NCBI RefSeq assembly: GCF_016907715.1
Contig: NZ_JAFBCM010000001.1
Span: 2,170,001 to 2,234,000, forward strand
DNA length: 64,000 nucleotides
Direction of reading: 5' to 3'
Source of the DNA: Tenggerimyces flavus
Lineage (GTDB): Bacteria > Actinomycetota > Actinomycetes > Propionibacteriales > Actinopolymorphaceae
Shown: positions 1-64,000 of the stretch, one piece after another
Layout of the letters: each line of letters starts with the position of its first letter
How positions within the stretch are numbered: the first letter of the stretch is position 1
Notes under the pieces: model-generated
The model's input: only the letters and a program-made list of their open reading frames with translations
The model's database searches: none
What the model was told of the DNA's origin: nothing
Made by a program: the position numbers and the translations under genes

Positions 1-997
1 TCAGTTCCGGCTGGAACTGGATCTGCCGGTGCCGATGCGTCCCGTCCCGCCGCGTCTCGTCCAGCAACAGCTCGGCGGCGGCGCGACCGATCTGGTAGCG
101 CGGCTGCCGTACGGACGTCAGCGGCGTCGCCAACACGGCGGCGAACTCCACGTCGTCGTACCCCACCACCGCCACGTCCTCCGGCACCCGGATGCCGTGC
201 CGCATCAGGCCACGCAGCACACCCAGTGCGGTGAGGTCGTTCACGCACGCGATCGCGGTGACCGGATCCGGCAGTTCGAGCAGTTCTTCCAACGCACGTT
301 CGCCACCGTCGGCGTTCTGCGTCTCGACGACGATCTCGACCAACGACGATGTGGCGGGCAATCCCGCGGTACGCAGCGCTTTCCGAACGCCCTTGCGCCG
401 ATCCGAGCACTGCCTGATCTTGCTGGGTCCGTTGACGAACGCGATCCGCTGATGACCCATCTCCACCAGGTGTGTCGCCGCCAGCTCGCCGCCCTTGACG
501 TCGTCGACCGACACCGAGCACATGTCCGTACTCGGACTCGTCCGATCGATCAACACCACGGCGGTCCCACGCGCACGCGTCGCGTCCAACCACGACAGGT
601 CGGCCTCAGCAGGGCTCACGAGCACGCCTTGAACGCCCTGCTCCTCCAGCAGCCGCAGATAACGTTCTTCCTTGGAGCGTTGCTCATCCGAGCTCGCCAG
701 GATCAGGATCCGATCGTCCTCGGCGAGGCGGTCCTCCACGCCGCGAGCCACGTCGGTGAAGAACGGGTTCGAGATGTCGAGCACAATCGCGCCGATCGCC
801 TGACTCGTGCCCGCTCGCAGCTGTCGCGCTGACCCGTTCCGGACGAATCCGAGCGAGCGGATCGCGTCCTCGACGCGCGTTCTGGTGCCCTCCGCCACGA
901 GCGAGGGCTTGTTGAGAACGTTCGACACCGTTCCCACGGAAACGCCGGCCAACTCAGCGACGTCGCGAATACTGCGGCGGCGCTGGGCTGCCTCCAT
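1..997 (-). CDS. LacI-family transcriptional regulator (3' end cut by window edge)
   Basis: The reading frame runs off the left edge after 332 visible residues, so only a few C-terminal residues are missing (family length about 335-345). It starts with a LacI helix-turn-helix (IRDVAELAGVSVGTVSNVLN, residues about 9-28), then a periplasmic-binding-protein-like sugar sensor (AIGAIVLDISNPFF, the GHQRIAFVNGP segment, and VPEDVAVVGYDDVEFA near the end). Family knowledge: these are dimeric repressors released by a sugar or sugar phosphate. It is divergent from the GH78 alpha-L-rhamnosidase gene, and a LacI-type palindrome lies between them at 1125-1136. I infer that it controls rhamnoside use and perhaps the whole rhamnose regulon of this window. 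The ATG start (995-997) is the natural start for the HTH. Confidence 0.93.
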   Translation of the reverse strand, partial: MEAAQRRRSIRDVAELAGVSVGTVSNVLNKPSLVAEGTRTRVEDAIRSLGFVRNGSARQLRAGTSQAIGAIVLDISNPFFTDVARGVEDRLAEDDRILILASSDEQRSKEERYLRLLEEQGVQGVLVSPAEADLSWLDATRARGTAVVLIDRTSPSTDMCSVSVDDVKGGELAATHLVEMGHQRIAFVNGPSKIRQCSDRRKGVRKALRTAGLPATSSLVEIVVETQNADGGERALEELLELPDPVTAIACVNDLTALGVLRGLMRHGIRVPEDVAVVGYDDVEFAAVLATPLTSVRQPRYQIGRAAAELLLDETRRDGTHRHRQIQFQPEL

Positions 998-1079
998 AGG
1001 AGTGGCGTTCCTTTCGACTGTCGCCGACACGCGGTACCTCCCCTACCCGCCCCACCGAGTTCGCATCAGGATAGATCTC

Positions 1080-1108
1080 TTGACACCATATTTCCCGGAC
1101 CATAGCTT
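1080..1108 (+). promoter_or_regulatory. Promoter of the alpha-L-rhamnosidase gene
   Basis: A perfect -35 hexamer TTGACA (1080-1085) is followed by a 17-nt spacer and TAGCTT (1103-1108). The predicted transcription start is near 1115, just before the LacI-type palindrome at 1125-1136. This is a classic arrangement for repression by an operator placed over the start site. Confidence 0.6.
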
Positions 1109-1124
1109 CGAACGGCGCCACCCT

Positions 1125-1136
1125 TGAAAGGTTTCA
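1125..1136. promoter_or_regulatory. LacI-type operator TGAAAGGTTTCA
   Basis: A 12-bp inverted repeat (TGAAA-GG-TTTCA) lies between the divergent LacI gene and the GH78 gene, immediately downstream of the promoter at 1080-1108. Near-matches occur before the rhamnose operon (35617-35628) and before the sugar ABC importer (26762-26773). Binding by the LacI protein encoded at 1-997 is inferred. Confidence 0.6.
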
Positions 1137-1233
1137 CCGCCGCCATTGTCACCCCGGATCGAGGCTGTCCGTTTTGCCTTGTCCGGATGCGGTCGCAAGC
1201 GTCTTTCGACCAAACAGGAGAACGGGAGCCGAG

Positions 1234-4200
1234 GTGTCGATCCCCGCCGATCTTCCTCAGTCATGGGAACCTCTCCGACCGTACGATCTGCGTACCGAAC
1301 GTGAGCGCAATCCACTGGGATTGGACGTACGAATTCCACTGTTTGGCTGGAAGCTGGCCGGTACTGGCCGCGACCGAAGCCAGCGCACTTACCGCGTTCG
1401 CGTCGTGGCCGAAGGCGATCCGCGCGTCGATTCGTCGAACGCGGTCTGGGATTCCGGCGTCGTCGAGAGCAACGAGTCCGTCGACATCGCGTACGCGGGC
1501 GACGCGCTGTCGTCGCGCACGCGCTACAGCTGGTCGGTCCGCGTCACCGACGAGTCCGGCACGGACTCCGACTGGGCCGAGCCCGCGTGTTTCGAGACCG
1601 CGTTGTACGACGCCTCCGACTGGCAGGGCGCCGAGTGGATCGTGGCGCCGAACGAGCCGGGTACCGAGGGCGAGCACAACCTCGACTGGGTCGGCGGCCG
1701 CCATGTCGAACGCATCTGGCTGCCCGCGGGAGACTTCCTCGAGGCCGTCGATTCCACCGTCGAACAGGTCTTCTTCCGCGGCCACGTGAAGGTCGAGCAG
1801 CAGCCCACCAGGGCACGGCTGCTGGCCGACGCTGACGCTGAGCTGCGCGCGTTCGTCAACGGTACCGAGCTTCCCGCCGACGGCACTGCCGACGACCGCG
1901 TCACCGCCGCGCTCACCGAGGGCGACAACGTCGTCTCGTTCGCGGTCACGCCCGGCGACACGCCTGCCGCGCTCGCCGCGTCGCTCGACATCACGTTGGC
2001 CGACGGCACGAAGGCCGGCCTCGTCACCGACGGCACCTGGCTCGCGTCGTCCGCCGACAGCGACAACGAGGCGGACTGGAAGCTCGCCGAGTCGTTCGGC
2101 CACCACGGCACGGCGCCGCATGGTCGCTCTCCGCTGACGTACCGGCCAAGTCCCTATCTCCGCAGGGAATTCGCGCTCGACGCGGGCGTGCGGAGTGCGA
2201 GGCTGTACGTGACAGCGCTCGGCGTGTACGAGGCCCGCGTCAACGGCCATCGGGTCGGCGACGACCACCTCACGCCGAGCTGGACCGACTACGCCTCGCG
2301 GTTGCCGTACCAGACCTACGACGTCACCGACCTCCTGCACGAGGGCGGCAACGTCGTCGGCGCGGTGCTCGCCGACGGCTGGTACGCGGGCAATGTCTGC
2401 TGGTTCGGCACGTTCCAGTACGGCGACAAGCGCGCCTTGCTCGCCCGGCTGGAGATCGAGGACGAGGACGGCGGCCGTACCGTCGTCAACTCCGACGGCT
2501 CGTGGCACGTCGGCGAGGGCGCGACGCGGTACGCGGACCTGCAGAACGGCGAGGTCGTCGACGCCCGAGCCGAACCACTGGGCTGGGACGAGCCCGGCTT
2601 CGACGCCGGCGCGTGGGCGCAAGCTCGAGTTGACACCCCGAGCCACGGCCCCCTCGAAGCACAGAAGGCACCGCCCATCCGGGTCGAGCACGAGCTCCCC
2701 GCGGAGGCGATGCACGTACGCGAGGACGGCCGCATCCTCGTCGACTTCGGCCAGAACCTCGTCGGTTGGGTCAAGCTCGACCTGCGCGGCGAGGCCGGCC
2801 ATCGCGTCATGCTGCGGCACGCCGAGGCCCTCGACCACAACGGCGAGCTCTACATCGAGGCGCTGCGTGGTGCCCGCGCCACCGACGAGTACGTCCTGCG
2901 CGGCGAAGCCGGCGGCGAGACGTTCGAACCCCGTTTCACCGTGCATGGCTTCAGGTTCTGCGAGATCGTCAACCATCCCGGAGAGCTTCGCCTGCAGGAC
3001 ATCACCGCCCGCGTCGCGCACGCGGCGATGGAGCCGATCGGCGAGCACAGCAACTCCCACGAGCACCTCACCAAGCTGCAGCAGAACATCGTCTGGGGTC
3101 AGCGCGGCAACTTCCTCGCCGTACCGACCGACTGCCCGCAGCGCGACGAACGCCTCGGCTGGACTGGGGATGCGCAGGTGTTCGCGTCGACCGCCGCGTT
3201 CAACTACGACGTGCGCGGCTTCCTGGGCAAGTGGATGTACGACCTGCGCGACTCGCAGTACGAGGACGGCTCGGTCCCGCACGTCGCGCCCGACGTGCTC
3301 ACCAGGGATGGCCGCGCGAACGAAGCGGGTGCGGCCGGCTGGGCCGACGCGATCGCGATCGTTCCGCTGGAGCTGTACCGCGCGTACGGCGACCGCCGAG
3401 TCGTCGAGGAGTCGCTCGACGCGGTCGACAAGTGGCTCGGCTTCCTGGTGGAGAACAGCGAGGGATTCATCCGCCCAGACGCGGGATTCGCCGACTGGCT
3501 CGCGTTCACCCAGACCCCGAAGAACCTCGTGGCGACGGCGTTCTCCGCCTTCGCCGCCCGGTGCGCCGCTGAGCTCGCCCGCGAAATCGGGCGAACCGAG
3601 GATGCCCAGCGGTTCGAGACGCAGTACGCCAACGTACGTGCGGCATTCCGGGCGCGCTTCGTCCGAGGTGGCGGCAAGGTCGTGTCGGGCACGCAGACGG
3701 CGTACGTTCTCGCGCTGCACTTCGACCTGCTCGACGAGCACGAGCAGCCGCGCGCCGTCCAGGCCCTCGTCGACAACATCGCGGCGCGGAACTGGCACCT
3801 GTCGACCGGCTTCCTCGGCACGCCGTATCTGCTGCAGGTGTTGACGAGATTCGGCCGCGAGGACATCGCGTACCGCCTGCTGCTGCAGGACACGATGCCG
3901 TCCTGGCTCTATCCGGTCGTGCACGGCGAGGCGACGACGATGTGGGAGCGCTGGGACTCCTGGAGCGACTCGCACGGCTTCCAGGATCCGGGCATGACCT
4001 CGTTCAACCACTACGCGTACGGCGCCGTGGGGGAGTGGATCTACCGCGAGCTCGGTGGTCTCGCCCCCGGCTCGCCCGGATACCGGCACGTGGTGATCCG
4101 GCCACGGCTCACGGCGAGCATCAGCTGGTCCAAGACCTCGCTGGAGACGCCGTACGGTCCGGTCTCGGTCAACTGGAGCACCGCGGGCGGCGAGTTCGCC

Positions 4201-4296
4201 CTGCAGGTCTCGCTGCCGGCCAACACGACTGGAGAAGTCTGGCTACCAGGACAGGAACCGGTGCGAATCGGCTCGGGTGAATACACCTTCGGCTGA
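1234..4296 (+). CDS. alpha-L-rhamnosidase, glycoside hydrolase family 78
   Basis: The 1020-residue protein would hydrolyse terminal alpha-L-rhamnose from oligosaccharides or plant glycosides. N-terminal beta-sandwich modules (to about residue 640, with LADGWYAG and DFGQNLVGW) precede the (alpha/alpha)6 catalytic domain and a C-terminal beta domain. The GH78 signature is clear: C634-P-Q-R-D638-E639-RLGWTGD646, where the family's general acid lies, and E905 in TTMWERWDSW, the likely base. No signal peptide is visible, so the enzyme is probably cytoplasmic and acts on imported rhamnosides. I chose GTG 1234 because GGGAG sits 5 nt upstream; a TTG at 1174 would add 20 residues. The operator at 1125-1136 and the divergent LacI gene suggest rhamnose-responsive control. 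Confidence 0.95.
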   Translation: MSIPADLPQSWEPLRPYDLRTERERNPLGLDVRIPLFGWKLAGTGRDRSQRTYRVRVVAEGDPRVDSSNAVWDSGVVESNESVDIAYAGDALSSRTRYSWSVRVTDESGTDSDWAEPACFETALYDASDWQGAEWIVAPNEPGTEGEHNLDWVGGRHVERIWLPAGDFLEAVDSTVEQVFFRGHVKVEQQPTRARLLADADAELRAFVNGTELPADGTADDRVTAALTEGDNVVSFAVTPGDTPAALAASLDITLADGTKAGLVTDGTWLASSADSDNEADWKLAESFGHHGTAPHGRSPLTYRPSPYLRREFALDAGVRSARLYVTALGVYEARVNGHRVGDDHLTPSWTDYASRLPYQTYDVTDLLHEGGNVVGAVLADGWYAGNVCWFGTFQYGDKRALLARLEIEDEDGGRTVVNSDGSWHVGEGATRYADLQNGEVVDARAEPLGWDEPGFDAGAWAQARVDTPSHGPLEAQKAPPIRVEHELPAEAMHVREDGRILVDFGQNLVGWVKLDLRGEAGHRVMLRHAEALDHNGELYIEALRGARATDEYVLRGEAGGETFEPRFTVHGFRFCEIVNHPGELRLQDITARVAHAAMEPIGEHSNSHEHLTKLQQNIVWGQRGNFLAVPTDCPQRDERLGWTGDAQVFASTAAFNYDVRGFLGKWMYDLRDSQYEDGSVPHVAPDVLTRDGRANEAGAAGWADAIAIVPLELYRAYGDRRVVEESLDAVDKWLGFLVENSEGFIRPDAGFADWLAFTQTPKNLVATAFSAFAARCAAELAREIGRTEDAQRFETQYANVRAAFRARFVRGGGKVVSGTQTAYVLALHFDLLDEHEQPRAVQALVDNIAARNWHLSTGFLGTPYLLQVLTRFGREDIAYRLLLQDTMPSWLYPVVHGEATTMWERWDSWSDSHGFQDPGMTSFNHYAYGAVGEWIYRELGGLAPGSPGYRHVVIRPRLTASISWSKTSLETPYGPVSVNWSTAGGEFALQVSLPANTTGEVWLPGQEPVRIGSGEYTFG

Positions 4297-4352
4297 CAGG
4301 TTGGGCCTTCCCAGGTAGGTTGCCCCGAGTCAGGGACCTGCTGGGAGGCCAC

Positions 4353-6086
4353 ATGAGGACTGTCCGGATTGTCGCGCTCGTGGGCGCGGCTCTGTTGGCG
4401 ATCGCCACGGCGGCGGGCACATCTGCCGCCAGCTCGCCCAAGCGCGACCCGCGAGCCATCGAGGTCCAGGTCCTCGCGATCAACGACTTCCACGGCAACC
4501 TCGCGCCGCCGTCCGGCTCGTCCGGCGTGGTGAACGGCACGCCCGCAGGCGGCGCGGAGTACCTCGCGACGCACCTGCGCAACCTCCGGGCGCAGGCCGC
4601 GGCGAAGAAGCAGTACACGACGACGGTCGCCGCCGGTGACCTCATCGGCGCCTCACCGCTGCTGTCGGCCGCGTTCCACGACGAGCCGACCATCGAGGCG
4701 ATGAACAAGATGGGCCTCGAGGTCGCGTCGGTCGGCAACCACGAGTTCGACGAGGGCTGGCGCGAGCTGCTCCGCATGCAGAAGGGCGGCTGCCTGCCCG
4801 ACGGCGACGGCGCGAACAACCAGAACTCCTGCCCCGACCCGAAGGCCAAGTTCAGGGGCGCGAAGTTCCAGTACCTGTCGGCGAACGTGTTCAACGAGAA
4901 GTCCGGCCGGACGATCTTCCCGTCGTACGAGATCGAGAAGTTCGGCAGTACGCGCGTCGCGTTCATCGGCATGACGCTCGAGGACACGCCGAACATCGTC
5001 ACGAAGGCCGGCGTCGAGGGCCTCGACTTCACCGACGAGGTGGAGACCGCGAACGCGCTCGTCCGCGGCCTCAAGCGCAAGGGCGTCGAGTCGATCGTCG
5101 TGCTGCTGCACGAGGGCGGCTTCCCCGTCGACGCCTCCCAGTTCAACGCCTGCCCGGGCATCTCCGGTCCGATCGTCGACATCGCCTCGCACCTGGACCC
5201 GGAGATCGACGCGATCGTCACCGGGCACACGCACCAGGGCTACAACTGCACGCTGAACGACCCGGCCGGCAAGCCGCGGCTCGTCACGAGCGCGTCGTCG
5301 TTCGGCCGGCTCACCACCGAGGTGACGCTGACGATCGACAAGCGGTCGCGCGACGTCGTACGGACCAAGTCCTCCGCGACGAACCGGATCGTGACCCGCG
5401 ACGTGCCGAAGGCGGCCGACCTGACGGCGCTGGTCGACAAGTACACGACGTACGTCGCGCCGATCCAGAACAAGGTGATCGGCGCGACCAGCGGGACGAT
5501 CTCCCGGACGAACGACGACTCGCTCGAGTCGCCACTGGGCAACCTGATCGCGGACTCGCAGAAGGCCGACCCGTCGGCGGTGACCGACGGCAAGGTGCCG
5601 GAGATCGCGTTCATGAACCCGGGCGGCATCCGCGCCGATCTGCTCGCCGCCGCGGACGGCTCGATCACGTACGGCGCGGCGTTCACCGTGCAGCCGTTCA
5701 ACAACTACGTGGTCTCGATGGACCTCACCGGCGCCCAGCTTGCGACTTTGCTGGAACAGCAGTGGTCGGGGCGGAACGGCGGCGCGCCGGGCAACTGGAA
5801 GGTGCTGCAGGTCTCCGGCATCACCTACACCTGGAACAAGGACGCGCCCGAGGGCTCGAAGGTCGTGGCGGGCTCGGTCCAGGTGAACGGTGCGGCGCTC
5901 GACCCGGCGCGGACGTACCGGGTGGTTGTGAACAGCTTCCTCTCCGACGGCGGCGACGGCTTCGCGGTACTCGCGGAGGGGACGAACAAGTTCTTCGGCG
6001 GGCTCGACATCGACTCGCTGGCGACGTACCTAGCCGCGCACAACCCGTACACGCCGGGGCCGACGGACCGGATCGATCTGCCCTAG
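4353..6086 (+). CDS. Secreted 5'-nucleotidase / metallophosphoesterase
   Basis: The 577-residue protein has a Sec signal peptide (MRTVRIVALVGAALLAIATA, cleavage near residue 25), a calcineurin-like dimetal phosphoesterase domain and a C-terminal 5'-nucleotidase domain. Metal-binding motifs are present: AINDFHGN, GDLIGASP, GNHEFDEG and GHTHQGYN. The C-terminal domain shows the substrate loops AFMNPGGIRADL and FLSDGGDGF. Family members split nucleoside monophosphates or UDP-sugars outside the cell to salvage phosphate and nucleosides. ATG 4353 is preceded by GGAGG at 5-nt spacing. It lies 56 nt behind the rhamnosidase gene on the same strand, so co-transcription is possible. A strong hairpin at 6110-6153 ends the unit. 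Confidence 0.93.
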   Translation: MRTVRIVALVGAALLAIATAAGTSAASSPKRDPRAIEVQVLAINDFHGNLAPPSGSSGVVNGTPAGGAEYLATHLRNLRAQAAAKKQYTTTVAAGDLIGASPLLSAAFHDEPTIEAMNKMGLEVASVGNHEFDEGWRELLRMQKGGCLPDGDGANNQNSCPDPKAKFRGAKFQYLSANVFNEKSGRTIFPSYEIEKFGSTRVAFIGMTLEDTPNIVTKAGVEGLDFTDEVETANALVRGLKRKGVESIVVLLHEGGFPVDASQFNACPGISGPIVDIASHLDPEIDAIVTGHTHQGYNCTLNDPAGKPRLVTSASSFGRLTTEVTLTIDKRSRDVVRTKSSATNRIVTRDVPKAADLTALVDKYTTYVAPIQNKVIGATSGTISRTNDDSLESPLGNLIADSQKADPSAVTDGKVPEIAFMNPGGIRADLLAAADGSITYGAAFTVQPFNNYVVSMDLTGAQLATLLEQQWSGRNGGAPGNWKVLQVSGITYTWNKDAPEGSKVVAGSVQVNGAALDPARTYRVVVNSFLSDGGDGFAVLAEGTNKFFGGLDIDSLATYLAAHNPYTPGPTDRIDLP

Positions 6087-6109
6087 CCCGTAGGTAATTC
6101 CGAAGCACG

Positions 6110-6153
6110 CGCCCGGGTGTTGTCGCTACGATGCGACGGCACCCGGGCGTTTT
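6110..6153 (+). terminator. Intrinsic terminator after the 5'-nucleotidase gene
   Basis: Perfect 10-bp arms CGCCCGGGTG (6110-6119) and CACCCGGGCG (6140-6149), an inner GTCG/CGAC stem, then TTTTCTTT. It ends 16 nt before the leader ORF at 6170. It must therefore either terminate the upstream gene, with a very tight downstream promoter, or form part of the leader RNA that controls the MFS gene. Confidence 0.65.
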
Positions 6154-6169
6154 CTTTCAGGAGGTATCG

Positions 6170-6229
6170 ATGCCAGCCAGTCACCGCACTCCGCTCTACG
6201 GTGCCGTGGCGACCTGTCGCATCCGCTGA
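6170..6229 (+). CDS. Short leader peptide ORF upstream of the MFS gene (19 aa)
   Basis: The ORF encodes MPASHRTPLYGAVATCRIR. It has a better ribosome binding site (AGGAGG, 5 nt before ATG 6170) than any large gene nearby. It ends 54 nt before the MFS start. The tail ATCR is somewhat like cysteine/arginine-ended leader peptides seen in front of actinobacterial transport genes; that likeness is from memory and weak. Codons 9-13 form the 5' arm of an RNA stem that competes with a hairpin just before the MFS ribosome binding site, so ribosome stalling here could control MFS expression. Confidence 0.5.
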   Translation: MPASHRTPLYGAVATCRIR

Positions 6230-6267
6230 TCCCGCCGTCTCCGGCGCCGTAGGGATCCCGTCCCTAC
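6196..6267 (+). promoter_or_regulatory. Candidate ribosome-mediated attenuator (two mutually exclusive stems)
   Basis: Arm 1 CTACGGTGCCG (6196-6206, inside the leader ORF) can pair with CGGCGCCGTAG (6242-6252), with one G-U pair. Arm 2's end is also the 5' side of a second hairpin, GTAGGGA (6249-6255) with TCCCTAC (6261-6267). The two structures share 6249-6252 and cannot coexist. The second hairpin ends 7 nt before the GGAG (6275-6278) of the MFS gene. No U-tract follows, so control would more likely act on translation than on termination. Confidence 0.4.
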
Positions 6268-6283
6268 TTCTCGTGGAGACCTC

Positions 6284-7519
6284 TTGCCTCCGTATCCGCT
6301 CTATCTGACCATTCGGGGCGCGGCCGCGTTCGCCGGTTCGACGGCGTGGACGCTCGTGATCCTCTATCAGATTCAATCGGCCGGTCTGAACCCGTTCCAG
6401 CTCGTGCTCGTCGGCACGGTCATGGAGATCACCTGTTTCCTCGCGCAGGTGCCGACCGGCATCATCGCCGACCTCTACAGCCGGCGGCTGTCGATCATCG
6501 TCGGGTACGTGCTCGTCGGCGTCGGCGTCATGATCCAGGCGATCCCCGAGTTCGCCGTGATCCTGCTCGGGAACGTCGTGTGGGGCATCGGCATTACCTG
6601 CATCGAGGGCGCCGAGGAGGCGTGGGCCACCGACGAGATCGGTGCAGAACGTGCCGGCCACGTCTTCACCCGCGGTGCTCAGATCGGCCAGCTGGCGACC
6701 GTGCTCGGCATCGGCGCGTCCGTGGGGTTGGCGAGTATCCAGCTGAACCTGCCGCTGATCGTGGGCGGTGCCATCCCCGTTCTGCTCGGGCTGGTGCTGA
6801 TCGCGGTGATGCCGGAGCGGCACTTCCACCGGGCTCCGGCGGAGGACCGCACGACGTTCCACGCGATGCGCGACCAGCTCGTCGAGGGCGGCCGCGCCGT
6901 TCGTATGCGCCCGGTCCTGCTCAGCCTGATCGGAGCGATGCTGTTCCTCGGGCTCAGCAGTGAGGGCATCGACCGGTTGTCGCAGGCGCACCTGTTGGAG
7001 TCCTTCACGTTCCCGTCTCTCGGAACGCCCGAGATCTGGTTCGGGGCGATGGGGATCGTGGCGATGCTCGGCTCGGTCGTGCTGACCGAGGTCGTGCGGC
7101 GGCGGGTCGACGTCCTGCAGCCGCGGCGCGTCGGGCAGCTGCTGATCGTGCTGCAAGCCGGGTCGTGCGCGGCGGTGCTCGCGTTCGCTCTGGCTGGGCA
7201 GTTCTGGCTCGCGGTGGCGTGCTCGCTGGTCGCCGGGCTGCTCGGTGGGGTGGCCGGTCCGCTGTTCACGACCTGGGTGGTGTCGCAGTCGGAGTCCCGG
7301 ACTCGGGCGACGGTGTTCTCGCTGGTGGGGCAGGCGAACGCGGCGGGGCAGGTCCTCGGTGGGCCGCCGGTGGGTTGGATCGGGACGCGGTTCTCGATCC
7401 GGTGGGCGCTCGGTGCGGCCGGGCTGTTCGTCGTGCCGGCGATCGCGCTGTACGGCATCGCGCTGCGGCGGCAGCGTCGTACCGTCGCGGACGAGCCGCC
7501 CGTGCCAGAATCTGTGTAA
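6284..7519 (+). CDS. MFS transporter, 12-TM exporter type
   Basis: The 411-residue major-facilitator protein has about 12 hydrophobic segments and the loop 2-3 signature GIIADLYSRR (G-x3-D-x3-RR, residues about 58-67). Drug:H+ antiporters of this size commonly export antibiotics, but the substrate here cannot be read. The TTG start at 6284 has GGAG 5 nt upstream, and the protein begins directly with the first membrane segment. A leader ORF and competing stems precede it, an arrangement common for inducible drug exporters. The stop codon is followed at once by the LacI operator at 7520-7531. Confidence 0.88.
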   Translation: MPPYPLYLTIRGAAAFAGSTAWTLVILYQIQSAGLNPFQLVLVGTVMEITCFLAQVPTGIIADLYSRRLSIIVGYVLVGVGVMIQAIPEFAVILLGNVVWGIGITCIEGAEEAWATDEIGAERAGHVFTRGAQIGQLATVLGIGASVGLASIQLNLPLIVGGAIPVLLGLVLIAVMPERHFHRAPAEDRTTFHAMRDQLVEGGRAVRMRPVLLSLIGAMLFLGLSSEGIDRLSQAHLLESFTFPSLGTPEIWFGAMGIVAMLGSVVLTEVVRRRVDVLQPRRVGQLLIVLQAGSCAAVLAFALAGQFWLAVACSLVAGLLGGVAGPLFTTWVVSQSESRTRATVFSLVGQANAAGQVLGGPPVGWIGTRFSIRWALGAAGLFVVPAIALYGIALRRQRRTVADEPPVPESV

Positions 7520-7531
7520 GGGAGCGCTCCC
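7520..7531. promoter_or_regulatory. LacI-type operator GGGAGCGCTCCC (autoregulatory site)
   Basis: A perfect 12-bp palindrome begins at the base after the MFS stop codon and lies 22 bp before the LacI-family start at 7554. The same palindrome recurs at 8827-8838, after the LacI gene. It resembles CebR-class operators of actinobacteria. Autoregulation by the 7554-8552 product is inferred. Confidence 0.65.
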
Positions 7532-7553
7532 ACTCTCGGGAAGGGACACGTCG

Positions 7554-8552
7554 ATGGCCAAGCAGCCGACGATCGAGGAGGTCGCGGCGTTGGCTGGCGT
7601 GTCCCGGGGGACGGCTTCGCGGGTGATCAACGACGCGCCGTACGTCTCGGCCGCGGCGCGGGCGGCTGTGCAGCGGGCGGTCAAGGAGCTCGGCTACGTG
7701 CCGAACCAGGCCGCCCGTTCGCTCGTCACGCGGCGGCACGACGCGGTGGCTCTGGTGGCGTCGGAGTGGGACGAACGGCTGTTCTACGACCCGTTCTTCG
7801 CCGAGGTCGTGCTCGGTGTCAACTCCGCCTTGGCAGAGTCGGATCTCGACCTGGTGTTGGTGGTGGGGACGACCGAACGGCAGCGCGAACGCTTCGCTTC
7901 GCGGCTGCGTGCGCGGGCGTATGACGGGCTGATGTTGCTGTCCCTGCACGGGGTTGAGCTGCTGCACTCGTTGGTGCTGGCCAGTGGTGTGCCGGCGGTG
8001 TTCTGCGGCCGGCCGTTGGGTGCGACGCCGGCGCACTACGTGGACTCGGACAACCGGGGCGGTGCGCGGCTGGCTGCCGAACATCTGGTCGGTCTGGGGC
8101 GGCGGCGGATCGCCACCATTACGGGGAGTCTGGACAAGCAAGTCGGGGTTGACAGGCATGCGGGGTTTGCCGACGGGCTACTCGCGGCTGGACTTTCGCC
8201 TTCCCTGGTGGCGGAAGGGAACTTCTCCGAGGCGAGCGGTGCTGCGGCGATGGCCTCGTTGCTGGACGCGCACCCGGACCTGGACGCGGTGTTCGTCGCG
8301 GGCGACTCGATGGCCGTGGGCGCGCTGGGCGTTCTGCGCGCCCGGGGGCATTCGGTGCCTGGCGACGTCGCGGTGGTCGGCTTCGACGACCTGCCCCGCG
8401 CCGCGCTGACCTCGCCGCCGATGACGACGGTGCGTCAGGAGGTGCGCGGGCTGGGGGCTGAACTCGCCCGGACGTTGCTCGGCCTGATGCGCGGCGAAGA
8501 GGTCCAGTCGCTGATTCTCCCGACCAGCTTGGTGATTCGCGACTCTGCCTAG
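7554..8552 (+). CDS. LacI-family transcriptional regulator
   Basis: The 332-residue repressor has an N-terminal HTH (IEEVAALAGVSRGTASRVIN, residues about 6-25, then the hinge helix NQAARSLV) and a type-1 periplasmic-binding effector domain (GLGRRRIATITG, VAVVGFDDLPRAALTSPPMTTV). ATG 7554 follows a GGGAAGGGAC stretch. Identical GGGAGCGCTCCC palindromes lie immediately before the gene (7520-7531) and before the downstream methyltransferase gene (8827-8838). This suggests autoregulation plus control of the neighbour. No sugar gene is adjacent, so the effector cannot be guessed from context. Confidence 0.93.
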   Translation: MAKQPTIEEVAALAGVSRGTASRVINDAPYVSAAARAAVQRAVKELGYVPNQAARSLVTRRHDAVALVASEWDERLFYDPFFAEVVLGVNSALAESDLDLVLVVGTTERQRERFASRLRARAYDGLMLLSLHGVELLHSLVLASGVPAVFCGRPLGATPAHYVDSDNRGGARLAAEHLVGLGRRRIATITGSLDKQVGVDRHAGFADGLLAAGLSPSLVAEGNFSEASGAAAMASLLDAHPDLDAVFVAGDSMAVGALGVLRARGHSVPGDVAVVGFDDLPRAALTSPPMTTVRQEVRGLGAELARTLLGLMRGEEVQSLILPTSLVIRDSA

Positions 8553-8602
8553 CGGTCTTCGACCAGCCAGTCGAGCTGCGCCACCGGCGTCCGGCTCGAG
8601 TC

Positions 8603-8640
8603 GGAGGTTTTGAATGAAGGGCACCTTCATTCGAACCTCC
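8603..8640. repeat. Imperfect hairpin, likely terminator of the LacI gene
   Basis: Arms GGAGGTTTTGAATGAAGG (8603-8620) and CCTTCATTCGAACCTCC (8624-8640) pair almost completely. The core TGAATGAAGG/CCTTCATTC recurs twice more within 170 bp (8757-8810). There is no U-tract. Confidence 0.55.
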
Positions 8641-8673
8641 TCGAGCGAGGGGACCCTCCGCCCTTCGCGAAAG

Positions 8674-8723
8674 TGTGGGGTTCTGGTTGCGACACGCTGC
8701 CGTGTCGCGACCAGAACCCCACA
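8674..8723. repeat. Long palindrome, diverged copy of a dispersed repeat
   Basis: 23-nt arms at 8674-8696 and 8701-8723 start with TGTGGGGTTCTGGTTGCGAC and end with the complement. The same palindrome family occurs at 43751-43818 and 44943-45010. This copy has GGTTGCGACACG where the others have GGTAGCGACACG. This intergenic stretch (8553-8887) holds no gene that I can support. Confidence 0.7.
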
Positions 8724-8756
8724 GTTTGATGGGACATGGTGGATGGGCCGAGCTAT

Positions 8757-8810
8757 TGAATGAAGGGCACCTTCATACGAACCTATTGAATGAAGGTGCC
8801 CTTCATTCAA
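8757..8810. repeat. Two copies of a short palindromic repeat
   Basis: TGAATGAAGGGCACCTTCAT (8758-8777) and TTGAATGAAGG-N3-CCTTCATTCAA (8786-8810) are near-palindromes sharing their core with the hairpin at 8603-8640. Three such units lie in 208 bp. Confidence 0.6.
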
Positions 8811-8822
8811 ACCCAGGTGGAC

Positions 8823-8842
8823 GATTGGGAGCGCTCCCAATC
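8823..8842. promoter_or_regulatory. LacI-type operator, 20-bp perfect palindrome
   Basis: GATTGGGAGCGCTCCCAATC is perfectly symmetrical and holds the same GGGAGCGCTCCC core as the site before the LacI gene. It lies 32 bp before the -10 box (TAGGCT, 8874-8879) of the methyltransferase gene, so it covers that promoter's -35 area or its upstream flank. It is probably a target of the LacI protein encoded at 7554-8552. Confidence 0.7.
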
Positions 8843-8887
8843 ACGGACAGTACCGAACCGGACACGGGCGTGGCTAGGCTCAGAACC

Positions 8888-9613
8888 GTGCGTGATCGCG
8901 TTCTGGAGCTGCTGTCCGACCCGCCGGCCGAGCCGGACTGGAGTCGCGGCTACCTCGACCTGATCGGCGGCCAACCGGTCGCGAGCACCGGCGCGATCCA
9001 GTCGCTGTGGCTCGGCCCGATCGGCTCGGCCTTCTACGCCAACGCGCTCCCGTTCTGGTCGAGACTCACCGACGAGTACCGCGCCAGCCTCGAGCTGCTC
9101 GAAGCCGTCGACGGCAGTACGGTGCTCGACGTCGGCTGCGGCCCCGGCACGCTCACCGCGCGCATTGGCGAGCTCGTCCAGCCGTCCGGCCTGGTCGTCG
9201 GCCTCGACGTCTCCGAGCCGATGCTCACCCGCGCGGTGCACGCGACCGGCAGCGAGAACGTCGCGTACGTCCGCGTCGACGCCTCGCTGCCGCCGTTCGA
9301 GGACGAGACGTTCGACGCGGTGTTCTCCTCGGCGGCGCTGCAGCTGTTCGAGGACCCGTTCGCCGCCCTCGACGAGCTCCTCCGCGTGCTGCGGCCCGGC
9401 GGACAGCTCGTGCTCTTCACGCCCTGCCGCGGTCGCGGGCCGTTCCGGATCGTGAGCTCGGTCCTCGCCTCGGTCGGCGGCGTCGCGATGTTCGACCCGC
9501 GCGAGCTGCCGGCCGCCCTGAAGGCCCGCGGGATCACCGACGTACGCCAACGCGTCGGTGGCATGTTCCAGCTCGTGGACGCCTACAAGCAGGCAACTCC
9601 CAGCAGGCTTTGA
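8888..9613 (+). CDS. Class I SAM-dependent methyltransferase
   Basis: The 241-residue protein has a Rossmann methyltransferase core: motif I VLDVGCGPGTLTARIG, the acidic strand-2 end VVGLDVSEPM, FDAVFSSAALQLFEDP (motif II) and LRPGGQLVLFTPC (motif III). It belongs to the UbiE/type-11 group that methylates small molecules; the substrate is unknown. GTG 8888 is chosen because TAGGCT (8874-8879) lies 8 nt upstream, as expected of a leaderless actinobacterial transcript; GTG 8870 is the alternative. The palindrome at 8823-8842 suggests control by the adjacent LacI protein, an unusual pairing for a methyltransferase. Confidence 0.9.
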   Translation: MRDRVLELLSDPPAEPDWSRGYLDLIGGQPVASTGAIQSLWLGPIGSAFYANALPFWSRLTDEYRASLELLEAVDGSTVLDVGCGPGTLTARIGELVQPSGLVVGLDVSEPMLTRAVHATGSENVAYVRVDASLPPFEDETFDAVFSSAALQLFEDPFAALDELLRVLRPGGQLVLFTPCRGRGPFRIVSSVLASVGGVAMFDPRELPAALKARGITDVRQRVGGMFQLVDAYKQATPSRL

Positions 9614-9647
9614 ACCTGCTCGCACACCAGTGCGCGATACCTGAGCC

Positions 9648-10895
9648 ATGACAGAGACAGTGACCCGGCCGGGCGAGGCGCCGACGCCGGATGTGGTGAC
9701 CGCGACGATCGAGGTGATCGTCCCGGTCTACAACGAGGAACGCTCGCTCCCGGGCTGCGTCGAGGTGCTCGAGCAGTACCTGCGGACGAAGCTGCCGTTC
9801 TCCTGGACGATCACCGTCGTCGACAACGCCAGCACCGACGAGACGCTCGGCGTCGCCGAGGGCCTGGCCGACCGGTTCCCGAACGTTCGCGTCATCCACC
9901 TCGACCGCAAGGGCCGCGGCCACGCGCTCAAGACGGCCTGGGGCTGGAGCGACGCCGACGTCGTCGCGTACATGGACGTCGATCTCTCAACTGGGCTTGA
10001 CGGTTTGCTCCCGTTGGTCGCGCCGCTCGTCAACGGCCACTCCGACCTCGCGATCGGCACCCGCCTCGCTCCAGGCGCACGGACCATCCGTGGCCCAAGG
10101 CGCGAGCTGATCTCCCGCGGCTACAACCAGCTGATCCGCTGGGTGCATGGCAGCAAGTTCACCGATGCCCAGTGCGGGTTCAAGGCCGCGCGTACGGAGG
10201 CGATCCGCCCGCTGCTCGACCGGATCGAGGACGACGGCTGGTTCTTCGACACCGAGCTGCTGCTGATCGCCGAGCACAATGGCCTGCGCATCCACGAGGT
10301 CCCGGTCGACTGGGTCGAGGACACCGACAGCCGGGTCGCGCTGATGAGCACCGCGTGGGAGGACATCCGCGGCCTCGTACGCGTCGCCCGCGCGAAGGCG
10401 AACGGCTCAGCCCGCTTGCCGAATCTCAAACAGCGCCCGGATCCCGTCATCGCCCATCCGAACGGGTCGACGGCCGAACGCCGCGAGGGCGGACTGTCGT
10501 GGCAGCTGGTCTCGTTCGCGACGATCGGCGCGATCTCGACCGCGATGACCCTTGTCCTGTACGCGATTCTGCGCAGCTGGTTCCCCGTTCTCGCGGCGAA
10601 CCTCATCGCGTTGATCGTCAGCACGCTGTTCAACACCGAGGCGAACAGGCGGCTCACGTTCCTCGGGCGCACGGGCCGCACCCGCGCGAACCCGGCCAGG
10701 ATCCACCTGCAGGGCTTCGTGGTCTTCGGGCTGTACTACGCGTTCACGTCCGGCGCGCTGCTCGCCCTGCACGCCGCCGTCGCGGCGCCCACCCGCTGGC
10801 TCGAGCTCGGAGTGCTCACCGCCGCATCGGCGATCGGTACGGTCGGCCGCTTCGTCGCGCTGCGTACCTGGGTGTTCAAAAGCGCGGAGTCTTGA
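9648..10895 (+). CDS. Bifunctional GT2 glycosyltransferase / GtrA-like membrane protein
   Basis: The 415-residue protein has two parts. Residues about 20-240 form a DPM1-like family-2 glycosyltransferase (VIVPVYNEERSLPG, VVDNASTDET, YMDVDLSTGL as the metal-binding DxD region, AQCGFKAARTEAIRPLL). Residues about 285-410 form a four-helix GtrA domain (ATIGAISTAMTLVLYAILR, FNTEANRRLTF). Such proteins make polyprenyl-phosphate sugars and help move them across the membrane for cell-wall or glycoprotein decoration. It is followed after 155 bp by a response regulator and histidine kinase gene on the same strand, a common actinobacterial neighbourhood. Confidence 0.92.
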   Translation: MTETVTRPGEAPTPDVVTATIEVIVPVYNEERSLPGCVEVLEQYLRTKLPFSWTITVVDNASTDETLGVAEGLADRFPNVRVIHLDRKGRGHALKTAWGWSDADVVAYMDVDLSTGLDGLLPLVAPLVNGHSDLAIGTRLAPGARTIRGPRRELISRGYNQLIRWVHGSKFTDAQCGFKAARTEAIRPLLDRIEDDGWFFDTELLLIAEHNGLRIHEVPVDWVEDTDSRVALMSTAWEDIRGLVRVARAKANGSARLPNLKQRPDPVIAHPNGSTAERREGGLSWQLVSFATIGAISTAMTLVLYAILRSWFPVLAANLIALIVSTLFNTEANRRLTFLGRTGRTRANPARIHLQGFVVFGLYYAFTSGALLALHAAVAAPTRWLELGVLTAASAIGTVGRFVALRTWVFKSAES

Positions 10896-11050
10896 TGGTC
10901 ACGGATCCGGCTCGCTGCAGTTTCACTGCGTCTGGCGAAAGTCTGGCGGATGTGCGGTCGGGGCTGCTTTGCGAGCCGAACCGCTCCATATTTGACGAAG
11001 CTTCAGGATGCTCCCAGGATTCTCTCAGCTTGGACGGCGACGCTGCGAAG

Positions 11051-11791
11051 GTGACTGCTCCCACCCAGCCCAGCTCGGGAACGGTGCTCGTCGTGGACGA
11101 CGAGCCGAACATCCTCGAGCTCCTGTCGGCCGCCCTCCGCCTGTCCGGCTTCGAGGTCCATGCCGCCGACAACGGTGCCGCGGCGTTGAAGCTCGCCGCC
11201 GACCACAAGCTCGACATCGTCGTCATCGACGTGATGCTGCCCGACTACGACGGGTTCCAGCTGGCCCAACGGCTGCGCAAGGACCACCAGCGCCTGCCGG
11301 TCCTCTTCCTCACCGCGCGCGACGCGCTGGAGGATCGCATCGCCGGGCTCACCGTCGGCGGCGACGACTACGTGACGAAGCCGTTCTCGCTGGAGGAGCT
11401 CGTCCTTCGGCTGCGAGCGATTCTGCGCCGTACGCATCGTCAACCTGACCTTGACGACGATGGGCGACTGCGGTACGCCGACCTCGAACTGGACGAGGAT
11501 GCCCACGAGGTATGGCGAAACGGCCGTTCGATCCAACTCTCGCCGACCGAGTTCAACCTGCTGCGCTACCTGCTGATCAACTCCGAGAAGGTCGTCAGCA
11601 AGTCGCAGATCCTCGACCGCGTGTGGAACTACCAGTTCGGTGGCGACAGTCGCATCGTCGAGTCGTACATCAGCTACCTGCGCCGCAAGATCGACACCGA
11701 GGACCCGCCGTTGATCCACACGATCCGCGGGGTCGGCTACAGCCTGCGCCGCCCGCGCGGGGCGGTGCGGAGCCGTGCTCAGGCGGGCTAA
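11051..11791 (+). CDS. OmpR/PhoB-type response regulator
   Basis: The 246-residue protein has a receiver domain (residues about 10-125; VVDDEPNILELL with the acidic pair, phospho-acceptor Asp in VVIDVMLPDYDGF, Lys in YVTKPFSLEEL) and a winged-helix DNA-binding domain (LSPTEFNLLRYLLINSEKVVSKSQILDRVW, SYISYLRRKID, IRGVGYSLR). GTG 11051 gives the normal N-terminus; no strong ribosome binding site is seen. Its end overlaps the kinase start by 17 nt, indicating translational coupling. The ligand or stress sensed is unknown; the upstream GT2-GtrA gene suggests a cell-envelope role. Confidence 0.95.
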   Translation: MTAPTQPSSGTVLVVDDEPNILELLSAALRLSGFEVHAADNGAAALKLAADHKLDIVVIDVMLPDYDGFQLAQRLRKDHQRLPVLFLTARDALEDRIAGLTVGGDDYVTKPFSLEELVLRLRAILRRTHRQPDLDDDGRLRYADLELDEDAHEVWRNGRSIQLSPTEFNLLRYLLINSEKVVSKSQILDRVWNYQFGGDSRIVESYISYLRRKIDTEDPPLIHTIRGVGYSLRRPRGAVRSRAQAG

Positions 11792-13268
11792 CCAGCCCAA
11801 GACCAGCGTCGTACGCCGGCCGTGGACGCTGCGGATGCGGCTGGTCGTCGCGCTGCTCGCGGTCGCGGCGGTGGGCATGACGGCCGTCGGCGGCGTGAGC
11901 CTGGTGCTGCTCCGGCAGTCGCTGATCGACCGCATCGACACTCAGCTCGCGTCCAGCCTCCAGCCCATGCTCGACAACCCGTCCCGAGGCGAGGGGCGAC
12001 CAGGCCCGCCGCGCGGTGCGCCTGGCGACTTCCGGATAGCGCGGTACGCGGCCTCCGGCGCTCGCCTGCCTGGCGGTTTCAACGGGCCGGAGGGCGATTC
12101 CGGTGGCCCCGACCTGCCGACGTTCTCTGCATCGACCGTGCTCCAGCACGCGGGCGAACCGTTCGACGTCGCGGATGTCGGCGACGGCAGCGGGTGGCGC
12201 TCGCTGTCCGGGATCGGAGTCGACAGGAACGTCGTCGTGGTCTCGATCTCGCTCGCGACCACCGACGCGACGGTCTCGCGGCTGCTCGGCATCGAGACGG
12301 CCGTCGGGCTGGGCGTCCTGCTGCTGGTCGGGGTGGTGTCGACCGGCGTCGTCCGGGTGGGGATGCGGCCGCTCAGCCGGATCGAGGAGACCGCCGAGGC
12401 GATCGCGGCCGGCAACCTGGAGCGGCGCATCGAGAGCACCGACCGGCACACCGAGACCGGTCGGCTTGGGGCGGCGTTGAACACGATGCTCGGCCGGATC
12501 ACGTCGGCGCTGCGGCAGCGGCAGGTGTCGGAGGATCGGTTGCGCCGGTTCGTCGGCGACGCTTCGCATGAGCTGCGGACGCCTTTGACGTCTATTCGCG
12601 GGTTTGCTGAGCTGTATAGGTCGGGTGGGGCGTCGTCTCGTCAGGATGTCGACCGGATGATGGAGCGGATCGAGAGCGAGGCGATCCGGATGAGTTCTTT
12701 GGTCGAGGACCTTCTGCTACTGGCGCGGTTGGACCATGAGCGCCCGCTCGACCTGGCCGAGGTGGACCTGGTGGCGCTGGCCGCCGACGCTGTGCACGAC
12801 GCCGGGGCTTCTTCGCCTGACCGATCGGTGCGGCTTCGTGCGTCGTTGGAGCCGGTGCGGATCATCGCCGACTCGGACCGGCTACGGCAGGTGCTCGCGA
12901 ACCTGCTGGCGAACGCTGTGCGCCACACGCCTGCGCTGACGCCGATCGTCGTCGGGGTGGGCTGGGCTCGGGCTGGCGAGCCCTCGACGCTTGCTGCCGC
13001 TGCCGGGGCTGAGCTCGCTCCTGGTACGCGGGTGGCTGTGCTGGAGGTGGAGGACTCTGGGCCTGGTGTGCCGCTCGACCAGGCTCAACGGGTGTTCGAT
13101 CGGTTCTATCGCGTGGACTCAGGGCGCTCCCGCGACCGCGGCGGCGCTGGCTTGGGTCTGGCCATCACGTCGGCGCTGGTTGAAGCGCATGGCGGGCGGA
13201 TCGAGCTGACCACCCGCCCCGGAATGGGCGCGACCTTCCGCGTCCTGCTGCCCGTGGACGCCGGCTAG
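11775..13268 (+). CDS. Membrane sensor histidine kinase
   Basis: The 497-residue partner of the preceding response regulator has TM1 (residues about 21-42, LVVALLAVAAVGMTAVGGVSL), an extracytoplasmic loop of about 110 residues rich in Pro and Gly, TM2 (about 172-195) and HAMP (RPLSRIEETAEAIAAGNLERRI). These are followed by HisKA (FVGDASHELRTPLTSIRGF, the His is the phosphorylation site) and HATPase_c (N box NLLANAVRHTP, G1 DSGPGVP, G2 GGAGLGLAI). The GTG start lies inside the response regulator gene. The extracytoplasmic loop has no domain I recognise. A strong palindrome at 13307-13350 follows. Confidence 0.95.
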   Translation: MLRRANQPKTSVVRRPWTLRMRLVVALLAVAAVGMTAVGGVSLVLLRQSLIDRIDTQLASSLQPMLDNPSRGEGRPGPPRGAPGDFRIARYAASGARLPGGFNGPEGDSGGPDLPTFSASTVLQHAGEPFDVADVGDGSGWRSLSGIGVDRNVVVVSISLATTDATVSRLLGIETAVGLGVLLLVGVVSTGVVRVGMRPLSRIEETAEAIAAGNLERRIESTDRHTETGRLGAALNTMLGRITSALRQRQVSEDRLRRFVGDASHELRTPLTSIRGFAELYRSGGASSRQDVDRMMERIESEAIRMSSLVEDLLLLARLDHERPLDLAEVDLVALAADAVHDAGASSPDRSVRLRASLEPVRIIADSDRLRQVLANLLANAVRHTPALTPIVVGVGWARAGEPSTLAAAAGAELAPGTRVAVLEVEDSGPGVPLDQAQRVFDRFYRVDSGRSRDRGGAGLGLAITSALVEAHGGRIELTTRPGMGATFRVLLPVDAG

Positions 13269-13306
13269 CCTCTAACAACCCCGCCCACCCCCCAGCAGCT
13301 GTCGAG

Positions 13307-13350
13307 TTGTTGGACAGATGTCGGCTTCTAGGCCGAGATCTGTCCAACAA
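13307..13350. terminator. Long-stem hairpin between convergent genes
   Basis: 19-nt arms (13307-13325 and 13332-13350; TTGTTGGACAGATGTCGGC and its complement with one mismatch) enclose a 6-nt loop. It sits between the histidine kinase gene and the convergent DUF3574 gene and probably serves both. No U-tract. Confidence 0.6.
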
Positions 13351-13443
13351 GTCCCCTCAGAGGCTGCTCGTCAGCTGGAGTGGCTGCTGTGGACCAAGAC
13401 GCGCTGATGGCGCCAACCGTACCCCCGCCGGGTATGGCCAGGC

Positions 13444-13968
13444 CTAGAAGGACACTCGATCCAGGCTGTCGGCACGCAGCACGGACTCCTGTCCGAACGC
13501 CTTCTTGTAGTCCTTGCGAATCGCCTCGATCTCCTTGTTCGCACCGCGATCGTCCAACGGATACAACAAGATCACCACGAACGACTGCTCCTCCACCGGC
13601 CCCGTCGACCCGTTCCACTGACCCTCGCCAGTGAGCTGGGTCAGCCCGTCCGGAAACCGCGGCGTGACGTACTTGTCGACGAACTTGTCGAACTGCGCCG
13701 GCGTCACCGGCGGCTTGCCGTCGGCGCGGGCGGAGCCGAAGTAGAGCTCGGTGCGGCGGAAGATGTCGCCCGGGCGGGTGTCCGGCAGCGGGTACGACGC
13801 GGTGCTCTTGCCGGCGCTGCCGCCCGTCGAGGCCATCGGGCTGATCGGTGGGTCCGGTACGAGGGTCGGGCCCACGGTGAAGGCCAGCGCGGTGACCACT
13901 CCGCCGACCGCCAGGGCGATCGGCGTGCGTCGCTTCGACAGGGCCGCTCTGACGTTGATCTCGTTCAT
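13444..13968 (-). CDS. DUF3574-family membrane-anchored or secreted protein
   Basis: The 174-residue protein has an N-terminal hydrophobic segment (residues about 16-36, IALAVGGVVTALAFTVGPTL) followed by a compact domain. That domain has the pattern RRTELYFGSARADG, a conserved FVDKYVTPRFPDGLTQLTGEGQW block and a long helix NKEIEAIRKDYKKAFGQESVLR. This matches DUF3574, whose function is unknown. ATG 13968 is preceded by TAGCGT at leaderless spacing. It is convergent with the histidine kinase gene and divergent from the P450-like gene; no operon partner. Confidence 0.75.
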   Translation of the reverse strand: MNEINVRAALSKRRTPIALAVGGVVTALAFTVGPTLVPDPPISPMASTGGSAGKSTASYPLPDTRPGDIFRRTELYFGSARADGKPPVTPAQFDKFVDKYVTPRFPDGLTQLTGEGQWNGSTGPVEEQSFVVILLYPLDDRGANKEIEAIRKDYKKAFGQESVLRADSLDRVSF

Positions 13969-14149
13969 GGTCCCCGACGCTAGGTCCGCGCCCAGCACGC
14001 CTACATCCGTCGAATCCCTCGCTAATGGCAGTTCCGCGGACTGGCGGCCGTAGCGGCCCGGACCGGCTACAGTGTGTGCGGGATCAGGGCTTGCCGTCTG
14101 GCCAGCGCGCAGTTCAGGCTGCGCTTCACCGGGAGGGAACCGGCCCCTG

Positions 14150-15199
14150 ATGCCCGCCGATGTCGCTTTCGCGATCACTCAGCTGTCGAGCCATGACGGG
14201 CCGACGTACGTCCCGTCGCACGACGCCTGGTTCTTCAGTCGGTACGCCGACGTGGTCGCCGGTCTCCGCGCCTTCCGGACGCAACACCTCTCCAGCGACC
14301 TTGCCGCGCAGGCGTTCGTCCGGTTCGACACCGCGGCCTTGCGCAACCGGGTCCGGCACGCCTGCGAGCACGCCCTCGAGCGCGTACGCAACGAGCACCG
14401 GCTGGACGTCGTACGCGACTACGCCGCGGCCGTGACCTCGACGGTGGTGCCGGAGCTCTTCGGCATCTCCCTCCCCGACCGCGAGCGGTTTCTCCAATGG
14501 TGCAAGGCGATTCACCGCACCCGACAGCAGATCGACGGCACGAGGAGCATCGAACGGGTCGGCGCCGAGGCGGCCCGCGAGCTCGCCGACTACCTGCTCC
14601 GGCTGATCGCCGACCGCCGTACCGAGCCCCGCGACGACCTCCTCGGCGCGCTCGTCGCCGCGGCGGGGGACTCGGGGACTGACGACATCGTCGACTGCGT
14701 CGTGTCGCTCGCGATCGCGGGCACCGAGACGACCACGGACCTGCTCGGCCTCGGTGTGCTGGCCCTGCTGGAGAGTCCCGAGCAGTTCCACCTGCTCCGC
14801 GGCAGCCCGGACCTCGCGCCCGCCGCGGTCGAGGAGCTGCTGCGCTACTGCGGCCCGGTGCGGCTGACCCCGCGCCGCGCTCCCTCCACGATGGTGGTCG
14901 CCGGCGCGCAGGTCGCCGAGGGGCAGCTCGTCATGCTCGGACTCGCCGCCGCAAACCGCGACCCCGCGGTGTTCAGCGCGCCGGACGAGCTCGACCTCAT
15001 GCGTACGGACAACCGCCATCTCACCTTCGGCCTCGGCGGGCTCGACCGCCTCGGCGCGCCGCTCGTCAGGCTGCAGGCCGAGATCGCGTTGCAAACTTTG
15101 CTGCGGCGGCTCCCGTACCTCGAGCTCGCCGACAACGACCACCGCTACCAGGACGTCCCCACGCTGCGCGGCCTGCGCGCACTGCCGGTCGTGTTCTAA
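14150..15199 (+). CDS. Cytochrome P450-like protein lacking the heme-ligating cysteine
   Basis: The 349-residue protein is plainly P450-derived. It has the I-helix AGTETTT (A190-T196), the K-helix ExxR (E229-x-x-R232 in VEELLRY), the ANRDPAVFSAPDELDLMR segment and the C-terminal RGLRALPV. The heme loop reads FGLGGLDRLGAPLVRL. Against the consensus FGxGxHxCLGAxLAR, His is Leu298 and the heme-binding Cys is Arg300. It is also about 50 residues short at the N-terminus. It is therefore very unlikely to work as a P450. Known Cys-less P450 homologues (EryCII/DesVIII) act as glycosyltransferase activators; no glycosyltransferase is adjacent here. ATG 14150 follows GGGAGGG, 12 nt upstream. Its last 4 bp overlap the convergent MTHFR-like gene. 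Confidence 0.85.
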   Translation: MPADVAFAITQLSSHDGPTYVPSHDAWFFSRYADVVAGLRAFRTQHLSSDLAAQAFVRFDTAALRNRVRHACEHALERVRNEHRLDVVRDYAAAVTSTVVPELFGISLPDRERFLQWCKAIHRTRQQIDGTRSIERVGAEAARELADYLLRLIADRRTEPRDDLLGALVAAAGDSGTDDIVDCVVSLAIAGTETTTDLLGLGVLALLESPEQFHLLRGSPDLAPAAVEELLRYCGPVRLTPRRAPSTMVVAGAQVAEGQLVMLGLAAANRDPAVFSAPDELDLMRTDNRHLTFGLGGLDRLGAPLVRLQAEIALQTLLRRLPYLELADNDHRYQDVPTLRGLRALPVVF

Positions 15200-15951
15200 C
15201 GAACGAGGCGCGCCGCGACGTCGCGGTAGCGGCTCGCGGTGATCAGGTGGACGCCGTCGAACGCGCCGCTCGAGCGCAAGGCCTCGATCTGCGCGCAGGC
15301 CGCCTCCACGCCTGCCATCGGGTCCACCGAGACGCGCGAGATCAGCTCCGGCGGGATCGAGATGTCCGGGATCGTGGCCGCGAGCGACCGAGCCATGCGC
15401 TCACTCGCGAGCACCATCACACCCGCGTACACCGGGCAGGAGAGCGCTTGCCGTTCACGCCATGCGACCGCCGAGGAGACCGAGAAGTCCACCTGGGCGA
15501 ACACGAAGTCGGCCGAGCGCTTCCAGGCCGGCAAGGGCGAACGCGTCGAAGCGGCCACTCCCACGGTGAACGCCGGCCCGTCCCACTCGCGGACGTGCGA
15601 GAGCATCGACCGCACGGTGAGGTCGCCGCCGCGATCGCCGACGGTCGGCTTGTCGCCGTACACGAACAGGAACCGCTCGACGTCGTACGCCGCCGCGGTG
15701 AGCAGGTCGCGTCGAAACCCGAGCAGGTTGCGGTCCCGGGCGTTCAGGCACGCGATGCCCTTCGCGCCGGCCGCCTGGATCTCGTGCGCGACCGCCACCG
15801 AGGAGATCGTGGCGCGGCCGATGTGGTTGTCCGGCGCGAGGAACGTGTCGGCGAACGGCGTCATCACCTCGATCTGCCGCCGAATCCGCGCGAGGTCCGG
15901 ACGGGTGGGAGGCTCGATCTCACAGACGAGCTCGAACGCGTTCGTGGACAT
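15196..15951 (-). CDS. Methylenetetrahydrofolate reductase-like protein
   Basis: The 251-residue TIM-barrel protein resembles the MTHFR family at its start (FELVCEIEPPTRPDLARIRRQI, compare the family's FEffPPk; the Glu is the catalytic position). It also has GIACLNARDRNLLGFRRDLL and FLFVYGDKPTVGDRG, matching the LTCVGRS...LALRGD blocks. It is shorter than typical MetF (about 290 aa) and lacks the VTYGAGGS loop, so the substrate may be another folate or C1 carrier. ATG 15951 has TATCGT at leaderless spacing. It lies 23 bp behind the deazaflavin-dependent gene on the same strand, a possible redox pair. Confidence 0.75.
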   Translation of the reverse strand: MSTNAFELVCEIEPPTRPDLARIRRQIEVMTPFADTFLAPDNHIGRATISSVAVAHEIQAAGAKGIACLNARDRNLLGFRRDLLTAAAYDVERFLFVYGDKPTVGDRGGDLTVRSMLSHVREWDGPAFTVGVAASTRSPLPAWKRSADFVFAQVDFSVSSAVAWRERQALSCPVYAGVMVLASERMARSLAATIPDISIPPELISRVSVDPMAGVEAACAQIEALRSSGAFDGVHLITASRYRDVAARLVR

Positions 15952-15974
15952 GCTGTCCACGATACGGGCAACGG

Positions 15975-16352
15975 TCAGACGTTCCGCAGCCGCAGGAAGT
16001 CCGTCACGCCGATCCGGCCCAGCGCCAGCCGGACGATCCCGGGCATCGCCCGCCGCGACGGGTCGCGGTAGAGCTCCGGCGCGGTCAGCTGGTAGAGCTT
16101 CCGGCGGTACGTGAGCGAGCACCCGCCGGCGGCGATGACGTTCTTCACCCAGTCGGTGTCCGGCCCGTACGTGAGCGCGATGACGAAGCCGCCGGGCGCG
16201 GGAAACACGTTCAGCGGCGTCCGCAGGGCGCGGCCGGACCGCCGGCCGGTGTGCCACAGCACGCCGAACCAGGGCATCCACGGCGCGATCAGCCCGGTAA
16301 GGCGATTCGTCACGTGCCGGTTGAACCTCGCCAACCGCATCGGCAGGACCAT
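15975..16352 (-). CDS. F420-type deazaflavin-dependent oxidoreductase (Ddn/nitroreductase family)
   Basis: The 125-residue split-barrel protein shows the Ddn-family pattern: LTGLIAPWMPWFGVLWHTGRRSGR (the TxGRKSG-like cofactor-phosphate loop), RTPLNVFPAPGGFVIALTYGPDTDWVKN and the C-terminal PGIVRLALG. Family members use reduced F420 to reduce quinones or unsaturated compounds. It probably forms an operon with the MTHFR-like gene. ATG 16352 is used; ATG 16340 would remove four residues. An 11-bp near-palindrome TTAACCGTTAA (16385-16395) lies 32 bp upstream and could be a regulator site. Confidence 0.85.
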   Translation of the reverse strand: MVLPMRLARFNRHVTNRLTGLIAPWMPWFGVLWHTGRRSGRALRTPLNVFPAPGGFVIALTYGPDTDWVKNVIAAGGCSLTYRRKLYQLTAPELYRDPSRRAMPGIVRLALGRIGVTDFLRLRNV

Positions 16353-16509
16353 CGCGGTGTGCCCCTAACTCTCCACCTGCTGAATTAACCGTTAAGACCA
16401 TACCGCGCGGCGCAATCTGGCCATACCCCGGCGTTGCCTGCTCCAGAATGGGCGCCTACGGTCGTCAGACGAGTCGTCCGAGAACGAGTCGTCCGGAGGT
16501 TGCGACACA

Positions 16510-17175
16510 GTGGACACCCAAGCGCGTCGAGCGCTCGTCGTGCGCGGAGGCTGGGACGGACACGTTCCCGTCGAATGCACCGATCGGTTCATCCCGTTCA
16601 TCGAGGAGAACGGCTTCAGCGTCGAAGTCTCCGACACCCTCGACTCCTACCTCGATGCCGAGAGCCTGTCTGGAACCGATCTCATCCTGCAGATCTGGAC
16701 CATGGGCGAGATCACCAAGGAGCAGCGCGAGGGGCTGGACAAGGCGATCCGGGCCGGCACCGGGTTCGCCGGTTGGCATGGCGGAGTCGCTGACGCGTTC
16801 CGCGCCGACCTCGAGTACAACTTCATCGTCGGTGGACAGTTCATCTCCCACCCGCACGGCTTCGTCGACTACGACGTGAACGTTCTGCCCGACAAGGCAG
16901 ATCACCCGATCGTCAAGGGCATCGAGAAGTTCCACGTGCACACGGAGCAGTACTACATCCACGCCGACCCGAGCAACGACGTGCTGGCGACGACGACGTT
17001 TCCCGCACACGAGAACTACCCCTGGATCGAAGGGGTCGTGATGCCGGCCGTCTGGACCCGCACCTGGGGCGATGGCCGCGTCTTCGTCACCACCGTCGGC
17101 CACAAGTTGGACGACCTCGACACCCCCGAAGTTCGCACGATCATCGAAAGAGGCTTGCTATGGGCGACTCGCTGA
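16510..17175 (+). CDS. ThuA domain-containing protein
   Basis: The 221-residue protein has a class I glutamine-amidotransferase-like fold of the ThuA type: RALVVRGGWDGHVPVE, GTGFAGWHGGVADAFR (the HGG turn), GGQFISHPHGFVDYDV, HTEQYYIH, PAVWTRTWGDGRVFVTTVGH. ThuA proteins accompany sugar ABC importers and Gfo/Idh dehydrogenases, where ThuA/ThuB take part in keto-disaccharide (trehalose-type) metabolism; the exact reaction is not settled. The GTG start has GGAGG about 10 nt upstream. Its end overlaps the following Gfo/Idh gene by 16 nt, so the two are coupled. Confidence 0.93.
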   Translation: MDTQARRALVVRGGWDGHVPVECTDRFIPFIEENGFSVEVSDTLDSYLDAESLSGTDLILQIWTMGEITKEQREGLDKAIRAGTGFAGWHGGVADAFRADLEYNFIVGGQFISHPHGFVDYDVNVLPDKADHPIVKGIEKFHVHTEQYYIHADPSNDVLATTTFPAHENYPWIEGVVMPAVWTRTWGDGRVFVTTVGHKLDDLDTPEVRTIIERGLLWATR

Positions 17176-18257
17176 GGATCGGATTCGTCGGCACCGGAAC
17201 GATCAGCGCCACGTACTTCGATCACCTCGCGAAGCTGAACGGCGTGGAGGTCGTCGCGGCGGCCGACCTCGACGCGGCGCGCGTCAAGAAGGTCGCGGAG
17301 GAACGCGGCATCCGCGCGCTGACGCCGGACGAGCTCTACGCCGACCCCGACGTCGACGCGGTCCTGAACCTCACGATCCCGGCCGCGCACGCGTCGGTGT
17401 CGCTCGCCGCGCTCGGCGCCGGCAAGCACGTGTACGGGGAGAAGCCGCTCGCCGTCACGCGGCAGGAGGCGCGCCCGATTCTCGAGGCGGCCGACGCGAC
17501 CGGCCTGCGGGTCGGCTGTGCGCCGGACACCGTGCTCGGTACGGGAACGCAGACCGCGCGGGTGCTGCTCGACCGCGGTGACATCGGCCAGCCGACGGCC
17601 GCGACGGCGTTCTTCACCAGCCCCGGCCCGGAGCCGTGGCACCCGGACCCGGAGTTCTACTACAAGCCCGGCGGCGGCCCGCTGCTCGACATGGGGCCGT
17701 ACTACCTGTCGGCGCTCGTCACGCTGCTCGGCCCGGTGAAGACGGTGACCGGACGGTCCACCCGGGCGAAGCTCGAACGTACGGTCGGCAGCGGCCCGAA
17801 GCAGGGCACGTCGTTCACCGTCGACGTCGAGACGCACATCACCGGCGTGCTCGAGCACGAGTCCGGGGTGCTCACGACCGTGATCACGAGCTTCGACGTG
17901 TGGGGCGCGCGGCTGCCGCGGATCGAGATCTACGGCAGTGACGGCACGCTCTCGGTGCCCGACCCGAACACGTTCGCCGGCGACGTCGAGGTCTACTCGC
18001 CGTCGTCGCACGAGTGGTCCGTCGCGGAGACGGCCGGCGGCTACGCCGAGTCGGGCCGCGGCTTCGGCCTCGCCGACATGGCGCGCGCGATCCGTACCGA
18101 CGGCAAGCACCGCGCGAGTGGTGCGCTCGCATTCCACGTCCTCGACGTGATGGAGTCGCTGCTCGATTCCGCAATGCAGGAAAAGGCCGTCAATGTGGAA
18201 AGCACTGTGGAACGTCCAGATGCCGTACCACTGGGGGCGACGCCCGACCAGGGGTGA
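17160..18257 (+). CDS. Gfo/Idh/MocA-family oxidoreductase
   Basis: The 365-residue NAD(P)-dependent sugar dehydrogenase has an N-terminal Rossmann fold (IGFVGTGTISATYFDHL), the family signature YGEKPLAV (Lys is catalytic) and a C-terminal substrate domain with GGGPLLDMGPYYLSALVTLLGPV. It overlaps the ThuA gene. The pair looks like the ThuA-ThuB type module that oxidises a disaccharide or inositol-like sugar to a keto form. A hairpin at 18318-18360 closes the unit. Confidence 0.93.
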   Translation: MGDSLRIGFVGTGTISATYFDHLAKLNGVEVVAAADLDAARVKKVAEERGIRALTPDELYADPDVDAVLNLTIPAAHASVSLAALGAGKHVYGEKPLAVTRQEARPILEAADATGLRVGCAPDTVLGTGTQTARVLLDRGDIGQPTAATAFFTSPGPEPWHPDPEFYYKPGGGPLLDMGPYYLSALVTLLGPVKTVTGRSTRAKLERTVGSGPKQGTSFTVDVETHITGVLEHESGVLTTVITSFDVWGARLPRIEIYGSDGTLSVPDPNTFAGDVEVYSPSSHEWSVAETAGGYAESGRGFGLADMARAIRTDGKHRASGALAFHVLDVMESLLDSAMQEKAVNVESTVERPDAVPLGATPDQG

Positions 18258-18317
18258 CGTGGAACAAGCTGGAAGCTTGCATCTACTGCAAGGGCTTTCA
18301 GTCGATCGGCGGCCGAT

Positions 18318-18360
18318 GCCCACAGCGTTGAACAGAAACTGAATTTCTCGCGCTGTGGGC
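18318..18360 (+). terminator. Hairpin terminator after the ThuA-Gfo/Idh unit
   Basis: Perfect 10-bp arms GCCCACAGCG (18318-18327) and CGCTGTGGGC (18351-18360) with an inner AGAAA/TTTCT stem. A short U-poor run follows. Confidence 0.6.
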
Positions 18361-18372
18361 TTGGTCTGACCA

Positions 18373-18402
18373 TTGACGCGAGACTGACGAGCCCCGTAAC
18401 TT
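18373..18402 (+). promoter_or_regulatory. Promoter of the LuxR-type gene
   Basis: TTGACG (18373-18378), an 18-nt spacer and TAACTT (18397-18402), 86 bp before the ATG at 18488. Confidence 0.45.
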
Positions 18403-18487
18403 AGTGCGCGTTGAAACGACTCAGGCCACGCTTTTGTTCACGGGGTTTTCCCGAAGGTCACGGGGTCAACGCGAAGGCGGATGTCGA

Positions 18488-18784
18488 ATGTCAGAACTCA
18501 GCCACGGCGTCGTACGAGCACTGAGACCGGCCGTAGTACATGAGCCAAACCACAGCCCTGTCAATCACGTCGCGACGACGAGTGACTTGAGGCGTCGGGT
18601 GTCCGACGACGAAATCAGGCTCCTGGCTCTGCTTGCGGACGGTCTTCCGGTCGAAGCAATTGCCCGCCGGCTAGCGCTTTCCGACCGCACTGTGCGTCGC
18701 CGTTCGCGCGCATTGTGTGACCGTTTGGGAGCTCGTGCGCCGATCCAGGTAGTTGCGTGGGCCGCACGGAATGGTCTGATTTAA
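18488..18784 (+). CDS. Small LuxR-type helix-turn-helix protein
   Basis: The 98-residue protein consists of a 40-residue tail and a LuxR/GerE HTH (VSDDEIRLLALLADGLPVEAIARRLALSDRTVRRRSRALCDRLGA in two blocks, residues about 40-95, ending VVAWAARNGLI). There is no receiver or sensor domain, so it is a stand-alone DNA-binding protein. ATG 18488 lies behind an AAGGCGGA stretch. It does not share an operon with its neighbours, and targets are unknown. Such single-domain LuxR proteins are frequent in filamentous actinobacteria. Confidence 0.8.
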   Translation: MSELSHGVVRALRPAVVHEPNHSPVNHVATTSDLRRRVSDDEIRLLALLADGLPVEAIARRLALSDRTVRRRSRALCDRLGARAPIQVVAWAARNGLI

Positions 18785-18879
18785 TCTCCACCCGAAGTTC
18801 CCGCAATTCCAGGAAATTCGGACATTTGGCTTAAGGGTGACTTCGGGGCGTATTGGTCCCGTCACTAACGGTATGACGG

Positions 18880-18903
18880 GGGCCGGACAACGTGGCCCGG
18901 CCC
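18880..18903. terminator. Hairpin between convergent LuxR and lyase genes
   Basis: GGGCCGG (18880-18886) pairs with CCGGCCC (18897-18903) across a 10-nt loop; probably a shared terminator. No T-run. Confidence 0.4.
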
Positions 18904-18921
18904 GCGCAGCCTAGAGTCGTT

Positions 18922-20091
18922 TCACGGATTGTTCGCGTGGGTCAGGGTCTCCCACGCGAGGAAGTAGTTCGCCCCAGTCGGGCGCAGCTTCTTCTCCAGC
19001 AGGCGACCGGTCTTCGGAAGGGGCCGGTGCTTGCGGTTGTGGTAGTGGTTGTAGGCGATCTCCAAGGTCGGCCCGAGGCCGGGCTTGACCGTTCCGCCGC
19101 ACAGCCATTGCGGGGCCGGAACGCCGAGTTCGTACTTGGCGTGGAATTCCAAGGCCTTGGTGATGCGTTCCTCGGCCTCAGCGTAGAGGTCCCAACCTTG
19201 GAGCCTCGCGGTCTCCGCGACGTGGACCGCGGCCTCGAATCCCCAACCTGTATGGCCAAAGTCCCTGCAGGTCTCCTGGGCAAGGCCGTCGACGAAGGTC
19301 GTCTGGTTCTGCCAGTACTTGATCAACAGCTCGGGTGTGTTCTTCGTGCCGCGCGGAGGCGGGTACGGGAGCGGGCCATCCTCCTCCAGATAGATGTAGG
19401 CGGGAACGCGGGCGCGCCATCGCGCGACCGCGGCGGCGAACGCCTCGTGGTCGTCGAGGAAGACGGCGATGCCGATCGCCGCGTCGGTCATGATCAGCTC
19501 CCAGTTGCCGTTCTTGTCCGGCGCGCCCTCGAGGACGACGGGCAGGTAGACGGTGCGGAGCATGGTGGCGAACCGGTCCTGGCCTTCCGGCGCCCAGCCG
19601 TCGTAGGTGTGTTTGATCAGCTCCGCAGCGCGTGACCAGGAGGCGCCTGACCAGCCCGTTTGCAGTGGCGCGTTGCTGTTGGTGTGGTCCTTGATCGTCC
19701 CGGACCAGGCGTCCATGATCGCGATCGCCTTGTCGGCGTAGCGGCGATCCTTCGTGAGGTACCAGTTCAGCGCGTGCGTGTACGCCGCGAGGGCGTCGTT
19801 GCGTTCGTCGGTGCAGCCGAAGTTCGGGTTGGAGCTCGAGCCGCACTCGACGATCTCGCGTGGCTTGGGCTGCCAGTCGAGGCTGGCGTACGTACTCGCC
19901 GTCAGCTGCTCGTACGCGGACTTCCACGGCTCGGCGCCCTGGGCGAGCTTGGTCCTGACGAGATCGAGCTGCGGCCGGCTGACGAGGACGCCGGGATGGG
20001 TGAACGTGACTTCCGCTGTCGCGGTGCCCACTAGGGCGCTGGCGCTGAGGGCGATCGTGGTCGTGAGCGCGAGGATCCACCTTCTGTGCAT
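18922..20091 (-). CDS. Secreted alginate lyase family protein (paralogue 1)
   Basis: The 389-residue protein has a Sec signal peptide (MHRRWILALTTTIALSASAL, cleavage near TATAE). It has the alginate-lyase-like (alpha/alpha) toroid motifs HPGVLVSRPQLDLVRTKL, NGNWELIMTDAAIGIAVFLDD and ETCRDFGHTGWGFEAAVHVAE. Lyases of this superfamily break uronic-acid polysaccharides by beta-elimination; the true polymer is not known. ATG 20091 has AAAGGAG upstream. It is a tandem paralogue of the gene at 20145-21326, with most blocks identical. Two LacI-type palindromes lie just upstream (20104-20135), so sugar-dependent repression is likely. Confidence 0.85.
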   Translation of the reverse strand: MHRRWILALTTTIALSASALVGTATAEVTFTHPGVLVSRPQLDLVRTKLAQGAEPWKSAYEQLTASTYASLDWQPKPREIVECGSSSNPNFGCTDERNDALAAYTHALNWYLTKDRRYADKAIAIMDAWSGTIKDHTNSNAPLQTGWSGASWSRAAELIKHTYDGWAPEGQDRFATMLRTVYLPVVLEGAPDKNGNWELIMTDAAIGIAVFLDDHEAFAAAVARWRARVPAYIYLEEDGPLPYPPPRGTKNTPELLIKYWQNQTTFVDGLAQETCRDFGHTGWGFEAAVHVAETARLQGWDLYAEAEERITKALEFHAKYELGVPAPQWLCGGTVKPGLGPTLEIAYNHYHNRKHRPLPKTGRLLEKKLRPTGANYFLAWETLTHANNP

Positions 20092-20103
20092 CTGGTCTCC
20101 TTT

Positions 20104-20135
20104 GGGCAAGCGGTTGCCCGGCAAGCGGTTGCCGG
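20104..20135. promoter_or_regulatory. Two tandem LacI-type operators GGCAAGCGGTTGCC
   Basis: GGCAAGCGGTTGCC occurs at 20105-20118 and again at 20120-20133, in the short gap between the two lyase genes and 13 bp before the first gene's ATG. Each is an inverted repeat with a central CG, typical of LacI-family sites. A third form, GGCAAGCGCTTGCC, lies before the second lyase gene (21386-21399). Confidence 0.6.
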
Positions 20136-20144
20136 CCTACGGGC

Positions 20145-21326
20145 CTACGGGTTGGAGGCGTGGGTGAGCGTCTCCCAGCCGAAGAAGTGGCTGGTGCCGT
20201 ACGGGCGGAGCTGCTGGGCGAGGCGGCCCGTGCGGGGCATCGGGATGTGCAGGCGGTTGTGGTAGTGGTTGTAGGCGATCTCGACGTTCGGGCCGAGGCC
20301 CTTCTTGATCGTGCCGTTGCAGAGCCAGCTCTCCGCGGGAACGCCGAGGTCGTACTTGGCGTGGAACTCGTACGCCTTGACCAGCCGCTCGCGCGCCTCG
20401 GCGTAGAGGTCGAGGCCCTGGATTCTGGCGGTCTCGGCGACGTGGGCGGCGGCGTTGAATCCCCAAGCGGTGTGGCCGAAGTCGCGGCAGGTCTCCTGGG
20501 CGAGGCCGTCGACGAACGTGGTCTGGTTCTGCCAGTACTTGATCAGCGCCGCCTCTTCCTCCTTGCCGCCGTTGGGTGGGGGCTTGGGGAGGCGGCCGTC
20601 GCTTCGCAGGTAGATGTAGGCGGGAACGCGGCCGCGCCAGGTGGCGACGGCGTCGTTGAACGCCTGGCGATCGTCGAGGAAGACGGCGATGCCGATCGCG
20701 GCGTCGGTCATGATCAGTTCCCAGTTGCCGTTGTAGCTCGGCCTGGCGTTGGCGCCGGTGATGCCCGGGAGGTAGACGGTGCGGAGCATGGTGGCGAACC
20801 GGTCCAGGCTCTGCGGCGCCCAGCCGTTGTAGGTGTGTTTGATCAGCTCGCCGGCACGTGACCAGGAGGCGCCGGACCAGCCGGTCTGCAGCGGAGCGTT
20901 GTGGTTGGTGTGGCCCTTGATCGTTCGTGCCCAGGCGTCCATGATCGCGATCGCCTTGTCGGCGTAGCGGGGATCCTTGGTGAGGTACCAGTTCAGCGCG
21001 TGCGTGTAGGCGGCGAGCGCGTCGTTGCGTTCCTCGCTGCAGCCGAGGTTGGGCGTGGAGTACGGGCCGCACTCGACGAGCTCGCGCGGCTTGGGCTGGT
21101 AGTCGAGGCTGGCGAGCGTGCTGGCCGTCATGGCCTGGTACGCGGTCGTCCACGGCTCGGCGCCCTGGGCGAGCTTGGCCCGGACGTGGTCGAGCTGCGG
21201 GCGGCTGACGAGGACGCCCGGATGCACGAACCCGCTGTCAGCCGCACTCGCTGGGTTGGCGGCGAGCGTGGCGCCGAGGACGGCGACCGCGGTGGCGAGC
21301 GTGGCAATGATCCGATGTCTGCGCAT
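20145..21326 (-). CDS. Secreted alginate lyase family protein (paralogue 2)
   Basis: The 393-residue protein has a signal peptide (MRRHRIIATLATAVAVLGAT, cleavage near ASAAD) and the same alginate-lyase-like domain as its neighbour: HPGVLVSRPQLDHVRAKL, NGNWELIMTDAAIGIAVFLDD, ETCRDFGHTAWGFNAAAHVAE and ALNWYLTKDPRYADKAIAIMDAW. ATG 21326 has GGAGG at 7-nt spacing, which decides the start over upstream in-frame codons. It is transcribed first in the pair. The operator at 21386-21399 lies 60 bp upstream. By eye about three quarters of aligned residues match paralogue 1, suggesting a recent duplication. Confidence 0.87.
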   Translation of the reverse strand: MRRHRIIATLATAVAVLGATLAANPASAADSGFVHPGVLVSRPQLDHVRAKLAQGAEPWTTAYQAMTASTLASLDYQPKPRELVECGPYSTPNLGCSEERNDALAAYTHALNWYLTKDPRYADKAIAIMDAWARTIKGHTNHNAPLQTGWSGASWSRAGELIKHTYNGWAPQSLDRFATMLRTVYLPGITGANARPSYNGNWELIMTDAAIGIAVFLDDRQAFNDAVATWRGRVPAYIYLRSDGRLPKPPPNGGKEEEAALIKYWQNQTTFVDGLAQETCRDFGHTAWGFNAAAHVAETARIQGLDLYAEARERLVKAYEFHAKYDLGVPAESWLCNGTIKKGLGPNVEIAYNHYHNRLHIPMPRTGRLAQQLRPYGTSHFFGWETLTHASNP

Positions 21327-21385
21327 ACGAAGACCTCCGGCGACGGGGGCGGATCTTCGCATTCTCAGCGTTGAACCTGCAGCTG

Positions 21386-21399
21386 GGCAAGCGCTTGCC
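21386..21399. promoter_or_regulatory. LacI-type operator GGCAAGCGCTTGCC
   Basis: A perfect 14-bp palindrome with a central CG lies 60 bp upstream of the lyase start on the minus strand. A related half-site (AGTTGCCA) follows at 21403. No LacI gene is adjacent; the cognate regulator may lie elsewhere. Confidence 0.6.
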
Positions 21400-21507
21400 A
21401 AGAGTTGCCATCGAACTCGTGGACGGCCGATTCATCTGATCTATTGTGAGCGGCGCACGTAACCGACCTATGTAGATTAAGGCACGGTGTGTGATGAGGT
21501 CCGATCC

Positions 21508-21592
21508 GCGCCGTGATCATGTACGTGATCATGAAGCCAGAACGTCATATGCGCATGGTTGGGCTTCATGATCACGTACATGATCACGGCGC
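21508..21592. repeat. 31-bp perfect inverted repeat between divergent genes
   Basis: Arm 1 at 21508-21538 (starting GCGCCGTGATCATG) is the exact complement of arm 2 at 21562-21592, around a 23-nt loop. Inside each arm TGATCATG is itself repeated. The gap 21327-21646 contains only this element and the operator at 21386. Because the flanking genes are divergent, a terminator role is not obvious. Confidence 0.75.
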
Positions 21593-21646
21593 TCTCCGCG
21601 TGGAGGAGGTGGCGTGAGGGAAGCGGGCGGTTGGCATGATCGCGGG

Positions 21647-22420
21647 ATGGTTCACAGCATGGGAGCGGTGACCGACCGCGTCGTCGACAGGTACGGGGAG
21701 CTCCAGGGTCTGGTGCTGTGCTTCGGGCAGGGCTCGGCTGTCATGGGGTTCAGTGAGTCGTCGGACCTGGATCTGGTGATGGTGTGGGTGGACGGCGTTC
21801 CGGCCGCCGCGGGGCGGCCGATCCACGCGCTCGCCGCCGCGGGGTCGGAGCCCAAGCAGTTCGACGGGTCGTTCGGCGGGCTGGACAAGCTGCAGGTGGA
21901 CGGCTGGGAGGTCGACGTCAGCCACTGCGCGCTCGCTTCGTTCGAACGGTGGCTCAGCGAGGTGCACGAGGGCGACGGCTGGCAGGTGGAAGAGTGGCCC
22001 CAACCGCTGCACAGCGTGGCAGGCTTCGCGTACGGGCAGATCCTGGCCGATCCCAGCAACGTCGGGGCGCGTGCTCAGTCCGCGCTCGCGTCGTTTCCTC
22101 CACTCCTCGTCACCAAGAGCGCCGAACGGCTCGCGCAGGACTGGGAAGCTCTGCGGCCCGAGCTGGCTCGCTGCGTCGAACGTTCGGACGGCTGGCTCTT
22201 CCACCAGCTGTCCGGCCCACTCGTGCGGGTCGCGTACGTCGCCTGGCTCGCGGCGCAGCATCGCTACTGCCCGTTCCCCAAACACCTGCGGTCGTGGGCC
22301 ATCCGACTCTCGCTCGACCCCGCGCTGGTCGACGCCGAGCGCCAGATGTGGAACGGGACCCTGGCCGATCGACTTGACGCACTCACCACGTTCGTCGAGG
22401 GCATCCTTCGCTGGGGTTAG
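21647..22420 (+). CDS. Nucleotidyltransferase-domain protein
   Basis: The 257-residue protein has a Pol-beta-superfamily nucleotidyltransferase core near its N-terminus: LCFGQGSAVMGFSESSDLDLVMVW (G-S ... S-D-L-D, two metal-binding Asp). A helical C-terminal half with LSGPLVRVAYVAWLAAQHRYCPFPKHLRSWA resembles DUF4037-type proteins. The family adds nucleotides to proteins or small molecules; the substrate here is unknown. ATG 21647 has CATGAT 8 nt upstream (leaderless); ATG 21659 is possible. Its stop overlaps the stop of the convergent sigma-factor gene by 4 bp. Confidence 0.78.
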   Translation: MVHSMGAVTDRVVDRYGELQGLVLCFGQGSAVMGFSESSDLDLVMVWVDGVPAAAGRPIHALAAAGSEPKQFDGSFGGLDKLQVDGWEVDVSHCALASFERWLSEVHEGDGWQVEEWPQPLHSVAGFAYGQILADPSNVGARAQSALASFPPLLVTKSAERLAQDWEALRPELARCVERSDGWLFHQLSGPLVRVAYVAWLAAQHRYCPFPKHLRSWAIRLSLDPALVDAERQMWNGTLADRLDALTTFVEGILRWG

Positions 22421-23397
22421 TGGAGGGTGAGGGCGACGCGGAGGAAGTCGGGCTTGGTCTCGGCGATCTCCACCTCGAGCTCCTGCCCCACCTTCAATGC
22501 CGCGCCGTGCTGGTCTGACGTGTGGACCAGGCCGTGGACGTCGCCGATGTCGACGAAGGCGCCGAACGGGAGGATCGAGTGCACCCGACCCGTACGGACC
22601 TCGCCGACCTGCAGGGCCGCGATGAGAGCACGACGGCGCGCGAAGGCGGCGGCTTCGTCCGCGGCGACGGGCAGGGTCACCACCACCCGGGAACGGGCCT
22701 CGTCGACCTCTGACACCAACACCTCGAGCGTCTGCCCGACGAGAAGCTCCGGATCCGGGGAATGCCCCCGCGACTGGCCGCGAACGACGAGCAACGCGGG
22801 GATGCCGATGTCGACGTTCCAGCCGATCTTCCACACCTCCAGCACCCGAGCCGAGACCAACCGGTCAGTGCCAGCGAGGGCAACGGCCTCGCTCCATGAG
22901 TGAAGACGCAACGGTTCCTCCAAGAGGGGTTCAGTGAACTGGCCGCGCAAGACGCGCAGCCCGCGGTGGATGTGCTGAGCGACAGATCCGGGCGAGATGC
23001 CGAGCGCTCCGGCGACGGCGGCCTGGCTCAGGCCGCCCAGGTAGCGCAGCGCGATGGCCTCCCGCTGCCGGAGCGGCAGTGCTCGCAGTGCAGCGATCAG
23101 GGCGACCCGGAGCGTGGCCGCGTCCTGTTCGTCGGACAGCGCCGAGAAGTCGGAGTCGAGCTCCACGGCACGGTCGCGAGACCGCACGGCATCGATGGCG
23201 AGGTTCGTCGCCACGCGCAGGACCCACCCCGTCCGGTACGAGGACGAGCCGATCCGGTCCCATTGCGCGTAAGCCCGCGCCAGTGCTTCCGAAGCCACGT
23301 CCTCCGCGGCAGCGGACCCCACGATCCGCGCCGCCAGCCGCACCGCCCGGGGATACAGGTCCTGGAACGCGATGGTGAAGTCCCGCTCGTCAGTCAT
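22417..23397 (-). CDS. ECF-type sigma factor fused to two S1-like RNA-binding domains
   Basis: The 326-residue protein starts as an ECF sigma factor: region 2 at residues about 7-73 (FQDLYPRAVRLAARIVGS, EDVASEALARAYAQWDRI, TGWVLRVATNLAIDAVR) and region 4 at about 95-153 (LRALPLRQREAIALRYLGGLSQAAVAGALGISPGSVAQHIHRG). The C-terminal half is unusual. Residues about 168-242 look like a degenerate S1/OB fold, and residues about 262-325 are a canonical S1 domain (GEVRTGRVHSILPFGAFVDI, GLVHTSDQ). S1 domains bind single-stranded RNA. No anti-sigma gene lies beside it, so the extension may regulate the sigma factor or tether it to RNA or ribosomes. I do not recall a named ECF group with S1 domains. 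Confidence 0.9.
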   Translation of the reverse strand: MTDERDFTIAFQDLYPRAVRLAARIVGSAAAEDVASEALARAYAQWDRIGSSSYRTGWVLRVATNLAIDAVRSRDRAVELDSDFSALSDEQDAATLRVALIAALRALPLRQREAIALRYLGGLSQAAVAGALGISPGSVAQHIHRGLRVLRGQFTEPLLEEPLRLHSWSEAVALAGTDRLVSARVLEVWKIGWNVDIGIPALLVVRGQSRGHSPDPELLVGQTLEVLVSEVDEARSRVVVTLPVAADEAAAFARRRALIAALQVGEVRTGRVHSILPFGAFVDIGDVHGLVHTSDQHGAALKVGQELEVEIAETKPDFLRVALTLH

Positions 23398-23446
23398 CTC
23401 TCCTAGTAGACGACGAGCGGGACCCTTTCGATGACAAGCCGGACAG

Positions 23447-24322
23447 CTAGCCCTTCACACCTGTCAGCGTGATGCCCTGGATGAACGTCCGCTGTGCGAA
23501 GAAGAACACCACGATCACCGGGATCACCACCACGGTCGACGCCGCCATCAGCGGGCCGAACTGGGTCGCGTACTCGCCGCGGAAGAACGTCAGACCCAGC
23601 GACAGCGTGTACGAGTCCGCGTCCGACAGGTAGATCAGCGGCCCCAGCAGGTCGTTCCACGACGCCAGGAACTGGAACAGCGCCACGGCGGCCAGCGCCG
23701 GCTTGGCCAGCGGCAGGATGATCCGCCAGTAGATCACCAGCTCGTTCGCGCCATCCAGCCGCGCCGATTCCGACATCTCCCTGGGAATCGACAGGAAGAA
23801 CTGCCGCAGCAGGAAGATGAAGAACGGCACGCCGAAGAAGTGCGGCACGATCAGCGGCAGGTACGTGTTCGTCCAGCCCAGCCCGCGGAACATCGTGAAC
23901 AGCGGCACCATCGTCACGTAGAACGGCACCATCAGCGTCGACAGCAGGATGACGAACAGAGGCGTCCGCCACCGCCACTCGATCCGCGACAGCCCGTACG
24001 CGACGAACGACGACGACAGCACCGCGCCGATCATCGAGAACACGCAGATGATCAACGTGTTGAACAGGTACCGCCCGAACGGGAAGACCTGCAGCCCCGC
24101 GACGTAGTTCTCCAACGTCAACGTGTCGGGGAACCACACGACCGGGAACGCGTTCAGATCCTCACCGGTCTTCAGCGAACCCGACACCATCCAGAAGAAC
24201 GGGATGAGGAACATCACGCTCAGCACGATCAACGCGGCGTGCGTGACGATCTTCTCGACGAGCTTCAGCCACCAGTTCGGTGCCCGCACTCCCGCCGTTC
24301 CGGTGCTCGTAGCGACAGCCAT
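23447..24322 (-). CDS. Sugar ABC transporter permease (MalG/CUT1 type)
   Basis: The 291-residue inner-membrane permease has six membrane segments and the EAA loop (MSESARLDGANELVIYWRIILPLAKPALAAVALFQFLASWND). The first segment follows a short cytoplasmic N-terminus (VTHAALIVLSVMFLIPFFWM). It is the last gene of a three-gene importer: solute-binding protein, MalF-type and MalG-type permeases. ATG 24322 has GGAGG upstream. No ATP-binding subunit is encoded nearby; CUT1 importers of actinobacteria often share an MsiK-type ATPase. The operator near 26762 suggests it belongs to the rhamnose regulon. Confidence 0.95.
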   Translation of the reverse strand: MAVATSTGTAGVRAPNWWLKLVEKIVTHAALIVLSVMFLIPFFWMVSGSLKTGEDLNAFPVVWFPDTLTLENYVAGLQVFPFGRYLFNTLIICVFSMIGAVLSSSFVAYGLSRIEWRWRTPLFVILLSTLMVPFYVTMVPLFTMFRGLGWTNTYLPLIVPHFFGVPFFIFLLRQFFLSIPREMSESARLDGANELVIYWRIILPLAKPALAAVALFQFLASWNDLLGPLIYLSDADSYTLSLGLTFFRGEYATQFGPLMAASTVVVIPVIVVFFFAQRTFIQGITLTGVKG

Positions 24323-24334
24323 GTGGACGCCTCC

Positions 24335-25291
24335 CTAGGACCCGGCGTAGTAGACCCGTCGGCCCACCAGCCGGAACACCAGCAGGGTGGCCAGGGCGAC
24401 GATGATGAACAGCACCCACGCGATCGCGCTCGCGTAGCCCACCTTGAAGAACTGGAAGGCGTTCTGGAACAGGTAGAGGCCGGAGACCGTCGTCGACCCG
24501 GCCGGGCCGCCCGTTCCGTTGCTGAGCACGAAGATCGGCGTGAAGAACTGGAACCCCGCGATCAGACCGGTCACCAACGCGAACAACAGGTGCGGACTGA
24601 GGAACGGCAGGCTCACATGGCGGAACCGGCGGAGAGCACCGGCGCCGTCGACCTTCGCCTGGTCGTGCAGATCCTGCGGTACGTCCTGCAGACCGGCAAG
24701 CAGGATGATCATCAGGTTCCCCGCGCCCCACGTGCTGAAGATGATGATCGCCGGCATCGCCCACAACGGGTCGGCGAGCCAACCAGGCCCGGTGATGCCG
24801 AACCAGCCGAGGATCGTGTTGAACACGCCGAACTGCGGGTTGAACACGTACAGCCAGACGACTGCTGACGCCACCAGCGGCACGATCGCAGGCAGATAGA
24901 AGATCACCCGATAGATGGACTTGCCACGGATGTTGAGATTCAGCAACAGGGCAAGGATGAGCGCGACGACGATCCCGATCGGGACGCTCAGCACCACGTA
25001 GTAGAACGTGTTGTAGAGCGACTGCCACCAGGTCGGATCCTTCATCAGCGCGGCGTAGTTGGTGAAGCCGATCCACTTCGGCGAGCGGACCATCGTCGCC
25101 GAGGTGAAGCTGTAGTAGATCGAGGCGAGCACCGGGTACGCGGTGAACCACAGCAGCCCGATGATGCCGGGCGACGTGAACACCAATCCCCAGAAGAGAT
25201 TGCGGCGTTGTGCTGGTGTCGCACGGGAACGCTTGCGCGGAACGCCGGTAGCGGGTGCTGTCTGCGACGGGTTCGATGCGGTGGTGGTCAT
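24335..25291 (-). CDS. Sugar ABC transporter permease (MalF/UgpA type)
   Basis: The 318-residue permease has six membrane segments and the EAA loop (QDVPQDLHDQAKVDGAGALRRFRHVSLPFLSP). The N-terminal 30 residues are cytoplasmic and Arg-rich (GVPRKRSRATPAQRRNLFWG). Its start overlaps the stop of the solute-binding protein gene (ATGA, 25288-25291), and the partner permease follows after 12 bp. It forms the heterodimeric channel with the MalG-type protein. Confidence 0.95.
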   Translation of the reverse strand: MTTTASNPSQTAPATGVPRKRSRATPAQRRNLFWGLVFTSPGIIGLLWFTAYPVLASIYYSFTSATMVRSPKWIGFTNYAALMKDPTWWQSLYNTFYYVVLSVPIGIVVALILALLLNLNIRGKSIYRVIFYLPAIVPLVASAVVWLYVFNPQFGVFNTILGWFGITGPGWLADPLWAMPAIIIFSTWGAGNLMIILLAGLQDVPQDLHDQAKVDGAGALRRFRHVSLPFLSPHLLFALVTGLIAGFQFFTPIFVLSNGTGGPAGSTTVSGLYLFQNAFQFFKVGYASAIAWVLFIIVALATLLVFRLVGRRVYYAGS

Positions 25292-26694
25292 ACCGCCTTG
25301 ACCTCCTTCCGGAACCTCTCCAGCTCGGTTTCCGTCTCGGACCGCACCGTACGCATGGCCTGCAGCGGCGTCTTCTGTCCGAACAGCGCCGCGTTGACCT
25401 CCATGTCGAGCTTCTGGAAGAAGAAGTCCGAGACAGGGAAGGGCGGACGGATGTTCGTCGCCGTGGTGAGAACGTCGTAGTACGGCTTGAAGACCTCGTC
25501 GTTCTTCAGCAGATCAAGCACCGGCGACTTGTTGTACGCGGGCGGGTAGCCGGTCGTCTCCCACTGCGCCATCGTGCCCTCGTCCGACGCGGTCACCCAG
25601 CGCATGAACTCGAACGCCTCGTCCTTGTACTTCGCGCTGGTGGGGATGAACATTCCCCAACCACCGATCCACGCGCCGGCGCCGATCCGATCCGCACCCG
25701 GGGCGGCGTACGGGAGCTGCCCGGTGCCGATCTCCATGTCCTTGACGTTCGCGAGGATGTCCCGGTAGTTCGGCGCGACGAGCGGCGCCATACCGACGTT
25801 GCCGGTGCCGAACACGTGAATCTGCAGACCGGGCGGCGTGATCGCCAGCCGGTCCGGTCCGCCGGCACGCTTGGCGTAGTCGACGATCCACTCCAACGCC
25901 TTGACGACGTACTCGTTGTCCGGCGTGATCTGACCGGTGTCCTTGTCGAAGAACGAGCCGCCGAACGCCCAACCCCACGTGAACATCGAGTTGGACGCAC
26001 CGTACGAGTCCCACGGCACCATGCCGATGCGGGCGATGTTCGGGCCGTTCTTCTTGAGGATCTTCGCGGAGTACTCGTCGACCTCTTCGATGGTCTGCGG
26101 CGGCTTCTCCGGGTCCAGACCGGCTTCCTCGAACACCTTCTTGTTCCAGAAGAACGGGAAGTTCGGGTCCGCGTCCCAGTGCAGCTGGAAGATCTTGTCC
26201 TCGTAGCTGATGCTCTCCCAGATCGGCGGGAAGAAGTCGTCCTGGGTCAGTCCCGCGGCCTTGAACCGATCGGTGAGGTCGGTCATGATCCCGAGGTCCG
26301 CCCACTGTGGAGTCTGCGAGGGGACCAGTTGGGCGATGTCGGGCGGGTTCTCACCGGCGATGGCGACGAACAGCTTCTGCTGAACGCTGCCGCCTCCCAC
26401 GCCCGCTGGGGCGTAGACGACGCGGACACCGATGTCGTCCTGGGCTTCCTCGAACCGCTTGGCCAGGTTGACCATTCCGACGCCGCCAGTGCCTCCCCAG
26501 ACGCTGTACAGCTCGATGTTGACCTTGCGCCCGGGCGCTGGCTTCTTGTCCAACCCATGCTCGTCGATAGGCGGTGAGCCCCTGGTAATCGTGCAACCTG
26601 ACCCGAGGAGGCCCGCCGCGCTGATGCCGCCGAGCAGCTTCAGCGCGGATCGCCGGCTCAGGGCCGAACCTCGTCGTGGCTGGGGAGAGGCCAT
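25288..26694 (-). CDS. ABC transporter sugar-binding lipoprotein (Tat type)
   Basis: The 468-residue extracytoplasmic solute-binding protein (family 1) has a twin-arginine signal (SRRSALKLLGGISAAG) and lipobox LLGSGC with Cys34 as the lipid anchor. Binding-protein blocks include GGVGMVNLAKRFEEAQ, EEVDEYSAKILKK, GNVGMAPLVAPNYRD, GWGMFIPTSAKYKDEAFEFMRWVTASDEGTMAQW. The ligand is a sugar or oligosaccharide. A rhamnoside is my inference, because a TGAAACGATTTG site (26762-26773) lies 68 bp upstream and matches the site before the rha operon in 10 of 12 positions. ATG 26694 follows AGGAGG. Confidence 0.94.
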   Translation of the reverse strand: MASPQPRRGSALSRRSALKLLGGISAAGLLGSGCTITRGSPPIDEHGLDKKPAPGRKVNIELYSVWGGTGGVGMVNLAKRFEEAQDDIGVRVVYAPAGVGGGSVQQKLFVAIAGENPPDIAQLVPSQTPQWADLGIMTDLTDRFKAAGLTQDDFFPPIWESISYEDKIFQLHWDADPNFPFFWNKKVFEEAGLDPEKPPQTIEEVDEYSAKILKKNGPNIARIGMVPWDSYGASNSMFTWGWAFGGSFFDKDTGQITPDNEYVVKALEWIVDYAKRAGGPDRLAITPPGLQIHVFGTGNVGMAPLVAPNYRDILANVKDMEIGTGQLPYAAPGADRIGAGAWIGGWGMFIPTSAKYKDEAFEFMRWVTASDEGTMAQWETTGYPPAYNKSPVLDLLKNDEVFKPYYDVLTTATNIRPPFPVSDFFFQKLDMEVNAALFGQKTPLQAMRTVRSETETELERFRKEVKAV

Positions 26695-26761
26695 CGAACC
26701 TCCTCCTGATCGGCGCGCACAAGGGCACGCCCGTTCTGGGAAGGCCTGAACATCCCAGCGT

Positions 26762-26773
26762 TGAAACGATTTG
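26762..26773. promoter_or_regulatory. Degenerate rhamnose-type LacI operator (TGAAACGATTTG)
   Basis: It matches TGAAACGATTCA (35617-35628, before rhaM) at 10 of 12 positions and lies in the 207-bp divergent gap between the solute-binding protein and Gfo/Idh-AKR genes. On the minus strand a possible -35 TTGCCA overlaps its edge. It could serve either gene. Confidence 0.45.
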
Positions 26774-26901
26774 GCAAGACCCGATCACCATGAAGAACAG
26801 CACGCCTGTTTTGGCCGGAAACACTGTCCGCCTTCGGTCATGGCCGCGACTGGCCCGGGTCGGGTCACCCAACGGGCGTACGGGCTGGAAGGCTAGAACA
26901 C

Positions 26902-28911
26902 ATGGTAGATGAGCACTCCGAAGTAGTGGGCAAGCTGCGTTGGGGAGTCCTCGGCCCAGGCGGCATCGCGCGGCGGTTCGCCGGCGATCTGCCCGCGTCG
27001 AAGACCGGGCAGCTGGTGGCCGTGGGCAGCCGTGATGCCGGCAGGGCGCGTGCGTTCGCCGACGAGTTCGGCGCCGAGCGCAGTTATGGGTCGTACGAGG
27101 AGTTGCTCGCCGACCCCGACGTGGACGCCGTCTACATCGCGACGCCGCACCCGCAGCACGCGGAGTGGTCGATCAAGGCGGCCGAGGCAGGCAAGCACAT
27201 CCTGTGCGAGAAGCCGATCGCGATGAACCACGCCCAGGCGATGGCCGTGATCGAGGCGGCGCGCGAGCACGACGTCTTCCTGATGGAAGCGTTCATGTAC
27301 AAGTGTGTGCCGCAGACGCTGAAGCTCGCCGAGCTCGTGCGGTCCGGGGCGATCGGCGAGGTACGCCAGGTGCAGGCGGCGTTCGCGTTCCATGCCCAGA
27401 TTCGTCCCGGCTCGCGGGCGTTCGAGCCCGAGCTCGGCGGCGGCGGGATCCTCGACGTCGGCTGCTACCCGATCTCGCTGGCCCGGCTGATCGCCGGCGC
27501 GGCGACCGGCGAGCTGTTCGCGAACCCGGTGTCGCTGACCGCCACGGGCACGCTCGGCACGACCGAGGTGGACGAGTGGGCTGTCGCCGACCTGGAGTTC
27601 GCGTCCGGCCTGCACGCTCAGGTCGCCACGGGCGTTCGGGTTTCGGGCGAGAACGACGTCCGCATCTTCGGCAGCGGCGGCTACATCGTCGTACGCAACC
27701 CGTGGTTGCCCGGGCGGGACGAGAGCTCGTCCGGCATCCAGGTGTTCCGGGTCGGCGAGCCGGTGGAGGAGATCACGGTCGACACGACGCCGCTGTACGC
27801 GGCCGAGGCCGACGCGGTGGCAGCGCACCTGGCGGACCGCGAGGCGCCGCAGATGAGCTGGGCGGACACGTTGGGCAACATGGCCGCGCTGGACGCGTGG
27901 CGCGACGGGCTCGGGCTGGTCTACCCGTCGGAACGCGCGGACGCCCAGATCCCCACCGTGCATGGCCGTCCGCTGGCGCGGCGGTCGGACTCGAAGATGA
28001 TCTACGGCTCGATCCCAGGCGTGACGAAGTCGGTCTCGCGGCTCGTGCTGGGCGTCGACAACCAGACGACATTGCCGTTCGCGAGCGCGATGTTCGACGA
28101 CTTCTTCGAGCGCGGCGGCAATACGTTCGACACGGCCTACATCTATGGGCGCGGGATCTGCGAGCGGATGCTCGGCCAGTGGATTCGCAACCGCGGCAAC
28201 CGTGAGGACGTCGTCGTCATCGACAAGGGCGCGCACACGCCGCACTGCGACCCGGAGTCGCTGTCGCGGCAGTTCGCGGAGAGCCTGGACCGGCTGCAGA
28301 CCGACTATATCGACGTCTACTTCATGCACCGGGACAATCCGGAGATCCCGGTGGGCGAGTTCGTCGACGTACTCGACTCCCACCTGAAGGCCGGGCAGAT
28401 CCGGGCGTACGGCGGCTCGAACTGGTCGCCGGAGCGGGTCGCGGCGGCGAACGAGTACGCGGCGAAGGCGGGCAAGCAGCCGTTCGTGGCGGTGTCGAAC
28501 AACTTCAGCCTCGCGCGGGCCTTGGACGTGCCGTGGGCGGGCTGTGTCTCGTCGTCTGACGACGCGTCGCGGGAGTGGCTGGAGTCGACGGGCATGGTGC
28601 TGATGCCGTGGTCGAGCCAGGCGCGCGGCTTCTTCACCGGGCGGGCGAAGCCGGAGGACCGGTCGGACGAGGAGCTGGTGCGCTGTTGGTACTCCGACGA
28701 GAACTTCGAGCGGCTGGCGCGGGCTCAGTCGCTGGCGGCGAAGCGCAACGTGGCCCCGACGGCGGTGGCGCTGGCGTACGTTCTGCACCAGTCGTTCCCG
28801 ACTTATCCCCTGATCGGGCCGCGGCAGATCTCGGAGACGCGCAGCTCGATGGATGCCCTGACACTCACGCTGTCGCCGGAGGAGGTTCGCTGGCTCGACC
28901 TGCGTGACTGA
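26902..28911 (+). CDS. Gfo/Idh/MocA oxidoreductase fused to an aldo/keto reductase
   Basis: The 669-residue two-domain enzyme carries a Gfo/Idh dehydrogenase at residues about 10-335 (WGVLGPGGIARRFAGDL, CEKPIAMNHAQAM, GGGGILDVGCYPISLARLI). An AKR barrel follows at residues about 370-669 with the full catalytic tetrad in context (NTFDTAYIYG, VVVIDKGAHTP, DVYFMHRDNP) and the cofactor loop LIGPRQISETRSS. Both halves are NAD(P)-dependent sugar oxidoreductases, so the fusion may run two consecutive redox steps or channel an intermediate. ATG 26902 has GGAAGG 10 nt upstream. It is divergent from the ABC importer genes, sharing the operator-bearing gap. Confidence 0.92.
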   Translation: MVDEHSEVVGKLRWGVLGPGGIARRFAGDLPASKTGQLVAVGSRDAGRARAFADEFGAERSYGSYEELLADPDVDAVYIATPHPQHAEWSIKAAEAGKHILCEKPIAMNHAQAMAVIEAAREHDVFLMEAFMYKCVPQTLKLAELVRSGAIGEVRQVQAAFAFHAQIRPGSRAFEPELGGGGILDVGCYPISLARLIAGAATGELFANPVSLTATGTLGTTEVDEWAVADLEFASGLHAQVATGVRVSGENDVRIFGSGGYIVVRNPWLPGRDESSSGIQVFRVGEPVEEITVDTTPLYAAEADAVAAHLADREAPQMSWADTLGNMAALDAWRDGLGLVYPSERADAQIPTVHGRPLARRSDSKMIYGSIPGVTKSVSRLVLGVDNQTTLPFASAMFDDFFERGGNTFDTAYIYGRGICERMLGQWIRNRGNREDVVVIDKGAHTPHCDPESLSRQFAESLDRLQTDYIDVYFMHRDNPEIPVGEFVDVLDSHLKAGQIRAYGGSNWSPERVAAANEYAAKAGKQPFVAVSNNFSLARALDVPWAGCVSSSDDASREWLESTGMVLMPWSSQARGFFTGRAKPEDRSDEELVRCWYSDENFERLARAQSLAAKRNVAPTAVALAYVLHQSFPTYPLIGPRQISETRSSMDALTLTLSPEEVRWLDLRD

Positions 28912-28978
28912 GGTCGGGGAGGTTTTGGGCGTACGAAGGCGGCGGCGCGTGGCTAGCTACGCGTCGCCGCTGGCGTTG

Positions 28979-29179
28979 CTAGAGCTTGGTCGAGTGCTGG
29001 TAGTAGCTCTTCTTGTCCTTCTTGCGCTTGCGCAGGACCCAGATCAAGATGATCACCGCGACGAGCAGCGCGATCACGCCGACGCCGAGCCAGGCCAGCA
29101 GCTTGAGCGTGCCCGCGATCACCGCGAGTGACGCGGCTATCGCGGAGATGGCGATCATGATCTGCTTGATCAAACTCAT
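28979..29179 (-). CDS. Small membrane protein, unknown function
   Basis: The 66-residue protein has two predicted membrane helices (IMIAISAIAASLAVIAGTLKL and LGVGVIALLVAVIILIWVL) and a basic tail (RKRKKDKKSYYQHSTKL). ATG 29179 has GGAGG at 5-nt spacing and TAGAAC about 20 nt further upstream, so it is a real translated gene. I recognise no family. The tail suggests membrane anchoring with the C-terminus inside. The gap behind its start (29180-29414) contains two direct copies of TGGAGGGGATCCTTGT 88 bp apart and no gene. Confidence 0.65.
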   Translation of the reverse strand: MSLIKQIMIAISAIAASLAVIAGTLKLLAWLGVGVIALLVAVIILIWVLRKRKKDKKSYYQHSTKL

Positions 29180-29414
29180 GGAACCTCCCTGTCGAGTTCT
29201 ACCATGCCCGATCCGGGGGCTTACCGCCTCGGGGATTCCCCTGAAGTGACCTGGCACCATGGGCTGATGGAGGGGATCCTTGTTGGGGCGAGTCGTCTGT
29301 TGTCGTCGCCAGGCCGGTGCAGGGCGTTCACCGCGCTCCTGGTCTGGCGGGGCTTCTGGAGGGGATCCTTGTCTGTCGCTCGCGTTCTTCGCCTTCACCG
29401 GGCGGCTGGGGCCG

Positions 29415-31076
29415 CTACGTTCGCGCGGTAAGCCGGTAGCGGACTGAGTCGCCCCTGCCTTTGAGGTCGATGCGGACCAGGCCGCAGAGGCCGCGGCGAT
29501 TCTCCCAGCCGTGCGGGAGGTCGAGGACGTACTCGAGCTCTCCTTCGACCTCGATGCCGATCCGCTCGTCGCCGTGGATGAGGTCGATGCCTTGGTCTGT
29601 GCGCTCGACCCTGGTGTGGGTGCTGGTGCCGCGGTCGCGGAGGTACGGGACGAGGAGCGTCCGGTAGCCCTGGTGGCCCGGTACCGATTCTTCGATCTCG
29701 ATGCCGTCGTTCTCGAGGGTTGCCTGGATGGTGTCGAGGCGGATTCCGCTCTCGGTGGCCGTCGGTGTGATGGGGGTCGTCTTGCGCTGGCAGAGGATGT
29801 CGAGCTCGGCTCGGCCTGGGTCGGTGCGCAGTGCCAAGCCGAGGTTGACGAACGCGCCGGTCTCCTGGTGGCGTGCGCTCGAGGCGAACTGAAGGACGCG
29901 GCCGGGTCCGAATGTCACGTCGGTGATGCCGAACGCGTCGTACGTCTCGGCTGGGTCTCCGTTCAGCGCGATGCTGTAGCTGCCGTGGTGCGCGACGCCG
30001 CGGAAGATCGGTGCGTCCTCGGTCTGTACGGTGCTCGCGCGCTGCTCGAGCGGGGTTTCCTCGAAGCCGTTGACGATGGCGCCGGCGACGAATGCCAAAG
30101 CCAGGTTGGCGTAATGCGCGTCGGCGGTGTAGCGCTCGTACCCGACCCGGTACGCCGGCGGGAGCACGTTCTCGACCGGCGAGAACGGGCCTTCCGGCCG
30201 CTCGTTCTGCTGGAACGCCGCCCAGGCGCGGCTCGCGCCCTCGCGCGCCTGCTCGTACCGCGGTGTGTCGTCGGCGCCGGCGAAGTGCGTGGCCGCAAGC
30301 GTGAAGTACACGACCTGCGCGCCGAGCGTCCACGTCTGCCCGGCGCTGCGGTGCGCCGAGGCGAGGGAGCCGTCGGACAGCTGGACGGCTCGCGACCTGT
30401 CGAGGCCGGTTTCGAAGAGCCGGTGGAGGTGGGTGCGGAAGCGGCCGTCGTAGCCCTCGATCACCAGGTCCGCAAGGTGAAACCTGGTGAACAGGTCGTA
30501 GGAGTTCGGCTTGCCGGGCTCGAGGTAGAAGCCGCGTTCGACATCGACGAGCTCCTCGAAGAAGACGCCGAGCCAGGCGTCGAGGTCGTCGACGGTGTGC
30601 GGGGAGAGTCCTTCGCGGATGCGCAGCCATTCGCCGCTGAGCCAGACGGCCGCCCAGTTGCTCGGCGGGCGTGCGCGGAAGGTGTCGGGGACGTCGACTT
30701 CCGCGATCTGCTTGGCGAACTCGTCCGTCCTTGGGTGCCGCATAGCGCGGAGCAGGAGGAAGGTCTTGAGGATCGGCGGCCAGGTGAAGTCCCGGTGGTT
30801 CCCGCGCGTGACCTTGCCCGTCGCGCGGTCGAATCCCGAGGCCGCGGGTGTGCGCGTCGGGTCCCCGGTGTGCGCGAGCGCCGCCGCCAACCCGCGGGCC
30901 GCCCGGTCGGTGTGGGCGTCGCGATCGATCCCGAGGCGGGCGAGAACCGCGTTGCAGTACGCGTGATACGCCGTCCCGTACTGCGTCGGCTCCCCGAAGA
31001 CGGGATCGTGCAGCTCGCCGTCCTCCTGCAGGTACGGGGCGTACGAGTCGACGGCACGGGCGAGGAACTCGATCAC
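29415..31076 (-). CDS. Unknown large protein, helical toroid plus beta-sandwich architecture
   Basis: The 553-residue cytoplasmic protein has no signal peptide. The N-terminal two thirds is helical (TAYHAYCNAVLARLG, TWPPILKTFLLLRAM, SNWAAVWLSGEWLRIREGLS, LFTRFHLADLVIEGYDGRFRTHL) and resembles the (alpha/alpha) toroids of polysaccharide lyases and unsaturated-sugar hydrolases. The C-terminal third is beta-rich (FRGVAHHGSYSIALNGD, VLQFASSARHQETGAFVNLGLAL). I do not recognise the exact family. Sugar genes on both sides suggest a role in carbohydrate breakdown. GTG 31076 has TACGTT at leaderless spacing. Confidence 0.7.
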   Translation of the reverse strand: MIEFLARAVDSYAPYLQEDGELHDPVFGEPTQYGTAYHAYCNAVLARLGIDRDAHTDRAARGLAAALAHTGDPTRTPAASGFDRATGKVTRGNHRDFTWPPILKTFLLLRAMRHPRTDEFAKQIAEVDVPDTFRARPPSNWAAVWLSGEWLRIREGLSPHTVDDLDAWLGVFFEELVDVERGFYLEPGKPNSYDLFTRFHLADLVIEGYDGRFRTHLHRLFETGLDRSRAVQLSDGSLASAHRSAGQTWTLGAQVVYFTLAATHFAGADDTPRYEQAREGASRAWAAFQQNERPEGPFSPVENVLPPAYRVGYERYTADAHYANLALAFVAGAIVNGFEETPLEQRASTVQTEDAPIFRGVAHHGSYSIALNGDPAETYDAFGITDVTFGPGRVLQFASSARHQETGAFVNLGLALRTDPGRAELDILCQRKTTPITPTATESGIRLDTIQATLENDGIEIEESVPGHQGYRTLLVPYLRDRGTSTHTRVERTDQGIDLIHGDERIGIEVEGELEYVLDLPHGWENRRGLCGLVRIDLKGRGDSVRYRLTART

Positions 31077-31150
31077 CCGTTCAACGTACCCAGCTCGCTG
31101 GGCCTGGCAGCCGGTCGTCCGCACCTGGTCACCGTCTAGCCTCAGGGACC

Positions 31151-31483
31151 GTGAGTGACTTCTACTGTGACGAGGCGTTGAACGGGCGGACACCGGTCGA
31201 GGTGGTGGCCGAGACCGACGAGGTGCTCGCGTTCCACCACACCCGCCCGTTCTGGCCGGTGCACATCGTGGTCGTGCCGAAGCGGCACGTGCCCTCCTTG
31301 ACGAACCTCGGCGACGCGGACGAGGTGCTCCTGCACGCGCTGCTCGCCGTCGTACGCCAGGTCGCCGCTCAGGTGGAGGCCGAACACGGCGCCTGCCGCG
31401 TCCTGACCAACCTCGGCACCTACCAGGACTCCAAGCACCTGCACGTTCACGTGGCATCCGGCGACCAGCTCCGTCCGGATTAG
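31151..31483 (+). CDS. HIT-family hydrolase
   Basis: The 110-residue histidine-triad protein carries the motif HLHVHVAS (H-x-H-x-H) near the C-terminus. The strand HHTRPFWPVHIVVVPKRHVPSLTNL and the block CRVLTNLGTYQDSKHLHVHV are typical. HIT enzymes hydrolyse or transfer nucleotides from AMP-linked substrates. GTG 31151 follows TAGCCT at leaderless spacing. It is divergent from the unknown toroid gene and 38 bp before the Gfo/Idh gene, with which it may be co-transcribed. Confidence 0.88.
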   Translation: MSDFYCDEALNGRTPVEVVAETDEVLAFHHTRPFWPVHIVVVPKRHVPSLTNLGDADEVLLHALLAVVRQVAAQVEAEHGACRVLTNLGTYQDSKHLHVHVASGDQLRPD

Positions 31484-31521
31484 TCTGGTCGGCGAGCCGA
31501 ACCACCCACGCAGGGAGCAGC

Positions 31522-32778
<1,257 letters not shown>

Positions 32779-32874
32779 AAGCGCATTCCGTACTCTGGTC
32801 CGTGTCACCGACGGCGCTGACGTGGGCTAGATCTCCCTCTTTCGATCCTGGCCAGATTGTGTGCAGGATAGGTT

Positions 32875-32886
32875 TACATCGATGTA
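32875..32886. promoter_or_regulatory. LacI-type palindrome TACATCGATGTA before the GH2 gene
   Basis: A perfect 12-bp palindrome with central CG, 24 bp before the GTG at 32911. It differs from the rhamnose-type and GGGAGCGCTCCC-type operators of the window, so a third LacI-family specificity is suggested. Confidence 0.55.
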
Positions 32887-32910
32887 CATCACGCTCTCGA
32901 GGAGCTGCAC

Positions 32911-34698
32911 GTGACCCACGCCGACGCGCCACGGCCCGAATACCCGCGTCCTCAGTTCGTCCGGCCGGACTGGCTGAATCTCAACGGCCAGTGGCAGTTC
33001 GAGATCGACCGAGCCGACTCCGGGTTCGAGCGCGGACTCGTCGAGGCGGAGCTGAAGGGCGAGATCCTCGTCCCGTTCTGCCCCGAGTCCGAGCTGTCCG
33101 GAATCGGCGACGTCGACTGGATGGAAGCCGTTTGGTACCGCCGTACGGTGACGATCCCCGCGGACTGGGCGGGCCGCGACGTCCTGCTGCACTTCCAGGC
33201 GGTCGACCACGACGCGACGATCTGGGCGAACGGCAAGGAGATCGTCCGGCACCGCGGCGGCTGGACGCCGTTCACCGCCGACCTGACCGGGGTCGCCTCG
33301 GCCGGTGAGGACGTCACGATTGTCGTCCGGGCGCGCGACCCGAAGTCGGGATCGCAGGCGCGCGGCAAGCAGTCCGACCAGTACGGCAACTACGCCTGCC
33401 TCTACACGCGGACGACCGGCATCTGGCAGACCGTGTGGCTGGAGCCCGTACCGAAGAGCCGGCTCAAGCGGCCGCGCGTCACGCCCGACCTGGCGAACGG
33501 CGAGTTCCTGCTCGACCTGCCGCTGTCCGGGCCGCGGGCCGGGCTCTCCGTCCGCGCGACGCTCTCCGACCAGGCTGGCGAGATCACGACAGCGCAGGTG
33601 CGCGCGGACCTCGACCTCGCGCCGCGGCTGCGGCTCGCGATCCCCGAGGACCGGCGCCGGCAGTGGTCGATCGACGACCCGTTCCTGTACGACCTCACGC
33701 TCTCCCTGGTGGCGGCGGACGGCTCGGTGGTCGACTCGGTGACCTCGTACGCCGGCCTGCGGTCGGTGACGATCGAGGGCAAGGCGATCCTGCTCAACGG
33801 CCAGCCGGTGTTCCAGCGGCTGGTGCTCGACCAGGGCTACTACCCCGACGGCATCCTGACCGCGCCGTCGGACGAGGCTCTGGTGCGCGACATCGAGCTG
33901 TCGGTGGCGGCCGGGTTCAACGGCGCGCGGCTGCACCAGAAGGTGTTCGAGGAGCGGTTCCTGTACCACGCCGACCGGCTCGGCTACCTGGTGTGGGGCG
34001 AGTTCGGCGACTGGGGTTCGAACGTCGGCAAGACCGGCGACAACCAGCAGCCGACCGCGTCGTACGTCACCCAGTGGCTGGAGGCGGTCGAGCGCGACTA
34101 CTCGCACCCGTCGATCGTCGGCTGGTGCCCGTTGAACGAGACGCACCAGCACCTGCACGACCGGATCACCCAGCTGGACGACGTGACGCGGGCGATGTTC
34201 CTCGCCACGAAGGCCGCCGACCAGTCGCGGCCGGTGCTGGACACCTCGGGCTACTCGCACCGGGTGCTCGAGACGGACGTGTACGACTCGCACAACTACG
34301 AGCAGAACGTCGAGAAGTTCGCCGAGGCGATGTCGGGCCTTGCCGCGGGCGCACCGTACGCGAACGCGGGGCCGAACGTGCCGTTCTCCCAGCCGTACGC
34401 GGGCCAGCCGTACTTCTGCTCGGAGTTCGGCGGCATCTGGTGGAACCCGGACGCGCGCCCGGACGAGGACTCGTGGGGCTATGGAGAGCGGCCGCGGACG
34501 CTGGAGGAGTTCTACGCCCGCTTCGAAGGCCTGGTCGCGGTGCTGCTGGAGGACCCGCAGATGTTCGGGTACTGCTACACGCAGCTGACGGACGTCTATC
34601 AGGAGCAGAACGGGGTCTACCGCTTCGACCGTTCGGACAAGTTCGACCTGGCCCGGATCCGGGCCGCCCAGACGCAGACGGCAGCCATCGAGAAGTAG
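32911..34698 (+). CDS. Glycoside hydrolase family 2 (beta-galactosidase/glucuronidase-like)
   Basis: The 595-residue protein has the three GH2 core domains. These are the jelly-roll sugar-binding domain (residues about 15-175, WLNLNGQWQFEIDR, WYRRTVTIPADWAGRDVLLHFQAVDHDATIWANG), an Ig-like domain (about 185-285) and a TIM barrel (about 290-590). The acid/base Glu is in GWCPLNETHQHLHD and the nucleophile in YFCSEFGGIWW. It lacks the extra C-terminal domains of LacZ and has no signal peptide, so it acts inside the cell on an imported beta-linked oligosaccharide. GTG 32911 has GAGGAG upstream. A LacI-type palindrome (32875-32886) indicates sugar control. Confidence 0.93.
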   Translation: MTHADAPRPEYPRPQFVRPDWLNLNGQWQFEIDRADSGFERGLVEAELKGEILVPFCPESELSGIGDVDWMEAVWYRRTVTIPADWAGRDVLLHFQAVDHDATIWANGKEIVRHRGGWTPFTADLTGVASAGEDVTIVVRARDPKSGSQARGKQSDQYGNYACLYTRTTGIWQTVWLEPVPKSRLKRPRVTPDLANGEFLLDLPLSGPRAGLSVRATLSDQAGEITTAQVRADLDLAPRLRLAIPEDRRRQWSIDDPFLYDLTLSLVAADGSVVDSVTSYAGLRSVTIEGKAILLNGQPVFQRLVLDQGYYPDGILTAPSDEALVRDIELSVAAGFNGARLHQKVFEERFLYHADRLGYLVWGEFGDWGSNVGKTGDNQQPTASYVTQWLEAVERDYSHPSIVGWCPLNETHQHLHDRITQLDDVTRAMFLATKAADQSRPVLDTSGYSHRVLETDVYDSHNYEQNVEKFAEAMSGLAAGAPYANAGPNVPFSQPYAGQPYFCSEFGGIWWNPDARPDEDSWGYGERPRTLEEFYARFEGLVAVLLEDPQMFGYCYTQLTDVYQEQNGVYRFDRSDKFDLARIRAAQTQTAAIEK

Positions 34699-34705
34699 CA
34701 GTCCC

Positions 34706-34762
34706 GTCCCTGTATGTCGCCGGGCAGCTCGCGTCAAGCGAGGCCCGGCGACACACAGGGAC
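34706..34762. terminator. Long-stem hairpin between convergent genes
   Basis: 20-nt arms at 34706-34725 and 34743-34762 (GTCCCTGTATGTCGCCGGGC and its complement with one mismatch), 8 bp after the GH2 stop and before the convergent DUF3800-like gene. No U-tract. Confidence 0.6.
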
Positions 34763-34873
34763 ACGGGTTCTGCGCTATTCTGAACGCAGGTGGACGTCGT
34801 GGGCGTTCACAAGACGTAGGGCCCGACCGACCTGGGGCATGACCGGGAGGCGGGCCCGGCGCGTTTCTTGAGG

Positions 34874-35446
34874 TCAGCAACCCGAATCGATCTCGATGTC
34901 GTAGACAACCTCGCCCAGGGCTTCACGCCCGTATCTTTCGACGCCGAGCCGGTGCGCGCGGCAGGCGCCGGCGACGATGTCCGCCACCCAGAGCAGCGGT
35001 TCGGTCTCGCCCCTCAGGTGCTCGATCCGGAACCCCACGCCTTTCGGCAGGTTGTACCGGGCTCCCTGAACTGTCCGCACGTCGCGCTTGTCCAATTGCG
35101 GGCCTCGGGACTCTGCGCGCAGACAGGTGACCTGAAGGTTGGACAGCTCATGCACCAGGCGCGTCAGACAGGCCACTCTGGCTCGTTCCTGCCGACGGTG
35201 GGGAACGGGTGCCGCGATGGTCACGATGTGAAGACCACCCAGCCCGGCTACGACATCGGCGGCTTTCCGGCGCTCGCCGGACTCCATCTGGCTCCAATGG
35301 AGCTTGCCGATGCGCGGACCTCGCAGGGCGAGCATCGCGGTGCGAGCGTCGTCGACCTCACCGTCGAACACGGCCGCGGACACGACATACACGCCTTCGC
35401 GGTCTGATTCCGCGAAGGACTCGTCTGCCCAGGCGTCGTGCGACAT
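34874..35446 (-). CDS. DUF3800-like protein (RNase H-like fold)
   Basis: The 190-residue protein has an N-terminal WADESF block (compare the DUF3800 DESG motif), a middle LHWSQMESGERRKAADVV and a C-terminal LLWVADIVAGACRAHR (the ADxxAG helix of the family). DUF3800 proteins resemble RNase H-like nucleases and are scattered beside mobile and defence genes. No partner gene is seen here. ATG 35446 has TACGCT at leaderless spacing. It is convergent with the GH2 gene. Confidence 0.65.
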   Translation of the reverse strand: MSHDAWADESFAESDREGVYVVSAAVFDGEVDDARTAMLALRGPRIGKLHWSQMESGERRKAADVVAGLGGLHIVTIAAPVPHRRQERARVACLTRLVHELSNLQVTCLRAESRGPQLDKRDVRTVQGARYNLPKGVGFRIEHLRGETEPLLWVADIVAGACRAHRLGVERYGREALGEVVYDIEIDSGC

Positions 35447-35585
35447 GGCGAGAGCGTAGGGCCGCGCACCGACACGGGTCGGTCAAGCGCTGACGATCAC
35501 GGACGACGGGCCGGAGGCGTCTCGCGCTGTTTCGACGGGTGGAACGACGCTTCCGGAACCGGTCTGCCAGGGCTGGACGAGCCGG

Positions 35586-35628
35586 TTGACCGGTGGGCGG
35601 ACGTGCCGCATGCTCGTGAAACGATTCA
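35586..35628 (+). promoter_or_regulatory. Promoter and LacI-type operator of the rhamnose operon
   Basis: TTGACC (35586-35591), a 17-nt spacer and CATGCT (35609-35614) precede the inverted repeat TGAAACGATTCA (35617-35628), which covers the expected start site. The repeat matches the GH78 operator (TGAAAGGTTTCA) at 10 of 12 positions. Repression by a LacI-type rhamnose regulator is inferred. Confidence 0.55.
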
Positions 35629-35686
35629 TGACCTTGTCAGGGGGCATGGACGGGCGACCGGGTGTGGGGCGGAGGGGTACGAGCCG

Positions 35687-36007
35687 ATGCGACGGGTCTG
35701 CTTCCTGCTCCGCGTCAAGCCGGACCGGCTCGAGGAGTACCGCGAACGGCACCGCCACGTCTGGCCGGAGATGCGTCAGGCGCTCCGCGAGACGGGCTGG
35801 GGCAACTACACGCTGTTCCTCAAGGACGACGGCCTGCTGGTCGGCTACCTCGAGACCGACGACTTCGACCAGGCCCTCGCCGGCATGGCGGCCAGGGACG
35901 TCAACGCCAGGTGGCAGGCGGAGATGGCGGAGTTCTTCGTCGAGCTCGATTCCGGCGCCGCCGACGGTGACATCCGCCCCCTCGACGAGGTCTTCCACCT
36001 CGACTAG
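35687..36007 (+). CDS. rhaM: L-rhamnose mutarotase
   Basis: The 106-residue ferredoxin-like protein interconverts alpha- and beta-L-rhamnose and so feeds the isomerase. Family blocks: MRRVCFLLRVKPDRLEEYRERHRHVWPEM (Tyr and His of the active site), NYTLFLKDDGLLVGYLE, and the closing WQAEMAEFFVEL. ATG 35687 has GGAGG upstream. It is the first gene of rhaM-rhaI-rhaD-rhaB and lies behind the operator at 35617-35628. Confidence 0.93.
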   Translation: MRRVCFLLRVKPDRLEEYRERHRHVWPEMRQALRETGWGNYTLFLKDDGLLVGYLETDDFDQALAGMAARDVNARWQAEMAEFFVELDSGAADGDIRPLDEVFHLD

Positions 36008-36038
36008 GCCCACGAGCACAAAGAGGAGCTGAAGGCCC

Positions 36039-37205
36039 ATGGCATCGACCGACGCGGTGAAAGCAGCGCTCAAGGCGCAGCACATCGAGACGCCGTCGTG
36101 GGCCTACGGCAACTCCGGCACGCGGTTCAAGGTGTTCGCGCAGGAGGGCATCCCGCGCAACGCATACGAGAAGGTCGACGACGCCGCGCTGGTCAACGAG
36201 GTCACCGGCGTCGCGCCGAGCATCGCGCTGCACATCCCCTGGGACAAGGTCGACGACTACGCCGACCTGTCCAAGCACGCGAACGACAAGGGCATCACGC
36301 TCGGCGCGATCAACCCGAACGTCTTCCAGGAGGACGACTACAAGCTCGGCAGCGTCTGCAACCCCGACCCCGCGATCCGCGCGAAAGCCATCGACCACCT
36401 CAAAGAGTGCGTCGACATCATGGACGCCACCGGGTCGGAGATCCTCAGCCTCTGGTTCGCCGACGGCATCAACTACCCGGGGCAGGATTCCCTCAGGGCA
36501 AGGCAAGATCGGCTCGCCGAAGCACTGCAGGCCGCGTACGACCGGCTGAGCGACGAGCAGCGCATGCTGGTCGAGTACAAGTTCTTCGAGCCCGCGTTCT
36601 ACGCCACCGACATTCCGGACTGGGGAACGTCGTACGCCCATTGCGCGACGCTCGGGGACAAGGCGCAGGTACTCGTCGATACGGGACATCACGCGCCCGG
36701 CACCAACATCGAGTTCATCGTCGCGTTCCTGCTCCGGCAGGGAAAGCTCGGCGGCTTCCACTTCAACAGCCGCTTCTACGCCGACGACGACCTCATGGTC
36801 GGCGCGGCGGACCCGTTCCAGCTGTTCCGGATCATGCACGAGATCGTGCGGGCCGGCGCGCTGGACAAGGCCGCGAACGTCGCGTTCATGCTCGACCAGT
36901 GCCACAACCTCGAGCCCAAGGTCCCCGCGATGATCCGTTCGGTGATGAACGTGCAGGAGGCCACCGCGAAGGCGCTGCTCGTCGACGCCGACGCGCTCGA
37001 GGAGGCGCAGCGCGACGGCGATGTCCTGGGCGGGAACGCCGCGGTGATGGACGCGTTCAACACCGACGTCCGCCCGCTCCTGCGAGAAGTCCGCGAAGAG
37101 CTGGGCCTCGACCCCGACCCGCTCGCCGCGTACAAGCGTTCCGGCCATGCCGAACGGGTCCGCGAGGAACGCAAGGACGGTCAGGCGGCAGGATGGGGAG
37201 CATGA
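36039..37205 (+). CDS. rhaI: L-rhamnose isomerase
   Basis: The 388-residue TIM-barrel aldose-ketose isomerase converts L-rhamnose to L-rhamnulose. It is of the actinobacterial/Pseudomonas RhaI type. Metal-site segments are [27 protein letters not shown] and [25 protein letters not shown]; substrate-loop block [24 protein letters not shown] 36039 has GAGGAG upstream, 31 bp after rhaM. It overlaps the next gene by 4 bp (ATGA), indicating tight coupling. Confidence 0.95.
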
Positions 37206-39232
37206 CCCACCCCGAAGTCCAGCACCTGCTCGACCGCAGCAATCGGCTCGGCGCCGATCCGCGGAACACCAACTATGCCGGCGGAAACACCTCCTGCAAG
37301 GCGACCGCGACCGACCCGGTGACGAACGGCGACGTCGAGCTGCTCTGGGTCAAGGGCTCCGGCGGCGACCTCGGGACACTGAAGGAGAGCGGCCTCGCCG
37401 CGCTCCGGCTCGACCGCATGCGGGCCCTCGTCGACGTCTACCAAGGCGTCGACACCGAGGACGACATGGTCGCTGCGTTCGACTTCTGCCTGCATGGCAA
37501 GGGCGGAGCGGCTCCGTCGATCGACACCGCGATGCACGGGCTCGTCGACGCCGCGCATGTCGACCATCTGCACCCGGACGCCGGCATCGCGTTCGCTACG
37601 GCAGCCGACGGCGAGGCATTGACCAAGGAGTGCTTCGGGGAACGGGTCGCCTGGGTGCCGTGGCGGCGGCCAGGATTCCAATTGGGCTTGGACATCGCGC
37701 GGATCCGGCGCGAGCACCCCGAGGCGATCGGGGTGATCCTCGGCGGGCACGGCATCACCGCGTGGGGTGCGACGTCGGAGGAGTGCGAGGCGCACTCGCT
37801 GGAGATCATCCGGTGGTGTCAAACCTACATTGACGAACGTGGCCGGCCCGATCCGTTCGGCGCGGTTGTCCATGAGCCGTTGGAAGAAGTCGAACGCCGG
37901 CGCCGCGCGGCAGCGCTGTTCCCGTTGCTGCGCGGGCTCGCGTCGACGGACAAGCCGCAGGTCGGGCACTTCACCGACTCCCATCCGGTGCTCGATTTCC
38001 TCGCCAGGGAACGGCATCCGGAGCTCGCCGCGCTCGGTACCTCCTGCCCGGACCACTTCCTGCGGACGAAGGTTCGCCCGCTCGTCCTCGACCTTCCGCC
38101 GGATGTGCCGCTGGACCAGACGTACGAACGTCTCCGCGAGCTGCACGCCGCGTACCGCGACGACTACCGCGCCTACTACGAGCGTTACGCAGACGAGAGC
38201 TCACCGGCCATGCGGGGCGCGGATCCGGCGATCGTGCTCGTGCCCGGCGTCGGCATGTTCAGCTTCGGCAAGGACAAGCAGACCGCCCGCGTGGCCGCCG
38301 AGTTCTACACCAACGCGATCAATGTGATGCGCGGCGCCGAGGCGATCTCGACGTACCAGCCGATCGAGGAACGCGAGAAGTTCCGCATCGAGTACTGGCA
38401 GCTCGAAGAGGCCAAGCTGCAGCGGATGCCCAAGCCCAAGCCGCTGGCGACGCGGATCGCGTTCGTCACCGGCGCCGGGTCGGGCATCGGCCGCGCGATC
38501 GCCGAACGACTGGCCGCCGAGGGCGCGTGTGTGGTTGTCGCGGACCTGAACGCGGAGGCGGCGGCGACGGTCGCCGCGGAGATCGGCAACGCCGACGTCG
38601 CCGTACCGGTGACGGTCGACGTGACGAACGAGGAGCAGATCGACGAGGCGCTGCGTCAAGCCGTGGTTGCGTTCGGCGGCGTCGACCTGATCGTCAACAA
38701 CGCCGGGCTGTCAATCTCGAAGCCCTTGCTGGAAACGACTCTCGCCGACTGGGACCTGCAGCACGACGTGATGGCGCGGGGCTCGTTCCTCGTCTCGCGT
38801 GCGGCCGCGCGGGTGCTGATCGAGCAGGAGCTCGGCGGCGACATCGTCTACATCTCGTCGAAGAACAGCGTCTTCGCCGGGCCGAACAACGTCGCCTACA
38901 GCGCGGCGAAGGCGGACCAGGCGCACCAGGTGCGGCTGCTCGCCGCGGAGCTCGGGCAGTTCGGCGTACGGGTGAACGGCATCAACCCGGACGGCGTGGT
39001 GAAGGGCTCGGGCATCTTCGCGAGCGGATGGGGCGCGCAACGTGCAGCTGTGTATGGCGTTCCGGAGGAGAAGCTCGGCGAGTACTACGCGCAACGCACG
39101 TTGCTGAAGAAGGAAGTGCTGCCTTCGCACGTGGCGGCAGCGGTGTTCGCGCTGGTGGCGGGTGATCTCGCGCAGACGACCGGGCTGCACGTTCCGGTCG
39201 ACTCCGGCGTCGCGGCGGCGTTCCTCCGGTGA
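37202..39232 (+). CDS. rhaD: Bifunctional rhamnulose-1-phosphate aldolase / short-chain dehydrogenase
   Basis: The 676-residue fusion has a class II aldolase/adducin domain (residues about 1-390; [28 protein letters not shown] with zinc-binding His, [13 protein letters not shown]) and an SDR domain (about 415-676; [43 protein letters not shown] with catalytic Tyr and Lys). Family knowledge: the aldolase cleaves rhamnulose-1-phosphate to dihydroxyacetone phosphate and L-lactaldehyde, and the SDR part oxidises lactaldehyde. ATG 37202 overlaps the rhaI stop; ATG 37193 is possible. Confidence 0.95.
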
Positions 39233-40587
39233 GCCCGTTCGTCGCTGCGGCCGTCGACCTCGGAGCGTCGAGCGGGCGGGTGCTGCGCGGTGAGATCGGG
39301 CCGGATGTCCTTGCGGCCAAGGTCGTTCATCGATTCCCGAACGAGCCGGTCGAGGGTCCGCGGCTGACCTGGGATCTGGACGGTCTCTGGGGCGGCATCC
39401 AGGAAGGTCTCCAGGCGGCCGGCGCGGTCCAGTCGATCGGCGTGGACTCGTGGGGCGTGGACTACGGCCTGCTCGACGAGCGTGGCGCCTTGATCGCGCC
39501 GCCCGTGCACTACCGGGACAACCGGACCGACGGCGTGATGGAACGTGTACGTGCGTCGCTCGGGGACGCGGCGCTGTACGAGCAGACCGGCCTGCAGTTC
39601 ATGCAGTTCAACACGATCTACCAGCTGCTCGCCGAGGACCCAGAGCTGCTCGAGCGGGCGCGGACGATGCTCCTGATCCCCGACCTGATCGGGCACAAGC
39701 TGACAGGGTCGATCGGCGCGGAACGTACGAACGTGTCCACCACGCAGCTCTACGACCAGGGGACGCGCAGCTGGGCGACAGATCTCGCGTCCAGCTTGGG
39801 GATTCCGACGGGGATCCTGCCGCCGCTGCGGGAGCCGGGCGACGTACTCGGAACGTGGCAGGGCGCAAGGGTGACGGCCGTGGCGTCGCACGACACGGCG
39901 TCGGCCGTGGTGGCGGTGCCGGCGGAGGGCGAGCGGTTCGCCTACATCTCCTGTGGGACCTGGTCGTTGGTCGGCGTGGAGCTGGCGTCGCCCGTACTCA
40001 CGGCCGAGAGCCTGGCGGCGAACTTCACCAACGAGGTGGGCGTCGACGGGACGATTCGCTTTCTGCGCAACGTGATGGGGCTGTGGCTGCTGCAGGAGTG
40101 CATGCGCTGGTGGGCGCCGCCGTTGGAGTGGCTGCTTGAGCAGGCGGCGCGCGAGCCGGGCGGGCGGTTCGTGGTGGACGCGGAGTCGGAGGAGTTCCTC
40201 GCGCCGGGGAACATGCCGGAGCGGATCCAGGCGTACTGCGCGCGGACGGGCCAGCCGGTCCCGCGGACGGCGGCCGAGATCACCCGCTGCATCCTGGACA
40301 GCCTGGCTGTCGCCCATGCGCGGAACGTGCGAGCGGCGTCGCGGCTGTCGGGGCAGCCGGTCGACGCGGTGCACATCGTGGGTGGCGGGTCGCAGAACGC
40401 GTTGCTCTGCCAGCTCACGGCCGACGCGAGCGGTCTCCCCGTCCTGGCCGGCCCGGTGGAGGCGACGGCGCTGGGCAACCTCCTGGTCCAGGCCCGTGCG
40501 GCGGGAGTCGTCGAGAGCCGTCAACAGGGACGGGAGTTCGTGCGGAGGACGCAGGAGCTGCGGCGGTATACACCCAGAGACAGCTAA
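39229..40587 (+). CDS. rhaB: Rhamnulokinase
   Basis: The 452-residue FGGY-family kinase phosphorylates L-rhamnulose at O-1 with ATP. N-terminal block AAVDLGASSGRVLRG (phosphate 1 loop), IGVDSWGVDYGLLDERG, PDLIGHKLTGSIGAERTNVSTTQLYD, the ATPase core SHDTASAVVAVPAEG and ISCGTWSLVGVE, and the adenosine loop VDAVHIVGGGSQNALLCQL. The GTG start overlaps the rhaD stop (GTGA), so all four rha genes form one operon. An unrelated exported peptidase follows 89 bp later. Confidence 0.95.
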   Translation: MSPFVAAAVDLGASSGRVLRGEIGPDVLAAKVVHRFPNEPVEGPRLTWDLDGLWGGIQEGLQAAGAVQSIGVDSWGVDYGLLDERGALIAPPVHYRDNRTDGVMERVRASLGDAALYEQTGLQFMQFNTIYQLLAEDPELLERARTMLLIPDLIGHKLTGSIGAERTNVSTTQLYDQGTRSWATDLASSLGIPTGILPPLREPGDVLGTWQGARVTAVASHDTASAVVAVPAEGERFAYISCGTWSLVGVELASPVLTAESLAANFTNEVGVDGTIRFLRNVMGLWLLQECMRWWAPPLEWLLEQAAREPGGRFVVDAESEEFLAPGNMPERIQAYCARTGQPVPRTAAEITRCILDSLAVAHARNVRAASRLSGQPVDAVHIVGGGSQNALLCQLTADASGLPVLAGPVEATALGNLLVQARAAGVVESRQQGREFVRRTQELRRYTPRDS

Positions 40588-40676
40588 CGGCGATTCCCCA
40601 GGCCCGCAGGGGCCTTTCCCCGATGCGCCCTCACCTCCGCCCGGGACAGGCTTGCCGAACGAGCCTGGGAGGACAC

Positions 40677-41960
40677 ATGTCGAACTCGAAACCTCGCGCC
40701 GTCGGTCGGCGCGTACTGCTTGGTGGCGCCGCGGCCGTGGTCGCGGGAGCCGGAATCGTGCACGGTGGGGCGGCGTACGCTGGCCGTCCAATGGATCCGA
40801 TCGAGGAGTCGATCGATGCCCTGGTGGGCAAGCGGGAGCGTGGCCTGATCGCGCTGCGCCGTGATATCCACGAGCACCCCGAGACCGCCGGACAGGAACG
40901 GCGAACGGCTGCGCTGGTGGCTAGCCGACTCCGGGCCGCGGGGCTCGACGTACGCACGGGCGTCGGAGGGCACGGCGTCGTTGGCGTTCTCACCGGCGTA
41001 CGCCCCGGCCGGACCGTCGCGTACCGCGCGGACATGGACGCGGTCCCGCCGGCCGACCAGCTCGGAGGCGACGGCGCCGCACCTGCCCACCTGTGCGGAC
41101 ACGACCTGCACACCACGATCGGCGTGGGCATCGCCGAGGTGCTGGCGAGCCTGCGCCGCCGGCTCAGTGGCAAGGTCGTGTTCGTCTTCCAACCCGCCGA
41201 GGAGAACCTGACCGGCGCCGCCGCGATGCTCGGAGACGGCGTGTTCCGAGGCGCCCGGCCAGCCGAGATCCACGCGTTGCACTGCGGGCCGTTGCCGGTC
41301 GGGCACTTCGCCGTCATGCCCGGATACGGCTATCCGGGCCAGGACCACGGCGTCATCACCGTCACCGGCGCCGACGCGATCCCGCGGGCGCGGCAGCTCG
41401 CCGCCGACCTCAGCGCGCTCGGCACGGTGTCGCCGCCCATCACGCCGGAGGATCTCGAACAGTTCCTGGTGGACGCGGGGACGCCGAACGGGCCGCTGTC
41501 GGAGTTCATCTTCCTGCAGGCCGGCGTGTCCGACACCGCCACCGCCGACCGGGCCGAGGTACGGGTTTCGTACCGCTGCTGGCCGGAGGAACGGTACGTC
41601 CGGATCCGCGGCACCATCCGCCGGCTCGCGGCGTCGGCGGGCGCCTCCGCGCCCTTCACCGATGACCCGTTCCCCGCCTTGAAGGTCCCGGAGCGCGACG
41701 GTCGGGCCGTGCGGCGCTACCTGCGCGGCCGGCTCGGCCGCGGGCGGGTGAGCACGATGTACGCCTCGATCCCGTTCCGCGGCGAGGACTTCGCGCTGTT
41801 CTTCGACCGGCTCCCGGGTACCTACTCCTACCTCGGCGTCCGGGCACCCGGCGCTGGAGTCGAGACCAGCTATCCGCATCTCGCGACGTTCGACCCGGAC
41901 GAGCGCGCGATCGGCCACGGCGTCCGCGCGATGGCCGGCTGGCTCGCGACCCGCACCTGA
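40677..41960 (+). CDS. Exported M20D-family amidohydrolase (hippurate hydrolase-like)
   Basis: The 427-residue protein has a twin-arginine-like signal (VGRRVLLGGAAAVVAGAGIV, cleavage near AYAG) and an M20 metallopeptidase fold. Metal-binding blocks are LCGHDLHTTIG, FQPAEENLTGAAAML (catalytic Glu pair), LHCGPLPVGH and GEDFALFFDRLPGTYSYLGV. Family members cleave N-acyl amino acids or aminoacyl conjugates. GGGAGG lies just before ATG 40677. Its position behind rhaB may mean read-through from the rhamnose operon, though no functional link is obvious. A 19-bp perfect hairpin follows. Confidence 0.9.
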   Translation: MSNSKPRAVGRRVLLGGAAAVVAGAGIVHGGAAYAGRPMDPIEESIDALVGKRERGLIALRRDIHEHPETAGQERRTAALVASRLRAAGLDVRTGVGGHGVVGVLTGVRPGRTVAYRADMDAVPPADQLGGDGAAPAHLCGHDLHTTIGVGIAEVLASLRRRLSGKVVFVFQPAEENLTGAAAMLGDGVFRGARPAEIHALHCGPLPVGHFAVMPGYGYPGQDHGVITVTGADAIPRARQLAADLSALGTVSPPITPEDLEQFLVDAGTPNGPLSEFIFLQAGVSDTATADRAEVRVSYRCWPEERYVRIRGTIRRLAASAGASAPFTDDPFPALKVPERDGRAVRRYLRGRLGRGRVSTMYASIPFRGEDFALFFDRLPGTYSYLGVRAPGAGVETSYPHLATFDPDERAIGHGVRAMAGWLATRT

Positions 41961-41964
41961 GGTG

Positions 41965-42008
41965 AAGCGCCTTTCCTGTGCGGGGATCTCCGCACAGGAA
42001 AGGCGCTT
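41965..42008. terminator. Perfect 19-bp hairpin between convergent genes
   Basis: Arms AAGCGCCTTTCCTGTGCGG (41965-41983) and its exact complement (41990-42008) around a 6-nt loop. It starts 5 bp after the amidohydrolase stop and ends 12 bp before the stop of the convergent small secreted protein. Confidence 0.75.
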
Positions 42009-42020
42009 AGTGGTTGTCGA

Positions 42021-42449
42021 TCAGGGATTCCAGCAACCGCTGTTGCTGAGTGGCAATGCCTTCACGTCCCAGCTGCTGTTGCCGAAAAGAAGGTGCCTTC
42101 CGTTGGGGAAGTTGAACGCGTCGGCCCGGAAGAAGTTGACCTCCCCGAGGTCTCCCGCGCCCGGAGGGTTCTGCTCGGTTCCCCTGAGCCAGATACGGAA
42201 TCTCACGCAGTATCCCGGTCCCACATAGATGCCCGCCGTCGTCGGCCAGCCCGAGAAACGCCCGGCTGGAATCAGTGCGTCGTACTTTCCGGGAACGTTG
42301 TAAACGCCGTCGTACCAGCGGATCGCGCCAATGTCGTAGGAGCCGGTGTTGCGAACTTCGATGGCGTCCGCCGAAGCCGCGGTCGGTGTCAGGAAAGTCA
42401 GAAGTCCTGCGACCAGAGCAATGACGGGTGCCCATGCCAGTTTTCTCAT
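42021..42449 (-). CDS. Small secreted protein, unknown function
   Basis: The 142-residue protein has a clear Sec signal peptide (MRKLAWAPVIALVAGLLTFL, cleavage after PTAASA). The mature part of about 114 residues is Gly/Asn/aromatic-rich, beta-type, with two Cys (GYCVRF and SGCWNP) that may form a disulfide. Motifs: EVRNTGSYDIGAIRWYDGVYNVPG and VNFFRADAFNFPNGRHLLFG. I recognise no family; carbohydrate-binding or surface roles are possible. ATG 42449 has GGAGGGA upstream, which decides the start. Confidence 0.75.
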   Translation of the reverse strand: MRKLAWAPVIALVAGLLTFLTPTAASADAIEVRNTGSYDIGAIRWYDGVYNVPGKYDALIPAGRFSGWPTTAGIYVGPGYCVRFRIWLRGTEQNPPGAGDLGEVNFFRADAFNFPNGRHLLFGNSSWDVKALPLSNSGCWNP

Positions 42450-42700
42450 GAGTTCCCTCCCGTTGGATGTGAGGGCGCGCTTGTACAACGTTGATAAGAG
42501 TCGTCAGCGCATCCCCGATTTCAGTGAGAGGAACGTAACCGTGGGCCGGTGGCGGCGTGCTGGCGCGTTCTCGTATGTGAACGCCGGGCGCGGACGGACG
42601 CAGTTGCCGTGGGCAAGGGTTGTTCGGCCGGCTGACGGCTTCTTCGCTATCCGAGAAACGCCGGGCTATGGTGCGCGCGGTCGGTGAGAGGAGCGGGACG

Positions 42701-43714
42701 TTGCGCGCACTGGTCTATCGGGGGCCGTGGGACATCGGCGTGGAGACGCGCCCGGATCCGGTGCCGGGCGCGGGCGAGGTCCTGCTCGAGGTACTGGCCA
42801 CCGGCATCTGTGGCTCGGATCTGCACGGTTTCACCGGCGAGAACGGCAGGCGCTTTCCCGAGCAGGTGATGGGCCACGAGACCGTCTGCCGGGTCGTGAG
42901 CGGCGACTACGCGGCCGGGGCGCTGGTCACTGTCAACCCGGTGTTGGCATGCGGCGAATGCGCTGCCTGCAAGGAAGGTCAGCAGCCCAGGTGCCGTACG
43001 AAACGCGTCATTGGTGTGGATCCGGCCATCTCCGCTGCCTTTGCGGAGCTTCTGGTGGCTCCCGCCGCCAACCTGGTCCCGTTGCGACCCGACCTGCCCC
43101 TCGAGCTCGGAGCGCTCGTCGAGCCCCTCGCCGTCGGCTCCCACGCGGTCGCGCGCGGTGAGGCGACGCCTGACGACGTCGTGCTCGTCGTGGGCGGCGG
43201 GCCGATCGGGCAGGCCTGCGCGCTCGCCGCGTCGCGCGCCGGCGTGGGGCGGCTGGCCGTGTCCGAGCCCGTTGCCGCCCGCCGCGCGCTGCTCGACGCG
43301 GTGGGCATCGCTTCGTTCGACCCCACCGACGGCGCGTGGCCGGACGTACTCCAGGCCGTCCTCGGGGATCTCCCCACGCTGGTCATCGACGCCGTCGGCT
43401 CCTCCCGTTCGCTGGCCGACGCCCTGACCGCCACCGACCTCGGCGGCCGTGTCGTGCTGGTCGGCATGCACACGCCGCAGCTCACCGTGCCCGCCTATGC
43501 GGTGAGCGTGGAGGAACGTACGGTCGTCGGCAGTTTCTGCTACACCGACGCCGAGTTCCGCGCCACCGCCGAGTGGGTCGGCACCGCGCCCGCGGCCATG
43601 CTGGACCGCCTCATCGAGGGCCGCGTCTCCCTTGACGAAGCGCCCGCCGCCCTCGACGCGCTCGCCAAGGGCGACCTCACCGCCAGCAAGGTCCTGATCC
43701 TCCCCAACACCTAG
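42701..43714 (+). CDS. Zinc-dependent MDR-family alcohol/polyol dehydrogenase
   Basis: The 337-residue enzyme has the medium-chain dehydrogenase fold. Catalytic zinc ligands are in TGICGSDLHGF and MGHETVCRV. The structural-zinc loop CGECAACKEGQQPRC carries its four Cys. A GALVEPLAVGSHAV block and the cofactor motif VVGGGPIGQACALAA follow. The threonine/sorbitol-dehydrogenase-like pattern suggests oxidation of a polyol or sugar. TTG 42701 is chosen because GAGGAG lies just upstream and the protein starts with the family's MRALVYRGP-like strand; TATGGT (42667-42672) is a likely -10. It is a single-gene unit ended by the palindrome at 43751. Confidence 0.88.
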   Translation: MRALVYRGPWDIGVETRPDPVPGAGEVLLEVLATGICGSDLHGFTGENGRRFPEQVMGHETVCRVVSGDYAAGALVTVNPVLACGECAACKEGQQPRCRTKRVIGVDPAISAAFAELLVAPAANLVPLRPDLPLELGALVEPLAVGSHAVARGEATPDDVVLVVGGGPIGQACALAASRAGVGRLAVSEPVAARRALLDAVGIASFDPTDGAWPDVLQAVLGDLPTLVIDAVGSSRSLADALTATDLGGRVVLVGMHTPQLTVPAYAVSVEERTVVGSFCYTDAEFRATAEWVGTAPAAMLDRLIEGRVSLDEAPAALDALAKGDLTASKVLILPNT

Positions 43715-43750
43715 ACCACCTAGACCGTGGTCGCCCCCAGCCCCTACTCC

Positions 43751-43818
43751 CTCACAAACTGTGGGGTTCTGGTAGCGACACGCCAGCGTGTCGCTACCAG
43801 AACCCCACAGTTTGTGAG
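43751..43818. repeat. Dispersed long palindrome, 33-bp perfect arms (copy 2)
   Basis: Arms at 43751-43783 and 43786-43818 are exact complements (starting CTCACAAACTGTGGGGTTCT) with a 2-nt centre. The same element is found at 44943-45010 and, diverged, at 8674-8723. It lies between convergent genes and could act as a two-way terminator. Confidence 0.85.
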
Positions 43819-43865
43819 GCCCCGGGCGGGTAGGGGCGTGGGTGCGAGCGTGGTGGGCAAGGTGG

Positions 43866-44831
43866 CTAGATGACATGGTCACGCTCGAGAGTCCAGCGGT
43901 CGAGTCGACGATCTCGTGCCAACCCGCGTTCGCGAGCCTGCTTGAGGCGATAGACGGTACGGCGCCGGAACTGTGCGAGGTCGGGTGCGGTGACTCGTAC
44001 GACTGTGAGGCCGTGCTGCTCGAGGACCTCCTCGCGAGCGTTGTCCGCAGTGTGATGCTCAAGCGTTCGGTGCTGTGCTCCGTCGTACTCGCCGACGAGT
44101 CCGGACTCGATGTCGAGGAGGTCGGGTATACCGAGCAGGACGCCGTCGCTCGAGCCGTAGACCGGCACGTTGACCTCCGGCAACGGTATGCCGGCGTCGA
44201 CTGCCCACGCAACACGGAACCGGCTTTCCGCGCATGATCGGGAACGCGAGTCGGCAAGAGCAACCGCACGGCGGGCTCGACGTACGCCGCGCCATCCAGT
44301 GTGCTCGGCGATGTAGTCAACAACGTCGTCGCGACCCACCAAGGTCTGCCGCAGCATCGCGTCAACGGCGGCGACTGCTTCTGACAGGTCAGGAGCTCTC
44401 CGTATGAGGTCGAAGGTCGTCCGGATCGCACCGAGGACGGGGATGCCGCTCACTACGTCAACCTCATCGTCGGCGAAGGCGCTACGGACGAAGACGATGC
44501 CGGCACGTGGACACATCTGCACCTGTGGTTGCAGGCAGATCGTGATGGGAAGCGTGGTCCCGTCTGGTGCGATCCCATCGAGATCGGAAGCGCCAAGGAG
44601 GTACGCGGCCGCCCAGCCCGCAAGTACCGTGCCTTCGAGGAGCAAGGTGGATGCGTCCTGAATGCGAACCAGGGGATCGTCTCGCGGACGGCCGAACCAC
44701 GAGTGAACGCCTTGATATCGGCGCTCCCATTGGGCGCTCTCCAGATCGTGCCGACTTCCTCCGTACTTCGCGGCACGCGATCTGGTCATCGGACATTGGA
44801 CTGCGTCGTCAGGCAAGGGCTGAACGGACAT
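43866..44831 (-). CDS. Actinobacterial unknown with DUF559/Vsr-like nuclease-fold C-terminus
   Basis: The 321-residue protein has an N-terminal half like AbiEi-type proteins that carry a winged helix plus C-terminal domain (RYQGVHSWFGRPRDDPL, VLAGWAAAYLLGASDLDG, IPVLGAIRTTFDLIRRAPDLSEAVAAVDAML). The C-terminal half resembles very-short-patch-repair/DUF559 nucleases (ESRFRVAWAVDAGIPLPE, GIPDLLDIESGLVGEYDGAQH, VLEQHGLTVVRVTAPDL). The PDLLD ... EYDG pair would be the metal-binding acids. Multiple copies per genome are typical in actinobacteria and the function is unknown. Almost identical long palindromes stand on both sides (43751 and 44943). Confidence 0.7.
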   Translation of the reverse strand: MSVQPLPDDAVQCPMTRSRAAKYGGSRHDLESAQWERRYQGVHSWFGRPRDDPLVRIQDASTLLLEGTVLAGWAAAYLLGASDLDGIAPDGTTLPITICLQPQVQMCPRAGIVFVRSAFADDEVDVVSGIPVLGAIRTTFDLIRRAPDLSEAVAAVDAMLRQTLVGRDDVVDYIAEHTGWRGVRRARRAVALADSRSRSCAESRFRVAWAVDAGIPLPEVNVPVYGSSDGVLLGIPDLLDIESGLVGEYDGAQHRTLEHHTADNAREEVLEQHGLTVVRVTAPDLAQFRRRTVYRLKQARERGLARDRRLDRWTLERDHVI

Positions 44832-44942
44832 ATGGCGAGTCTGTAGAGCGGTCCGACGAGTCGACGACCCTCAGCCACATCTGTGGAGAACTCTCCGATC
44901 CCATGGCATGTGGACGAAACCCAGCCCTCGGATCTCCGACCA

Positions 44943-45010
44943 CTCACAAACTGTGGGGTTCTGGTAGCGACACGCCGGCGTGTCGCTACCAGAACCCCAC
45001 AGTTCGTGAG
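44943..45010. repeat. Dispersed long palindrome (copy 3)
   Basis: Arms at 44943-44976 and 44977-45010 are complementary with a single mismatch. The left arm is identical to that at 43751 through CTCACAAACTGTGGGGTTCT and beyond. It lies 20 bp after the stop of the SLC13 gene and upstream of the nuclease-like gene. Confidence 0.85.
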
Positions 45011-45029
45011 GCGGGAGCTGGGGCTAGAG

Positions 45030-46286
45030 CTAGAGCCAGCCCGGCGCGACCAGAACGAGCCAGGTCAGCAACGGTCCGACGGCCACGATCACCGCGCCGT
45101 ACGCGAGCAGGCGCTTGTAGAACACCTGCCGATCCATGCCCTGCACGTTCGCCACCAGCAGCGCACCCGTCGTCGAGAACGGGCTGACGTCGACGATCGT
45201 CGACGACACCGACAGCGCCGCGATCAGGCCGACCGCGCCGAGCTCGCCCTGCAGCAGGAACGGCACCGCCAACGGGATCAACGCACCCAGGATCCCCACC
45301 GACGAGGCGAACGCCGACACCACGCCGCCGACGTAGCAGATCAGCAACGCGGCCAACAGGGGCGCACCGATCGCCGCGACGGACGTGCCGATGTAGTCGA
45401 TGGTCCCGATCTCCTGCAGCACCCCGACGTACGTCACCACACCGCCGATCAACAACACCGTCGACCAGGCGATCCGGTCGACCGCGCCGCGGTTGGCCTT
45501 CGGCGACGCCAGCGACAGCACCACGGCGACCGTCACCGCGACCAGACCCACGTCGAGGTCGAAGAACAACGCCAGCACGCACAGCACGAGAATCCCCGTG
45601 ACCGTGAGCGCCTGATGCCAGGTCAGCCGCAGGCTCGACTTCTCCTTCTCGGTCTCCTCGTCCTCCGCCGTCGCCACCCGCCGGAACAAGGGCAGCCCAC
45701 CGAACAGGCAGAAGACCACCACGGCCGCCGCCGTGTTGAACGCGAACGAGGACAGGAACAGCACGACGTCGTTCGACGGCAGCTTCGCGTCCGACACGAC
45801 CTCGTTCACGATCCCGCCCAGCACCGAGATCGGCGAGAACGCCCCCGCCTGCGTCCCGTGCGCGACCATCAGCCCGATCAGCAGGGCGTTGATGTCGTAC
45901 TGCTTGGCGAAACCGAAGGCGATCGGTGCCAGGATCGCCGCCACGGCCGGCGCCGGCGCACCGACCGCGGTCAGCAACGTCGCCAGGATGAACATCACGA
46001 ACGGGATCGCGACCAGTCGCCCGCGTACCAGGCGGATCGACACGCGCACCACCCAGTCGACGGTCCCGTTGTTCGTCGCGATCGCGAACAGGTACGTGAT
46101 GCCGACCAGCGTCACGAACAGTTTGCCGGGGAACGCGTCCAGGATCGTCCCGGTGTCCATGTTCGCGGCCAAGGTGCCCACGAGGAACGCACCCACGAGC
46201 GCGAGCGCGCCGAGGTTCACCGGGAGAACGGTCGCGATGACGAACATCGCCACCAGGACGAGGATGGAGATATGCTCAGCGGACAT
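45030..46286 (-). CDS. SLC13/MatC-type dicarboxylate carrier
   Basis: The 418-residue integral membrane protein has about 11 hydrophobic segments and the MatC/SLC13 pattern: FVIATVLPVNLGALALVGAFLVG, MDTGTILDAFPGKLFVTLVGITYLFAIATNNGT, HGTQAGAFSPISVLGGIVN and the repeat-end SSTIVDVSPFSTTGAL. Members take up malonate, malate or other C2-C4 acids with a cation. It is the last gene of a three-gene minus-strand operon, 27 bp behind the FAD/Fe-S dehydrogenase, so glycolate, lactate or a related 2-hydroxyacid is a plausible substrate. Confidence 0.88.
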   Translation of the reverse strand: MSAEHISILVLVAMFVIATVLPVNLGALALVGAFLVGTLAANMDTGTILDAFPGKLFVTLVGITYLFAIATNNGTVDWVVRVSIRLVRGRLVAIPFVMFILATLLTAVGAPAPAVAAILAPIAFGFAKQYDINALLIGLMVAHGTQAGAFSPISVLGGIVNEVVSDAKLPSNDVVLFLSSFAFNTAAAVVVFCLFGGLPLFRRVATAEDEETEKEKSSLRLTWHQALTVTGILVLCVLALFFDLDVGLVAVTVAVVLSLASPKANRGAVDRIAWSTVLLIGGVVTYVGVLQEIGTIDYIGTSVAAIGAPLLAALLICYVGGVVSAFASSVGILGALIPLAVPFLLQGELGAVGLIAALSVSSTIVDVSPFSTTGALLVANVQGMDRQVFYKRLLAYGAVIVAVGPLLTWLVLVAPGWL

Positions 46287-46313
46287 GGCGCCAACCTCCC
46301 CGAAGGTCTGTGA

Positions 46314-49145
46314 CTAGTCCAATAAGGCCGAACGAACGAGTTGGACCGGATGACTGGCCGTACGACCAGCGCCGTGCGCTATCTGTTGACGACACGAGAC
46401 CCCGGTGGCGGCGACCAGCGTGTCGGGAGGTTCGGCGGTCAGCGCGGGGAACAGGCGCAGGCCACCGATCTTCATGGACAGCTCGTAGTGCTCCGACTCG
46501 AATCCGAACGAGCCGGCCATGCCACAACACCCGGCGTCCAGCTCGACCACCTCGGCGCCGGGAATGCGTTCGAGCAGCGAACGCGTCGCCGCCGTTCCGA
46601 CGACCGCCTTCTCGTGGCAGTGGCCGTGCAGAACGATCCGCCGGCCGCTGACGGGTGAGTCCGCGGCCAACGGGAGCGCGCCGTCCTCCATCGCGGAGAG
46701 CAACACCTCGGGAACGAGCTTCGCCGCCTCGGCCAACCGAGGCACGCGTGAGTCGTCGGGCAGCAAACTCGCGTACTCGTCCCGCAGTGTCAACAGGCAC
46801 GAGGGTTCGACGCCGACGATCGGTAGGTTTCGTTCGACGTACGGCCACAAGGTGTCAACCATGCCTTGCGCATGGGCCTTCGCCTGCCGGAGCAGGCCCT
46901 TGGAGATGCTCGACCGGCCGCAACAGCCGTTTCCCACCAGGCGAACGGCGAAGCCGGCCCGCTCGAGCAGCTCCACCGCGGCGCGGCCGATGCCGGGCTC
47001 GGAGTACGTCGTGAACGAGTCCGCGAGCAGCACGACCTCGCCCCGCTCGGCGCTGGCCGGAGCCGCGCGGCGACGGAACCAGCGCTGCAGGTTGCGTCGC
47101 TCGAACCGCGGCAGCGGACGGTTCCGCGAGATCCCCAACCAGCGATCCAGCGCCGCCCGAATCGGGCGCCAGCGAAGCGATGCGTTGGCCAACGGCGCGA
47201 ACGTCGAGCCGAGCCGGTTGAGCGTACGGATCGCGCCGAACACCCGGGACCGCAACGGCGTCCCGTGCAGCTCGTGTCGCTGCGACAGGGCCTCGCTCTT
47301 CATCGACGCCATGTCGACACCGAGCGGGCACTCCGACTTGCAGGCCTTGCATTCCAAGCAGAGATCGAGAATCTCGTGCAGTCGGTCGTCGCCGAGGGCC
47401 GCACGTGGGTCGGGTGAGGAGAGCGCCTTGACCAACGCGTTCGCCCGGCCGCGCGTTGAGTGCTCCTCCTCGCGCGTCGCCATGTACGAAGGGCACATCA
47501 CGCCGGAGTCGTCCTTGCGGCAGACGCCGATGTTCATGCACCGATCGGCGGCCCCGTGCAGTCCGCTCGTGGACGCGAAGCTCAACTGGGTCGGGATCTT
47601 CGGTGCTGGTGGCAACGCCGGATCACGCAGATGCTCGGTCAGCTCGGGTGCGTCGACGATCTTCCCCGGGTTCAGCCGGTTGTCGGGATCGAACAGCCGC
47701 TTGACCTCGCGCATGGCCTCGTACAGCTCGGGCCCGAACTGCTTGCGGTTGAACGCCGACCGCACCAGCCCGTCGCCGTGCTCGCTGGAGTTCACGCCGC
47801 CGTACCGCATCGCCAGCTCGGCGATCTCCTCGGCGACGGCACGAAGCTTCGTCACCTCGCCCGCCTGCCGGAGGTCGACGAACGGGCGGATGTGCAGGCA
47901 GCCGACCGAGCAGTGCCCGTAGAATCCGGCTTCCATCCCGTACCTGTTGAGGATCGCGGCGAAGTCCTCGACGTACGGCACCAGCACGTCCGGCGGAACG
48001 GCCGTGTCTTCGACGAACGCGAGCGGCCGCCGGGTACCGACGCTCGCCGCCATCAGCAGCCCGAGGCTGGCCCGCCGCACCTTCAGTACGGACGCCTGCT
48101 GCTCGGCCGTGACCGCCCGCAGCGTGTGGTAGCCATGCTTGTTCGCCGCCCAGGTCGTGGCCAGCTCCTCAACCCGGCCGGCGACTTCGGCCTGCGAGTC
48201 GCCGAAGAACTCGACGAACAGCAACGCCGCGGGAGTGCCCTGCAGGATCGTGCCGAGCGACGCGTACTCCAGCCGCTGGTACGACAGCTCGAGGATCGTC
48301 GAGTCGATCAGCTCGACCGACGCGGCGTCGAACGCCAGCGCGTCGGTCGTGGCAGCGATCGCCGCCGGTGTGGAGGAGAAGTGCCCGACCGCGATCGCCC
48401 GCGCGGTGGGCCGCGGCACCAGCCCCACTTCAGCTTCGGTGACGATCGCGAGCGTGCCCTCGGATCCGACGACCAGCTTGGTCAGATCGCCGGCAGCGCG
48501 GTCGAGCCGGTAGCCACCGGAGTGTCGCCAGAACGGCGGAAACCCCGCCAGGGCAGCCTCGTGCCGGCGCAGGATGTCGGCGACACCGGCGCTGAGCGGG
48601 TCGTCCCCGCCGGGGGCAAGGTGAGCTTGACGGCCGTCGGCGAGCACCACGTCGAGCGCCCGTACGTGGTCGATCGTCGAGCCGTACCGCACCGAGTGAC
48701 TGCCGGCGGAGTTGTTGCCGATCATGCCGCCGATCGTTGCCCGGTTGCTCGTCGACGTGTCTGGGCCGAACGTCAGGCCGACCTTGCGGGCATGCCGGTT
48801 CAGCTGATCCTGGACGACGCCGGGCTGGACGAGCGCGGTCCCGGCGTCGGCGTCGACCGACAGCACCTGGTTCAGATGTCGGGAGAAGTCGACGACGATC
48901 GCCCGCCCGACCGTCTGCCCGGCGAGGCTCGTCCCGGCGCCGCGCGGCAGGACTGGCACGCCCCGCTCGCCGGCGACCTGCACAATGCGCTGGACATCCC
49001 TTGTGTGCTTGGGGAAAGCGACAGCCAGTGGTTCGATCGCGTACATGCTGGCGTCGGACGAGTACAGATGCAGCGTGAACGGGTCGACGCGCACCTCTCC
49101 CTCGAGCGCGGCCGCAAGCGCGGTCTGGATGCGCTCCGAGCTCAT
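46314..49145 (-). CDS. FAD-linked dehydrogenase with Fe-S CCG domains (GlcD-GlcF type fusion)
   Basis: The 943-residue enzyme has a PCMH-type FAD domain (residues about 35-215; VPVLPRGAGTSLAGQTVGRAIVVDFSRHLNQVL, FGPDTSTSNRATIGGMIGNNSAGSHSVRYG) and an FAD-oxidase C domain (to about 500; GHCSVGCLHIRP, GVNSSEHGDGLVRSAF). Ferredoxin-like 4Fe-4S motifs follow (CLECKACKSECP and the block from CMNIGVC), then two CCG domains (GNGCCGRSSISKG, LDAGCCGMAGSFG). The layout joins GlcD and GlcF, as in D-lactate or D-2-hydroxyglutarate dehydrogenases that pass electrons to quinone. It overlaps the aminotransferase gene by 4 bp. Confidence 0.92.
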   Translation of the reverse strand: MSSERIQTALAAALEGEVRVDPFTLHLYSSDASMYAIEPLAVAFPKHTRDVQRIVQVAGERGVPVLPRGAGTSLAGQTVGRAIVVDFSRHLNQVLSVDADAGTALVQPGVVQDQLNRHARKVGLTFGPDTSTSNRATIGGMIGNNSAGSHSVRYGSTIDHVRALDVVLADGRQAHLAPGGDDPLSAGVADILRRHEAALAGFPPFWRHSGGYRLDRAAGDLTKLVVGSEGTLAIVTEAEVGLVPRPTARAIAVGHFSSTPAAIAATTDALAFDAASVELIDSTILELSYQRLEYASLGTILQGTPAALLFVEFFGDSQAEVAGRVEELATTWAANKHGYHTLRAVTAEQQASVLKVRRASLGLLMAASVGTRRPLAFVEDTAVPPDVLVPYVEDFAAILNRYGMEAGFYGHCSVGCLHIRPFVDLRQAGEVTKLRAVAEEIAELAMRYGGVNSSEHGDGLVRSAFNRKQFGPELYEAMREVKRLFDPDNRLNPGKIVDAPELTEHLRDPALPPAPKIPTQLSFASTSGLHGAADRCMNIGVCRKDDSGVMCPSYMATREEEHSTRGRANALVKALSSPDPRAALGDDRLHEILDLCLECKACKSECPLGVDMASMKSEALSQRHELHGTPLRSRVFGAIRTLNRLGSTFAPLANASLRWRPIRAALDRWLGISRNRPLPRFERRNLQRWFRRRAAPASAERGEVVLLADSFTTYSEPGIGRAAVELLERAGFAVRLVGNGCCGRSSISKGLLRQAKAHAQGMVDTLWPYVERNLPIVGVEPSCLLTLRDEYASLLPDDSRVPRLAEAAKLVPEVLLSAMEDGALPLAADSPVSGRRIVLHGHCHEKAVVGTAATRSLLERIPGAEVVELDAGCCGMAGSFGFESEHYELSMKIGGLRLFPALTAEPPDTLVAATGVSCRQQIAHGAGRTASHPVQLVRSALLD

Positions 49146-50284
49146 GCGAGGGAGTCCAGCGCCGCGTCGAGTCCGCCCTTCTCGATGGGTACGCCGGCCG
49201 CCGTCAAGCCCAGCTGGACACCAGCCAACGTGCCCGCGAGCGTGAGGTCGTTGAGGTCGCCGAGATGCCCGATCCGGAACACTCGCCCGGCCAGCCTGCC
49301 GAGTCCCGTGCCGAGCGACAGGTCGTACCGGTCGAGGATCAGCTCTCGCACGGCATCGGCGTCGTGCGGCTCAGGCACGACGATCGCGGTGAGCGAGCTC
49401 GAGTACTCCCGCTCGTCCGCGCAGAGCACCTCCAGCCCCCAACCCCGCACGGCCCGGCGCGTCGCCTCCGCGTGCCGGTCGTGGCGGGCGAACACGTTCG
49501 GCAGACCCTCGTCGAGCAGCAGATCGAGCGCGACCTGCAACCCGTACAGGAGATTCGTCGGCGGCGTGTACGGGAAGAAGCCCCGCTCGTTCGCCTGCAG
49601 GATCGGGCCCCAATCCCAATAGGCACGGGGCAAACGCCCCTGCTCGCGCGCGGCGAGAGCCTTCGCGCTCACCGCGTTCAGGCCGAGGCCGGGCGGCAGC
49701 ATGAGCCCCTTCTGCGAGCACCCGACCGTGACGTCCACGCCCCACTCGTCGTGCCGGTAGTCCATCGAGCCGAGCGACGAGATCGTGTCGACCATCAACA
49801 GCGCCGGATGATCCGCCATCGCCGCACGAACCTCCGGGATGCGGCTGCGCACGCCGGTCGACGTCTCGTTGTGGACGACCATGACGGCCTTCGTGTCGTC
49901 CCGAAGATGGTCGGCGACCAACGACGGGTCGGCGCCGTGCCGCCAGTCACCCGGAACGAAGTCGACCTGCAAGCCGAGGTTGACGGCCAGATCGCGCCAT
50001 AGGGTGGCGAAGTGGCCGGTCTCGAACGCGAGCACGCGGTCCCCGGGCGACAGGGTGTTCACGAGCGCGGCCTCCCACGCCCCCGTACCCGACGACGGGT
50101 AGACGACCACCGGCCCGGCCGTCTGGAAGATCGACTTCAGCCGGTCGAGGACGTCGAGCGCGAGTGAAGCGAACTCCGGACCGCGGTGGTCGATCGTCGG
50201 CCGGGACAGCGCGCGCAGCACGCGTTCCGGCACGTTCGTGGGCCCAGGGATCTGCAGGAAGTGTCGTCCACTGCGCGTCGTCAC
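49142..50284 (-). CDS. Alanine/serine-glyoxylate aminotransferase family protein
   Basis: The 380-residue PLP class V aminotransferase has LQIPGPTNVPERVLRAL at its N-terminus, YPSSGTGAWEAALVNTL, VHNETSTGVRSRIPEV, VDTISSLGSMDYR and the Schiff-base Lys in GCSQKGLMLPPGLG. Family members turn glyoxylate into glycine with Ser or Ala as donor. GTG 50284 is chosen because GGAGG lies just upstream. The downstream FAD/Fe-S dehydrogenase and SLC13 carrier make a module for 2-hydroxyacid to glyoxylate to glycine. The divergent IclR gene likely controls it. Confidence 0.93.
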   Translation of the reverse strand: MTTRSGRHFLQIPGPTNVPERVLRALSRPTIDHRGPEFASLALDVLDRLKSIFQTAGPVVVYPSSGTGAWEAALVNTLSPGDRVLAFETGHFATLWRDLAVNLGLQVDFVPGDWRHGADPSLVADHLRDDTKAVMVVHNETSTGVRSRIPEVRAAMADHPALLMVDTISSLGSMDYRHDEWGVDVTVGCSQKGLMLPPGLGLNAVSAKALAAREQGRLPRAYWDWGPILQANERGFFPYTPPTNLLYGLQVALDLLLDEGLPNVFARHDRHAEATRRAVRGWGLEVLCADEREYSSSLTAIVVPEPHDADAVRELILDRYDLSLGTGLGRLAGRVFRIGHLGDLNDLTLAGTLAGVQLGLTAAGVPIEKGGLDAALDSLA

Positions 50285-50317
50285 CAGACCATCCTCCCGG
50301 TCGGCTGGCCGTTCGTT

Positions 50318-50328
50318 CCGTTTTACGG
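50318..50328. promoter_or_regulatory. Candidate IclR operator in the divergent gap
   Basis: The inverted repeat CCGTTTTACGG sits between the aminotransferase and IclR starts, and the hexamer TTCCGT appears twice around it (near 50316 and 50336). IclR proteins usually bind such short palindromes in divergent promoters. Confidence 0.35.
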
Positions 50329-50389
50329 CACAATGTTCCGTGGGGCGGTACGGCGGATCGTAGGAGTCGGTCGTGCGAGGAGTCAAGGC

Positions 50390-51139
50390 ATGCAGAACGT
50401 TCTGAACACTCTCCGCGTCCTCGAAGAGGTCGCGACCCGGCAGCCCGTGGGCGTCGGTGAGCTGGCCCGCGTGCTCGGGATGCCCAAGAGCAGCACCCAG
50501 CGCGCGCTACACACGCTGAACACCGCGGGCTGGATCCGGCAGGCCCGCGGCGAGGTGACGCGGTGGGTGCTGACCACCCGCGCGCTCGACGTCGGCCGGC
50601 ACGCGACCGAGGAGCTCTCGCTGCGCGACGCCGGCATGCCGGTGCTGGAGGAGCTGCGCGCGCGGACCGAGGAGACGATCCACCTGATGGTCCCCGAGGG
50701 CGACAAGGTCGTGCTGATCGAGCGGCTGCAGACGCCCAAGGCCGTACGCATCGTGCTGCCGCTCGGGATCAACCTCCCGTTGCACGCCTCGGCGAACGGC
50801 AAGGCGGTGCTGGCGCACATGCAGCCCGCGTACATCGACCGGCTGATGCGGACGCCCCTCCCCGGCTACACGCACACGACGATCACATCGAACGAGCGGT
50901 TGCAGGGAGAGCTGGCCGCGATCCGGCGGCGCGGGTACGCGACGAACAGCGGCGAGTGGCGCTCCGATGTGGCCGCGGTCGCGGCGGCGGTGCTCGACTC
51001 CGACGGCGTGCCGGTCGCGAGCCTGTCGATCTCGACGCCGCGGACCCGGATGCCGGAGGAGCTGGTGCCGACGTACGGCCGGCACGTCAAGGCGGCGGCG
51101 TTGGCGCTGGCCGCTCGGCTGGGGTACGCGCGTGAGTGA
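50390..51139 (+). CDS. IclR-family transcriptional regulator
   Basis: The 249-residue regulator has an N-terminal winged HTH (ALNTLRVLEEVA-like start, VGVGELARVLGMPKSSTQRALHTL) and a C-terminal GAF-like effector domain (ETIHLMVPEGDKVVLIERLQTP, LPLHASANGKAVLAHM, GYATNSGEWRSDVAAVAAAVLDSDGVPVASLSIS). GAGGAG precedes ATG 50390. It is divergent from the glyoxylate/2-hydroxyacid operon and probably responds to a small organic acid such as glyoxylate. Its stop lies inside the start of the reductase-deaminase gene. Confidence 0.94.
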   Translation: MQNVLNTLRVLEEVATRQPVGVGELARVLGMPKSSTQRALHTLNTAGWIRQARGEVTRWVLTTRALDVGRHATEELSLRDAGMPVLEELRARTEETIHLMVPEGDKVVLIERLQTPKAVRIVLPLGINLPLHASANGKAVLAHMQPAYIDRLMRTPLPGYTHTTITSNERLQGELAAIRRRGYATNSGEWRSDVAAVAAAVLDSDGVPVASLSISTPRTRMPEELVPTYGRHVKAAALALAARLGYARE

Positions 51140-52157
51140 TCGCCCGTACGTGCTGGTCAGCTGCGCGATGTCGGTCGACGGGTTCCTCGACGACGCGAGT
51201 GCCGAGCGGCTCATCCTGTCGAACTCGGACGATCTGGACCGGGTCGACGAGCTGCGGGCGCGGTGTGACGCGATCCTCGTCGGCGCGAACACGATCCGGC
51301 GCGACGATCCGCGGCTGCTCGTCCGCTCGGACGTACGGCGGCTGGCGCGGGTCGCGGAGGGGCTGCCCCCGAGTCCGTTGCGGGTGACGGTCACGCGGTC
51401 GGGTGAGCTCTCTCCCGGGGCTCGGTTCTTCGCCGGGGAGGCGGAGTCGGTCGTGTTCTCGTCGCTCTCCGAGGCGCTGCCGGCGTTGGTCGAGCGGGGC
51501 GTGCGGCGGCTGCTGGTCGAGGGCGGGAGCGCGGTGCTCACGTCGCTGTTCGCTGCGGACCTGGTCGACGAGCTGCAGCTCGCGGTGGCCCCGTTCTTCG
51601 TCGGCGATGCTCTGGCTCCCCGGTTCGTGGGGCCTGGGGCGTTCCCGCACTCGGCTCGGCGCCGGATGCGGCTCGCCGGGGTCGAACAGGTCGGCGACGT
51701 CGTCGTGCTCCGGTATCTTCTCGGCGCGATGGACGACGAACGGTGGCTGCGCGAGGCGATCGAGCACTCCCGGCTGTGCCCGCCGTCGCGGACCGCGTTC
51801 TCGGTCGGCGCGATCGTCGTCTCCGCCTCGGGGGAGGAGCTCGCCCGCGGCTACTCGCGCGAAGGCGATCCGCTCAACCATGCCGAGGAAGCGGCACTCG
51901 CGAAGCTGTCCGGTGACCTTTCCGGCGCGACGATCTACTCGTCACTCGAGCCATGCTCGACCCGCAAGTCGCGCGAACGAAGCTGCGCCGACCACATCGA
52001 GGCCGCCGGCCTCCGCCGCGTGGTGTTCGCCTGGCGCGAGCCGTCCCTCTTCGTCACCGGCGAGGGCGCCGAACGCCTCACCGCCGCCGGCATCGACGTG
52101 GTCGAGCTGCCCGCCCTCGCACCGAACGTCCGCGAGGTCAACGCCCACCTCTTCTAG
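51132..52157 (+). CDS. RibD_C-type reductase fused to a cytidine/pyrimidine-deaminase-like domain
   Basis: The 341-residue fusion has a RibD C-terminal-type reductase at residues about 1-200 (LVSCAMSVDGFLDD, ILVGANTIRRDDPRLLVRS, RRLLVEGGSAVLTSLFAADLVDELQLAVAP). The deaminase at about 205-341 carries zinc ligands H250-A-E252 and C275/C285 in the block EPCSTRKSRERSC. The domain order is the reverse of canonical RibD (deaminase first). Separate deaminases of this kind occur in other actinobacteria as I recall. Roles in riboflavin, deazaflavin or pyrimidine metabolism are possible. GTG 51132 overlaps the IclR end by 8 bp. The 148-bp repeat begins at its stop codon. Confidence 0.85.
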   Translation: MSDRPYVLVSCAMSVDGFLDDASAERLILSNSDDLDRVDELRARCDAILVGANTIRRDDPRLLVRSDVRRLARVAEGLPPSPLRVTVTRSGELSPGARFFAGEAESVVFSSLSEALPALVERGVRRLLVEGGSAVLTSLFAADLVDELQLAVAPFFVGDALAPRFVGPGAFPHSARRRMRLAGVEQVGDVVVLRYLLGAMDDERWLREAIEHSRLCPPSRTAFSVGAIVVSASGEELARGYSREGDPLNHAEEAALAKLSGDLSGATIYSSLEPCSTRKSRERSCADHIEAAGLRRVVFAWREPSLFVTGEGAERLTAAGIDVVELPALAPNVREVNAHLF

Positions 52158-52301
52158 CCTCGTTCCTTCGTCCGGCGGTGGGTCGACCGGTCCGGCCCCG
52201 CTCGGGGGCCATCGACCATGTTTACATGATCATTGGCCCCCTTACGTGGGGTGGACGCCAGGTAGAGCGGCCACTGGCCGGGTAAGGCGGCCACGACGCT
52301 T
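52154..52301 (+). repeat. 148-bp long repeat, copy A (inverted relative to 61336-61483)
   Basis: By-eye alignment with the reverse complement of 61336-61483 shows about 90% identity from the stop codon CTAG to CACGACGC. Shared blocks include TTCGTCCGGCGGTGGGT, CGACCGGTCCGGCCCCG, ATGATCATTGGCCCC, ACGTGGGGTGGACGCCAGG and GGCCACTGGCC. It contains a hairpin whose left arm has decayed (52205-52240). Confidence 0.85.
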
Positions 52302-52545
52302 CACCTACGGAGTGCCTTCCCGCTCGGATCACTCGAGACGTCGCAATCCCACGTCTGCCCGGGCCGTGTCTGGCAAAGATCGCCTGGCGCGCGACACCTC
52401 CCCAAGATAAGCAGAGTCCGCCTGTACGCGGTGCGCGGCTCGTCACCCATAGAGCCAATCGAGTTCCTCCTGCACCACGCCCATACGGGCTCGGCGCTCG
52501 TTGCCAGACACGACCTGCCGGACCTCACCGTCCACAGCCCAGCCC
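52302..52545. other. Intergenic stretch with a possible gene remnant
   Basis: No intact gene is supported between the repeat and the lactonase terminator. On the minus strand (52568 down to 52443) an in-frame stretch without a convincing start ends ERRARMGVVQEELDWLYG and then stops. QEELDW followed by an aromatic is reminiscent of Eco57I/PglX-type DNA methyltransferases, which would make it a degraded remnant. The match is too short to be sure. Confidence 0.25.
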
Positions 52546-52614
52546 ACTTCCCTTGCCAGACTGGGGTTTTCGGAGGGCTGCCACGTGGCAACACCCCGTT
52601 TCGGCAAGGGAAGT
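52546..52614 (-). terminator. Hairpin after the lactonase gene
   Basis: ACTTCCCTTGCC (52546-52557) pairs with GGCAAGGGAAGT (52603-52614), extended by GGGG/CCCC and an inner CCACGTGG. It begins 3 bp from the lactonase stop. Confidence 0.5.
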
Positions 52615-52616
52615 CG

Positions 52617-53666
52617 TCAGGCGAGGGCTGGGAGGATGCAGCCGGGGCTGGGGACCGCGATCTCGCCGACCAGCTCCGGGAGACCCGTCTCCGTGGACAG
52701 GCTGAAGTGCGTCACCTGGTGCGAGCGCTCGTTCGCGACGTACAGGTGGCTGCCGGACACCGCGAGGTGCCGCGGCCACGCGCCGCCGGTCGGGACGTCC
52801 GCAACTGGCCGTACGACGGCGCCCTCGACGGCCAGCACGCCGATCACGTCGAGGCCGCGGTTCGCGACGTACAGGAACCGCCCGTCCTCGGAGATCCCGA
52901 TCTCCGACGGGTAGTTGTCGTCCGGCGCGGGCTGCTGCTTCAGCGACGACGTCACGCCCGTCGGAGCCAGCGCGCCGGAGGCGGGGTCGAGGAGGAACGT
53001 GGTCACGGTCGAGTCGAGCTCGTTCGCCACATGGACGTGGCCGTCCGGCGCGAACGCCAGGTGCCGCGGTCCCGCGCCGGGCTCGGTGTGCGCGATCGAG
53101 CCGTTCGTCAACGTGCCCTTGTCGAGGTCGAGGACGTACGTCAGCACGGCGTCGATGCCGAGGTCCACCGCCAGCACGTGCGTGCCCGACGGGTCGACGC
53201 GTACGTGGTGCGCGTGCGGACCCTCCTGCCGCGACGGGTTGGGCCCAGATCCCTTGTGCTGAACGAGATCCGTCCGGTCACCGAGCTCGCCGGTCGCAGC
53301 GATTGGGTGCACGGTGACAGCCCCGCTGCCGTAGTTCGCGGTCAGCAGGAACCGGCCGGTCGGGTGCACGGTCAGGTGGCACGGACCGTTCGCGCCGGTG
53401 GGCTGCGTGCCGAGGAAGGTGAGCGAGCCGTCGTCGCCGACCGCGTACGCCGACACCGCGCCCTCGCCGACCTCGTTCACGGCATAGAGGAACTGTCCGG
53501 ACGGATGCCAGGCCAGGAACGCCGGCGACGCGGACTCCGCCACGACGTCGACGACCGACAGCTCGCCGGTCGAGATCGCCTGCTTCGCGAGGGTGATCCC
53601 GGTGCCCGTACCTCCGGGCGAAGTGAACGAGCCGATGTAAACCAGGCGGGTGTCGCTCGACGACAT
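52617..53666 (-). CDS. Lactonase family protein (6-phosphogluconolactonase/YbhE-like beta-propeller)
   Basis: The 349-residue seven-bladed propeller begins RLVYIGSFTSPGGTGTGITLA and has repeated blades (SPAFLAWHPSGQFLYAVNEVGEGAVSAY, GPCHLTVHPTGRFLLTANYGSGAVTVH, GPRHLAFAPDGHVHVANELDSTVTTF, NYPSEIGISEDGRFLYVANRGLDVI). The family includes cytosolic 6-phosphogluconolactonase (Pgl, YbhE) and carboxy-cis,cis-muconate cyclase. No signal peptide is present, so a sugar-lactone substrate inside the cell is likely. It stands alone, convergent with the RibD-like gene. Confidence 0.9.
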   Translation of the reverse strand: MSSSDTRLVYIGSFTSPGGTGTGITLAKQAISTGELSVVDVVAESASPAFLAWHPSGQFLYAVNEVGEGAVSAYAVGDDGSLTFLGTQPTGANGPCHLTVHPTGRFLLTANYGSGAVTVHPIAATGELGDRTDLVQHKGSGPNPSRQEGPHAHHVRVDPSGTHVLAVDLGIDAVLTYVLDLDKGTLTNGSIAHTEPGAGPRHLAFAPDGHVHVANELDSTVTTFLLDPASGALAPTGVTSSLKQQPAPDDNYPSEIGISEDGRFLYVANRGLDVIGVLAVEGAVVRPVADVPTGGAWPRHLAVSGSHLYVANERSHQVTHFSLSTETGLPELVGEIAVPSPGCILPALA

Positions 53667-53714
53667 CTGACGTCCTCCGGGGTGTGGGCGAGAGTCTCCC
53701 CACGACCGTACTGC

Positions 53715-54206
53715 TCAGCCGAAGTCCGCCTCCACCCGAACGCGTGCCTCGAGCTCCAGCAACCCGACCTTCTTGTCCAGCCCGCCGCCGTAGCCGACCA
53801 GCTTCCCGTTCGCGCCGATCACCCGATGGCAGGGGACGATCACCGGGATCGGGTTCGACCCGTTCGCCGCACCGACGGCCCGCGGCGACGCGGAAGGGCC
53901 GATGCGCTTGGCCAGTTGGCCGTACGACCACGTCTCGCCGTACGGGATCTCCAGCAGCAGCTGCCACACCATCCGCTGGAACGCCGTCCCCTCCAGGCGC
54001 ATCGGCACGTCGAACGTCGTCCGCTCACCCGCGAAGTACTCCCGCAGCTGATCGGCCGTTGCCCGCAACACCGGGTCGTCGTCGAGCGTGCCCTCCTGCA
54101 GCGGGGCGTTGCCGGCGAAGTGGATCCGGGTGAGGTGGCCGTCGACCACGCGGAGCTCGAGCGCGCCGACCGGTGAGGCGATCACGGCCATGGTCGCGTT
54201 GCTCAT
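53715..54206 (-). CDS. ogt: Methylated-DNA--protein-cysteine S-methyltransferase
   Basis: The 163-residue suicide repair protein takes the alkyl group from O6-alkylguanine. Active-site Cys lies in IPVIVPCHRVIGANGKLVGYGGGLDKK; the helix-turn-helix segment TAFQRMVWQLLLEIPYGETWSYGQLAKRIG and the Asn hinge GAANGSNP are present. The start (ATG 54206) overlaps the stop of the upstream Ada-AlkA gene by 4 bp, so both are translated together as an alkylation-repair operon. Confidence 0.95.
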   Translation of the reverse strand: MSNATMAVIASPVGALELRVVDGHLTRIHFAGNAPLQEGTLDDDPVLRATADQLREYFAGERTTFDVPMRLEGTAFQRMVWQLLLEIPYGETWSYGQLAKRIGPSASPRAVGAANGSNPIPVIVPCHRVIGANGKLVGYGGGLDKKVGLLELEARVRVEADFG

Positions 54207-55657
54207 CCCGAGTCCCCTTTGTCGGAAAGGTGTGTCCACAGATGCTGGGCCGCGTAGCTCCGCAGCGGGCGCCAGCGCTCGGCGAGCGCGGCGATGGTTC
54301 GCGGGTTGTCGTCGACGCCGAGGGACACCAGTGCCTGCCGGATGCCGAGGTCGGTGCCGGGGAACGCGTCCGGGTCGCCGAGTCCGCGCAGCGCGATGTA
54401 CTCGACGGTCCACGGTCCGATGCCGGGGAGGCTGAGCAGCGACTCGCGGACCTCCGCGCGGTCGGCGCCGCGGTCGAGCCGGACGTCGCCGTTCGCGACC
54501 GCCGCGGCCAGGCCGGTGATCGTCCGCGTGCGCGACTGCGGCATCGGCAGCACGCCGGCCCCCGCGAGCGCCGTCGGCGTGGGAAACAGGTGCGTCAATG
54601 TGCCGATGGGCTTGGACAACGGTGTGCCGTGCGTCTCGACGAGCCGGCCGGCGACGGTACGGGCCGCCGCGATCGACACCTGCTGGCCGACGATCGCGCG
54701 GATCGCGGTCTCGAACGGGTCGACCGATCCGGGGACGCGCAGGCCGGGCCGCTTGCGTACCAGCGGGCCGAGCAGGTCGTCGCTGTCGAGCACGTCGGCG
54801 ATCCCCGCTGGGTCGGCGTCGAGGTGCAGCAGCCGCCGGCAGCGCGCCGCCGCCGGTCCGAGGTCGCGCAGATCCTCCAGCTGCAACCTCGCCTTGACAT
54901 GTCCCTCGGCAGGCGTCAGCTCGACGACTCCCTGCGCGTGCGGCAGCGACAGCACACGCCGGTAGGTCTGGCCGTCCAGCTCCTCCAGGCCGGGGATGAC
55001 GCGGTCGGCGAGGTACTGCCAGAGCGCGTCGGCCTCGAGCGGCGCGCGGTACGGCAGCCGCAGCTCGACGGCTCCGTTCGTGCCCGTCGGGCCGCGCCGC
55101 CGCGCCTTCTCGCGCACCTGCCCGGGCGTCGCGGCGAACACCGTACGGACGGTGTCATTGAACTGCCGCACGCTGCCGAACCCGGCGGCGAAGGCCACGT
55201 CGGTGATCGGCAACGGCGTCGTCTCGAGCAGCAGCCGCGCGGTGTGCGCACGACGGGCCCGGGCGAGCGCGAGCGGTCCGGCGCCGAGCTCGGCGGTGAG
55301 CAACCGGCCGAGGTGACGGGTCGTGTAGCCGAGCTGCGAGGCGAGCCCGTTCACGCCCTCCCGCTCGACCAGACCGTCGTCGATGAGGCGCATCGCGCGG
55401 GCCGCGACATCGGCGCGGATGTCCCACTCCGGCGAGCCCGGCGCGGCGTCGGGGAGGCAGCGCCGGCAGGCGCGGAAGCCGGCCTCCTGCGCCGCGGCGG
55501 CGGTCGGGTAGAAGCGGGTGTTCTCGCGCTTCGGCATCACCGCGGGACAGCTCGGACGGCAGTAGATGCCGGTCGAGGTGACGGCCGAGTAGATCCACCC
55601 GTCGAACCGCGGGTCCTTCGACTCCGCGGCGCGGTAGCACTGCTCGAACGTCGGCAT
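54203..55657 (-). CDS. AdaA-AlkA fusion: methylphosphotriester-responsive regulator and 3-methyladenine glycosylase
   Basis: The 484-residue protein joins three domains. Residues 1-75 are an Ada N-terminal zinc domain with Cys33, Cys37, Cys64 and Cys67, which accepts methyl from phosphotriesters. Residues about 85-180 are an AraC-type HTH (VNGLASQLGYTTRHLGRLLTAEL, PITDVAFAAGFGSVRQFNDTVR). Residues about 195-484 are an AlkA-type HhH-GPD DNA glycosylase (AIRAIVGQQVSIAAAR, the hairpin LLSLPGIGPWTVEYIALRGLGDPDAF with the catalytic Asp in the following GTDLG). It would sense methylation damage, induce repair genes and excise bases. The ATG at 55657 gives the canonical FEQCYRA start; a GTG 27 nt upstream is possible. 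Confidence 0.95.
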   Translation of the reverse strand: MPTFEQCYRAAESKDPRFDGWIYSAVTSTGIYCRPSCPAVMPKRENTRFYPTAAAAQEAGFRACRRCLPDAAPGSPEWDIRADVAARAMRLIDDGLVEREGVNGLASQLGYTTRHLGRLLTAELGAGPLALARARRAHTARLLLETTPLPITDVAFAAGFGSVRQFNDTVRTVFAATPGQVREKARRRGPTGTNGAVELRLPYRAPLEADALWQYLADRVIPGLEELDGQTYRRVLSLPHAQGVVELTPAEGHVKARLQLEDLRDLGPAAARCRRLLHLDADPAGIADVLDSDDLLGPLVRKRPGLRVPGSVDPFETAIRAIVGQQVSIAAARTVAGRLVETHGTPLSKPIGTLTHLFPTPTALAGAGVLPMPQSRTRTITGLAAAVANGDVRLDRGADRAEVRESLLSLPGIGPWTVEYIALRGLGDPDAFPGTDLGIRQALVSLGVDDNPRTIAALAERWRPLRSYAAQHLWTHLSDKGDSG

Positions 55658-55758
55658 CACACCGTCGAGCGTGCCACCCGGCACCGACAGGAGCTAGCCG
55701 GATTCGGACATGGTTGTGTCGACGTACGGCTCATCCACTTTGTCCTTAAGTCAGGACA

Positions 55759-56637
55759 TTAGGACATTGAGACAAACAGGGTCTCGCGGTCGAGCATGAG
55801 GTTGGGGCTGAGCGGGCCGGTGCAGGCCTGGGCGCCGGTGAGGGCGCCGGCGAGCAGGCAGCGTTCGGGTGGGTCGCCTGTCAGCCAGCGGGACAGGAAG
55901 CCGCCCGCGAACGCGTCGCCCGCGCCGTTCGTGTCGACGACCGGACTCTGCGGCGGGATCGCCGGCTGGTGCAGGAAGGTACCGGCACGGGTGAGCAGGT
56001 ACGCGCCGTCCGCTCCCGCGGTCGCGACCACCACCGTCACGACGCCGTCGGCGAGGATCGCGCGCATCGTCGACTCGAAGCGGTCGCCGAGCGCCGACGT
56101 ACTCAGGAACACCACGTCCGCCGCCCGCGCGAAGTCGCGGTGATACTCCGCAACTCCGTCCCAGTCGTGCAGGTCCGTCGACAGCGTGACGCCGGCCGCA
56201 CGGATCGGCGCCAGCGCGTGCCGGGCGAAGTCCATGATCGACACGTGCACATGCCGCGCCTCGCGAACGAGCGGCAGGTACGCCGACTCCGGCACGACAG
56301 GCGGCGGCGAGGGGCGACCGTCGTAGAACGACAACCGCCGCCCACCCGGCTCGACGAGGTTCACCGCACGACGCGTTCCACCTGGCGCGACGACGGTGTG
56401 CAACGGAACGCCCAACGACGCGAAGAACGAAGTGACCAACGCGCCTTCAGGATCCGCCCCGACGGCGTCGAAAACGACGACCGGCACCGAGAGAGCGCGG
56501 AACGCCAATGCGAGTCCCGTCGCGGGATGCGCCACGCGTGTCTCGATCGGCGGCACGACGGCCGAGTCGACGGAAGGCAGGGGGAGCGAGGGGACGCGAA
56601 CGACGAGGTCGACACCGAGCCCGCCGAGAACGAGCAC
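55759..56637 (-). CDS. PfkB-family carbohydrate kinase
   Basis: The 292-residue ribokinase-fold protein has N-terminal MLVLGGLGVDLVVRVPSLP, the GFG-like block RRAVNLVEPGGRRLSFYDG and the C-terminal signature DTNGAGDAFAGGFLSRWL (catalytic Asp and anion hole). The family phosphorylates sugars, nucleosides or 2-keto-3-deoxygluconate; the substrate is not evident. The GTG start lies 7 nt behind the stop of the small membrane protein gene, so the two likely form an operon. Short direct repeats AGGACATT lie at its 3' end (55753-55768). Confidence 0.9.
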   Translation of the reverse strand: MLVLGGLGVDLVVRVPSLPLPSVDSAVVPPIETRVAHPATGLALAFRALSVPVVVFDAVGADPEGALVTSFFASLGVPLHTVVAPGGTRRAVNLVEPGGRRLSFYDGRPSPPPVVPESAYLPLVREARHVHVSIMDFARHALAPIRAAGVTLSTDLHDWDGVAEYHRDFARAADVVFLSTSALGDRFESTMRAILADGVVTVVVATAGADGAYLLTRAGTFLHQPAIPPQSPVVDTNGAGDAFAGGFLSRWLTGDPPERCLLAGALTGAQACTGPLSPNLMLDRETLFVSMS

Positions 56638-56644
56638 AGGAGCG

Positions 56645-56830
56645 TCAGCGATCGTCGTCCTCCCAGGGCAAGAACTCCTTGTCCTTGGTGTGGCTCCAGT
56701 TCTCCTTGCGTCCAGGCTTCGCGTTCCGGCGCGTGCTGCGAATCGTTCCGATGAGCATCGCGATGATCATGACAAGAACGAAGGCGACGGCGACAACCGC
56801 CACCACGGTCAGGACCACTCCCCAGTCCAT
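56645..56830 (-). CDS. Small single-pass membrane protein, unknown function
   Basis: The 61-residue protein has one N-terminal membrane helix (VVLTVVAVVAVAFVLVMIIAMLIG split over residues about 6-28) and a charged cytoplasmic tail ending EFLPWEDDDR. The tail alternates basic (STRRNAKPGRKENW) and acidic parts. ATG 56830 is used. It lies 7 bp before the PfkB kinase gene. I recognise no family. The gap 56831-57039 behind it shows no gene I can support. Confidence 0.6.
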   Translation of the reverse strand: MDWGVVLTVVAVVAVAFVLVMIIAMLIGTIRSTRRNAKPGRKENWSHTKDKEFLPWEDDDR

Positions 56831-57039
56831 GGAACCTGCGATTCCCGAGCGATTCTCAGAAGGGTTTGCTTCCGCTGAACCACTCGTGGTCGGTCTCGTG
56901 CATCACCCACGACGACCCTCGCTGATATCGCTGTCGCCGGGGATACTTCGACAATGCCAGTCAGTCAGGAGAATGTGCAGCCAGGTGCCCGGAATCGGCT
57001 GTCTGCACATTTGTGCACGTACTCGTTGGATTATGCGCA

Positions 57040-59874
57040 TCACATCGACGTTCGTTGAGGCGACTCGCCGACGAGCGCGAAAGCCTCACCTGCGTGGAGA
57101 TTGCGCCCACGGTCGTACGCGGAAGCAAATCGATGTGCACCGAGGATCGACTTCGTCGCGGCCATCGCACGTTCGACGTCGACCCGTTCGCCGGCCGCCA
57201 GCAGTGCGCCGACGGACTCGCGGGTCGCCGCCGCGCAGCCGTGCAGAGTGGCAGCGCGTTCGTACGCTTCGCGTTGTACGGCGACGATGCCGAGCTCGTC
57301 GTAGATCGTCGCCAACGGCGTCGGATGCAGTTGCCCGTCCGCCAACATCGAACCCAGCAAGCGTTCCGCCTCGTCCAGATCGCCGACCCGACGCGCGAGC
57401 AGTCCCTGCTCCAGAACGACGAAGTTGAGGCCCGGCCCATAGCTCTGCTCGGTCGCCAGCCGGTGCGCACGGTCCAGCAACGAACGGGCAGCGCCGAAAT
57501 CGCCCTGCAGCATGGCGATCCGGCCGCGCCAGGTGAGATGGTCGGCGACCTGCGGCCAGGATCCGAGCTGTTCGGCCATCCGTACGCCGTTCTCGTGCAG
57601 CCGCGTCGCCTCCGCGTAGTCGCCCGCGAGGTCGGCGAGCGCGCCGAGCCACTCGATCGCCTGCAGCTGGCCCCAGCGGTCGCCGAGCTCGACGAACAGC
57701 CGGTGGCTCTCCTGCGCGCTGCTTGCGAGCAGGTCGAGATCGCCGCGTGCGTACGCCTGTTTCGCCCGCGTGCCCAGCCCGGCCGCGACGCCCCACTCGT
57801 CGCCGGAGGCCCGGAGGTCGGCGATCGCGTCGGTGACGATCTGCTCGCCGGTCGCGAGATCGAGAACGTCCGAGCAGGCGAAGCCGAGGAACAGCCGCGC
57901 GCGGGCCGGTGCCCCCGGCTCGAGCGTCGCGAGGTCGACCGGTGCGCCCATCAGCAGCAGGATGCCCGCGCGCCAGGTCAGCGCCTCGGGATCCGGAGCG
58001 CTGGTGAGCGCCAGGTCGAACGCGCGGACCGCCTCGCGCAGCCGCCCGCGCAGGATCCAGTACCAGGCGAGTGCGTTCACCAGCCGTGGCGCCGGCCTGT
58101 GGTCGAGCGCTGAACGGAAGTTCGCCGCCTCGGCATCGAGCCGACCGAGCCAGTCCTGCTGGTCGGGGCCGCGCAGGTGTGACTCGGCGCGGACCGCGAG
58201 GTCGAGGTAGTACGCGTGCTGCCGCTCGCGGGTCGCGTCGACCTCGCCCGCCTCGGCCAGCCGCTCCTGCGCGTACGCCGCGATCGACTCGAGCAGCCGG
58301 TAGCGCCCGCCGGACGCGACGACCAGCGAACGGTCCACCAGCCTGGTCAGCGCATCGAAGTCACCGCAGATCGCCTCCGCTGCCTCCAGTGTGCAGCCGT
58401 CGGCGGGAACGGCGAGCCTGCGCAACACCGTGCGCTCCGGCTCGGAGAGCAGCTGCCAGCTCCAGTCGATGGTCGCGCGGAGCGTCTGGTGTCGCTCCGG
58501 CGCGCCGCGGCGACCGGTCGCGAGCACGCGGAACCGGTCGTCGAGACGGCGGGCCAGCTCGTTCGTCCCCAGCGCCCGAACCCGAGTCGCGGCGAGCTCC
58601 AACGCGAGCGGGATGCCGTCGAGGCGCTGGCAGATCGCCGCGATCTCCGCTGGGTCGAGCGGTGCGTCGTGCCCGGCGGCCCGCGCGCGGGCGGCGAACA
58701 GCTCGGCCGCGCTGTCGTCCGCGAGCGGCGGAACGGTCCACACGTACTCGCCGGCGACGCCGAGCGGTTCCTGGCTGGTCGCGAGCAGCCGGACGTCTTG
58801 CGCGGCCGCCAACAGAGCGTCGACCACCTCGGCGACGGCGTCGACGATGTGCTCGCAGTTGTCGAGGACGAGCAGGGTCTGCCTCGTCCGTACGGCGGCG
58901 ACCAGAGCCCGCACGGGTTCGTCCGACTCGTCCCGGATGTCCAGCGCGGTGAGGACCAGCGCGGCGACCTCGGCAGGAGTCGCGTCGCGGTCGAGCGTGG
59001 TGAGCGCGACCAGCCAGGCGTTGTCGACGCCGCGCGCGACCTCCAGCGCGAGCCGGGTCTTGCCGACGCCGCCCGTGCCGGTGAGCGTGACGAGGCGGGA
59101 CGTGTCGAGCAGGTGCCGCACCTCGGTCACGGCCTCGGCGCGACCGATCAGGTCGGTCGCGGGGACGGGCAGATTGGTCCGCTGCGGCGCGAGCTCGTGC
59201 CGGAGGATCGCCTGCTGCAGCTCGACCAGCTCCGGGCCGGGGTCGATGCCGAGCTCGTCGGCCAGCCGTTCGCGCAGGTCCCGCAGGCTGTCGAGCGCCT
59301 CGGTCTGGCGGCCGGCGGTGTAGAGCGCGCGGACGTACGCGGCACGCAGCCGTTCGCGCAACGGATGCTTGGCGACGAGCTCGCCAAGCTCCGCGGCCGT
59401 GAGCGTGCCCGCGAGCGCTTCGTACGCCAGCAGCCGCTCCTCGTTCAGCCGCGCGACGAACAGCTGCGCCCACGGCTCGTCGCGGAAGTCCTCCAGCGCG
59501 TTGCCGCGCCACAACGCCAACGCCTCGTCGAGCTGGCCCGCCTTCACCAGCGCGCGGAACCGGAACGCGTCCACGGCGTCCGGCTCGACCAGCAGCCGGT
59601 AGCCGGGGGACTCGTACGCGACCAGCTTCCTACCACCGGGCTCGGCGTCCTCGAGCGCGCGCCGCAGCTGAGACACCTTGGTCTGCAGGGTGTTCGTCGG
59701 GTTGCCCGGCGGCTCGTCGCCCCACAGGTCGAACGCGAGCCGGTCCGCGGGCGCCGGTCGCCCTTCGTGCGCGAGCAGGTCGCCCAACAGCGCCCGTACC
59801 TTCAGCTCGGGGACACGCACTGGCGTGCCGTCCGCCGTCCAGGCGGCCAGCGGGCCGAGCACGCCGAAACGCAT
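57040..59874 (-). CDS. SARP/AfsR-type transcriptional regulator (BTAD, NB-ARC, TPR)
   Basis: The 944-residue regulator has an OmpR-like winged HTH at residues about 1-90 (MRFGVLGPLAAWTADG, NPTNTLQTKVSQLRRALED), a BTAD domain (about 95-240; FRFRALVKAGQLDEALALWRG, LRAAYVRALYTAGRQTEALDSLRDLRERLADELGIDPGPEL) and an NB-ARC/AAA NTPase (P-loop LTGTGGVGKTRLALEVA, Walker B TLLVLDNCEHIVDAV). A C-terminal half of TPR-like helices follows. Large SARPs switch on secondary-metabolite or stress genes through direct repeats near the -35. ATG 59874 has TACGCT at leaderless spacing. It is divergent from the DHA2 exporter gene, which may be its target. Confidence 0.93.
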   Translation of the reverse strand: MRFGVLGPLAAWTADGTPVRVPELKVRALLGDLLAHEGRPAPADRLAFDLWGDEPPGNPTNTLQTKVSQLRRALEDAEPGGRKLVAYESPGYRLLVEPDAVDAFRFRALVKAGQLDEALALWRGNALEDFRDEPWAQLFVARLNEERLLAYEALAGTLTAAELGELVAKHPLRERLRAAYVRALYTAGRQTEALDSLRDLRERLADELGIDPGPELVELQQAILRHELAPQRTNLPVPATDLIGRAEAVTEVRHLLDTSRLVTLTGTGGVGKTRLALEVARGVDNAWLVALTTLDRDATPAEVAALVLTALDIRDESDEPVRALVAAVRTRQTLLVLDNCEHIVDAVAEVVDALLAAAQDVRLLATSQEPLGVAGEYVWTVPPLADDSAAELFAARARAAGHDAPLDPAEIAAICQRLDGIPLALELAATRVRALGTNELARRLDDRFRVLATGRRGAPERHQTLRATIDWSWQLLSEPERTVLRRLAVPADGCTLEAAEAICGDFDALTRLVDRSLVVASGGRYRLLESIAAYAQERLAEAGEVDATRERQHAYYLDLAVRAESHLRGPDQQDWLGRLDAEAANFRSALDHRPAPRLVNALAWYWILRGRLREAVRAFDLALTSAPDPEALTWRAGILLLMGAPVDLATLEPGAPARARLFLGFACSDVLDLATGEQIVTDAIADLRASGDEWGVAAGLGTRAKQAYARGDLDLLASSAQESHRLFVELGDRWGQLQAIEWLGALADLAGDYAEATRLHENGVRMAEQLGSWPQVADHLTWRGRIAMLQGDFGAARSLLDRAHRLATEQSYGPGLNFVVLEQGLLARRVGDLDEAERLLGSMLADGQLHPTPLATIYDELGIVAVQREAYERAATLHGCAAATRESVGALLAAGERVDVERAMAATKSILGAHRFASAYDRGRNLHAGEAFALVGESPQRTSM

Positions 59875-59930
59875 GGTCCTGAGCGTATGACCCCCAGCGA
59901 ATCGTGCGTGGCGCCGCGCACGCTCAACCC

Positions 59931-61328
59931 ATGACAGACACCGCGACAACGGCGGGCCGCCGCGAGTGGCTCGGGCTCGTCGTTCTCTCCCTGCCGGCGA
60001 TGCTCATCACGCTCGACTTCAGCGTGCTGAACCTCGCCGTGCCCGCGCTCAGCGCCGCCCTCGAGCCGAGCAGCACGCAGCTGCTGTGGATCGTCGACAG
60101 CTACGGGTTCATGCTCGCGGGCTTCCTCATCACGATGGGCACGCTCGGCGACCGCATCGGCCGGCGCAAGCTGCTGCTGTTCGGCGCCGGCGCGTTCGGT
60201 ATCGCCTCGATCGTCGCGGCGTACGCACCGACCGCCGAGCTGCTGATCGTCGCGCGGGTGCTGCTCGGCGTCGCGGGCGCGACGCTGGCACCGTCGACGC
60301 TGTCGCTGATCCGCACGATGTTCGCCGACGCGCGGCAACGTACGGTCGCGATCTCCGCCTGGGCGGTCAGCCTCTCGGTCGGCGGCGCGCTCGGGCCGGT
60401 GGTCGGCGGCGTGCTGCTGGAGCACTTCTGGTGGGGTTCGGTGTTTCTGGTCGCGGTGCCGGTGATGGTGCTGCTGCTCGTGGTCGGACCCGTGCTGCTG
60501 CCGGAGTACCGCAGCCCGTCCGCCGGGCGAATCGACCTGGTGAGCGTCGGGCTGTCGCTCGCGACGATCCTGCCGGTGATCTACGGCCTGAAGGAGCTCG
60601 CGAAGGACGGCTTCGGAGTCGTGTCGGTGCTCGCGATCGTGCTCGGGCTGGCGCTGGGGTACGCGTTCGTTCGGCGTCAAGGCCGGCTTGCGGATCCGTT
60701 GATCGACCTGCGGCTGTTCCGTTCGCGGGTCTTCTCGGCGGCGCTGGTGACCAACACGTTCGGGTACTTCGCGATCCTCGGCGCGTTCTTCCTGTACGCG
60801 CAGTACCTCCAGCTCGTCGTCGGACTCTCGCCGTTGCAGGCCGGGATCTGGTCGGTGCCGGCGATGGTGGGGCTCACCGCGACCTCGGTGGTGGCGCCGG
60901 TGCTGCTGCGGAAGCTGCCGGTCGTGGCGGTGCTGGTCGGCGGGCTGCTGGTCGCGTCGGTCGGGTTCTGGCTGTTCACGTTGTCGTCGGGTGCACTCGC
61001 TGTGGTCGTCGCGGCGTCGGTCGTGTACTCGGCCGGGTTGGCGCCGGTGTTCATCGCCGTGACGGACCTGATGGTCACGGCCGCGCCGGAGTCGAAGGCG
61101 GGTGCGGTGGCGTCGATCTCCGAGACCAGCAACGAGTTCGGCGGCGCTTTGGGGATCGCGGTGCTCGGCAGCCTGACGACGTTGGTCTACCGGCAGCAGG
61201 GCGGCTCGGGGGACGCGCTCGGCGGCGAGGCGTTCAGTGCCGGCATGCACGTGGTGGGCTGGGTGGCCGCGGGGATCACGGTGGCGTTGGCCGTTCTCGC
61301 GCTCGTGGTGTTCCGGAAGGAGTCCTGA
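59931..61328 (+). CDS. MFS drug exporter, DHA2 (EmrB/QacA/SmvA) family
   Basis: The 465-residue transporter has 14 predicted membrane segments. Signatures: LDFSVLNLAVPALSAAL in TM1 (compare LDxTVVNVALP), the loop 2-3 motif GTLGDRIGRRKLLLFG and the antiporter motif C-like GGALGPVVGGVLLEHF in TM5. Members of this family pump out quaternary amines, dyes and antibiotics by proton exchange. ATG 59931 fits the family start. The gap to the divergent SARP gene is 56 bp (59875-59930) and must hold both promoters. The 148-bp repeat copy B begins 8 bp after its stop. Confidence 0.93.
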   Translation: MTDTATTAGRREWLGLVVLSLPAMLITLDFSVLNLAVPALSAALEPSSTQLLWIVDSYGFMLAGFLITMGTLGDRIGRRKLLLFGAGAFGIASIVAAYAPTAELLIVARVLLGVAGATLAPSTLSLIRTMFADARQRTVAISAWAVSLSVGGALGPVVGGVLLEHFWWGSVFLVAVPVMVLLLVVGPVLLPEYRSPSAGRIDLVSVGLSLATILPVIYGLKELAKDGFGVVSVLAIVLGLALGYAFVRRQGRLADPLIDLRLFRSRVFSAALVTNTFGYFAILGAFFLYAQYLQLVVGLSPLQAGIWSVPAMVGLTATSVVAPVLLRKLPVVAVLVGGLLVASVGFWLFTLSSGALAVVVAASVVYSAGLAPVFIAVTDLMVTAAPESKAGAVASISETSNEFGGALGIAVLGSLTTLVYRQQGGSGDALGGEAFSAGMHVVGWVAAGITVALAVLALVVFRKES

Positions 61329-61335
61329 TGGGGAG

Positions 61336-61483
61336 GCGTCGTGGTCGCCTTACGCGGCCAGTGGCCACTCTACCTGGCGTCCACCCCACGTAAAGGGGCC
61401 AATGATCATGTAAACATGATCATTGGCCCCAGGGGCGGGGCCGGACCGGTCGAACCCACCGCCGGACGAAAGATCGAGGCTAG
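61336..61483 (-). repeat. 148-bp long repeat, copy B (inverted relative to 52154-52301)
   Basis: It contains the intact hairpin GGGGCCAATGATCATG-TAAA-CATGATCATTGGCCCC (61395-61430, 16-bp perfect arms). The repeat ends exactly at the stop codon CTAG of the aldo/keto reductase gene, as copy A ends at that of the RibD-like gene. Both copies lie between convergent genes. Confidence 0.88.
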
Positions 61484-62271
61484 GCGGTGAGGCCGTTGAT
61501 CGACTCGAGCTCGTCCTGGGTGAGCTCGAAGTCGAACACCTCGAAGTTGGCCCGAATCCGGTCCTGGTGGGCGGACTTCGGGATCGCGATGAAGCCGTGC
61601 TGGAGGTGCCAGCGCAGGATCACCTGGGCGGTGTTCTTGCCGTACTTCTCCGCGATCGCGTTCAGCGTGGGGTGGTCGAGCGGGCCGACGCGGAACGGGC
61701 TGTAGCCCTCCAGCGCGACGCCTCGCTCGAGGTGGCCGTCGACGGTCTTGGCGTCGAACAGGGCCGGTCCCCACTTGATCTGGTTGACGGCCGGCGCGAC
61801 GCCGGTGGCGTCGATCAGCTCGTCCAGCTGGGAGAGGGAGTAGTTGCTGACGCCGATCGAGCGCGTCTTGCCGTCTTCCTTCGCCTGGATGAACGCCTCC
61901 CAGGTGGGGATGCCGGCGGTCTTGTTCGGCGGCCAGTGGATCAGCCAGAGGTCGAGGTGGTCGACGCCGAGGCCGTCGAGGCTCGCCTTGAGCGTCGACT
62001 CCTCCTGCCCCGCGTGGTCGGGCGGGAGCTTGGTCGTGATGAAGATGTCGTCGCGGTCGAGGCCACTCTCACGAACGGCGGCGCCCACCTGGGTCTCGTT
62101 GCCGTACGCCGTCGCCGTGTCGAGGTGCCGGTAACCGGTCTCCAGCGCCCAGCCGACCGCGTCCCGCGCCGAGTCGCCCCGAAGCTGCCACGTTCCGAAG
62201 CCGAGGAGAGGGATGCTGACGTCGCCCGGGAGCTGAGCGACGAAGTTCTGTGCCGGATCGGTGTTGGTCAT
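61480..62271 (-). CDS. Aldo/keto reductase
   Basis: The 263-residue AKR of the 2,5-diketo-D-gluconate reductase type has LLGFGTWQLRG, GYRHLDTATAYGNETQVGAAVRES (Asp and Tyr of the tetrad), FITTKLPPDH (Lys), LDLWLIHWPP (His), SIGVSNYSLSQLDEL and the NADPH loop IPKSAHQDRIRANFEVFDFEL. It reduces aldehydes or keto-sugars. ATG 62271 gives the family N-terminus. It lies 10 bp after the start of nothing on its own strand but directly downstream of the phosphatase pair, so the three genes may be one operon. Confidence 0.93.
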   Translation of the reverse strand: MTNTDPAQNFVAQLPGDVSIPLLGFGTWQLRGDSARDAVGWALETGYRHLDTATAYGNETQVGAAVRESGLDRDDIFITTKLPPDHAGQEESTLKASLDGLGVDHLDLWLIHWPPNKTAGIPTWEAFIQAKEDGKTRSIGVSNYSLSQLDELIDATGVAPAVNQIKWGPALFDAKTVDGHLERGVALEGYSPFRVGPLDHPTLNAIAEKYGKNTAQVILRWHLQHGFIAIPKSAHQDRIRANFEVFDFELTQDELESINGLTA

Positions 62272-62281
62272 GGACAACTTC

Positions 62282-62902
62282 CTACCCTGCCGGCGGGCCG
62301 AGTACCAGCCGTTCCCGCAGCTTGGCTGCCTGTCCTGACGACATTCCGCCGTGTGCGAGGTACTTCTGGACGTCGCCATAACGCGCATCGACGTGCTCGA
62401 GCGCGCCGGTCAGCGTGCTCGCCTCGACGTCGTCGCTGCGGAGGTAGTCGGCAACCACTTCGTCCCGGTTGATGCCGATGCTGCTGAGCGTGACGGCGAT
62501 GACCAGGCCGGTACGGTCCACGCCACCGGCGCAGTGCACGACCACCAGTCCGCCTGCGGGCGCGTCGGCGATCGCGGCGACGGCCTGCGCGAACCGTTCG
62601 ATGCTGTAGTCGAGCAGCCAGCTGTACTGCTGCACCGGCGTCAGGTCCTCCCTGGGCGGAGGCGGGTCGGGGTACAGCGAGCGATGCACGTAGGCGGCGT
62701 CGTCGGCGAACGGGTTGGGCAGCGCGCGCAGCTCCCGGTGCGTACGCAGGTCGACGATGCGGCTGGGTTTGGCCGCGCGGACGGCTTCGACTCCAGCGGC
62801 GGTGAGCTCGGTGAGGGAGTCGGAGCGGATCAGCGCGCCGCTGTGGACGCCGGGGATGGTGCCGAGGTCGCGGACGTTCCGGCAGCCGGGCCAGTCGATC
62901 AC
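62282..62902 (-). CDS. Tyrosine/phosphoinositide-type protein phosphatase (paralogue 2)
   Basis: The 206-residue PTP-fold protein has the active-site loop VHCAGGVDRTG (C-x5-R) with the upstream block CRNVRDLGTIPGVHSGALIRSDSLTELTAAGVEAV and SRIVDLRTHREL. This is the bacterial Y_phosphatase3/PTPLP layout, with the C-terminal YLAHGGMSSGQAAKLRERL helix. Targets may be phosphotyrosine, phosphoserine or phosphoinositides. The GTG start overlaps the stop of the preceding paralogue by 4 bp (GTGA), so the two are translationally coupled. Confidence 0.9.
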   Translation of the reverse strand: MIDWPGCRNVRDLGTIPGVHSGALIRSDSLTELTAAGVEAVRAAKPSRIVDLRTHRELRALPNPFADDAAYVHRSLYPDPPPPREDLTPVQQYSWLLDYSIERFAQAVAAIADAPAGGLVVVHCAGGVDRTGLVIAVTLSSIGINRDEVVADYLRSDDVEASTLTGALEHVDARYGDVQKYLAHGGMSSGQAAKLRERLVLGPPAG

Positions 62903-63525
62903 GTGAGCCGGTCCTTCAGTGCTTCGAGCTGACCGGCGGTCATGCCGCCGGCGGTGAGGTACGCCTCGACCTGGCCGAGGTCGGCGAGCGCGGCAGCGAT
63001 GACCTCCGGCGCGGAGTGCTCCGGGGTCAGGTCCAGCCGTTCGGCGGTGAGCGCGTAGTCGGCGGCGATCGCCTCGCCGTCGATGCCGGCGACGGCGAGC
63101 GCGAGCCCAACGATCAGGCCGGTGCGGTCCTTGCCGGCGTGGCAGTGCACGAGGACCGCGCCGGGCGGAGCGTCGACGATCGCCTGCAGCGCGGCGACGA
63201 CGAACCGGCCGTTCTCCAGGCGCAGCAGGTCGATGTAGTCGCGCAGCAGCGGGACGGGCGGGTCGTCGTTGGGCCGCAGCGCGGGAATCAGCGTGCGGTG
63301 GAGGTACGACGGATGGTCGGCGAACGGGTTGGGGTAGTTCTCCAGCTCGCCGATCGTGCGGAGGTCGATGATGCGGCTGACGTTCGCGGCGTGCACGGCG
63401 GCGATGCCGACATCGGTCAGCTTGTCGAGGTTGTCGGAGCGGATGAGTGCACCCGGGCGAATGCCCTTGATGGTGCCGAGGTCGCGGACGTTCCGGCAGT
63501 CTGGCCAATCCAGGAAAGCGCGCAT
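62899..63525 (-). CDS. Tyrosine/phosphoinositide-type protein phosphatase (paralogue 1)
   Basis: The 208-residue PTP-fold protein has the C-x5-R loop VHCHAGKDRTG, the N-terminal DCRNVRDLGTIKGIRPGALIRSDNLDKLTDVGIAAVHAA and the C-terminal YLTAGGMTAGQLEALKDRL. It keeps Lys inside the loop (HAGKDRTG), as in MptpB-like dual-specificity/phosphoinositide phosphatases, while its neighbour has Val there (HCAGGVDRTG). ATG 63525 follows TACTCT at leaderless spacing. The tandem pair probably arose by duplication. Confidence 0.92.
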   Translation of the reverse strand: MRAFLDWPDCRNVRDLGTIKGIRPGALIRSDNLDKLTDVGIAAVHAANVSRIIDLRTIGELENYPNPFADHPSYLHRTLIPALRPNDDPPVPLLRDYIDLLRLENGRFVVAALQAIVDAPPGAVLVHCHAGKDRTGLIVGLALAVAGIDGEAIAADYALTAERLDLTPEHSAPEVIAAALADLGQVEAYLTAGGMTAGQLEALKDRLT

Positions 63526-63917
63526 TGGAATCAGAGTACGGGGCTCACGGAACCGTAGGTGCTCATGCTGGTGTCGACCGCCGCGACCACGTGGGGTCGG
63601 TGACGAGCAAGCACCGTGGGGGGTCCGGGGGGGTCGCCCCCCGGGTGTGACGCCGACCGACGAGGTCCGCGCTTTCCGCGGACACACCGAGCCTGAGGTC
63701 GGCCCAGGTAGCGCCCAGGTGGCCTTCCGACGTCCCGCCCCACCTCCCCGCGGGTGTGGCCGGCGGTCGGCGAGGGTGACCTCGCCTGGGCGCTACCAAG
63801 GAATGCCCAAAGTTACACCCCACTGACGGGGTGTGGTCGCCGAGGTCTGGTCCGTGCTTTACGACCGCGCGAACTCCAGTAGCGTCAAGCCAGAACCCCT
63901 ACGAGCAAGGAGAGTTC
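63526..63917 (+). promoter_or_regulatory. Intergenic region with inverted repeat, G/C runs and a promoter
   Basis: No gene is seen in these 392 bp. It contains long G and C runs that can fold (63613-63646, GGGGGGG-TCG-CCCCCC), a 13-bp inverted repeat GGTAGCGCCCAGG (63707-63719) with its exact complement at 63785-63797, and a promoter TTTACG (63858-63863), 16-nt spacer, TAGCGT (63880-63885) for the last gene. Confidence 0.5.
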
Positions 63918-64000
63918 GTGGCGAAGGACGACGTGTACGAAACCCTCGAGGACGACTTCGGCCCCTGCACGTGGGGTGATCTGACGCTCGAAAAGGTGTA
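63918..64000 (+). CDS. Unidentified gene, N-terminus only
   Basis: GTG 63918 has AAGGAGAG 4 nt upstream and the promoter at 63858-63885, so it is a genuine start. Only 27 residues are visible (MAKDDVYETLEDDFGPCTWG, then DLTLEKV) before the window ends. The acidic start is not a signal peptide. I cannot name a family. Confidence 0.6.
   Translation, partial: MAKDDVYETLEDDFGPCTWGDLTLEKV

What the first reader, a model, noticed from the sequence alone, without database searches (positions are those of the whole stretch)
22417..23397. ECF sigma factor carrying two C-terminal S1-like RNA-binding domains
Residues about 7-153 are a complete sigma2/sigma4 module and about 262-325 are a textbook S1 domain, with a degenerate S1-like copy before it. 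Sigma factors normally act through promoter DNA; adding an RNA-binding module could let RNA, ribosomes or polymerase-bound transcripts control promoter choice. No anti-sigma gene is adjacent, so the extension may act as a built-in regulator. I know of no named ECF group with this architecture.
Basis: partly seen in the sequence, partly recalled or inferred. Interest (0 to 1): 0.75.

Follow-up and report, generated by a model that had tools for sequence, protein, structure and literature searches.

The report
Sigma factor fused to S1 RNA-binder
An actinobacterium carries a rare promoter-choosing protein whose tail is a piece related to a ribosomal RNA-binding protein, where its relatives instead have a separate membrane partner, so RNA may control which genes are switched on.

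Summary
ORF 22417-23397(-) (326 aa) is an ECF sigma factor (sigma2 11-76, sigma4 98-148) with two C-terminal S1/OB domains, both over Pfam's S1 cut-off. The tail is colinear with domains 2-3 of actinobacterial ribosomal protein bS1. The D3-like copy keeps four of five published RNA-contact positions; the D2-like copy does not. Fusions found: four genes in 3 of 8 genomes of its family, one frameshifted MAG copy, one rearranged Solirubrobacterales MAG copy; no others at the thresholds used in the sampled genomes.

Two new findings. (1) All six copies have a promoter-like pair at fixed spacing, TGTCATCGAA-N14-CGTSTA (0-3 mismatches), 4-9 nt before a start codon (in frame in five). In the window genome the exact pair occurs once, before this gene: probable autoregulation and a near-leaderless mRNA. 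(2) Of 18 sigma-only relatives, 17 are followed by a gene for a membrane-anchored protein, overlapping in 16 (putative anti-sigma). No fusion locus has one, so the S1 tail may have taken over that role.

Best reading: an autoregulated ECF sigma gated by a built-in RNA-binding regulator. RNA binding and gating are inferred. [quoted passage not shown]

The parts
22417..23397 (-). ECF sigma factor with C-terminal bS1-like S1-S1 tail, 326 aa (stop included)
23170..23367 (-). sigma region 2, residues 11-76
   Evidence: PF04542 5.2e-10
22954..23106 (-). sigma region 4, residues 98-148
   Evidence: PF08281 1.6e-15
22675..22866 (-). S1a, residues 178-241, bS1 domain-2-like OB barrel without the RNA-contact Phe/Phe/His
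   Evidence: PF00575 24.0 bits, cut-off 22; profile of five copies scores R2 best; model alone has bS1 93-178 as top row, tied with an RNase II S1 domain
22618..22662 (-). helix 246-260 joining S1a and S1b, at the place of the bS1 inter-domain segment
22447..22611 (-). S1b, residues 263-317 in Pfam (barrel runs to 325), bS1 domain-3-like; F278, F281, H292, R320 at PNPase contact positions, K315 in place of Asp
   Evidence: PF00575 42.4 bits, R3 best, residue alignment
23427..23436 (-). -35-like element TGTCATCGAA of the predicted own promoter
23407..23412 (-). -10-like element CGTCTA, 9 nt before the ATG (predicted near-leaderless mRNA)
23400..23404 (-). AGGAG, 2 nt before the ATG (Shine-Dalgarno-like but closer than usual)
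   Evidence: sequence

Best explanation
A self-contained, autoregulated ECF sigma factor. Its sigma2/sigma4 module recognises TGTCATCGAA-N14-CGTSTA in front of its own gene. Its tail is a tandem derived from bS1 domains 2-3 and acts as a cytoplasmic RNA-responsive regulator in place of the coupled membrane-anchored partner of its relatives. Proposed steps: the D2-like domain packs against sigma or RNA polymerase, the D3-like domain holds RNA. Because sigma4 sits near the RNA exit of polymerase (established knowledge, not from a call), the D3-like domain could reach the emerging transcript; off the polymerase, abundant RNA or ribosomes could hold the sigma factor away. Shown here: architecture, relation of the tail to bS1, contact residues, a conserved promoter-like pair, presence of the coupled gene in relatives and its absence beside the fusions. 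Inferred: RNA binding, use of the promoter, the direction of the exchange, the sign of the effect, the signal.
For: Chain order kept in three other intact ORFs at 40-56% identity. Tail colinear with bS1: residues 167-325 match 112-276 of actinobacterial bS1. Profiles of five copies: S1a best with R2 (26.8 bits v 20.2, 15.3, 5.6), S1b best with R3 (91.5 v 63.0, 19.0, 12.8). F19, F22, H34 and R68 positions kept in window S1b (residues named in PMC6705787, passages). Promoter pair in 6 of 6 copies; a matrix trained on the other copies ranks the true site 1st in 5 of 6 loci; in the sixth it is 2nd, behind the other fusion gene's site in the same locus. Start codon 4-9 nt after the -10 hexamer in 6 of 6, in frame in 5 of 6. 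Sigma-only relatives: 17 of 18 have a downstream gene for a protein with a hydrophobic stretch near the N-terminus, 16 overlapping the sigma gene, exactly one such stretch in 15 of 17. No fusion locus has an overlapping one (five loci; G007a). Four fusions group together among sigma-only rows (94/98; 92% of 200 bootstrap trees). Precedent: in Q-beta replicase bS1 D1-D2 anchor to the polymerase subunit and D3 meets the RNA (PMC10931766, passages).
Against: No RNA-binding data. The Asp64 position is Lys in the window and D in only 3 of 6 copies. S1a is divergent: taken singly, R2 is best in 3 of 5 copies, L066 prefers R4 and G007b has no clear preference. AlphaFold gives no trusted domain placement (pTM 0.38). 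The anti-sigma role of the coupled protein rests on position and topology; Pfam names no anti-sigma domain in five tested. Two fusion loci (L066, L070) do have a downstream same-strand ORF with a hydrophobic start, 111 and 67 nt away; I read these as secreted enzymes with signal peptides, untested. The fusion clade's support is just below the tree tool's starred level, and two copies were left out of the tree. The motif was first seen in these same sequences, and no other target was recognised, so the regulon beyond itself is unknown.
Confidence: 0.5

Rival explanations
1. Exit-channel device: the S1 tail does not switch the sigma factor on or off but, like NusA-S1 or bS1 on Q-beta replicase, grips the nascent transcript while sigma4 is still on polymerase, changing promoter escape, pausing or sigma retention.
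For: S1b aligns with the NusA S1 domain (4mtn Z 12.2); [quoted passage not shown] bS1 associates with RNAP and promotes transcriptional cycling (PMC10931766, passages).
Against: The Z is tied with other S1 domains such as RpsA 4nnh, 12.0; the published RNAP effect of bS1 involves D5-D6, not D2-D3; no sequence feature shows polymerase contact.
Confidence: 0.25
2. Scaffold: the OB domains have become a protein- or ligand-binding regulatory extension, as SnoaL-like tails are in ECF41, and RNA binding is lost.
For: ECF41 is also without anti-sigma gene, has a fused regulatory tail and a TGTCACA/CGTC promoter (PMC3426412, passages including the abstract). S1a lacks contact residues; Asp64 position not kept in the window.
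Against: F19 and H34 positions kept in 6 of 6 aligned copies, F22 and R68 in 5 of 6; bS1 order kept.
Confidence: 0.2
3. Decaying accession: a chance fusion kept briefly in a few lineages without a function for the tail.
For: Patchy: 3 of 8 family genomes; the Solirubrobacterales copy has lost S1a and the reading frame, the Dino_bin12 copy has a frame break, and the G005 start is unresolved.
Against: Five copies keep 31-51% identity in S1a and 40-61% in S1b pairwise, and all six keep the promoter pair; frame breaks may be MAG assembly errors.
Confidence: 0.08

Closest known systems
ECF41 sigma factors (SigJ, Ecf41Bli)
   Same: No anti-sigma gene, C-terminal extension, -35 TGTCA and -10 CGT type promoter before the sigma gene or its operon (PMC3426412, passages)
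   Different: ECF41 tail is SnoaL-like (PMC8999054); here bS1-like S1-S1. The genes next to this one are an ABC permease and a convergent gene without Pfam family, not the ECF41 decarboxylase, oxidoreductase or epimerase. Start-to-start spacing 24 nt here; TGTCACA-16-CGTC would be 23, with 16 +/- 1 allowed.
ECF42, ECF52, ECF56, ECF238 (TPR, TM/zinc finger, SnoaL, Cys-rich tails)
   Different: None of the extensions described in what I read is S1, OB or RNA-binding; for many of the 26 groups the review does not say what the extension is.
SigE family RNA polymerase sigma factor (NCBIfam TIGR02983)
   Same: Best NCBIfam match of the protein by E-value, 111.3 bits
   Different: Below the 141.55-bit cut-off; not a member by that test.
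Ribosomal protein bS1 (rpsA)
   Same: Tail is colinear with domains 2-3
   Different: Two domains only, fused to a sigma factor; the genome has its own four-domain rpsA.
NusA
   Same: An S1 domain in a protein that works with RNA polymerase; fold match Z 12.2 for residues 244-325
   Different: No KH domain among the Pfam matches; attached to a sigma factor.

Membership tests
ECF (group 4) sigma70 factors | sigma2 and sigma4 present over curated cut-offs | tested here: met
   PF04542, PF08281; TIGR02937 67.5 bits, cut-off 42.9
ECF (group 4) sigma70 factors | no sigma3 or sigma1 regions | tested here: met
   no such match among the 14 listed up to E 1; 21 residues between the sigma2 and sigma4 matches
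SigE family TIGR02983 | score over curated cut-off | tested here: not met
   111.3 v 141.55 bits
ECF41 | C-terminal SnoaL-like domain | tested here: not met
   Pfam finds S1, no SnoaL; model shows two OB barrels
ECF41 | TGTCACA-N16-CGTC promoter before own gene | tested here: inconclusive
   TGTCATC and CGTC present, spacer one longer
ECF41 | neighbouring decarboxylase, oxidoreductase or epimerase gene | tested here: not met
   for the two adjacent genes: ABC permease and a convergent gene without Pfam family over cut-off; an oxidoreductase lies further off at 17160-18257
bS1 (rpsA equivalog) | score over an rpsA equivalog cut-off | tested here: not met
   73.7 bits against 691 and 368
S1 domain (PF00575) | each copy over 22 bits | tested here: met
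   42.4 and 24.0 bits
RNA-binding S1 domain | F19, F22, H34, D64, R68 (PNPase numbering) | tested here: inconclusive
   4 of 5 in window S1b, none of F19/F22/H34 in S1a
A named ECF group with S1 tail | match to a group HMM of the 2021 classification | not testable with these tools
   paper not held, no group HMMs

The most novel reading that the evidence does not exclude
A sigma factor that reads RNA: by capturing bS1 domains 2-3 in exchange for a membrane anti-sigma, an ECF sigma factor has become gated by the state of transcripts or ribosomes instead of by an envelope signal, with its D3-like domain holding nascent or free RNA and its own near-leaderless mRNA made from its own promoter, of a kind (leaderless) for which bS1 is reported dispensable.
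Probability: 0.35. Interest if true: 0.9.

Novelty: new variant of a known kind. Interest (0 to 1): 0.7.

Why it matters
ECF sigma factors are a main route by which bacteria link outside signals to promoters. If true, this one shows a regulator swap within a traceable lineage, from a membrane partner to a piece of the ribosome, and gives a direct test of whether RNA or translation state can set promoter choice through a sigma factor. It also offers a defined promoter and a compact part for an RNA-responsive sigma switch.

Tried and rejected
Regulon. The pair was searched in G000, G005 and G007 with up to 2 mismatches (28 sites; reversed-pattern control 4 sites in all). Five sites have 0 or 1 mismatch: the four fusion promoters and one inside a long ORF. 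Of the other 23 (2 mismatches), a simple ORF caller put 22 inside ORFs on either strand and one (L161) between ORFs with no called start within 250 nt; six of the 22 have a called gene start 88-235 nt further on, so they are not excluded as promoters. The caller also marks two true fusion promoters as 'inside', because it extends those ORFs upstream, so its labels are rough. TGTCA-N19-CGTSTA in G000 gives two sites: the own promoter and one more (L163) with only a GTG and an ATG at some distance; I did not establish whether that one is coding. A first search used N15 by my mistake; it found none of the own promoters and serves only as a spacing contrast.

Other distribution. Phages: one weak record; plasmids: five records matching the tail, four of them annotated as bS1. 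Order 391 (A1, E 1e-22), phylum 396 (A2, 1e-42), class 394 (A2, 1e-36) and two other class samples of 66 and 176 (A2, 1e-36) gave no further fusion; the samples overlap and only some candidates per genome were scored. Two hits cover the tail only, in ORFs of 590-605 aa, and were taken as bS1.

Literature. Phrase searches for an ECF sigma factor with an S1 or RNA-binding domain: 0 papers; I saw 20 of 212, 15 of 82 and 10 of 29 listed papers, none reporting such a fusion in its listing. Most papers are not held. Rfam: no match over gathering score in the window.

Shared gene context of the fusions: none seen by eye in the ORF lists; not used as evidence.

Caveats. The S1a model was built from an alignment with bS1 domain 2 rows, so its match to that domain is not independent, and its top Z (10.4) is tied with an RNase II S1 domain (9.8). 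The full model's alignment also held bS1 and sigma-only rows. For the G007 copies the matrix was trained on the four copies of other genomes. The criterion was fixed after some of its sequences had been seen; it accepts TGTC or GGTC for the genes, while its random control used TGTC only and a start in any frame. In one search the G007a row picked up the G007b gene, so G007a rests. The tree leaves out L066 and L070. The gene overlaps take the longest reading of each downstream ORF.

Full report
What is there. The ORF at 22417-23397 on the minus strand encodes 326 residues. Pfam finds sigma2, sigma4 and S1, all over the curated cut-offs. A whole-genome scan with the S1 profile gives eight matches: four in the rpsA ORF, one each in two ORFs of 794 and 801 residues, and two in this gene, 24.0 and 42.4 bits against a cut-off of 22. 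The AlphaFold2 model has helices to residue 154 and two five-stranded barrels, at 181-241 and 267-325, joined by a helix (pLDDT 87.2, pTM 0.38). Foldseek's first twelve PDB rows are bS1 and other S1-domain or ribosomal entries; ECF sigma factors follow from row 13.

Relation of the tail. Residues 167-325 align without rearrangement to residues 112-276 of actinobacterial bS1. Profiles of five copies prefer bS1 R2 for the first domain and R3 for the second. Singly, the second domain prefers R3 in 5 of 5; the first prefers R2 in 3 of 5, with L066 preferring R4 and G007b undecided. The first domain modelled alone has E. coli bS1 93-178 as its top row (Z 10.4), tied with an RNase II S1 domain (9.8); that model's alignment contained bS1 rows. 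The published RNA-contact residues Phe19, Phe22, His34, Asp64, Arg68 (PMC6705787, passages seen) fall on F278, F281, H292, K315 and R320 of the window protein. In the six copies the Phe19 and His34 positions are kept in 6 of 6, Phe22 and Arg68 in 5 of 6, Asp64 in 3 of 6; the window's first domain lacks the Phe/Phe/His. So the second domain is a plausible RNA binder and the first is not, as with D2 and D3 of bS1. In Q-beta replicase D1-D2 anchor bS1 to the polymerase subunit and D3 touches RNA (PMC10931766, passages).

Who has it. In the genome's family 3 of 8 genomes have it, one of them (Actinopolymorpha pittospori, by a contig of the same length) twice, about 12 kb apart. In 391 genomes of the order no others rank near these four; samples of 396 of the phylum, 394 of the class, and 66 and 176 of two other classes gave none at E 1e-36 to 1e-42. 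Among them is one further fusion in a MAG named Streptosporangiales bacterium, with a frame break. Another is a Solirubrobacterales MAG in which the sigma part breaks off within region 4 and S1b follows in another frame, S1a being absent.

Promoter. Upstream of all six copies lie the same two boxes, TGTCATCGAA and CGTSTA, 24 nt start to start, with 0-3 mismatches. Training a matrix on other copies and scanning each locus on both strands ranks the true site 1st of 127,940, 38,942, 21,942, 33,978 and 18,322 positions and 2nd of 39,922; in the last case the first place is the second fusion gene's own site. A start codon follows 4-9 nt after the second box in all six, in frame in five; in G005 it is out of frame with the sigma ORF, and that gene's start is unresolved. 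Random 200-nt stretches hold TGTC-N20-CGT with a start codon in any frame close behind in 63 of 5000. With standard promoter geometry this predicts mRNAs with a leader of about 0-3 nt. In the window genome the exact pair occurs once, before this gene; degenerate sites are listed under Tried and rejected. Of 18 sigma-only relatives, 6 show the pair with an in-frame start (5 with TGTC, 1 with GGTC), so the promoter type probably predates the S1 tail. It resembles the ECF41 promoter (PMC3426412, passages).

Exchange of partner. The nearest sigma-only relatives found are 15 genes from a sample of 386 genomes of the phylum (13 genomes with a match, G000 among them) and 3; none has an S1 tail. In 17 of 18 the next gene on the same strand encodes a protein with roughly 30-50 residues before a hydrophobic stretch and a longer part behind it. 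By the longest reading it overlaps the sigma gene by 4-35 nt in 16 and starts 120 nt after it in one; the eighteenth (L174) has its own 224-residue tail. Exactly one hydrophobic stretch is found in 15 of the 17, two in the others; four ORFs run off the locus. The inner segment is Arg-rich in the five aligned. Pfam names no anti-sigma domain in five tested; two have PD40 or DUF4232 outer parts. No fusion locus has an overlapping gene of this kind (for five; for G007a); L066 and L070 have a separate ORF with a hydrophobic start 111 and 67 nt downstream, which I read as secreted enzymes. A maximum-likelihood tree of 34 sigma domains puts the four complete fusions together (94/98, just under the tool's starred level; 92% of 200 bootstrap trees) among the sigma-only rows. 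The simplest reading is one gain of the bS1 piece with loss of the membrane partner.

How it may work. I commit to a self-contained sigma factor gated by RNA through its tail, with its own promoter. The choice between off-polymerase sequestration and action at the RNA exit cannot be made from sequence. Sigma4's position near the RNA exit is established knowledge, not from a call; S1b's fold match to NusA S1 and the suggested place of NusA S1 at the exit channel (PMC6624301, one passage) make the exit model concrete. bS1 is reported dispensable only for leaderless mRNAs (PMC10931766, passages); whether the near-leaderless mRNA of this gene has to do with that is speculation.

Novelty. A review of non-canonical ECF factors says that at least 26 groups have N- or C-terminal extensions. 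What I read of it (section 3.5 and passages) describes SnoaL, TPR, WD40, Cys-rich, zinc-finger/TM, carbohydrate-binding and protease-degraded extensions, none RNA-binding, and leaves 15 groups as still to be studied (PMC8999054). Phrase searches showed no report in their listings. The 2021 classification itself is not held, so 'no named group' remains untested.

Noticed in passing
L166:251-1462(-), L067:4862-5698(+), L068:2425-3267(+), L178:344-1486(-), L171:1970-2692(+): Proteins with a short Arg-rich inner segment and a hydrophobic stretch, overlapping ECF sigma genes, without an anti-sigma Pfam name: possibly an unrecognised anti-sigma family.
   Followed up: partly
L174 (G426), sigma ORF of 414 aa: An ECF sigma of the same wider clade with a different 224-residue C-terminal extension and no coupled membrane gene found; extension not identified.
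   Followed up: no
L031 upstream of the G005 fusion: The ATG at the predicted start site is out of frame with the sigma ORF, across a short repeated stretch; start unresolved (assembly error or another start).
   Followed up: partly
L070:600-1206: Solirubrobacterales MAG copy in which the sigma part breaks off within region 4 and S1b follows in another frame, S1a absent, promoter boxes still present.
   Followed up: partly
window 18922-20124 and 20145-21401 (-): Two tandem similar, secreted-looking proteins; the first matches Alginate_lyase PF05426 (7.4e-19); the second was not scanned.
   Followed up: partly
window 23447-26694 (-): Sugar-type ABC transporter genes (two permeases, binding protein) end about 50 nt before the sigma gene on the same strand; read-through is possible although the sigma gene has its own promoter boxes.
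   Followed up: no
window 21614-22420 (+): Convergent gene overlapping the sigma gene's end by 4 nt; only a sub-threshold DUF4037 match (E 0.024).
   Followed up: no
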